From positions 1 through 25,313 of IMG/VR virus record IMGVR_UViG_3300036945_000477: a stretch of DNA of 25,313 nucleotides; one strand, 5' to 3'. Made by a program: the position numbers and the translations under genes. The notes beneath the pieces are model-generated. The model had not been told where the DNA came from, made no database searches, and worked only from the letters and a program-made list of their open reading frames with translations. Source of the DNA: a virus. Below, piece after piece: positions 1 through 25,313 of this stretch. The stretch's first letter is position 1. Each line of letters begins with the position of its first letter.

Positions 1-83
1 AAGAAACACTTCGTGTATTGGATGCGCTACAAACTGGCGAGCTTTGTGCTTGTAACCGTACAGTAGGCGGAGAGACACTATAA
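1..83 (+). CDS. ahpC: Alkyl hydroperoxide reductase AhpC, C-terminal fragment (cut by window edge)
   Basis: The frame starting at base 3 encodes about 26 residues ending at TAA 81-83. They contain L-R-V-L-D-A-L-Q-T, then E-L-C-A-C-N and a terminal G-G-E-T-L. This matches the C-terminal end of AhpC peroxiredoxins of the mycobacterial type, which carry the V-L-D-A-L-Q-T stretch and a C-x-C pair near the end. AhpC reduces peroxides with a reactive cysteine that AhpD regenerates. The catalytic N-terminal part lies outside the window. The stop overlaps the start of the next gene (TAATG), so ahpC and ahpD are translationally coupled. The AhpD directly downstream strengthens a call that would be weak from 26 residues alone. 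Confidence 0.8.
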   Translation, partial: ETLRVLDALQTGELCACNRTVGGETL

Positions 84-589
84 TGGCATTCATCGACGCT
101 ATCAAAGAAGCGTTGCCAGACTACGCCAAGGACACTAAGTTAAATCTTGATGCTGTCCTAGTGCGTAGTACATTAGATGCTGATGTTGCTATGGGTTGTG
201 CTGTAGCGGCATTGGCTGCAACTGGTAACGGAAAAGTACTAAGCATTATGCTAGCGGATGGTCCAGTACACGCAGAGTCAGCAATGACAGCCGCAAGCAT
301 TATGGCACAGAACAACGTTTGGTATCCATTCGTTGAAATGGCTGATGATCCTAGCCTAAAAGGTTTGCCAGCACAGTTACGCATGAACGCTATTGCGTCA
401 CATGGCGGAACTACCAAGTCGAACTTTGAAGCATTCAGCTTGGCAGCTAGTATTGTTGGCAAGTGTCACTTCTGTGTTAAGGCACATTACGAAACACTCA
501 AGACAGAAGGCTATACTGTAGAAAATCTTCGTGACATTGGACGTATTGCTAGTGTAATGAATTCAGTTGCCAAGGTGTTGAATTCGTGA
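83..589 (+). CDS. ahpD: Alkylhydroperoxidase AhpD (AhpC-reducing partner)
   Basis: 168 residues, close to the length of bacterial AhpD. The catalytic set is visible with family spacing: E116, C128, C131 and H135 in the C-H-F-C-V-K-A-H block, matching the Glu/Cys-x-x-Cys/His set known from Mycobacterium AhpD. The N-terminus (E-A-L-P-D-Y-A-K-D, then K-L-N-L) is also typical. AhpD is a cytoplasmic all-helical disulfide reductase that passes electrons to AhpC during peroxide removal. The start ATG at 83 overlaps the ahpC stop and is preceded by GGAGAG. In a phage genome this is an auxiliary gene, probably protecting the infected cell from oxidative damage; that role is inferred. Confidence 0.92.
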   Translation: MAFIDAIKEALPDYAKDTKLNLDAVLVRSTLDADVAMGCAVAALAATGNGKVLSIMLADGPVHAESAMTAASIMAQNNVWYPFVEMADDPSLKGLPAQLRMNAIASHGGTTKSNFEAFSLAASIVGKCHFCVKAHYETLKTEGYTVENLRDIGRIASVMNSVAKVLNS

Positions 590-613
590 TATGTCTTTAA
601 TGATTATCAGTAT

Positions 614-641
614 GTGAAACAGGGTAGTTTTCCAGTATACT
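614..641 (+). promoter_or_regulatory. Possible promoter of pqqA
   Basis: TATACT at 636-641 lies 16 bases after GTGAAA (614-619), a weak -35 match. An inverted repeat AAACAG (617-622) / CTGTTT (640-645) straddles the site. TATAAGTA at 645-652 is also one base from the T4 late box TATAAATA, so early versus late use cannot be decided. Confidence 0.45.
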
Positions 642-646
642 GTTTA

Positions 647-671
647 TAAGTACTAATGCAAAAGGTACTTA
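647..671 (+). promoter_or_regulatory. Leader hairpin upstream of pqqA
   Basis: TAAGTAC (647-653) pairs with GTACTTA (665-671) around an 11-base loop. It lies about 10 bases before the AAAGGAG ribosome-binding site of pqqA. It may stabilise the transcript; no regulatory role is shown. Confidence 0.4.
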
Positions 672-693
672 ACTTAAACAAAGGAGAACTACT

Positions 694-765
694 ATGTGGA
701 CTAAACCATCAGCAACAGAAATGCGCTACGGTTTTGAAGTTACAATGTACGTAATGAATCGTTAA
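694..765 (+). CDS. pqqA: PqqA-like pyrroloquinoline quinone precursor peptide
   Basis: A 23-residue ORF with a strong ribosome-binding site (AAAGGAG from 680, 7 bases before ATG). The peptide starts M-W-T-K-P-S and ends G-F-E-V-T-M-Y-V-M-N-R. This matches bacterial PqqA, including the Glu and Tyr that become PQQ, here E15 and Y19 in the required E-x-x-x-Y spacing and at the same positions as in Klebsiella PqqA. In the known pathway PqqD chaperones the peptide, the radical SAM enzyme PqqE crosslinks Glu and Tyr, and PqqB/PqqC and a protease complete PQQ. No pqqB-E gene lies in this window, so host enzymes would have to process it. It sits alone between its own leader and a strong terminator. 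Confidence 0.9.
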   Translation: MWTKPSATEMRYGFEVTMYVMNR

Positions 766-779
766 TAGTAAGTCAAGAT

Positions 780-806
780 AGCCGTTGTGTAAAAGCAACG
801 GCTTTT
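780..806 (+). terminator. Rho-independent terminator after pqqA
   Basis: A perfect 8-bp stem AGCCGTTG (780-787) / CAACGGCT (796-803) with an 8-base loop is followed by TTTT (803-806). It isolates pqqA as a single-gene transcript. An outer inverted repeat AAGTCAAG (770-777) / CTTGACTT (813-820) encloses it and overlaps the -35 box of the next promoter. Confidence 0.88.
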
Positions 807-813
807 CTACGAC

Positions 814-841
814 TTGACTTTTTCCTATTTGATGCTATACT
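814..841 (+). promoter_or_regulatory. Sigma-70-like promoter of the 867 gene
   Basis: TTGACT (814-819), 16-base spacer, TATACT (836-841) with TGC just before it (extended -10). The predicted transcript starts about 18 bases before the AAAGGAG site of the next gene. The -35 box lies in the right arm of an 8-base inverted repeat. Confidence 0.8.
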
Positions 842-866
842 AAAACTGTAACAAAAGGAGAAGTGT

Positions 867-1076
867 ATGCCCAGAGTCAATTTCAACCAAAATGTTTTCA
901 AAGTTTCTCTAACTGAATACGAACGTGGTTGGGGTCAAAAGCCTTGGGACGATGTGTACTTTGATAACGAAGCAGAAGCTCGTAAGTATGCTGAAGATTA
1001 CAACAACGAGCACAACAACAAATCCGAAGTACCTGATTGGTACGTGATAGCACGTTACGAAGGAAAAGTTAAATAA
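867..1076 (+). CDS. Small hypothetical protein
   Basis: 69 residues, charged and rich in Tyr, Trp and Asn. Readable features are W-G-Q-K-P-W-D-D-V-Y-F-D near residue 22, an acidic helix-like E-A-E-A-R-K-Y-A-E-D-Y, and a C-terminal W-Y-V-I-A-R-Y-E-G. No signal peptide or membrane segment is visible. The start follows AAAGGAG at a good distance and its own promoter, so this is a real expressed gene. It leads the HD-domain gene that begins 5 bases downstream, probably on the same transcript. I do not recognise the family; the last stretch resembles an edge strand of a small alpha/beta fold. Confidence 0.8.
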   Translation: MPRVNFNQNVFKVSLTEYERGWGQKPWDDVYFDNEAEARKYAEDYNNEHNNKSEVPDWYVIARYEGKVK

Positions 1077-1080
1077 AGAT

Positions 1081-1584
1081 ATGAAAATGATTGAACTAAC
1101 TGAATCCACAAACAATATCGAAGTAAGGGCGCAAGCTCTTGCTACCAATGCACACGCTGAACAAAAATATGGAGATCAACCATACGTAAACCATTTAGCA
1201 GATGTGGTGCGTCGTGTCAAAACAATCACACAAGACCCAGAAGTAATTGCGGCAGCTTGGTTACACGACACCATTGAAGACACACAAGTCACTTATGGTG
1301 ACATTGAACGAGAGTTTAGTAAGAATGTAGCAGATATGGTTTGGGCAGTAACTGGCGTGGGACACGACAGAGCAGCCAAAATGGCCAATGCTATTGAAAA
1401 GATTGCACAAACTCCTGGTTCGGAATTGGTTAAGAGTGCAGATCGTTTATCAAATGCCGCGGCATCCAAAGCTGAACAAAAGCACAAATTGTACCAACGC
1501 TACAAGGACGAACATACTAATTTGAGCCCAGTTTTAGGTAACAATACACTGGCACAAGAATTGGTAAAATTGTTCTCAGATTAA
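1081..1584 (+). CDS. HD-domain small alarmone hydrolase (SpoT/MESH1-like)
   Basis: 167 residues, the size of a stand-alone hydrolase domain without synthetase. Motifs in order: Y-V-N-H (H38), W-L-H-D-T-I-E-D-T (H62, D63, E66, D67), and V-K-S-A-D-R-L-S-N (D121, R122, N125). This is the metal-binding HD set of RelA/SpoT and MESH1 hydrolases. Family members remove the 3' pyrophosphate of (p)ppGpp; animal MESH1 also removes the 2' phosphate of NADPH. In a phage it probably lowers host alarmone levels during infection. ATG at 1081 or 1087 are both possible, and no strong Shine-Dalgarno sequence is seen. It sits directly upstream of NAD genes, which makes an NADP-related role worth considering. Confidence 0.87.
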   Translation: MKMIELTESTNNIEVRAQALATNAHAEQKYGDQPYVNHLADVVRRVKTITQDPEVIAAAWLHDTIEDTQVTYGDIEREFSKNVADMVWAVTGVGHDRAAKMANAIEKIAQTPGSELVKSADRLSNAAASKAEQKHKLYQRYKDEHTNLSPVLGNNTLAQELVKLFSD

Positions 1585-1595
1585 TTTCAAATCAA

Positions 1596-1624
1596 TTGAC
1601 AGGGGAGTAATTCTCCTGTATAAT
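1596..1624 (+). promoter_or_regulatory. Consensus sigma-70 promoter of the NMN adenylyltransferase gene
   Basis: TTGACA (1596-1601), 17-base spacer, TATAAT (1619-1624): a perfect match. The spacer forms an imperfect inverted repeat with ACAGG (1599-1603) and CCTGT (1615-1619) as outer arms, which could be an operator or simply a hairpin. Confidence 0.92.
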
Positions 1625-1640
1625 AAATACACAGCAACAA

Positions 1641-1687
1641 AGCAATGCGATAGACGCAACGCTGACATTATTGAAAGGATTTTTCAA
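1641..1687 (+). promoter_or_regulatory. Structured leader RNA with ribosome-binding-site hairpin (copy 1)
   Basis: First hairpin: AGC (1641-1643) pairs with GCT (1661-1663), and UGCG (1646-1649) pairs with CGCA (1655-1658) around loop AUAGA (1650-1654). After a 7-base linker, TTGAAA (1671-1676) pairs with TTTCAA (1682-1687), placing the AAAGGA ribosome-binding site and the first base of the start codon in a second hairpin. The 13-base core GCGAUAGACGCAA recurs exactly in the leader of the nicotinamide phosphoribosyltransferase gene, with different flanking stems. This looks like a cis-regulatory RNA such as a translational riboswitch or a repressor site. I cannot match it to a named class. 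Confidence 0.7.
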
Positions 1688-2706
1688 TGTCTAAGAAATA
1701 CGATACCCTAGTCCTAATCGGACGTTTTCAACCAATTCACAATGCTCACTTAGAGATTATTAAACGTGCCACAGCATTGTGTGAACAACTGGTGATTATT
1801 ACAGGTAGTGCCGCACAACCGCGCACTTACAAAAACCCATTTACATCTGCCGAACGTGCCAAGATGATCAAGTATGCCGCAGGTGGTCTTTCAATGATTA
1901 TCAACGTTGAAGAAAATCCAGACACTATCTACAACGACCAAGCATGGGCTGTTCGTGTGCAAGCACTGGTTGCCAAACACACCAAGCCAGGTGTTAAAGT
2001 TGGTATCATTGGACATAAGAAAGATGACAGTTCATTCTACTTAGACATGTTCCCACAATGGGGATTTGAAAACGTAGAACTGATTGAATTCCTGAGTGCA
2101 GTTAACATTCGTGACCTGTACTTCAAACGTGATGTGAACATGAGCTTTATCAAAGGTGTTGTTCCAGAAAGCACTTTCAACTTCTTGGTTGAGTTTAAAG
2201 ACAGCCCAGAATACGAACAAATCATTCGAGAACGCGAGTTCGTTATTAACTACAAGAAGCAATATGCCAGTTTGCCTTATCCTCCAATCTTCAGTACTGC
2301 TGATGCGGTTGTGATCCAAAGCGGACACATTTTGCTTATCAAACGCCGTGCTGAACCAGGCAAAGGCTTGTGGGCATTGCCAGGTGGTTATGTCAACGCT
2401 AACACTGACAAGTCAGTTGAAGATGCTGCCATTCGTGAGTTGCGTGAAGAAACATTGATTAAGGTTCCCGCTCCTGTGTTGCGTGGTAGTATTCGACGTA
2501 GCAAGGTGTTTGATGCCATTGACCGTAGTCCACGTGGACGCATCATTACTCATGCGTTTCACATTGAGTTGCCAGATGGCGACTTGCCCAAAGTAAAAGG
2601 TAGCGACGATGCTGAAAAAGCACGTTGGGTACCAATCGCAGAAGTACGTAGTGAAGAATGTTTTGAAGATCACTACGAAATTATTCAACATTTTCTAGGA
2701 GCATAA
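1687..2706 (+). CDS. nadM: Bifunctional NMN adenylyltransferase / Nudix hydrolase
   Basis: 339 residues. The N-terminal nucleotidyltransferase domain (about 5-185) has G-R-F-Q-P-I-H-N-A-H with the H-x-x-H motif and an L-S-A-V-N-I-R block in the place of the second family motif. The C-terminal Nudix domain (about 205-335) has W-A-L-P-G-G-Y-V followed by R-E-L-R-E-E-T. This is the NadM-Nudix architecture known from bacteria and from phage KVP40. The first domain makes NAD+ from NMN and ATP; the second usually hydrolyses ADP-ribose or related compounds. The first Glu of the Nudix box seems replaced by Lys, though R-E-x-x-E-E is intact. With the nicotinamide phosphoribosyltransferase downstream it forms a two-step NAD+ rebuilding route. 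The start follows AAAGGA inside a leader hairpin. Confidence 0.94.
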   Translation: MSKKYDTLVLIGRFQPIHNAHLEIIKRATALCEQLVIITGSAAQPRTYKNPFTSAERAKMIKYAAGGLSMIINVEENPDTIYNDQAWAVRVQALVAKHTKPGVKVGIIGHKKDDSSFYLDMFPQWGFENVELIEFLSAVNIRDLYFKRDVNMSFIKGVVPESTFNFLVEFKDSPEYEQIIREREFVINYKKQYASLPYPPIFSTADAVVIQSGHILLIKRRAEPGKGLWALPGGYVNANTDKSVEDAAIRELREETLIKVPAPVLRGSIRRSKVFDAIDRSPRGRIITHAFHIELPDGDLPKVKGSDDAEKARWVPIAEVRSEECFEDHYEIIQHFLGA

Positions 2707-2707
2707 T

Positions 2708-2899
2708 ATGAGTGAGCAATTTGATAAAGCAATGGCGGAATTTTTAGCCAACGGTGGAGTTATTCAACAAGGCGCCTACAGAGAAAGTGGTAGAGTAGAA
2801 GGCGCCGCACATCCAAACAGTTGGGGTGCAAAGAAAGCTGGAAGGCCAGCAAAGACAGATGTGCCCGTTCCAGAGGAAGATTTTGGAGATGAAGAATGA
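2708..2899 (+). CDS. Small hypothetical protein
   Basis: 63 residues. It starts one base after the NAD gene stop with a good AGGAG site, so it is co-transcribed. The N-terminal half looks helical (F-D-K-A-M-A-E-F-L-A-N-G-G). The middle carries a basic G-A-K-K-A-G-R-P-A-K stretch resembling an AT-hook-like G-R-P element, and the end is acidic (E-E-D-F-G-D-E-E). It may bind nucleic acid, but this rests only on the short basic patch. The stop overlaps the next start (ATGA). Confidence 0.72.
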   Translation: MSEQFDKAMAEFLANGGVIQQGAYRESGRVEGAAHPNSWGAKKAGRPAKTDVPVPEEDFGDEE

Positions 2900-3123
2900 T
2901 GTGGGACGATGAAGAACTAACACAAGAACAACAGAACGCTGAGTACCTACAGCAAAACCCAGGTATTGAATCTGGACTATGGACAGAGTGGGTCTGTGTA
3001 GTTTGTGGATGGGATAAGATTCCAACCCCAACTGAAGAAGAATGGACTAAGTTGCGGGCAAATTTCTATCACGGCAAAGCACCAATAGATTCTGTTGCTG
3101 AATTGAAAAAGATGAGGAGTTGA
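2896..3123 (+). CDS. Small hypothetical protein
   Basis: 75 residues, acidic at the N-terminus (M-M-W-D-D-E-E-L) with one C-V-V-C pair near residues 34-37 that could bind metal only together with another partner. Aromatic residues are frequent, and the end is basic (E-L-K-K-M-R-S). The start ATGATG overlaps the previous stop, which indicates translational coupling. The family is unknown to me. Confidence 0.72.
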   Translation: MMWDDEELTQEQQNAEYLQQNPGIESGLWTEWVCVVCGWDKIPTPTEEEWTKLRANFYHGKAPIDSVAELKKMRS

Positions 3124-3126
3124 AGA

Positions 3127-3324
3127 ATGAACACCCAAATCGTAGCAGACAATCTGCGTAACACAATTGCTGGCAAAGAACAGATGTTATACGCTATTCA
3201 ACGAGAACGTACAATGGTTGGATTGCGTGACGGGGAAGGCATTGCATTGCAAACAACTGCACAGTTTCTTACAATCAACATTGAAGAACTTAAAAGTATT
3301 TTACAGGATGTAGAAAAATGTTAA
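3127..3324 (+). CDS. Small hypothetical helical protein
   Basis: 65 residues, preceded by AGGAG at a suitable distance. The sequence suggests two helices, one around N-L-R-N-T-I-A-G-K-E-Q-M-L and one around L-T-I-N-I-E-E-L-K-S-I-L, so it may be a short coiled-coil dimer. It has no catalytic motif, signal or membrane segment. It overlaps the macro-domain gene by 7 bases. The family is not recognised. Confidence 0.7.
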   Translation: MNTQIVADNLRNTIAGKEQMLYAIQRERTMVGLRDGEGIALQTTAQFLTINIEELKSILQDVEKC

Positions 3325-3776
3325 AGCACACAAAAGGTAACCTAATCGACCTAGCCGAAGCTGGCGAGTTTGATGTAATTGTGCAAGGCTGTAATTGCTT
3401 TAACACAATGGGCGGGGGCATTGCCCGAGAAATCCGCGAACGCTATCCAATGTGTGCTAAGATTGATAGCCTCACTGAGAAGGGTGAGTATATGAAACTT
3501 GGAAATTGGACAGAATATGACCAAGGGACATTTCTAATTATCAATGCTTACACACAATACAACATGAGCACAGGTGAAGACGTATTTGAATATGCGGCAT
3601 TTATGCTTATCATCCAAAAGCTAGTTCACAATTTTGGTACTAAGAGAATTGGTATTCCATATATTGGTATGGGACTGGCTGGAGGAGACAAAGAAACGAT
3701 TATGGAGCAAATTGAATATTTTGCTCAAAAGGTAAGTGAGCAAGGCGGCTCACTTACTTTGGTAGAATTTGGTTGA
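3318..3776 (+). CDS. Macro-domain protein (ADP-ribose binding/hydrolysing)
   Basis: 152 residues, one complete macro domain. Visible motifs: K-G-N-L-I-D-L-A (6-13), V-I-V-Q-G-C-N-C-F-N-T-M-G-G-G-I-A (20-36) with the Asn and Gly-rich loop that hold ADP-ribose, and I-P-Y-I-G-M-G-L-A-G-G near residues 114-124. Macro domains of this kind remove ADP-ribose from phosphate, protein or nucleic acid targets, or hydrolyse ADP-ribose-1''-phosphate. Its place between the two NAD genes suggests recycling of ADP-ribose products or reversal of ADP-ribosylation by host defences. The precise substrate cannot be read from the sequence. Confidence 0.88.
   Translation: MLKHTKGNLIDLAEAGEFDVIVQGCNCFNTMGGGIAREIRERYPMCAKIDSLTEKGEYMKLGNWTEYDQGTFLIINAYTQYNMSTGEDVFEYAAFMLIIQKLVHNFGTKRIGIPYIGMGLAGGDKETIMEQIEYFAQKVSEQGGSLTLVEFG
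3732..3760 (+). terminator. Strong hairpin at the end of the macro-domain gene, possible terminator
   Basis: A perfect 10-bp stem GTAAGTGAGC (3732-3741) / GCTCACTTAC (3748-3757) with a 6-base loop is followed by only TTT. A second hairpin, ATTTGGTT (3767-3774) / AACCAAAT (3781-3788), covers the stop codon. The short U-run makes termination uncertain; protection of the mRNA 3' end is an alternative. Confidence 0.5.
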
Positions 3777-3793
3777 TTAAAACCAAATAATAG

Positions 3794-3822
3794 TTGACAA
3801 GACATGGGGTCTTTGTTATACT
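3794..3822 (+). promoter_or_regulatory. Sigma-70-like promoter of the nicotinamide phosphoribosyltransferase gene
   Basis: TTGACA (3794-3799), 17-base spacer, TATACT (3817-3822), with TG one base before the -10 box. The spacer holds an imperfect inverted repeat, ACAAGAC (3797-3803) / GTCTTTGT (3809-3816). Confidence 0.9.
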
Positions 3823-3830
3823 ATACATAA

Positions 3831-3878
3831 GCCCAAGCGATAGACGCAATGGGTGATTAACTAGATAAGGAACTTATC
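3831..3878 (+). promoter_or_regulatory. Structured leader RNA with ribosome-binding-site hairpin (copy 2)
   Basis: Outer stem GCCCA (3831-3835) / TGGGT (3850-3854, with one G-U pair), inner stem GCG (3837-3839) / CGC (3845-3847), loop AUAGA (3840-3844). A 9-base linker follows, then GATAAG (3864-3869) pairs with CTTATC (3873-3878), which hides the AAGGAA ribosome-binding site and abuts the ATG. The core is identical to that of copy 1, while the outer stem and the second hairpin differ in sequence but remain paired. That pattern supports selection on structure. Confidence 0.7.
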
Positions 3879-5279
3879 ATGAAACTCGCAAAAAACATCA
3901 TTCTCAATACAGACTCATACAAAGTGAGTATGTTCAAACAATACCCAGCAGGTACTACTGGTGTATATTCTTACATTGAATCCAGAGGCGGACAATATGA
4001 CAAAACTGTCATGTTCGGTCTTCAAGCCTTCATTAAGGAGTACTTGCTTGATCCAATTACACAAGCCGACATTGACATTGCAGACGAAATCCTTACTGCA
4101 CATGGCGAGCCTTTCAACCGTGAAGGTTGGGAATACATCCTTAAAGAACACAACGGCTACTTGCCTGTGGTCATTAAAGCCGTTGCCGAAGGTACAGTGG
4201 TCCCTGTGTCCAACGTCCTTGCAACTGTTGAAAACACAGACCCAAAAGCATTTTGGTTGACTACTTGGTTAGAAACTTCATTGCTCCGTGCAATTTGGTA
4301 CCCAGTTACTGTAGCTACTCAAAGTTATACAATTAAAAAAGTCATTCTTGACGCATTGGAGAAAACTGGTGACCCTTCCCTTATTGATTTTAAGTTGCAC
4401 GATTTCGGTGCTCGTGGTGTTTCTAGCCTTGAAAGCGCAGGTATCGGGGGAGCCGCCCACATGGTTAACTTCATGGGTAGCGATACTGTTACTGGTGTTC
4501 TGTATGCTCGGGAATTTTATAACGCTGGGGTTGCGGCTTTCTCTATCCCTGCCGCAGAGCACAGTACAATTACTAGTTGGGGACGAGACAACGAAGTAAA
4601 AGCCTATGATAACATGCTCACTCAATTTGCAAAGCCTGGCGCTATTGTCGCTGTTGTGTCTGATTCTTATGATGTCTTTAACGCCGCATCTAAACTTTGG
4701 GGCGAAGAACTTCGTCAAAAGGTGGTTGACTCGGGTGCTACTGTTGTTATTCGTCCTGACTCAGGCGACCCTGATACTGTGTGCCGTAAGCTCGTACAGA
4801 TCCTAGGCGATAAGTTTGGCTACACAACCAATGCCAAAGGCTACAAAGTATTGAACAATGTTCGCCTTATCCAGGGTGATGGTATTAACGAACAAACCGT
4901 TCGTACTATTCTTGGTGGATTTGCCGCATATGGCTGGAGTGCCGATAACATTGCTTTTGGTATGGGCGGTGCTTTGCTTCAAATTGTAAACCGTGACACA
5001 CAACGATTTGCAATGAAGTGCTCAAGTGCTCAAATTAACGGCACTTGGGTCGACGTGCAAAAAGATCCTGTCACTGACAGTGGTAAGCGTAGCAAGGCAG
5101 GTCGTGTTACATTGTGGACCAATAGTGGTGGCGAGTTCGTGTCAAGTGTGACTGCTCCTACTGGTTGGACTGACAAAGGTATTGGCGGTTGGACAAATGC
5201 TTTGGAAGAAGTATACCGCGATGGTAAACTGGTTAAAGAAATTACATTTGACCAAGTTCGAGCAAACGCTCGCAAATAA
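3879..5279 (+). CDS. nadV: Nicotinamide phosphoribosyltransferase
   Basis: 466 residues, full length for the NAMPT/NadV family. Recognisable blocks: N-T-D-S-Y-K-V-S-M-F-K-Q-Y-P near residue 10, F-K-L-H-D-F-G-A-R-G-V-S-S, the catalytic-His block P-A-A-E-H-S-T-I-T-S-W-G, and I-R-P-D-S-G-D-P, which binds the phosphoribosyl part. The enzyme makes NMN from nicotinamide and PRPP; the adenylyltransferase encoded upstream then makes NAD+. Phages such as KVP40 carry this pair, and in published work it restores NAD+ after NAD-depleting defences act. The gene has its own promoter and structured leader, so it can be controlled separately from, but in parallel with, the upstream gene. Confidence 0.95.
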   Translation: MKLAKNIILNTDSYKVSMFKQYPAGTTGVYSYIESRGGQYDKTVMFGLQAFIKEYLLDPITQADIDIADEILTAHGEPFNREGWEYILKEHNGYLPVVIKAVAEGTVVPVSNVLATVENTDPKAFWLTTWLETSLLRAIWYPVTVATQSYTIKKVILDALEKTGDPSLIDFKLHDFGARGVSSLESAGIGGAAHMVNFMGSDTVTGVLYAREFYNAGVAAFSIPAAEHSTITSWGRDNEVKAYDNMLTQFAKPGAIVAVVSDSYDVFNAASKLWGEELRQKVVDSGATVVIRPDSGDPDTVCRKLVQILGDKFGYTTNAKGYKVLNNVRLIQGDGINEQTVRTILGGFAAYGWSADNIAFGMGGALLQIVNRDTQRFAMKCSSAQINGTWVDVQKDPVTDSGKRSKAGRVTLWTNSGGEFVSSVTAPTGWTDKGIGGWTNALEEVYRDGKLVKEITFDQVRANARK

Positions 5280-5293
5280 ATTATACGCAGGGG

Positions 5294-5322
5294 TAGACAA
5301 TACCGTTTACTCCTGCTATAAT
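5294..5322 (+). promoter_or_regulatory. Sigma-70-like promoter of the AAA+ ATPase gene
   Basis: TAGACA (5294-5299), 17-base spacer, TATAAT (5317-5322) with TGC before it (extended -10). A 9-base inverted repeat with one G-U pair, GCAGGGGTA (5287-5295) / TACTCCTGC (5308-5316), overlaps the -35 box and abuts the -10 box. Confidence 0.85.
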
Positions 5323-5358
5323 TAACACACTTAAACAAAGACACACAAAAGGATTTAC

Positions 5359-6447
5359 ATGTCTTATTTTCTCAAATCAGGTAATACGTTTCGCGTTAGC
5401 ACAAAAGAAGCAATGGACATTCGTGAAATGCTTCCTGCTGGCAACTATGTTGTCAAAGAGATGCCGATGGACGGCCCGCTTTACCTGGAAATGATCGACA
5501 GCTTCGAAATTAAAGGCAAGACATACGGCGACTTGTCTAAGAATACTGATCGTATTCTTAACACGTTCATGAGCCGTCCTGCCGCAACTGGCGTAATGCT
5601 TGCTGGTGAAAAAGGTTCTGGTAAGTCACTGTTGGCTAAGAACTTGGCAATCCAAGCGGCTGAACGTTTGCAGATTCCAACTATTGTTATCAACGCTCCT
5701 TGGGTTGGTGATAAGTTTAACAGCTTTATCCAAAGCATTGAACAACCTGTTGTAATCTTGTTTGACGAGTTCGAAAAAGTGTACGATAGTGATGACCAAG
5801 AAAAGGCATTGACATTGCTGGATGGTGTATTCCCAAGCAAGAAGTTGTTCATCCTGACTTGTAACGACAAGTGGCGCATTGACCAACACATGCGTAACCG
5901 TCCAGGTCGTTTGTTCTACATGTTGGACTACAAAGGTCTTGACTCAGCGTTCATTATGGAATACTGCATGGACAACTTGAAGCCAGATCTTCAGAAGCAC
6001 GCCGAGAAGTTGTGTCAAATTGCATCCTTGTTTAGCCAATTCAACTTCGACATGTTGAAAGCAACTGTCGAAGAAATGAATCGCTATGATGAAGAACCGC
6101 AGGATGCTCTGCGTATGTTGAACGTTAAGCCAGAGTTTGACGCAGGCAACAAGTTTAGCATCAAACTGCAACTTAACGGTGACGACCTCAAAGACACTGA
6201 TTTGGAAAGCAAGGAATGGAGTGGTAACCCTCTTCAAACACAGGTGCGTGTTCACTTTAAGAAGTTTGACGACGAGAAGGATGAAGACGGCGACTTTGGT
6301 TGGGATTGGGAACGTCTCCACTTCGAGGCAAGTGACTTGAAGAAGATTGATAGCCAAACTGGTAAGTTTGTCTTTGTTAAGGACGGTGCTGTTCTTACAC
6401 TTAATAAAGTGAAGGAAAAGAGCTACAATTATTACGATGCGTTTTAA
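5359..6447 (+). CDS. AAA+ ATPase
   Basis: 362 residues. Walker A is G-E-K-G-S-G-K-S near residues 83-90 and Walker B is V-V-I-L-F-D-E-F-E near 130-138. A sensor-1-like T-C-N-D follows around 168-171 and an arginine-rich M-R-N-R-P-G-R stretch near 179-185. The N-terminal 60 residues and the acidic C-terminal third (after about 270, with a D-D-E-K-D-E-D-G-D run) look like substrate-handling parts. AAA+ ATPases remodel proteins or nucleic acids using ATP; the target here is unknown. It has its own promoter and terminator, so it is a single-gene unit. It could be a clamp-loader-like or protein-unfolding factor, but nothing decides this. Confidence 0.85.
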   Translation: MSYFLKSGNTFRVSTKEAMDIREMLPAGNYVVKEMPMDGPLYLEMIDSFEIKGKTYGDLSKNTDRILNTFMSRPAATGVMLAGEKGSGKSLLAKNLAIQAAERLQIPTIVINAPWVGDKFNSFIQSIEQPVVILFDEFEKVYDSDDQEKALTLLDGVFPSKKLFILTCNDKWRIDQHMRNRPGRLFYMLDYKGLDSAFIMEYCMDNLKPDLQKHAEKLCQIASLFSQFNFDMLKATVEEMNRYDEEPQDALRMLNVKPEFDAGNKFSIKLQLNGDDLKDTDLESKEWSGNPLQTQVRVHFKKFDDEKDEDGDFGWDWERLHFEASDLKKIDSQTGKFVFVKDGAVLTLNKVKEKSYNYYDAF

Positions 6448-6470
6448 CTAACCGTTGTAAAAATACAACT

Positions 6471-6509
6471 AAGCCCTGTTGATAAAACCATTGACAGGGC
6501 TTTGTTTTG
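6471..6509 (+). terminator. Rho-independent terminator after the AAA+ gene, overlapping the next promoter
   Basis: A perfect 9-bp stem AAGCCCTGT (6471-6479) / ACAGGGCTT (6494-6502) is followed by the U-rich TTGTTTT. The right arm contains the last bases of the -35 box (TTGACA 6491-6496) of the next transcription unit, so end and start signals share sequence. Confidence 0.88.
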
Positions 6510-6519
6510 ACTGTATAAT
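6491..6519 (+). promoter_or_regulatory. Consensus sigma-70 promoter of the 6547 operon
   Basis: TTGACA (6491-6496), 17-base spacer, TATAAT (6514-6519): a perfect match. It probably drives the run of coupled small genes and RNA-repair genes from 6547 to about 10070, which has no other clear promoter. Confidence 0.9.
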
Positions 6520-6546
6520 ACATACTTAAACACAAAGGAGCGAACA

Positions 6547-6720
6547 ATGGCTGGCAAAGCAAAATCAGTTTATCTAACAATAAACCCAAAAGGTACTTTC
6601 AAAACTGTTTTTCATAAAGTGTTCTTTGATGCTAAAGCATACAATGATTACATTAAGACAGACGAGTTTAAAGCAAAGTGGCCCAAAGAAGAATTTGATA
6701 TTGTTCGTGAGATTTATTAA
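6547..6720 (+). CDS. Small basic hypothetical protein
   Basis: 57 residues, preceded by AAAGGAG at good spacing, directly after a consensus promoter. It is rich in Lys, with an N-terminal basic segment M-A-G-K-A-K, a likely beta-hairpin (V-Y-L-T-I-N-P-K-G-T-F-K-T-V-F) and a helix (A-K-A-Y-N-D-Y-I-K-T-D). It has no membrane segment or known motif. As the first gene of an early-looking unit it may be a host take-over factor, but that is speculation. Confidence 0.8.
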   Translation: MAGKAKSVYLTINPKGTFKTVFHKVFFDAKAYNDYIKTDEFKAKWPKEEFDIVREIY

Positions 6721-6737
6721 AATGTAAGGAGTTTATC

Positions 6738-6938
6738 ATGATGGTAGTTGCAAAGTTTAAAGGTAAGATTGTTCAAATCGTTAAAGTGCAAGAATCCGTC
6801 ATGTTCTCCGAGGACAAGGGTTGGATCTTTATCTGCTTTGACTTTGACAAGGTCAACAGGCGCCGGGAGCATTTCAAATGGGTCAAGGCAAGTGAAACTC
6901 AATTTGAATGGGTCCGCGAGTTCGTGGATGCAGAATGA
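6738..6938 (+). CDS. Small hypothetical protein
   Basis: 66 residues. The start at 6738 has GGAG six bases upstream; the next codon is also ATG. The first half looks like beta strands (M-V-V-A-K-F-K-G-K-I-V-Q-I-V-K-V-Q), the second half is charged with Trp residues (F-K-W-V, F-E-W-V-R-E-F-V). It may be a small beta-barrel. The stop overlaps the next start (ATGA), indicating coupled translation. Confidence 0.75.
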   Translation: MMVVAKFKGKIVQIVKVQESVMFSEDKGWIFICFDFDKVNRRREHFKWVKASETQFEWVREFVDAE

Positions 6939-7060
6939 GAACTAAGATTGATATCATTGTTATAGTCTGTATGTTTGTAGCATTATATATCAACTTGACT
7001 GACTTTTCTAAACAGAGACAAGGAGTCAGCGGCCCATTAATTAGATTGGAAGTAAAATGA
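6935..7060 (+). CDS. Small single-pass membrane protein
   Basis: 41 residues. After M-R-T-K there is one hydrophobic segment of about 16 residues (I-D-I-I-V-I-V-C-M-F-V-A-L-Y-I), then a short polar tail of about 20 residues. The basic start suggests the N-terminus faces the cytoplasm. It overlaps both neighbours by ATGA, and this exact coupling on both sides supports a real gene despite its size. The function is unknown; membrane-located phage effectors of this size exist, but no match is claimed. Confidence 0.7.
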   Translation: MRTKIDIIVIVCMFVALYINLTDFSKQRQGVSGPLIRLEVK

Positions 7061-7605
7061 AGACATGGATTACAAGTGACTTGCACTTTGGACATAAGAA
7101 CATTATGAAGTTTTGTCCACAAACAAGAGCTAGATTTAGAGACGACTTGAGCTATATGAATAATGCAATGGTCGAGGAATGGAATTCCAAAGTTGAACCA
7201 GAAGATTTGGTTTACATTTTGGGTGACGTGGCATTTATGTCGGGCAGTGATGCTGGCAAGACTATGCAACGTTTGAACGGTGTGAAGATCTTGGTTGAAG
7301 GAAACCACGACCGCAAGACTTTGATGGATGCAACATTCCGCAATTGTTTTGTGGAAGTACACAAGTATTTGGATATCACGTATGACGGACACAAGTGCGT
7401 TATGTTTCACTATCCAATTGCTGAGTGGGATCAAATGCATCGTGGTGCTTTGCACTTTCATGGACACTTGCATGGCGGTAAGAGCGGATTGGAACAGTAT
7501 CGTTGTTTGGACGTAGGCATGGACTCAACAGGTGAAATTGTTATTTCCATGGAACGTGCTATCAATCGTATTAAAGATAACGAAATTAAGGGACATCATG
7601 TCTAA
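7057..7605 (+). CDS. Calcineurin-like metallophosphoesterase, probable RNA-end phosphatase
   Basis: 182 residues with the complete dimetal phosphoesterase set: D8-L-H10, G56-D57-V, G82-N83-H84-D85, H118 in F-H-Y-P, and G-H-L-H-G (136-140). Enzymes of this fold hydrolyse phosphate mono- or diesters. The gene overlaps a polynucleotide kinase gene, which overlaps an RNA ligase gene. In bacterial Pnkp, a kinase, a phosphatase of this same fold and a ligase are one polypeptide that repairs RNA breaks. I therefore infer removal of 2',3'-cyclic phosphate or 3' phosphate at RNA ends. A more general phosphodiesterase role is the alternative. Confidence 0.87.
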   Translation: MKTWITSDLHFGHKNIMKFCPQTRARFRDDLSYMNNAMVEEWNSKVEPEDLVYILGDVAFMSGSDAGKTMQRLNGVKILVEGNHDRKTLMDATFRNCFVEVHKYLDITYDGHKCVMFHYPIAEWDQMHRGALHFHGHLHGGKSGLEQYRCLDVGMDSTGEIVISMERAINRIKDNEIKGHHV

Positions 7606-8059
7606 GTTGTATATGTTGATTGGGGTGCCGGCAGCAGGTAAGAGTACTTGGATTAAAAACCAAGAGTGGCCTACCAACACCGTTGTTGTTTCAAGTGATC
7701 GTTTCATTGACGACTATGCTGAACAACAAGGCAAAACTTATAACGAAGTTTTTGAAGAGTATGCACCAATTGCCATGCGTTTGATGAACAACCAAGTATC
7801 GATTGCACAAGCTAACGGCTGTAATATTGTTTGGGACCAAACTAACACTACTGTTAAGAGTCGTAAGTCTAAGTTGGCAATGTTGCCAAATTATGAAAAG
7901 ATTGCTGTTGTGTTTGCAACTCCTGACATTTTGGAACACCGTCGAAGATTGGCTAGCCGTCCAGGCAAAGCTATTCCTGCAAAGATTATGACATTAATGA
8001 TTAACGGTTTACAAGAGCCAACTGTAGAAGAAGGCTTTAAGGAAATTTTGTATGTTTAA
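7598..8059 (+). CDS. Polynucleotide 5'-kinase
   Basis: 153 residues from ATG 7598, chosen because it overlaps the previous stop by 8 bases and begins just before the P-loop. Walker A is G9-V-P-A-A-G-K15-S16-T17, followed by V-V-V-S-S-D-R (general base Asp of the kinase family), D-Q-T-N-T, and a lid-like R-R-R-L-A-S-R. This resembles the kinase half of T4 polynucleotide kinase (PseT), but the HAD phosphatase half is absent. The phosphoesterase encoded just upstream may supply that activity. It would phosphorylate the 5'-OH of broken RNA using ATP so that the ligase encoded next can seal it. Confidence 0.88.
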   Translation: MSKLYMLIGVPAAGKSTWIKNQEWPTNTVVVSSDRFIDDYAEQQGKTYNEVFEEYAPIAMRLMNNQVSIAQANGCNIVWDQTNTTVKSRKSKLAMLPNYEKIAVVFATPDILEHRRRLASRPGKAIPAKIMTLMINGLQEPTVEEGFKEILYV

Positions 8060-8939
8060 GGACAAGTTGAAGGAGTACGTAGAAACTAGTGGCCTAGTTA
8101 ACATGAAAGAATGTGGCCTTGGTATCTACGTGCTAAAGTACAAGAAGAAAGTGTTCTACGATAACTTGTGGAACGAGTTCATTGCTGAATGTCGTGGGTC
8201 TATTGTGGACAAGGATTTTAACCTAGTTACATATCCATTCACAAAGATCTACAACTATGGTATCGAAAAAGAAGCACCTGTACTAGATGCAGACACTAAG
8301 GTTACTGCTCACCGTAAGGTAAATGGTTTCATGGTAGCTGTGACAATGTACAAGGGAGAACTGTTAGTGTCTACTACTGGTAGCACAGACAGCCCATATG
8401 TTACTATGGCACGGGAACTAATTGACGAAGCACGGTATCTAGAAGTTTGTAAGCGTTGGGAAGGTTATACTTTTATGTTTGAGTGCGTTCATAAGAACGA
8501 TCCACACATTGTTCCTGAAAAGGAAGGTATGTACATACTAGGATGGCGTGAAAATATTTGGCACAGCCAAGTTGAACATGACCCATTTGCGCTGATAAAT
8601 TTTGGATCTAGCTTTGGCTGTTTCCATACAGAAAGTACAACTACTAACATGGCACGTCTACAAGCAATGGCTAAGGAATGTAAGCATGAAGGATATGTAT
8701 TTTACACTGAAGATGGTGTGAGTGCTAAAATCAAGTCGCCATACTACTTAACTTCAAAGTGGGTTGCTCGCAATCCACGTACAGATAAGTTAGTAGACTT
8801 GAACAAAGACATCAAGCACAACTTGGATGAAGAATACTATCCACTAGTAGATGCTATCCGTGCTAACATTGTTGAGTATACTGCTATGGACGAGCAAGCT
8901 CGTTTAGTGTGGGTACGCAACTTCTTGGAGGTGGCCTAA
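8052..8939 (+). CDS. T4 Rnl1-like RNA ligase
   Basis: 295 residues. The nucleotidyltransferase motif I is K89-V-N-G92, where the Lys accepts AMP. Upstream is E-C-R-G-S (46-50), matching the conserved Arg-Gly region of Rnl1 ligases. Later motifs are F-M-F-E-C-V near 146-151, E-G-Y-V and K-I-K-S-P-Y-Y (motif V). The C-terminal helical region is shorter than in T4 Rnl1 (374 residues). The enzyme would seal RNA breaks, such as tRNA anticodon loops cut by host nucleases. The start overlaps the kinase stop by 8 bases, so phosphatase, kinase and ligase are made together. Confidence 0.9.
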   Translation: MFKDKLKEYVETSGLVNMKECGLGIYVLKYKKKVFYDNLWNEFIAECRGSIVDKDFNLVTYPFTKIYNYGIEKEAPVLDADTKVTAHRKVNGFMVAVTMYKGELLVSTTGSTDSPYVTMARELIDEARYLEVCKRWEGYTFMFECVHKNDPHIVPEKEGMYILGWRENIWHSQVEHDPFALINFGSSFGCFHTESTTTNMARLQAMAKECKHEGYVFYTEDGVSAKIKSPYYLTSKWVARNPRTDKLVDLNKDIKHNLDEEYYPLVDAIRANIVEYTAMDEQARLVWVRNFLEVA

Positions 8940-8949
8940 GGATGAATGG

Positions 8950-9165
8950 ATGGGATTAGGTGACCCAATTGGTAATGTTGCTAGAAAGATAGAGATGGGA
9001 CCATGGAAGCCCTGGTTTGCATGGCGCCCTGTCACTACTGTTAGCCGCAAACGTGTTTGGTGTACAACAATTTATAGACGTACTATTAATACCTATGTTG
9101 ATATGGATGATTGGACACGATACGAATACGGAAATCTTTTTGATGTAATTAAGGATGCACCATGA
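8950..9165 (+). CDS. Small basic hypothetical protein
   Basis: 71 residues, rich in Trp, Arg and Tyr (K-P-W-F-A-W-R-P, then R-K-R-V-W-C-T-T-I-Y-R-R). Two nearby ATGs at 8942 and 8946 are in other frames with early stops, so ATG 8950 with AAGG upstream is chosen. The basic aromatic middle suggests contact with nucleic acid or membrane, unproven. The stop overlaps the next start (ATGA). Confidence 0.72.
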   Translation: MGLGDPIGNVARKIEMGPWKPWFAWRPVTTVSRKRVWCTTIYRRTINTYVDMDDWTRYEYGNLFDVIKDAP

Positions 9166-9491
9166 GACTAATGTTAGGCACTAAAGACAAACCAAGTTTG
9201 CTTGTCAATATAGGACAAGAGTACAGTCCTACGCACTTCGACTTTTGGGTAGTCAATGGCGCCTGGGACGGCACATACTACAACGGATATGTCACAGTGC
9301 ATCATCCGTGGAATCCACACTCTAGCTTAGAGAAGGTTGAAATACTCTGTAACAATCAAGATAGGTTGCGTAGTAGTGATTGGAGCGGCGGCTATCAAGA
9401 AGTGTTTAATAACTTTCATGATAAAAGTTATGTAGCACCTAAACGTGAGCCAGTAGTGTTTGCAGATATGGATGACGACATTCCATTTTAA
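9162..9491 (+). CDS. Hypothetical protein with SSB-like acidic C-terminal tip
   Basis: 109 residues. The body appears rich in beta strands and aromatic residues (H-F-D-F-W-V-V-N-G-A-W-D-G-T-Y-Y-N-G-Y). The last residues are F-A-D-M-D-D-D-I-P-F, nearly identical to the end of bacterial single-stranded DNA-binding protein (D-D-D-I-P-F), through which SSB recruits many DNA-repair and replication proteins. The body does not look like an SSB OB-fold to me. It may therefore mimic the SSB tail to recruit or block host SSB partners. It is coupled to the upstream gene by ATGA and lies just downstream of the RNA-repair cassette. Confidence 0.78.
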   Translation: MRLMLGTKDKPSLLVNIGQEYSPTHFDFWVVNGAWDGTYYNGYVTVHHPWNPHSSLEKVEILCNNQDRLRSSDWSGGYQEVFNNFHDKSYVAPKREPVVFADMDDDIPF

Positions 9492-9501
9492 GGAGATAGC
9501 A

Positions 9502-9684
9502 ATGAACGAAAATATTAAAAAAATAATGTTAGAAGCAGGGTATGCGGCTCCAGAACTTGCAGGACGTGCTCATACATTAATTGATTTGGTAATCGAAGAA
9601 TCAATCAAAGTGATGAAGGAAAACGATTATCACGGGGAATGGCTTGGTGAAAAGTTAAAAGAACATTTTGGAGTTAAAGAATGA
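9502..9684 (+). CDS. Small hypothetical helical protein
   Basis: 60 residues. The start follows AAGGAG at good spacing. It reads as helices: I-K-K-I-M-L-E-A-G-Y, then L-I-D-L-V-I-E-E-S-I-K-V-M, ending W-L-G-E-K-L-K-E-H-F-G-V. Short phage proteins with a similar start (an N-E-x-I-K helix followed by E-A-G-Y) are common but uncharacterised. It is coupled by ATGA to the SLOG gene. Confidence 0.72.
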   Translation: MNENIKKIMLEAGYAAPELAGRAHTLIDLVIEESIKVMKENDYHGEWLGEKLKEHFGVKE

Positions 9685-10070
9685 AAATAGGTGTAACTGG
9701 TACTAGAGAAGGAATGAATGAAACTCAATTTGAGCAAGTCAAACAGTTTCTAGAAAAGCATAAGGGTGCAGAATTACATCACGGGGATTGTCGTGGAGTT
9801 GATGTAGAAGTTGCTGCCATTGCTCGTGAACTAGGGTATAAAATTATTTGCCATCCACCGAAATCTCAAGCCCAACAAGGATTTTTTGGAGGCGATGAAG
9901 TACGTGAGCCTTTGGGATATTTGCAACGTGATCGAAAGATTGTTGACGAGACCGAAATACTATTAGTTGTTCCTCTCCAAAATGAAAGACAGGACAAAGG
10001 CGGTACTTGGTACACGTATGACTATGCACTCAAAAAAGGCAAGACAGTTCATATGTGCTATCCGGGTTAA
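9681..10070 (+). CDS. SLOG-superfamily nucleotide-binding protein (YspA/DprA-like)
   Basis: 129 residues forming one Rossmann-type domain. Motifs: G-V-T-G-T-R-E (4-10), H-G-D-C-R-G-V-D (34-41), R-D-R-K-I-V-D-E-T-E-I-L-L-V-V-P and G-G-T-W-Y-T-Y-D-Y-A near the end. These are typical of SLOG proteins, which bind nucleotides or nucleotide-derived ligands. Some SLOG domains act in NAD- or nucleotide-signalling defence systems, so a phage copy could bind or process such a signal. That role is inferred from family and company (NAD, ADP-ribose and alarmone genes nearby). It is the last gene before a new promoter. Confidence 0.82.
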   Translation: MKIGVTGTREGMNETQFEQVKQFLEKHKGAELHHGDCRGVDVEVAAIARELGYKIICHPPKSQAQQGFFGGDEVREPLGYLQRDRKIVDETEILLVVPLQNERQDKGGTWYTYDYALKKGKTVHMCYPG

Positions 10071-10096
10071 ATTGGTAAAATCAGTTCTAAAAAGAC

Positions 10097-10125
10097 TTGA
10101 CTTCGACAGGTTTTACCTGTATAAT
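10097..10125 (+). promoter_or_regulatory. Sigma-70-like promoter of rIIA-rIIB
   Basis: TTGACT (10097-10102), 17-base spacer, TATAAT (10120-10125). The spacer contains a perfect inverted repeat ACAGG (10106-10110) / CCTGT (10116-10120) abutting the -10 box. Confidence 0.9.
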
Positions 10126-10160
10126 AAACACATACACTAACAAACACAGAAGGATTTTAG

Positions 10161-12335
10161 ATGCTATTGCAAACTGCTCCAAACAATGAAGCTATTTTGA
10201 GCAACGTGGGCGAGATTGGCGAGTTCCGTATTCGCAACTCTGCTAAAGCGTTTTCTATTTTGAGCTCAGGCTTGTATGCTAACAAGATTCGTGCTATTGT
10301 TCGCGAACTGTCATGCAACGCTGTTGACTCACATACTGCCGCAGGCAAACAAGATACACCATTTGATGTACATTTGCCAACTCAATTGGAACCTTGGTTT
10401 GCCATCCGTGACTACGGTACTGGCTTGTCACATGATCAAGTAACCAATATCTATACTACTTACTTTGAAAGTTCAAAGACTAACAGTAACGATTTTATTG
10501 GTGCGTTGGGTCTGGGTTCTAAGAGCCCGTTCTCTTACACAGACAACTTTACTGTTACTGCTATTAAAGATGGCGTAAAAGGTATCTACTCTGCTTTCAT
10601 TAACGGCGAAGGTGTTCCTAGTATTGCTAAGATGGGCAGTGAAGAATCCACTGAGCCTACTGGCGTTGAAGTTAAATTTAGTGTGAACGACAACTGGGAC
10701 TTTTCAAAGTTCCGTGACGAAGCACGCCAAGTCTACACTTACTTTAAATTGCGTCCTGTAATTTCAGGTGTTAGTGAGTTCAATTTTAGAGAACGTACAT
10801 ACGAAACTGAAAACATCATTCCTGGTGTTCATAGTTATGACGGTGACCGCCAGTGTCAAGCTGTTATGGGTAATATTGCTTATCCTATTCAATTGCCTGA
10901 TGCGGCTCAAAAGGACTTGGGCGATGTTGCAAGCCTGTTGAACTGTGGTTTGGAAATGCACTTTGCAATTGGCGAATTGGACTTCCAAGCGTCACGTGAA
11001 GGCTTGAGCTATATTCCACAAACTATCGACAGCATCAAGCGTAAACTGGAAGCAGTTAACACACAGTTGGCAATTCACATTGCCACTGAAGCAGATGCTA
11101 TCAAGAACTTGTGGGAACGTGCTTTCTATTTGATGAAGAAGAAAGAGTCTTCACTGTGGCAAGCGGCAGTTAAGAAGTATGTTGTTGATACCAAGTTTGA
11201 CTTGATTGATATGACTGGCTCTAGCTACTACTACATCAAGGCTAAGGAATTTGAAGCCCCAGTCTTGCAGTTGGCTAAGAAGTACAACATTGAAATCATT
11301 GCGTTCCAAAAGAATGTTGGTTCAAAAGGTACTAGCAACTTGAACGCTTATACTGTGCATCCTAAAAATGCCGCAGACATTGCTTACAAGGCTTGGCAGA
11401 TTCGTGTTAGCGAAGGTGCAAACTTTATCAAGAACGACACCAAAATTGGTGCAAGTGCTCGTGCCAAGTATCACTTCAATAACACCAAGTTTGAAAAGGG
11501 TACTTACCACTATCAAACTGTTTATGTGATGAGTGCCGCGGATAAGACTAAGCCTGCAAAGTATGATGCGTTTTTGAAATCGCTGAGCACACCGCCAACT
11601 GTTTTGAACGCAACTGACTTGATGTTGAAGGAACGTGCTTCTAGTTCCGCTGGTGGTAAGAACGTGACCATTATGCGTATGGAAGAACGTAATAGTGGTG
11701 GCTACTACGCAAGCCGTGAAATGGTTTGGCGTGATGCTGGCAAAGCTGATAGCTTTGACAGTAAGGAAACTTACTACTACTTGCCGTTGAGCGGTTATAC
11801 CATCCTTAGTGATTTTGGTATGAGCAACTCAAAGCAGTTTGCCGAAGACTTGAAGCGTTGCGGTTTTGGTAAATTGAATGTTGAAGTTTACGGTGTACGT
11901 AAAGGCGATATCAAGTTTATCCAAACACAAAAGAACTGGATCAACATTGAAAAGTTTTTGAAGGATACATTGAGTGCAGTAAAAGAAGCAGATTTGAAGC
12001 GTTTGGTAGTTTCAACCGTTGACAAGAAGCAAATTTTGCAGTATCATAACACTATTACAGACAACGTTGAGAACAAAGCTAGTCCCTATATTAAGGTGGC
12101 TACTATGTTCAAAGGCGTAAGTAAAATTGATGGCTTTTCCAAAGAGTCTTTGCAACGTCTTTGCAGAATGTATGCTAAAGAATTGGAATTGTCTAAAATT
12201 GAAGATGCAGTTGAGAACGAGTGTGCCGCTGTTCTTAATCGCTACCCATTGTTGAGCGGCCTTGAAACCTACCGTATGAATAGTCTTGCGGTAGCTGAGT
12301 ATATTAATTTGATTGACGCAAAGAAAGGCGTATAA
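10161..12335 (+). CDS. rIIA: rIIA-like protein with GHKL ATPase domain
   Basis: 724 residues, the size of T4 rIIA (725). The N-terminal GHKL ATP-binding site is visible: N-box R-E-L-S-C-N-A-V-D-S-H (E49, N53), G1 box I-R-D-Y-G-T-G-L-S (D84, G86, G88) and G2 box G-A-L-G-L-G-S-K-S (114-122). In T4, rIIA with rIIB protects the infected cell against exclusion by prophage systems such as lambda RexAB and affects lysis timing, associated with the membrane. The gene has a promoter directly upstream with an AAGGA site, and rIIB follows one base after its stop. Confidence 0.92.
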   Translation: MLLQTAPNNEAILSNVGEIGEFRIRNSAKAFSILSSGLYANKIRAIVRELSCNAVDSHTAAGKQDTPFDVHLPTQLEPWFAIRDYGTGLSHDQVTNIYTTYFESSKTNSNDFIGALGLGSKSPFSYTDNFTVTAIKDGVKGIYSAFINGEGVPSIAKMGSEESTEPTGVEVKFSVNDNWDFSKFRDEARQVYTYFKLRPVISGVSEFNFRERTYETENIIPGVHSYDGDRQCQAVMGNIAYPIQLPDAAQKDLGDVASLLNCGLEMHFAIGELDFQASREGLSYIPQTIDSIKRKLEAVNTQLAIHIATEADAIKNLWERAFYLMKKKESSLWQAAVKKYVVDTKFDLIDMTGSSYYYIKAKEFEAPVLQLAKKYNIEIIAFQKNVGSKGTSNLNAYTVHPKNAADIAYKAWQIRVSEGANFIKNDTKIGASARAKYHFNNTKFEKGTYHYQTVYVMSAADKTKPAKYDAFLKSLSTPPTVLNATDLMLKERASSSAGGKNVTIMRMEERNSGGYYASREMVWRDAGKADSFDSKETYYYLPLSGYTILSDFGMSNSKQFAEDLKRCGFGKLNVEVYGVRKGDIKFIQTQKNWINIEKFLKDTLSAVKEADLKRLVVSTVDKKQILQYHNTITDNVENKASPYIKVATMFKGVSKIDGFSKESLQRLCRMYAKELELSKIEDAVENECAAVLNRYPLLSGLETYRMNSLAVAEYINLIDAKKGV

Positions 12336-12336
12336 T

Positions 12337-13146
12337 ATGAGCTATCCATTTTTGATCCAAGGTGCGAATATTGTTGTTGTTATCGACAACAAGCCACACA
12401 CTATCTCTAAGACGCACATCACTTACCAAAAAGTGTTGGACGCAATTAAAGCCCAAGATTGGGAAACTGTTAAGGACACGATTGATCCTAAGAAAGTAGT
12501 GTTGAACTACGGTCAAGGCAATCTTGAAGTACAAGGCGACAAACTGTTCTGGAAAGGTAAAGAGTTCCACAATGCGCTGTCAGCACGTATGATTAGCATG
12601 TTGCAAGAAGGCTTGCCAGTTGAGCCGTTGGTTGCATTTATGGAAAACTTGATGTCTAATCCATCCAAGCGTTCCGTAACTGAACTGTATGGCTTCTTGG
12701 AAAAGAACAACTTGCCAATTACTAGCGATGGTCACTTCCTTGCTTACAAGAAAGTGCGTCGTGACTTTAAGGATTGCCATAGCGGTACAATGGATAACTC
12801 CGTTGGACAAGTTTTGGAAATGCCACGTAACGAAGTTGATGACGACCAAAATCGTACTTGCTCAACAGGCCTGCACTTCTGTAGCCAAAGCTACTTGCCA
12901 CACTTCGGTGGTAGCGATAGCCGCACAGTGATCGTTAAGATCAACCCACGTGATGTTGTGAGTATTCCAACTGACTACGACAACGCTAAGGGTCGTGCTA
13001 GCCGTTACGAAGTTATTGGTGAATTGGGTGTGCATCCAGATGATGCTTTCAAAGAAGCAGTCCAAGATGCGGCCTACACACAAGACCAATTGGATGCCGC
13101 TGTTCAAGCCGCTGTTAAGGCAGCTTTGGGCGTAGCAGGTAACTGA
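12337..13146 (+). CDS. rIIB: rIIB-like protein
   Basis: 269 residues from ATG 12337, preceded by AAAGG and one base after the rIIA stop. A longer reading from 12313 would start within rIIA without a ribosome site and is rejected. The conserved core includes F-L-A-Y-K-K-V-R-R-D-F, H-S-G-T-M-D-N-S-V-G, M-P-R-N-E-V-D-D-D, C-S-T-G-L-H-F-C-S, V-K-I-N-P-R-D-V-V-S-I-P and Y-E-V-I-G-E-L. This pattern is typical of rIIB proteins of T4-like phages. The C-terminal part is Ala- and Asp-rich and probably helical. It works with rIIA against host exclusion systems in T4; the biochemical activity is unresolved. Confidence 0.9.
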   Translation: MSYPFLIQGANIVVVIDNKPHTISKTHITYQKVLDAIKAQDWETVKDTIDPKKVVLNYGQGNLEVQGDKLFWKGKEFHNALSARMISMLQEGLPVEPLVAFMENLMSNPSKRSVTELYGFLEKNNLPITSDGHFLAYKKVRRDFKDCHSGTMDNSVGQVLEMPRNEVDDDQNRTCSTGLHFCSQSYLPHFGGSDSRTVIVKINPRDVVSIPTDYDNAKGRASRYEVIGELGVHPDDAFKEAVQDAAYTQDQLDAAVQAAVKAALGVAGN

Positions 13147-13147
13147 A

Positions 13148-13324
13148 ATGGTTAGACTTTGGCTAGCATTTGCCATTCTTGCCGCCCTCATCCACTTTGG
13201 GCTAACTGCCTGGAGAAAGATGAGCGGCAAGGAGCGTTGGACATTGACAAAATCAGTTTCCTATAGTATAATTGTTTCACTGTTAGCAGTAATGGTGATG
13301 ACTGTAATTGTAATTCTTTTTTAA
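13148..13324 (+). CDS. Small two-pass membrane protein
   Basis: 58 residues. Two hydrophobic segments, about 4-21 (W-L-A-F-A-I-L-A-A-L-I-H-F-G-L) and 38-58 (ending M-T-V-I-V-I-L-F), are joined by a basic loop (R-K-M-S-G-K-E-R). It begins one base after the rIIB stop, so it belongs to the rII transcript. Its coding sequence contains a consensus promoter for the downstream lipoprotein gene. The family is unknown; holin-like or membrane-effector roles are possible given size and topology. Confidence 0.68.
   Translation: MVRLWLAFAILAALIHFGLTAWRKMSGKERWTLTKSVSYSIIVSLLAVMVMTVIVILF
13244..13272 (+). promoter_or_regulatory. Consensus sigma-70 promoter inside the small membrane-protein gene
   Basis: TTGACA (13244-13249), 17-base spacer, TATAAT (13267-13272), all within the upstream coding sequence. 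It would give the SPFH lipoprotein gene its own transcript starting about 55 bases before the ATG. Confidence 0.8.
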
Positions 13325-13333
13325 GGACGTAAA

Positions 13334-14146
13334 ATGAAGCGTATTTTGACACTAGGTATTTTGGGTGCGGCAATTTTGATGACGGGTTGTACTCGTATTG
13401 AAACTGGTGAGGTTGGTCTCCGTGTGGGATTTGACAAACAAGTTAAAACTGAGGAATTGCTACCTGGGTCTTTTAACCAAACTTTTATTGGTGATGTTCT
13501 TACATTCCCAGTTAAGGAAGTTGCTGTTAAAGTTGATGACATCACTCCACAAGCAAGTGATAACTCAACAATGAAAGACTTTGATTTGACAGTTATCTAT
13601 AACATCAATCCAAGTCAGATTGCTGAAATTTATAACAGCAAGAATAAGAGTTTCCATGCTACACACAATGGCGATACTTATTTGATGTATAACTACATTT
13701 TCAATGCCGCACGTAATGCGACCTATAAAGCCGCACGTAAGTATGAAGCGTTGAACATGGGTGATAACCGTACTACAATGGAAGCAGATATCCGTGATGG
13801 TATTACTAAGACGCTAGCTGATGAAAAGTTGGACGGTACTATTACTGTCACACAAGTGTTGATTCGTAGTATTATTCCAGCTGACTCAGTTGTAGCAAGT
13901 GCTAACGAATTGGTTCGTGCCAAGAACGAAACCAAGCAGAAAGAAGCCGAAGTTCGTACTGCCAAGTTGGAAGCTGAACGTATTCAAGCATTGGCACAGA
14001 ACGCAGGCGCTATCCAATACATGGATGCACAGGCTCGTATGATGCAAGCTGAAGCGGCTAAGATTACTGCTCAAAGTATTGCCCAGTTTAAGGGTGGTAC
14101 ATTGGTACTCGGTGGTCCTAGTCCAGTTCTCAACGTAGGCAAGTAA
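13334..14146 (+). CDS. SPFH/prohibitin-like lipoprotein
   Basis: 270 residues. The N-terminus is a lipoprotein signal: M-K-R, hydrophobic 4-15, lipobox L-M-T-G-C with C19 as the lipidation site. The SPFH (band 7) domain follows, with T-G-E-V-G-L-R-V-G-F, D-L-T-V-I-Y-N-I and R-S-I-I-P-A-D-S near 177-184. The last 80 residues form a charged then Ala-rich helix (A-K-N-E-T-K-Q-K-E-A-E-V-R-T-A-K), as in prohibitins. SPFH proteins assemble into rings on membranes and shield proteases or organise microdomains. Phage copies are known in T4-like phages, with unclear roles. AAGGA precedes the ATG. It leads a membrane-associated gene group. Confidence 0.9.
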   Translation: MKRILTLGILGAAILMTGCTRIETGEVGLRVGFDKQVKTEELLPGSFNQTFIGDVLTFPVKEVAVKVDDITPQASDNSTMKDFDLTVIYNINPSQIAEIYNSKNKSFHATHNGDTYLMYNYIFNAARNATYKAARKYEALNMGDNRTTMEADIRDGITKTLADEKLDGTITVTQVLIRSIIPADSVVASANELVRAKNETKQKEAEVRTAKLEAERIQALAQNAGAIQYMDAQARMMQAEAAKITAQSIAQFKGGTLVLGGPSPVLNVGK

Positions 14147-14677
14147 ATGAAGAAGTTGCTTTGGCAACGTAGTGGCGGACATTACCTCTTTTGGTTGTCC
14201 GCCATTTATCTTATTGTAGGCTTTGCCAATATTGCTTACAACTTTACACAAGCAGAATACATTCAAATAATTTGGATTTCTGCTTTAGCATTGCCATTTA
14301 CATATCCGCCTCTTGGAAGATATTTTAACTTAGATATAGAATGGGATAGAAAAATGTTTAATTGGTTTGATAAAAAGCCCAACTATGCAAACGTAGTCAA
14401 GTTTCCAGAACCCAAAGCAGTTCCAGAAAATCCGTATATTGATCCTCCAGAACCAGAAATCCCTGCTAAGATTTTTTATCGAATTGGTGCAACAGATAAA
14501 AATCGTGTTGCGTTCAGTATGGGTCAGATGGAAATTACAATGAACAAAGAGGGCTGTCAAAATATGATTGCGCAACTCACAGTGTTCATGGATCAGTTGT
14601 ATGATGAGGATAATAGTCCTAACGATGATCCAGATGGTGGCGAGCCAATCCCAGTTCCAGAACAAAAGGCAGCATAG
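14147..14677 (+). CDS. Membrane-anchored hypothetical protein
   Basis: 176 residues starting directly after the SPFH stop. Two hydrophobic segments (about 12-31 around Y-L-F-W-L-S-A-I-Y-L-I-V-G-F, and 38-54 around I-I-W-I-S-A-L-A-L-P) are followed by a Pro/Glu-rich linker (P-P-E-P-E-I-P). A soluble domain follows, containing Y-R-I-G-A-T-D-K-N-R-V-A-F-S-M-G. The C-terminus is acidic. No Shine-Dalgarno is evident, suggesting translation coupled to the SPFH gene, and so perhaps a partner of the SPFH ring. The family is not recognised. Confidence 0.75.
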   Translation: MKKLLWQRSGGHYLFWLSAIYLIVGFANIAYNFTQAEYIQIIWISALALPFTYPPLGRYFNLDIEWDRKMFNWFDKKPNYANVVKFPEPKAVPENPYIDPPEPEIPAKIFYRIGATDKNRVAFSMGQMEITMNKEGCQNMIAQLTVFMDQLYDEDNSPNDDPDGGEPIPVPEQKAA

Positions 14678-14679
14678 TA

Positions 14680-14973
14680 ATGCTTTACTTTGGATTCAAC
14701 ATTACCAACCCGTTTAGTCGGCGTTGGAAGAATATGTGGTGCAAATCATATGACACACCTTTCAAGCACAAGTATATTGAATTGGAAATGTTCAAGGATA
14801 GCACTATTGTATCCTTTTCATTTAAGCTATCCACACGTCAAGACCATGCAGGCATGATGATTGAGTTAGGCGCATTAGGATATAGTTTCCTCTTTAACTT
14901 GTATGACAATCGTCATTGGAATAGTGAAGAAGGTCGTTGGATGCGTTACACCGAAGAACTAGGAGAACATTGA
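14680..14973 (+). CDS. Conserved phage hypothetical protein
   Basis: 97 residues. The sequence contains F-G-F-N-I-T-N-P-F at the start, S-T-R-Q-D-H-A-G-M-M-I-E-L-G-A-L-G-Y in the middle and Y-D-N-R-H-W-N near residue 75. I have seen the combination of N-P-F, D-H-A-G and D-x-R-H-W-N in small phage proteins of unknown function, so it is probably a conserved family. There is no membrane segment. It overlaps the next gene by TGATG. Confidence 0.76.
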   Translation: MLYFGFNITNPFSRRWKNMWCKSYDTPFKHKYIELEMFKDSTIVSFSFKLSTRQDHAGMMIELGALGYSFLFNLYDNRHWNSEEGRWMRYTEELGEH

Positions 14974-15572
14974 TGTTAGAAAATATTTTAGGTTGGTCAG
15001 TAATAGTTGCATTTCCAGTGGGCGTTATTTTTGGTTTATACAAATTGATCAAATATCGCAAACGTATTGCTGATGAACGGGAAGCTGAAGAGTACGCACA
15101 AGCACTTGAACGTGCCAAGCAGGCTCGTGAACGTGAACGTCAACGTGCTAAAGAACGTGAAGAATGGCAGGCTCGGCTTGATGGTAAAAGTGTTAAGTCT
15201 ACATATGATTTTAACAATAACACAGTTAAGACTGCTGTTAAAGATAAAAAGACTAACACTACTTCCTATGTAACAACTCCGGCAGAAAGTGTTTCGTCTC
15301 CAATTAACAACTGGAGTACAGATTTGCTTACCACTATGATCATTACAGACTTGTTAACTAATCACAAAGATGTGAGTGCTGGCACAGTTAATTGGAAAGA
15401 CAACACTCCTACTATTAAAGAAACTTATTCAAAGCCTAGTACAGACTTTGGATTTGATGACAGCGATAGTCGTAAGTCTAGTTCAAGTAGCTTTAGTTCA
15501 AGCGATAGTTCTAGCAGTTGGAGTGATAGCTCTTCTAGTTCTAGTGACAGCGGTCCTAGTTCAGATTGGTAA
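14973..15572 (+). CDS. Membrane-anchored coiled-coil protein with Ser-rich tail
   Basis: 199 residues from ATG 14973 (AGGAG upstream, TGATG overlap); a longer reading from 14937 is rejected. One N-terminal membrane segment (about 5-24) is followed by a highly charged helix about 30-65 rich in Arg, Glu and Ala (R-E-R-E-R-Q-R-A-K-E-R-E), then a Thr/Asn-rich linker. The last 35 residues are mostly Ser with Asp and Trp. The Ser run uses AGT, AGC, TCT and TCA mixed, so it is not a simple DNA repeat. It resembles a small envelope-anchored scaffold. The function is unknown. Confidence 0.75.
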   Translation: MLENILGWSVIVAFPVGVIFGLYKLIKYRKRIADEREAEEYAQALERAKQARERERQRAKEREEWQARLDGKSVKSTYDFNNNTVKTAVKDKKTNTTSYVTTPAESVSSPINNWSTDLLTTMIITDLLTNHKDVSAGTVNWKDNTPTIKETYSKPSTDFGFDDSDSRKSSSSSFSSSDSSSSWSDSSSSSSDSGPSSDW

Positions 15573-15581
15573 AATCAGTGG

Positions 15582-15610
15582 TTGACAAATAGGTAAAACC
15601 ATGCTATAAT
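15582..15610 (+). promoter_or_regulatory. Consensus sigma-70 promoter of the GIY-YIG-like gene
   Basis: TTGACA (15582-15587), 17-base spacer, TATAAT (15605-15610), TGC before the -10 box. An inverted repeat TGGTT (15579-15583) / AACCA (15597-15601) overlaps the -35 box. The 15 bases at 15565-15579 also occur at 10071-10085, just upstream of the rIIA promoter. Confidence 0.9.
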
Positions 15611-15640
15611 ATACACATGTTAAACAAATAAGGTAGTAAC

Positions 15641-16057
15641 ATGGTAGAGCAAACAATTAACAGCGAACTAGGACATTTTGGTATCACTGCTGAAATTATC
15701 ACTAAACAGTTCAAATTGTACAAAGGCATCCCTTCCAAACATAACGGCGTTTATATCATCTCTGAAGATGACAATGTTGTTTACGTTGGTAAGGGATGGG
15801 TTCGCGCTCGTCAAAGTAAGCATTGGGAAAAGGCTTTGGCTGAATTCAAACACGGAACTAATGACACCAAAGGTTGGCAATGGTTACGTGAAAACTATTC
15901 TGTGTACAATCTTAATCCAGAGAACTGGACTGTACGCTACATCATCCTGCACAAGGAAACTGAGCTGACCGCAATGGAAGGCGCACTAATCCATCGTTTG
16001 CAACCACTTGCTAATGATGAAACATTTAATGACAACGCACGTACTTTGAAAGGTTAA
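15641..16057 (+). CDS. GIY-YIG-like nuclease domain protein
   Basis: 138 residues. G-V-Y-I-I (36-40) and V-V-Y-V-G-K-G (46-52) are the two strands naming the GIY-YIG fold, with an Arg following (W-V-R-A-R) and a Glu in T-A-M-E-G-A-L-I (E113), the expected metal-binding position. H-R-L-Q-P-L-A-N-D follows. The gene has a consensus promoter and forms an operon with the ParB-like gene 2 bases downstream. It is not obviously inserted in another gene, so a classical free-standing homing role is unclear. Degradation of host DNA or phage DNA processing is possible. Confidence 0.8.
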   Translation: MVEQTINSELGHFGITAEIITKQFKLYKGIPSKHNGVYIISEDDNVVYVGKGWVRARQSKHWEKALAEFKHGTNDTKGWQWLRENYSVYNLNPENWTVRYIILHKETELTAMEGALIHRLQPLANDETFNDNARTLKG

Positions 16058-16059
16058 TC

Positions 16060-17268
16060 ATGAGCGTTCAAAATTCTCTCCCTGGTTCAATTGTTAAAAA
16101 GCTAACTGCTGCCGAAGCATGGAACGCTCGTTATAATACGAATGCTTCAGACTTTCAAAGTGCAAAACAACGTATTGACAATTATTGTAAAGATATTCCT
16201 GGAGCAATGGATGAGTTACTTCATGCTATTCGAGATTTCAAAGCAAACAATCCAACATTAACTGAATCTAAAATTACATTAGCGCAGGCTGCGGAAGCAA
16301 AATTGACAGATTTGCGTATTGACAGCACAATGAACCGCCCACTAGATTGGCAACACGTCATTAAAATTCTTCGTAACTTTGCAGAAGCTCGTGTGCTAGC
16401 AATCAACGTATATCGTGATGCAGAAGCTCCTGGATGCTATGTTGCTTGGGACGGCCAACACACTACGATTGTGTTGTATATCATTTATTGTATGATTTAT
16501 GACGTGTCGGCTAGCAATGTGACAGTACCAGTTGTGATCGCACCATCTAGTGACAAGGCTGCAATCCGAGAAAACTTTATTATTCTTAATACAGATGAAG
16601 CTGATGGCGGCGGCAAAAAAGGTCTGACTCCACTTGATCTATATAGTCAAAAAGTTTTTGGTGTACGTATGGACAGTTCCGATAATTTAGATTGGCGCAG
16701 TGCTGAATTGAAGCAACGGCTTTTGGAAACAGCAGACTTGTTCCTAACACGTACGGTATATCAAAATACTGATGCTCCTGGTGCTATTACTCAGGTCGCG
16801 GCTATTATTGATGAGGACTTTTCCATCGTGTCAAACTTCTGCAGGTACTGGATTGAACGTAAGAAATTTGAGAATCGTTACGTTGAGTCCAAAGAACTTA
16901 TCATGTTGAATAACTTCTTCCGTGCTTGTGCCGAAGAAGAGATCACAATCACTGACAAGTATGTTACTGATATGACAGAGATTTTTTGGAATGCCTTTGA
17001 ATGCGAGTTCACTGGTCAAAAAGGTCTGAACAAGTTTTGGCGTAAGTTAGATAATGCTTACCAAAATTGGTATGATGCTGTATATAAGGCACCTGCTCCA
17101 GGTGACGATGATTTGCGTCCTGATCGTCATTTGCTGACTAAGAACAGTCAACATCAAGATACATATGGTACAACATTTATGATTGCTCTACTTAGAAAGA
17201 AAGGCTTCAAGCATCAATTGCCTAAGCCTTTGGTTGACTTCAAACCTGCCAAGTCTGATATTTGGTAA
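16060..17268 (+). CDS. ParB/DGQHR-like protein
   Basis: 402 residues. A ParB-like core is suggested by L-R-I-D-S-T-M-N-R-P-L-D-W (85-97), a strand region around residues 110-117 and Y-V-A-W-D-G-Q-H-T-T (127-136), where D-G-Q-H matches the D-G-x-H signature of ParB/sulfiredoxin-fold proteins. Later, F-I-I-L-N-T-D-E-A-D-G-G-G-K-K-G is unusual. The C-terminal 200 residues look helical with no known motif. ParB-fold proteins include DNA-binding CTPases, nucleases and DNA-modification proteins (DndB). Which of these applies is not visible. It sits in an operon with a nuclease-like gene, which suggests DNA processing. The stop abuts the stop of the opposite-strand gene. Confidence 0.7.
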   Translation: MSVQNSLPGSIVKKLTAAEAWNARYNTNASDFQSAKQRIDNYCKDIPGAMDELLHAIRDFKANNPTLTESKITLAQAAEAKLTDLRIDSTMNRPLDWQHVIKILRNFAEARVLAINVYRDAEAPGCYVAWDGQHTTIVLYIIYCMIYDVSASNVTVPVVIAPSSDKAAIRENFIILNTDEADGGGKKGLTPLDLYSQKVFGVRMDSSDNLDWRSAELKQRLLETADLFLTRTVYQNTDAPGAITQVAAIIDEDFSIVSNFCRYWIERKKFENRYVESKELIMLNNFFRACAEEEITITDKYVTDMTEIFWNAFECEFTGQKGLNKFWRKLDNAYQNWYDAVYKAPAPGDDDLRPDRHLLTKNSQHQDTYGTTFMIALLRKKGFKHQLPKPLVDFKPAKSDIW

Positions 17269-17535
17269 TTAAGGTCCGGCAATAACATTAACTTTGCCGC
17301 TTGCAATAGGGTGACCGCAACTTGCGACGTCACCTATTCTTGCGACTGGCAGTCCACCAGCTAACACTGTAGCACTACCCGATGCAATAACACTGCCTCC
17401 GTGAATACCTGTTCCGTGAGGAGTGATGGCATCTCCCAACCGTGCAATTGGCTGTCCACCTACTGTGACAGTTAATAATCCAGAAGCAATTACGCCTCCT
17501 GCCACATCACCTAGTCTAGCTACTGGTGCTACCAT
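17269..17535 (-). CDS. PAAR-like tail spike tip protein
   Basis: 88 residues, rich in Gly, with repeated units ending in A-R-L-G-D or A-R-I-G-D (P-V-A-R-L-G-D, P-I-A-R-L-G-D-A-I, P-V-A-R-I-G-D-V-A-S-C-G-H-P-I). This is the PAAR-repeat pattern. PAAR proteins form a sharp cone that binds a metal ion and caps the membrane-piercing spike, as T4 gp5.4 caps gp5. Size is near gp5.4 (97 residues). The nearby gene 17537 is Ala/Gly-rich and may also be structural. It is a late-class gene by function and is probably read from a late-like promoter near 18253. Confidence 0.9.
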   Translation of the reverse strand: MVAPVARLGDVAGGVIASGLLTVTVGGQPIARLGDAITPHGTGIHGGSVIASGSATVLAGGLPVARIGDVASCGHPIASGKVNVIAGP

Positions 17536-17536
17536 A

Positions 17537-18232
17537 TTAAATCCCTACTGGAGGAGTTGGAGGAACTCGACCAGCCGCAGTAATTGATTGAGTATTCAGT
17601 GCCGCACTAAACACACTCATAACACTCTTTAATACTAGTGCTCTACTTGGTACATCAACTGACAATGTTACTAACGTAGCAATAGTTGTCATACAAGTAT
17701 TAATTACGCCTAATGAAGAGTTGACCACTGTCATAGGAGCATCATAGTCTGGAAAGCCCGTGCCCACTGCAACGATAGGTCCTATTCCTATGGTTCCTGA
17801 CAAAAAGTTTTCTACTGCCGCAGTGCTACCTAATGCGGCTGCTGTAGCGGCTGCTCCTGCAATTGCGCCAGTGCCTGCCATAGCGCCTCCTAATGGATTC
17901 GGAGTAATAACATCTACTGGTGGTGCTCCAGGACTAGGTATTCCTGCGGCAGTAAGTGCTTGAGTCACTACTTGGTACTGATAAGGATCTAGGTTATCTT
18001 TGACTCTAATACCACCAGTGGGATCAATCACTGTCTGTAATGCACTTGTGACTGCTACTAGTGAGCTTGCAATACCTGCAAAGTTAATAGCCATAGCATA
18101 AAACTGTAGACTATTATCTGGGATAGCTAACGTGAAACTTCCAGTTGCAATTGTTGGTGTGCCTACCCCACTCGGTGTTGTATATGGTGGAAATGTAATT
18201 GTAACTGATTGCGGACGTGGAATCGCTGGCAT
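17537..18232 (-). CDS. Probable virion structural protein (Ala/Gly-rich)
   Basis: 231 residues. The first 50 residues contain polar beta-type sequence (S-V-T-I-T-F-P-P-Y-T-T, T-I-A-T-G-S-F-T-L-A). The middle holds low-complexity Ala/Gly segments (A-G-T-G-A-I-A-G-A-A-A-T-A-A-A), and several hydrophobic helices follow. It is just upstream of the PAAR gene with one base between them, so it is translated from the same mRNA and may be a baseplate or tail component. No recognised domain; the Ala/Gly block could also insert into membranes. AGAGGA lies upstream of the ATG inside a hairpin. Confidence 0.68.
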   Translation of the reverse strand: MPAIPRPQSVTITFPPYTTPSGVGTPTIATGSFTLAIPDNSLQFYAMAINFAGIASSLVAVTSALQTVIDPTGGIRVKDNLDPYQYQVVTQALTAAGIPSPGAPPVDVITPNPLGGAMAGTGAIAGAAATAAALGSTAAVENFLSGTIGIGPIVAVGTGFPDYDAPMTVVNSSLGVINTCMTTIATLVTLSVDVPSRALVLKSVMSVFSAALNTQSITAAGRVPPTPPVGI

Positions 18233-18235
18233 TTA

Positions 18236-18260
18236 AAATATCCTCTTTTGGATATTTATC
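18236..18260 (-). promoter_or_regulatory. Late-like promoter box and leader hairpin before the structural genes
   Basis: On the - strand, GATAAATA (18260-18253) differs by one base from the T4 late box TATAAATA. AAATATCC then GGATATTT (8-bp stem, plus-strand 18236-18257) forms a hairpin whose 3' arm includes the GGA of the ribosome site. The two signals overlap, so one may be incidental. Confidence 0.5.
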
Positions 18261-18263
18261 AAG

Positions 18264-18542
18264 TTAAACACCATTAGAATATTGATCCACCACCTGCTTC
18301 ATTGTAGGTGTTGTGGTCATTACACGGTCTTTGGGTATTTCCAATACTGCATCTCGTTCAGCAGTAATTAACCAAGGAGTCATACCTACACCTTGTGGAC
18401 TGTAACTAAGCGTCATAGGACGTTCTACCTTATATACTTTGTCCGTTTCACTTACTAGCTTGGCTACTACTTCTTCAGCAGAAGTGAGCTTAAATGTAGT
18501 AATATCCCCTGGTAGAGTGGGCTTTTTAATTAAAAATGTCAT
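18264..18542 (-). CDS. Small beta-rich protein, Sm-like pattern (paralogue of the 24357 gene)
   Basis: 92 residues. The core F-K-L-T-S-A-E-E-V-V-A-K-L-V, then Y-K-V-E-R-P-M-T-L and P-W-L-I, matches residue by residue the protein encoded at 24357-24647 (L-K-L-T-S-G-E-E-I-V-A-K-L, Y-R-L-S-R-P-M-V-I, P-Y-L-F). The pattern (strand, G/A-E-E turn, strand, R-P-x strand) resembles an Sm/LSm beta-barrel, which binds RNA in Hfq; this is a guess from the pattern. It starts within the last bases of folA (17-base overlap, GGGAAAAAG upstream), so it is co-expressed with folA. Confidence 0.76.
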   Translation of the reverse strand: MTFLIKKPTLPGDITTFKLTSAEEVVAKLVSETDKVYKVERPMTLSYSPQGVGMTPWLITAERDAVLEIPKDRVMTTTPTMKQVVDQYSNGV

Positions 18543-19032
18543 CTTTTTCCCATATTTCGTAATTTAATTCTACGTCGTTGTCAACTATACTTGCTTCTGA
18601 ATAATCTAACACAAAATGTCTATCTAACACAGCTTCTGGAAAACGAGTATCACAATCGTAGTCACCATAAATGCGTGTAATGTAAACGCTGTTACAGTAG
18701 GGTAAAAATTGACGGTATATCTCTGCACCGCCAATGATCCAAATGTCACCATCAAATGCCTGTTTGAGTTTGGCAATGATTGCTTTTGGATCTCCCTGCA
18801 CTTTGACTGCATCGTCGTCTAATGTTCTGCTGACAACAATGTTTTCCCTATTGGGTAACGGGCGTTTTGGCAAGCTGAGCCAAGTATTCTTACCCATAAC
18901 AATCATTGCGCCGTCTGTTAATTTCTTGAAACGTTTTAAGTCTTCTGCTAAGTGTGGCCATGGCATTGTGCCATCCTTGCCTATACCCCATTGATCATCC
19001 ACTGCCACGATTGCGTTAATTCTTCTAGTCAT
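18526..19032 (-). CDS. folA: Dihydrofolate reductase
   Basis: 168 residues, normal length for bacterial-type DHFR. Signature parts: I-N-A-I-V-A-V-D-D-Q-W-G-I-G, M-P-W-P-H-L-A-E-D-L-K-R-F (catalytic D31, aligned with E. coli D27), G-K-N-T-W near 47-51, P-N-R-E-N-I-V-V-S-R and I-W-I-I-G-G-A-E-I-Y for NADPH binding. It reduces dihydrofolate to tetrahydrofolate, supporting thymidylate synthesis for phage DNA replication; T4 has the same activity (frd), also a baseplate component there. The start overlaps the previous stop by ATGA. The ribonucleotide reductase at the right edge serves the same nucleotide supply. Confidence 0.96.
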   Translation of the reverse strand: MTRRINAIVAVDDQWGIGKDGTMPWPHLAEDLKRFKKLTDGAMIVMGKNTWLSLPKRPLPNRENIVVSRTLDDDAVKVQGDPKAIIAKLKQAFDGDIWIIGGAEIYRQFLPYCNSVYITRIYGDYDCDTRFPEAVLDRHFVLDYSEASIVDNDVELNYEIWEKDDIFN

Positions 19033-19385
19033 TTTGCTTGAGTGCCTTTTTCACCCCATTTTAATAAAAAGTAGGAATAATCCCTAGCTTTTAGTTTTGC
19101 TTTTACTGCGAACAGGTAGCTATAGTCGAATGGTGTTTGCTGTTGATGCCAACTTGGCGTTTCAACAGAATGTTCCATTACCCACTGACCTACATCACTT
19201 TGTTGCCATTCCCATAGCGGTTGTGCCGCATACAGTTCAGGATCTTCAACATCACCCAGTTTGAATGTGTGTACTATTACATTGTGTATTTCGTCCACTC
19301 TATTGTCTGTGAGCATGTATTGATTTATCACTTTGGTCGGAGTTGGACCTAAGAATCCTTTTTCAGGTAATTTCGTTATTGCCAT
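19029..19385 (-). CDS. Hypothetical protein, possible divergent member of the C-terminal F-x-L-R-W family
   Basis: 118 residues from ATG 19385, which overlaps the upstream stop (TAATG) and has GGGGGA before it; a TTG start at 19397 is rejected. Trp- and Gln-rich middle (P-L-W-E-W-Q-Q-S-D-V-G-Q-W-V-M). It ends Y-S-Y-F-L-L-K-W-G-E-K-G, similar to the L-R-W ending of the upstream neighbours, after a lysine-rich stretch. It is larger than most of the row. The function is unknown. It is the last member of the coupled run before folA. Confidence 0.7.
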   Translation of the reverse strand: MAITKLPEKGFLGPTPTKVINQYMLTDNRVDEIHNVIVHTFKLGDVEDPELYAAQPLWEWQQSDVGQWVMEHSVETPSWHQQQTPFDYSYLFAVKAKLKARDYSYFLLKWGEKGTQAK

Positions 19386-19582
19386 TATTTCCCCCAAGTC
19401 ATCAAGAATAAGAAATGAGTCTTTTCATTGTCAAAGTAAATGGTTTGACCGCCCCAATTTCCTTTGATAAACCAGTGCCCGTCACCGACTTTTTCATTCA
19501 GCCAATCAACAATGTGCTCTGGCAAACGAATGTTTTCTATTTCTACTCCGTGCCACTCTTTCATCAAAACTTCTAAGTTCAT
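19385..19582 (-). CDS. Small member of the tandem F-x-L-R-W-like family
   Basis: 65 residues. It contains W-L-N-E-K-V-G-D-G-H-W-F-I-K-G-N-W-G, then the family end I-Y-F-D-N-E-K-T-H-F-L-F-L-M-T-W-G-K. The codons for T-W-G-K supply GGGGGA as ribosome site for the next gene, which overlaps its stop (TAATG). Its own start overlaps the upstream stop by ATGA, with AAGG from the upstream L-R-Y codons. The function is unknown. Confidence 0.74.
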   Translation of the reverse strand: MNLEVLMKEWHGVEIENIRLPEHIVDWLNEKVGDGHWFIKGNWGGQTIYFDNEKTHFLFLMTWGK

Positions 19583-19800
19583 ACTGCATACCTTAGTGCA
19601 AATAACGTGGCATATTTGTCGTCATAAAATTTAAACTTGCCACTCTTACCTTCAATATTGTGCATAGATATCGGATCATACGTTGACTGATTGTAAGCAA
19701 AGTCAAAGTCCTTACCCTGCACTAAACCTTGACTACGTAGATCTCTAACAATCTCCATAACTCTAGTTGCATCAATATTAGGTATCTTAATTTCTTTCAA
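19579..19800 (-). CDS. Small member of the tandem F-x-L-R-W-like family (TTG start)
   Basis: 73 residues with a TTG start that overlaps the upstream stop (TTGA). No other initiator lies before residue 15. The end is F-K-F-Y-D-D-K-Y-A-T-L-F-A-L-R-Y-A-V, a clear form of the shared motif. The N-terminal half looks helical with T-R-V-M-E-I-V-R-D-L-R-S-Q-G-L. The function is unknown. Confidence 0.72.
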   Translation of the reverse strand: MKEIKIPNIDATRVMEIVRDLRSQGLVQGKDFDFAYNQSTYDPISMHNIEGKSGKFKFYDDKYATLFALRYAV

Positions 19801-20195
19801 CTGTATTTTAACGCAATCATGAATGCGTCCCTGTCATTATTTGTTGCTACAAACACTTGATCTTCTTCCGCCCGCGTATCGTTGAGGTGAAATTTTTTGT
19901 CCCATTGATCTCTATAGCCGCGAGCAAAGTAAAACATCGTATTGTTGCCTAACTCTCGATTTGGATATAGATACTGTTTAAAGTCTTCGCAAGGGCACCA
20001 GCCAAACGGTTCGTCAAGATCAAATATATCCGTAGAGACAGGAATAATATGTTTGAAGTGCATAAACATATTCTCAACTGTGCTGGCACGGAGAACGACA
20101 TTCTCTTCTTTCCATGCTTTCAAAAGCCTCTCTTCTTTGTCAAGACCTGTGCGCCAAGTAAGCCACTTGTCTACAATGTATTCTTTAATCTTCAT
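19797..20195 (-). CDS. Hypothetical protein with family-like C-terminus
   Basis: 132 residues, longer than most of the row. The N-terminal K-I-K-E-Y-I-V-D-K-W-L-T-W-R-T-G is followed by a helix rich in Lys and Glu. The middle has P-F-G-W-C-P-C-E-D-F with a C-P-C pair. It ends V-F-V-A-T-N-N-D-R-D-A-F-M-I-A-L-K-Y-S, which aligns with the shared ending. It starts inside the last codons of the upstream gene (11-base overlap) without a strong ribosome site. The function is unknown. Confidence 0.7.
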   Translation of the reverse strand: MKIKEYIVDKWLTWRTGLDKEERLLKAWKEENVVLRASTVENMFMHFKHIIPVSTDIFDLDEPFGWCPCEDFKQYLYPNRELGNNTMFYFARGYRDQWDKKFHLNDTRAEEDQVFVATNNDRDAFMIALKYS

Positions 20196-20460
20196 GCTTC
20201 AGTAATTCAAATAATGTTGCATACTGCACTTCAGGTTCCATGTGAAAGCCTGTGCCCCACACTACCCAAACTCTGCGCTTGTATAATTTTTGCCAAGCAA
20301 CACGTTTACCTGTGATTGTTTTTTTAGGGAAAATGACAAAGGTCTCTGTCCATGGGTAGCAGTCTGCACCGTTTTCAATAATAGTATATTCCACTTTGCG
20401 TTTTTTATAACCAATCATATCTAAGTTCCATCCTATGCTTCTTCCCCAGACTACTTTCAC
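20185..20460 (-). CDS. Small hypothetical protein of the tandem row (GTG start)
   Basis: 91 residues if GTG at 20460 is used, which overlaps the upstream stop (GTGA) and has GAGG, formed by the upstream L-R-W codons, 8 bases before. A longer GTG start at 20469 is possible. It is basic and Trp-rich (R-R-V-W-V-V-W-G-T-G-F) and ends E-V-Q-Y-A-T-L-F-E-L-L-K-H-E-D, a weak version of the shared ending. The function is unknown. Confidence 0.7.
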   Translation of the reverse strand: MKVVWGRSIGWNLDMIGYKKRKVEYTIIENGADCYPWTETFVIFPKKTITGKRVAWQKLYKRRVWVVWGTGFHMEPEVQYATLFELLKHED

Positions 20461-20684
20461 TGGGCCCACCTCAAAGCAAAGATTAATGCGTCTTCTGGGT
20501 TCTCAAATCTGTAGGCAAAACCTTCTGTTTTTTGCCAACCATGTAAATGAAATCTTCCACCAGGATACGTATTGACCCATTCTTGTATTTCGTTAACATT
20601 GTGATCAGGACTATCTAACATAGTTTTCCAAGTGATTACAATCTCAGTCCAGTTGGGTGGTGGCCAAGCAACAAATTGTATCAC
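20457..20684 (-). CDS. Small member of the tandem F-x-L-R-W family (GTG start)
   Basis: 75 residues from GTG 20684, overlapping the upstream TGA (GTGA) with GAGG upstream. It is Trp-rich (A-W-P-P-P-N-W-T, I-T-W-K-T-M-L) and contains I-Q-E-W-V-N-T-Y-P-G-G-R-F-H-L-H-G-W. The ending F-A-Y-R-F-E-N-P-E-D-A-L-I-F-A-L-R-W-A-Q is the textbook form of the family. Codons TTG AGG TGG form a strong ribosome-binding site for the next gene. The function is unknown. Confidence 0.75.
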   Translation of the reverse strand: MIQFVAWPPPNWTEIVITWKTMLDSPDHNVNEIQEWVNTYPGGRFHLHGWQKTEGFAYRFENPEDALIFALRWAQ

Positions 20685-20911
20685 GACCACCTCAACAGAA
20701 ACATTGTTATTTGTTTCTTAGTTCTAAACTTAAACGTATCAAAGCTCGTACGTGTGCCACAGTTGTTTCTAACACACCATTCCCAAACTACTTTCATGTC
20801 CTCTTCGGTTAGAAAATTTACATAGTTAGGATCATTGTATTCGTACTCGTCTGGAGCCGTTGCAACCAAATGCAGTTTCTTTGTGTTGTGGGCTTGCCAG
20901 TTGATCTTCAT
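20681..20911 (-). CDS. Small member of the tandem F-x-L-R-W family
   Basis: 76 residues from ATG 20911, which overlaps the upstream stop (ATGA); an ATG at 20917 is an alternative. It contains E-E-D-M-K-V-V-W-E-W-C-V-R-N-N-C-G and ends F-K-F-R-T-K-K-Q-I-T-M-F-L-L-R-W-S. The TTG AGG TGG codons near its end serve the next GTG start. Its own start lacks a clear ribosome site, so it depends on coupling. The function is unknown. Confidence 0.74.
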   Translation of the reverse strand: MKINWQAHNTKKLHLVATAPDEYEYNDPNYVNFLTEEDMKVVWEWCVRNNCGTRTSFDTFKFRTKKQITMFLLRWS

Positions 20912-21075
20912 AACCATTTGAGCGCAAATAATAGCGCATCCTTTTCATCTTCAAATTCAATGTAACTTAAATGTTGCAAGCGCCATCGTCCTTCAACACT
21001 GGGGCCGCATCTTTCAACAATCCAATCAAACATCTCATTAACTCTAGGATGTAGACATACATCAAATCGTGTCAT
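20908..21075 (-). CDS. Small member of the tandem F-x-L-R-W family (55 residues)
   Basis: A short ORF between two family members: ATG 21075 overlaps the upstream stop (ATGA) with GAGG five bases before, and TGA at 20910-20908 overlaps the next start. It contains V-N-E-M-F-D-W-I-V-E-R-C-G-P and ends Y-I-E-F-E-D-E-K-D-A-L-L-F-A-L-K-W-L, matching the neighbours. Here the motif has Lys (AAA) in place of Arg (AGG), and the downstream start correspondingly lacks a ribosome site. It is easily missed because of its length. The function is unknown. Confidence 0.78.
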   Translation of the reverse strand: MTRFDVCLHPRVNEMFDWIVERCGPSVEGRWRLQHLSYIEFEDEKDALLFALKWL

Positions 21076-21341
21076 AGCCACCTCATCATAAACCAGGCGG
21101 CCTCTTTTTTGTCTTCAAATAAGAAACGCTTGCCTCGACTCATTTTATAACCTTTGCAATTCTTATCTAACCATTCTTTAATTTCAGCAACTCGTTCTTG
21201 AGACTGTCTTGGAGAAAATTCAACTTCAGTCCAGCCCATATCCTTGTATAATGAAGCAAGTACATCAAAGTCAATATCTTCAGCTAGATCTTTGGCCGCA
21301 CGGTTTACTGCTTCTTCAATAGCATCATGTTCAAATTTCAC
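21072..21341 (-). CDS. Member of the tandem F-x-L-R-W family (GTG start)
   Basis: 89 residues from GTG 21341, with GAGG seven bases upstream inside the upstream gene's L-R-W codons. The N-terminal half is acidic and helical (A-I-E-E-A-V-N-R-A-A-K-D-L-A-E-D), then V-A-E-I-K-E-W-L-D-K-N-C-K-G. It ends R-F-L-F-E-D-K-K-E-A-A-W-F-M-M-R-W-L. The stop overlaps the next ATG (ATGA). No alternative ATG lies near the start. The function is unknown. Confidence 0.74.
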   Translation of the reverse strand: MKFEHDAIEEAVNRAAKDLAEDIDFDVLASLYKDMGWTEVEFSPRQSQERVAEIKEWLDKNCKGYKMSRGKRFLFEDKKEAAWFMMRWL

Positions 21342-21561
21342 TTGACCACCTCAATACAAACCAAGTAAAATGCTTTGGGTCTTTAAAAGAAAATGTAGTA
21401 TTACCAAACATACTGTGTATTGTCCAATTTACCTGCATGCCTTCCCAATCCTTAACCACACGTTCGCTGATCCAGTTGCCTGGACCAAAATGTGAACTAC
21501 ACCAATTTTGCATCTCTTGATGCAAGTGGTATTGCTCTTTACCAAACGTTATAAAGCTCAT
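21331..21561 (-). CDS. Member of the tandem F-x-L-R-W family
   Basis: 76 residues, ATG overlapping the upstream stop (ATGA). It contains E-M-Q-N-W-C-S-S-H-F-G-P-G-N-W-I-S-E-R-V, a pattern shared loosely with its neighbours (helix, W-C/W-L, then G-P-G-x-W), and ends F-S-F-K-D-P-K-H-F-T-W-F-V-L-R-W-S-S-E-I. It appears as a small alpha/beta unit. The function is unknown. Confidence 0.74.
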   Translation of the reverse strand: MSFITFGKEQYHLHQEMQNWCSSHFGPGNWISERVVKDWEGMQVNWTIHSMFGNTTFSFKDPKHFTWFVLRWSSEI

Positions 21562-21950
21562 GAAAACTTCATCCCTAACATTGTGTATAATTTCTCATTC
21601 ATGTCAAACACACTACGGAACCGAGAGCCACGAACTGGATGTTCGCTCCATTGGTCTTTCTTCTTAGTGCGTACCCACGTAGCAATAGGCGAACTAACTG
21701 CAACTGTGTGCCACTGCTCACCGTCAACAAGTGCGCTGTCAACAACTTCAAATAAAGGTTTTTGAGAAAACATGTCTTCCCACTGCTGTGCATATTGATA
21801 ATACATTGACTTGCCAGTCTGGCGACCAGCAGTGTACACCATCAACTCGCTTGGAGCGATACCGCCAGATAGGTTAGACATTAAATCTTTCTGGAACGGC
21901 AGCATCGCTTCCATATCGTAGCAAAAAGAGTGATCGGTATCGTTCGTCAT
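21558..21950 (-). CDS. Hypothetical protein with P-loop-like motif
   Basis: 130 residues. A Walker-A-like A-G-R-Q-T-G-K-S lies near residues 41-48, in a context (E-L-M-V-Y-T-A-G-R-Q-T-G-K-S) that resembles the start of terminase-type ATPases. No Walker B is visible, and the protein is far too short for a terminase. A second block, F-E-V-V-D-S-A-L-V-D-G-E-Q-W-H-T-V, occurs in my memory of small T4-like phage proteins, so it may be a conserved phage family rather than a fragment. It overlaps the previous gene by 77 bases. ATG at 21914 is an alternative start. Confidence 0.7.
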   Translation of the reverse strand: MTNDTDHSFCYDMEAMLPFQKDLMSNLSGGIAPSELMVYTAGRQTGKSMYYQYAQQWEDMFSQKPLFEVVDSALVDGEQWHTVAVSSPIATWVRTKKKDQWSEHPVRGSRFRSVFDMNEKLYTMLGMKFS

Positions 21951-22137
21951 AAAAATCCAAATGAACAGTGGTAAGTTTCCTAGTCACGCCCGGATCCCAC
22001 GCAGAGTGTTCTCGAGTAGTAAACCCAAGTTTGCGTTTCATTTTTTCACGGATCATCCAAACACTTGGTGGATTATCTCTTTTTATTTTACAGAGTATAT
22101 CATCCCATTCGGACAAAGTGTAGACAAGGGGCTTCAT
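21874..22137 (-). CDS. First member of the tandem family, possibly leaderless mRNA
   Basis: 87 residues. It contains L-S-E-W-D-D-I-L-C-K-I and the ending H-L-D-F-Y-D-E-R-Y-R-S-L-F-L-L-R-Y-G, then 11 extra residues that overlap the next gene. It has no ribosome-binding site. The -10 box of the promoter (22148-22143) ends only five bases before the ATG, so transcription may begin at the start codon. It is the promoter-proximal gene of the row running to folA. The function is unknown. Confidence 0.72.
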   Translation of the reverse strand: MKPLVYTLSEWDDILCKIKRDNPPSVWMIREKMKRKLGFTTREHSAWDPGVTRKLTTVHLDFYDERYRSLFLLRYGSDAAVPERFNV

Positions 22138-22142
22138 GCTAT

Positions 22143-22171
22143 ATTATAACATGCGCCCCTGAATAAATCAA
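22143..22171 (-). promoter_or_regulatory. Extended -10 promoter of the small-gene row
   Basis: On the - strand: TTGATT (22171-22166), 17-base spacer, TATAAT (22148-22143) preceded by TGT, which completes an extended -10 element. It would drive the coupled row from 22137 down to folA. Confidence 0.8.
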
Positions 22172-22189
22172 CTCAGAACGAGCGTATTG

Positions 22190-22630
22190 TTATTCTTCTA
22201 AGCCGTCTGCTCGCATACGTTTAGCACGTTCGTTCTCAACTTCTTCTGCATGTTTTGAGCACAGTGTTCGAATCCAGCCTCCACCACTACGTTGACCAGG
22301 CGATCCACAAACATCACAAGTGTGACCACTCATAGTCTCTGCCATAGTAACTAGTCCACTAATGTAGTCATCACCACCATCGTAATAAAAACGAAGTGTA
22401 CCAAACTTCTCTTTGACTTGTTGAACTGTTACTTGTGTGATCGCTTGCCCTTGCTTGACTCGCCAATCAATGTGACTTTGAATGTTAGAGCACAGAGCAT
22501 GAATTATGTTATACCAGCCATCACCACATGCAAATCCCCAACACATGTTAGTTTCTGTTTCTGGTGCGTAACGATTAACAAATAACTTTGGGAACTCTTT
22601 ACAAAGTTGTTGGTCTAGGCTTTCTTGCAT
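22190..22630 (-). CDS. Conserved hypothetical protein with zinc-finger-like Cys/His cluster
   Basis: 146 residues. The C-terminal half has K-E-K-F-G-T-L-R-F-Y-Y-D-G-G-D-D, then C-D-V-C-G-S-P-G-Q-R and, after W-I-R-T-L, C-S-K-H, a likely C-x2-C...C-x2-H zinc site. The N-terminal half has W-G-F-A-C-G-D-G-W-Y-N-I-I. I have met this combination in phage and bacterial proteins of unknown function, so it is a conserved family. AAAGG precedes the ATG. It overlaps the end of the upstream gene. It may bind nucleic acid through the zinc site. Confidence 0.78.
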   Translation of the reverse strand: MQESLDQQLCKEFPKLFVNRYAPETETNMCWGFACGDGWYNIIHALCSNIQSHIDWRVKQGQAITQVTVQQVKEKFGTLRFYYDGGDDYISGLVTMAETMSGHTCDVCGSPGQRSGGGWIRTLCSKHAEEVENERAKRMRADGLEE

Positions 22631-23099
22631 TTGATTTACCTTTAGGTGGAAAGTTACGACGTTTTGGTTTTGGTGCTACTGCACCTGCACCGCTTGTATA
22701 CATTTCTTTCTTGGCCAGCTCTGCACGTTCAATTGCGGCATTAACTTCTTCTGGAGTTGGGTCATACACGTCTTCAAATTCTTGTGCATGATTAGTTGCC
22801 GCCTCTGGAAGCGTAATCCCAACTTTACCTAAAAAGCGTGTTTCTGCAAACCCAACTTCTTTCATTGATCTATAGCATCCAATAGGACCCTTAGCATCTT
22901 GACTAATCTGTTCCCAGCTTCTAACTTCTAGTATTGGGTCAATTTCAGTTGGAACTTCAACTATGTAAAATTCTGCGTCAGCAGGATAGCCTGCGTGTGC
23001 TAAATCAAAAATATCTACTATGATTCCCTTGTGCAATTTACCATTGCCCAAATGTATCCAAACTGTTTCTTTTAAATTATATTCTGTTTTTGTTTTCAT
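22599..23099 (-). CDS. Hypothetical protein with basic C-terminal tail
   Basis: 166 residues. The first half looks like a small beta-barrel (E-T-V-W-I-H-L-G-N-G-K-L-H-K-G-I-I-V-D). The middle has C-Y-R-S-M-K-E-V-G-F-A-E-T-R-F. A helix (E-E-V-N-A-A-I-E-R-A-E-L-A-K-K-E) is followed by a disordered basic tail (P-K-P-K-R-R-N-F-P-P-K-G-K) that may bind nucleic acid. It starts 7 bases after the upstream stop without a clear ribosome site. The family is not recognised. Confidence 0.74.
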   Translation of the reverse strand: MKTKTEYNLKETVWIHLGNGKLHKGIIVDIFDLAHAGYPADAEFYIVEVPTEIDPILEVRSWEQISQDAKGPIGCYRSMKEVGFAETRFLGKVGITLPEAATNHAQEFEDVYDPTPEEVNAAIERAELAKKEMYTSGAGAVAPKPKRRNFPPKGKSNARKPRPTTL

Positions 23100-23105
23100 C
23101 TTGTG

Positions 23106-23474
23106 TTACACGAATGCAAAGACCCATGCAATTAATCCTATGTAGGTTAAGTAGTGTAGCATTTGATCTACACCTAGCCAGAACCAAAACTCCTGGTTTG
23201 CTGGCGTATATTTTCTTGTAATATTCATTTTGGCCCAATCAATATGATAGTGACATACTGCATCAATAAAGCCAATTTTTAATACTAGCATTACACTTCC
23301 TATTACTGGGAAGAATATAAATGCTGTTAGCAGTCCATGCCATAAGGCATGATGTAAACCGCCTGGTGCACCGTATGTGCCTTTTTCATGAACCATCTTA
23401 TCCGTTTGTAAGATAAAGTCTGCGATAAAATGTTTGACCACAAGCAATGTGAACAGTATTACAATTAGTTCCAT
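23106..23474 (-). CDS. DUF3307-like integral membrane protein
   Basis: 122 residues from ATG 23474; a TTG start at 23510 would lie inside or next to the promoter and is rejected. Three to four membrane segments. Conserved polar positions within them: H-F-I-A-D-F-I-L-Q, G-G-L-H-H-A-L-W-H-G, D-A-V-C-H-Y-H-I-D-W-A-K and F-W-x-W-L-G-V-D-Q-M-L-H-Y-L-T-Y. This His/Asp pattern is characteristic of DUF3307 proteins found in phages and bacteria. Repeated membrane-embedded His and Asp suggest metal binding or an enzyme active site; the activity is unknown. It has a strong promoter directly upstream and GGAA before the ATG. Confidence 0.83.
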   Translation of the reverse strand: MELIVILFTLLVVKHFIADFILQTDKMVHEKGTYGAPGGLHHALWHGLLTAFIFFPVIGSVMLVLKIGFIDAVCHYHIDWAKMNITRKYTPANQEFWFWLGVDQMLHYLTYIGLIAWVFAFV

Positions 23475-23498
23475 ATAAATTCCATAGTATATGTTGCA

Positions 23499-23527
23499 AG
23501 TATACAACAATTAACTATCAAAGTCAA
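23499..23527 (-). promoter_or_regulatory. Sigma-70-like promoter on the - strand
   Basis: TTGACT (23527-23522), 17-base spacer, TATACT (23504-23499). It lies at the end of the upstream structural-type gene, serves the membrane protein and genes below it, and would give a very short leader of about 18 bases. Confidence 0.85.
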
Positions 23528-23529
23528 TA

Positions 23530-23922
23530 CTATATTTCGCCTGATTGTGCCAATTTGAGCATCAAACTATATTGTTCGTATGCTTTCTTCACTGCGGGAT
23601 ATTTGTCTCGCAAATGTCGTTCTGATTGTTTTTGTTCCATTAACGTTTCGAACAAGTTGTAGTGTCCAGTTTCTGCCATGTTGTTAAACACTTGGGCTTC
23701 AAAGTTGGCAATACGATCTAATTCACTTTCAGCAATTTCTACTGTATACAACGTTTCAGTTTCAAATGTAATACGATCATTTATAAACTTGTTGTAGTCG
23801 TCGTTGAATTGAAACATCTGCACATTTGCCTTAGTGTGGCGATATGCACGTTTGTTGCTGTCAACAATTCTAACACCGTGTCTGTGAACAAACTCTCTTA
23901 CTTCATTGGTTGGATTCGTCAT
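23530..23922 (-). CDS. Hypothetical protein, possible virion-associated, with K-A-Y-E-Q-Y ending
   Basis: 130 residues from ATG 23922, with AGGAACAGG upstream; a TTG start at 23946 is rejected. It contains R-E-F-V-H-R-H-G-V-R-I-V-D-S-N-K-R and I-A-E-S-E-L-D-R-I-A-N-F-E. The C-terminus, K-Y-P-A-V-K-K-A-Y-E-Q-Y-S-L-M-L-K-L, is similar to that of the upstream gene product (Y-E-A-L-Q-K-A-Y-K-H-Y-K-M-L-E-A-L). Such endings occur in T4-like cyanophage virion-related proteins as I recall. It overlaps the upstream gene by 20 bases. The function is unknown. Confidence 0.72.
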   Translation of the reverse strand: MTNPTNEVREFVHRHGVRIVDSNKRAYRHTKANVQMFQFNDDYNKFINDRITFETETLYTVEIAESELDRIANFEAQVFNNMAETGHYNLFETLMEQKQSERHLRDKYPAVKKAYEQYSLMLKLAQSGEI

Positions 23923-24352
23923 CCTGTTCCTCACATAATGCTTCAAGCATTTTGTAGTGTTTGTAGGCTTTTTGTAATGCCTCGTATTGTTTTAATTTTT
24001 TAGGATTGGGAACAAGTATTGCTAAACGCTTTTCCATTGTTTCCATCCAAGCATTTAAACTCTTGCCTTGTACTTTGATGTCGCCATCAAATTCAGCATC
24101 GCCTTTAACTTGTATACCTGGAGTTACAGAGTTAACAGTAAACGTTGGAGAAGTCCCCCAAGTCCCGTTTGATGTTAAGTATGCACCAGATGTACCATTC
24201 AAGGCCGATGTTGATATTGTACCACTACTAATGCCTGCGCCAGTATTGACTGTAATCGGACCGTAACCGCCAGCCCCTCCAAGGGTAGTTGTGTATGTAG
24301 TTCCTGCGCCCCCTGCACCTACTGGGACTGTTGTGTAGGTAGTCTGTGCCAT
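23903..24352 (-). CDS. Probable virion structural (fibre-like) protein
   Basis: 149 residues. The N-terminal 75 are Gly/Thr/Ser-rich with repeats (T-T-Y-T-T, G-A-G-G-A-G, I-S-S-G-T-I-S-T-S-A), as in tail-fibre or decoration proteins. Then V-K-G-D-A-E-F-D-G-D-I-K-V-Q-G-K-S-L resembles trimeric fibre chaperone-adjacent segments. The C-terminal part has W-M-E-T-M-E-K-R-L-A-I-L-V-P-N-P, a conserved ending found in T4-like marine phage structural proteins, followed by a coiled helix. It is probably a small virion protein with late expression. No late promoter is seen directly upstream; it may be read through from genes further up. Confidence 0.76.
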   Translation of the reverse strand: MAQTTYTTVPVGAGGAGTTYTTTLGGAGGYGPITVNTGAGISSGTISTSALNGTSGAYLTSNGTWGTSPTFTVNSVTPGIQVKGDAEFDGDIKVQGKSLNAWMETMEKRLAILVPNPKKLKQYEALQKAYKHYKMLEALCEEQDDESNQ

Positions 24353-24356
24353 AATA

Positions 24357-24647
24357 TTAAATTAGTTTAATACCGCTTGTTGACTCAAGGAATTGTTTAG
24401 CAAACATCTCATCAGTTCCTTCTGCAACAGTGACAGTAGATTTTAGTAAGCCGATAACTCTATCAGGACTTACTGTAAACAAGTAAGGCATTAATCCTGG
24501 ACCTTGTGGACCTTGTCCAATTACCATTGGACGACTTAGTCTATAATGTGTATCTGTTTCTTCAGATAACTTAGCGACAATTTCTTCTCCACTGGTTAGT
24601 TTTAAAGTAATTACTTCGCCTTGGGAAACGCCTTTGTTAATTAACAT
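24357..24647 (-). CDS. Small beta-rich protein, Sm-like pattern (paralogue of the 18264 gene)
   Basis: 96 residues. The core E-V-I-T-L-K-L-T-S-G-E-E-I-V-A-K-L-S and the following Y-R-L-S-R-P-M-V-I, then G-L-M-P-Y-L-F, align with the 18264-18542 product, so the two are paralogues about 6 kb apart. The G-E-E-I-V-A-K-L turn and strands suggest an Sm-like barrel but lack proof. AAGGA precedes the ATG. It lies just downstream of the glutaredoxin gene (one base apart). The role is unknown; RNA binding is one idea. Confidence 0.76.
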   Translation of the reverse strand: MLINKGVSQGEVITLKLTSGEEIVAKLSEETDTHYRLSRPMVIGQGPQGPGLMPYLFTVSPDRVIGLLKSTVTVAEGTDEMFAKQFLESTSGIKLI

Positions 24648-24648
24648 A

Positions 24649-24891
24649 TTATCCTTTTAAAGTTTCAAAAAATGTTTCGTCTTTACCAGCAAGACCCTGG
24701 AAGCCACCTGGTAAAAGAACTCCGTCATTAAAAATTTGTGGGACACTACGCAAGCCTTGATCCATTAGGAACTCACGTGCGTCTGGATTCTCTTCCATCA
24801 TAACTGTTTTAAATGGAATGCCTTTGCTTTCCAATAATGCCTTTGCTCTGTCACAAAATGGACAGTTGTTTTTTGAATATACTGTAATCAT
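24649..24891 (-). CDS. Glutaredoxin (NrdC-like)
   Basis: 80 residues, a complete glutaredoxin/thioredoxin fold. The redox motif is C10-P-F-C13, followed by R-A-K-A-L-L-E-S-K-G-I, then S-V-P-Q-I-F (the cis-Pro) and a G-G-F-type end (P-G-G-F-Q-G-L). It supplies electrons to ribonucleotide reductase, whose small subunit is encoded 9 bases upstream, so the pair works together in dNTP production. AAGGA precedes the ATG. Confidence 0.93.
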   Translation of the reverse strand: MITVYSKNNCPFCDRAKALLESKGIPFKTVMMEENPDAREFLMDQGLRSVPQIFNDGVLLPGGFQGLAGKDETFFETLKG

Positions 24892-24900
24892 TTTTAATCC

Positions 24901-25313
24901 TTATAGTGCTGGGAGTTCGTCATAATTAAGACTATCACTCATTACACCAATTACATAATTAGTGCTTTCATTTTCTTGTAATGCTGTTTGTTTCTTGCTT
25001 GTGTCACTATGCTTGTTGAACCAAGGGATAGGAGTAGACTTTGGAGCAGGGTTCTGATACTTGATACCAATTTGCTTCAATGCATCTGCGGCAGTATAGT
25101 CAACAAACTCTTTTAGAATGTTTGCGTTAAGACCAATCACTGGACCCATCTTAAACAAATAGTCTGCCCATTCTTTTTCTTCACGGATAACATCTTTGTA
25201 TAGTTGATATACTTCAACTTCACATTCTGCTTTGATATCTGCAAAGCGGCTGTCTTCTTTGATTACTTGGTTAATTAAGAAAGCTGTCCACCCTTTGTGT
25301 AGCAACTCGTCTT
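24901..25313 (-). CDS. nrdB: Ribonucleotide reductase small subunit, C-terminal part (cut by window edge)
   Basis: About 137 residues of the C-terminal end; the frame stays open to base 25313, where the first visible residues are D-E-L-L-H-K-G-W-T-A-F-L-I-N. This matches class Ia NrdB of T4-like phages. P-I-P-W-F-N-K-H and the end segment E-S-T-N-Y-V-I-G-V-M-S-D-S-L correspond to the C-terminal tail that binds the large subunit NrdA. The metal site lies mostly outside the window. It makes deoxyribonucleotides, with the glutaredoxin encoded next providing reduction. The TTG at 25305 is an internal Leu codon, not a start. Confidence 0.93.
   Translation of the reverse strand, partial: DELLHKGWTAFLINQVIKEDSRFADIKAECEVEVYQLYKDVIREEKEWADYLFKMGPVIGLNANILKEFVDYTAADALKQIGIKYQNPAPKSTPIPWFNKHSDTSKKQTALQENESTNYVIGVMSDSLNYDELPAL

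Follow-up and report, generated by a model that had tools for sequence, protein, structure and literature searches.

The window, the 25,313-nucleotide stretch of viral DNA analysed here (IMG/VR record IMGVR_UViG_3300036945_000477), carries on its plus strand an open reading frame at positions 694–765 encoding the 23-residue PQQ precursor peptide PqqA (MWTKPSATEMRYGFEVTMYVMNR). The peptide lies well above both curated cut-offs, with 37.4 bits for Pfam PF08042 (cut-off 21.1) and 36.1 bits for NCBIfam TIGR02107 (cut-off 20), and searching the window in six frames recovered the PqqA ORF with E = 6e-10; a looser PqqA expression run on 30 codon-shuffled windows gave no matches. E15 and Y19 are both present in the E-x-x-x-Y arrangement of the PqqA family, the Glu and Tyr of which are the residues that become PQQ. 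A Shine-Dalgarno sequence, AAGGAGA, lies 5′ of the gene at 681–687 (plus strand). The first-pass annotation, made from the letters of the window, had placed the gene, its two diagnostic residues and its ribosome site correctly, the coordinates being exact, and its statement that no other pqq gene is present also held: PqqB, PqqC, PqqD and PqqE were not found in the 25,313 bases of this virus contig.

Directly upstream of pqqA lies an ahpD-like gene of the carboxymuconolactone decarboxylase family (83–589, plus strand; PF02627), and the flanking genes of the window pqqA share its direction; among the matches listed from other viruses, both ORFs beside pqqA lie on the opposite strand to it in 51 of 144 loci. 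The stop codon is followed by a terminator-like hairpin with a TTTTC tail (about 780–807, plus strand), which folds with a z-score of −5.4 (766–820). The tight terminator previously claimed is borne out in its strong hairpin, but the T run is short and a consensus terminator scan of the hairpin called no terminator. In L337, a related phage, another hairpin takes this position after pqqA, and L337 shares with the window a block of 766 bases covering ahpD and pqqA. Terminator-like hairpins follow pqqA in 76 of 163 listed viral loci; the corresponding counts are 37 of 400 for other ORFs and 9 of 163 for shuffles. In another related phage (L347, 11391–11556), ahpD is followed, in the place of pqqA, by a different short ORF of approximately 54 residues (MQTMLHRQSISKQ...EGWDG) and then by a terminator-like hairpin.

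Between ahpD and pqqA, at 596–613 (plus strand), is a putative host-type operator, hereafter denoted the pqq box (TTTAATGATTATCAGTAT), whose core at 598–613 fits the consensus TMATGA-N3-TCATTAG imperfectly. It scores 19.4 bits with a position weight matrix (PWM) built from viral sequences and 13.0 bits with a PWM from host chromosomal pqqA upstreams alone; it is the only site of at least 9 bits on the plus strand of the window, with one weaker site on the minus strand (12.1 bits, at 15589). A sigma-70 scan places a putative −10 hexamer, TATACT, at 636–641 (plus strand), 31 bases from the box centre, and a weak −35 element, GTGAAA, at 614–619 (plus strand).

When 154 non-redundant viral pqqA upstreams (from the matches listed) and 112 host pqqA upstreams were searched for motifs independently of each other, the same interrupted palindrome emerged from both, as ttTAATGaTTtTCcttAt in the phage set and cTCATGAaatTCaTtAG in the host set. 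The host-only PWM, at a threshold of at least 8 bits, detects the box in 58% of viral upstreams among the matches listed (0.9% of shuffles), and the viral PWM detects it in 55% of host upstreams (1.3% of shuffles). Strong host-PWM sites in the listed viral loci number 119 in the 200 bases 5′ of pqqA and 29 elsewhere; these 200-base regions make up 2.3% of the viral-locus sequence and the remainder approximately 98%. The operator is nearly restricted to viral pqqA genes of the matching host type: among the matches listed, it precedes 119 of 130 Methylophilaceae-type copies by either PWM and 88 of 130 by the host PWM, the latter being the independent figure since the viral PWM was trained on the same viral sequences, compared with 2 of 24 copies of other host types. 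It is also present in the isolates P19250A, MEP301, Melnitz and Venkman. On the host side, a strict box pattern matched each of 12 genomes 2 to 8 times, counted by strand (58 in total, versus 3 for a reversed control); most boxes at the host loci read lie 110–143 bases before pqqA (162 and 360 in one tandem pair) or, in the two Methylophilus genomes, before pqqB.

The distance from the box centre to the −10 hexamer shows distinct preferences. In viral copies it is 29–31 bases in 34 of the 119 box-bearing listed copies (5.6 in shuffles) and 52–54 bases in a further 16 of the 119 (4.8 in shuffles), whereas in hosts it is 52–54 bases in 34 of 92 (1.6 in shuffles). The offset between the viral and host spacings is close to two helical turns, which would be expected for a transcription activator, and the box presumably activates rather than represses. 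The presence of a host-type box on most viral pqqA genes suggests, from comparison of the sequences, that these phages plug pqqA into host control of PQQ. We propose a new Methylophilaceae pqq regulon marked by this palindromic box, to which the window site would belong with its 13.0 bits by the host PWM, and regard it as fairly likely that unrelated phages have converged on the pqqA unit and that a host activator drives viral PqqA.

Viral pqqA has the hallmarks of a functional peptide gene under purifying selection. Two pattern scans of IMG/VR each gave at least 120 pqqA matches; all 120 matches listed from the first are complete peptides of 22–25 residues, with a ribosome site visible in nearly all. 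The pattern of the first scan demanded Glu and Tyr, and conservation of these residues was therefore counted from the second, in which both positions were open: Glu15 and Tyr19 are kept in 120 of the 120 viral copies among the matches listed. Over the codons left free by the first pattern, in 147 distinct coding sequences among the matches listed (the window included), dN/dS is approximately 0.14 with dS approximately 1.2; the second pattern gave a minority of the sequences in this set and also constrained a few of the counted codons. A third pattern, for the alphaproteobacterial type of PqqA, gave 44 plausible peptides out of 44, so viral pqqA extends beyond a single host family. The gene stands alone, with no pqqB–E found by tblastn in approximately 206 viral pqqA loci among the matches listed, and no PqqE above cut-off in 43 other whole pqqA-bearing virus records among them.

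The search of related phages that the first-pass annotation had called for had a divided outcome. By tblastn of a phage collection, pqqA is present in all nine matched Methylophilales/Methylophilaceae phage isolate records (Venkman, P19250A, MEP301, MEP401, MEP402 and four Melnitz isolates), which represent five lineages; the count refers to matches within the collection, and further phages placed in Methylophilales by taxonomy, such as MEP431–434, EXVC038S and HIM624-A, stand outside it. In the large-phage clade of the window itself, the gene is present in 1 of 42 relatives (L337). Five of the nine isolate records have no annotated gene at the place of pqqA. In Melnitz (MZ577097; L246, 2961–3066), the annotated MelnitzEXVC044M_152 is called in the antisense direction relative to pqqA and probably hides it; we found no mention of pqqA in the publications describing Melnitz and MEP401/402. 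Nucleotide matches of MEP301 or MEP401 to other methylophages are almost confined to approximately 60–140 bases at pqqA, the exceptions being a holin/peptidase common to MEP301 and Venkman, and MEP401 and MEP402, which are close relatives. Pelagibacter and Roseobacter phages that share other genes with MEP301 or MEP401 are absent from the tblastn pqqA matches of the collection, as is HTVC008M, a published relative of Melnitz, of which the first 50 kb were also read directly. A further collection record, 'Acinetobacter phage MD-2021a' (L247, CAKLQF020000010.1), was rejected as a phage pqqA, its DNA being bacterial-looking with ppk and pqqABCDE.

The Methylophilaceae are well equipped to use such a peptide. 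Of 187 genomes of the family, 185 contain pqqA, 168 encode PqqE above cut-off, and 171 have at least two pqqA copies (median 3, up to 12). That members of this family carry many pqqA copies alongside single copies of the other pqq genes has been reported (PMC4109929), and a PQQ producer is described in which three of the five pqqA genes stand alone (PMC9851590). The gene carried by the phages is the very one that the hosts have multiplied, and since the hosts possess several stand-alone copies, an orphan viral pqqA is less odd than it first appeared. The rest of the PQQ pathway is present in this family, which we infer to be that of the window phage's own host from the peptide type and the box.

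We consider that the PQQ precursor encoded in the window is functional and that its gene forms a self-contained, host-regulated unit feeding host PQQ synthesis in Methylophilaceae, and put the probability of this reading at about three in four. The unit would consist of the host-type operator, the −10 hexamer, the ribosome site, pqqA and the hairpin. In an infected Methylophilaceae methylotroph, host RNA polymerase, together with the host regulator on the box, would transcribe viral pqqA; host PqqE/PqqD would cross-link Glu15 to Tyr19 of the viral peptide, and host proteases, PqqB and PqqC would finish PQQ, which would serve the PQQ methanol dehydrogenases of the host. Where the phage stops host expression, PqqA would run out first; a viral pqqA driven by a host-type promoter would by itself sustain PQQ synthesis and, through it, the supply of cofactor to PQQ methanol dehydrogenase. 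That the phage carries pqqA without the other pqq genes would follow from the use of one PqqA for each PQQ made, which calls for fresh PqqA once the host is shut off, while PqqB–E are reusable. This supply model draws on the anatomy of the locus, the selection acting on it and knowledge of the pathway, and its expected outcome is raised PQQ to the benefit of the phage. The earlier proposal of an orphan PqqA serving as substrate for host PqqB–E in a methylotroph is well supported by the nine isolates, the retained Glu/Tyr pair and the frequency of pqqA and PqqE in genomes of the inferred host family.

Several observations weigh against the supply model. The rarity of pqqA in the window's own clade implies that the gene is not essential there. 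A plain sigma-70 scan of viral pqqA upstreams was not clearly above shuffles, and no box was detected before the pqqA of MEP401. The signs that viral pqqA forms a moron, an autonomous phage transcription unit with promoter and terminator of its own and often set against its neighbours, are mixed, with the enriched hairpins, the antisense placement and the box-to-−10 spacing on one side and the sigma-70 result and the co-directed neighbours in the window on the other. The window AhpD gave no match in the 187 Methylophilaceae genomes, in a search run without a positive control, which leaves room for a host outside the family. A PQQ dehydrogenase accompanies pqqA in only 1 of 43 virus records among the matches listed. 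That record is a 72-kb contig (L453, a contig of L046) with pqqA and a XoxF-like methanol dehydrogenase, as in the Baikal phage described below; the 624-residue dehydrogenase (1084–2958) adjoins a repeat-rich curlin-like ORF, with pqqA separate, and no pqq box was found 5′ of xoxF in L453.

Alternatively, the operator itself could be the functional element, soaking up a host pqq repressor and so derepressing the host pqq genes, with the peptide as a bonus. The box is kept across unrelated phages and is the same as that before host pqqA and pqqB, and regulation through it may be of either sign. Nonetheless, strong purifying selection on the pqqA coding sequence, the activator-like preference for box-to-−10 spacings of 30 or 53 bases, and the occurrence of pqqA without a box in MEP401 make titration unlikely. 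Passive hitch-hiking of recent, accidental host pqqA copies without phage function, or misassignment of host DNA, is quite improbable: although the operator is of host type and one such record does exist in the collection (the rejected Acinetobacter contig), pqqA is found in phage isolates of five lineages, the divergence among the matches listed combines high dS with low dN/dS, the nearest of the host copies read shares just 85.5% identity over 69 bases, and the viral box spacing is unlike that of the host yet has a preferred value of its own. Least probable is the decoy or dead-end substrate suggested as an alternative by the first-pass annotation, which would occupy PqqE/PqqD and lower host PQQ; the peptide is expected to bind the same enzymes, and nothing further speaks for it, whereas a decoy would be free to lose both Glu15 and Tyr19, which the listed copies retain without exception, and the viral peptides are close to host PqqA.

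The preferred reading, supply of a functional precursor, has counterparts in other phages. In cyanophages, psbA is a case in which the phage supplies the pathway part with the fastest turnover; viral pqqA would likewise supply such a part, but one that is a consumed 23-residue substrate and not a protein subunit. Auxiliary genes that use a host regulator and its box are also found in cyanophages, where PhoBR of the host controls pstS and others (PMC10976474); they serve another pathway and answer to PhoBR, whereas the regulator of the pqq box is a putative one. Predicted boxes in phages need binding tests (PMC10976474). Chromosomal stand-alone pqqA genes of Methylophilaceae (PMC4109929, PMC9851590) resemble the phage copies in being lone, in carrying the same box and in encoding very similar peptides, but are host genes in which the box centre usually lies 53 bases from the −10, compared with most often 30–31 in phages.

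A phage PqqA was reported in 2020 from the Lake Baikal phage population VP_266 (PMC7678222). Like that of the window, it is encoded by a presumed Methylophilaceae phage and was proposed to serve methanol dehydrogenase; unlike it, it adjoins a phage methanol dehydrogenase, and it was reported without operator, selection or distribution data. The same report states that P19250A lacks the AMGs reported there (PMC7678222); P19250A does carry pqqA, unannotated. In addition, pqqA, pqqE and pqqD are among the viral genes described from a reservoir (PMC13188868). In the literature searched, we found no report of pqqA as a gene common to methylophage isolates, nor of a pqq box. Phage PqqA itself is not new; the methylophage-wide distribution, the unit and selection data and the shared box go beyond the Baikal report. 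A 23-codon gene mostly missed by annotation is nonetheless present in every methylotroph phage isolate in the collection, and, if the supply model is correct, viruses that infect abundant aquatic methylotrophs would commonly target the control of PQQ and hence of methanol oxidation. The operator common to phages and hosts would offer a route to the host regulator and a sequence criterion by which phages could be assigned to Methylophilaceae; it would also allow a simple test of whether host control over a cofactor pathway is tapped by phages.

The remainder of the window is that of a genuine phage genome, with rIIA, RNA ligase/tail-fibre attachment and NAMPT families and an ATPase, in keeping with pqqA as a putative phage auxiliary metabolic gene. 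On the plus strand, a possible NAD salvage set of the phage occupies 1687–5279, where an NMNAT-Nudix fusion and NAMPT flank an ORF that matches a PHROG 'phosphatase' family. On the minus strand, a short repeat protein at 17269–17535 resembles PAAR spike-tip proteins by eye, and approximately nine tandem small ORFs (65–132 residues) at 19385–22137 have similar F-x-L-R-W/Y ends, reminiscent of a tandem paralogue family.
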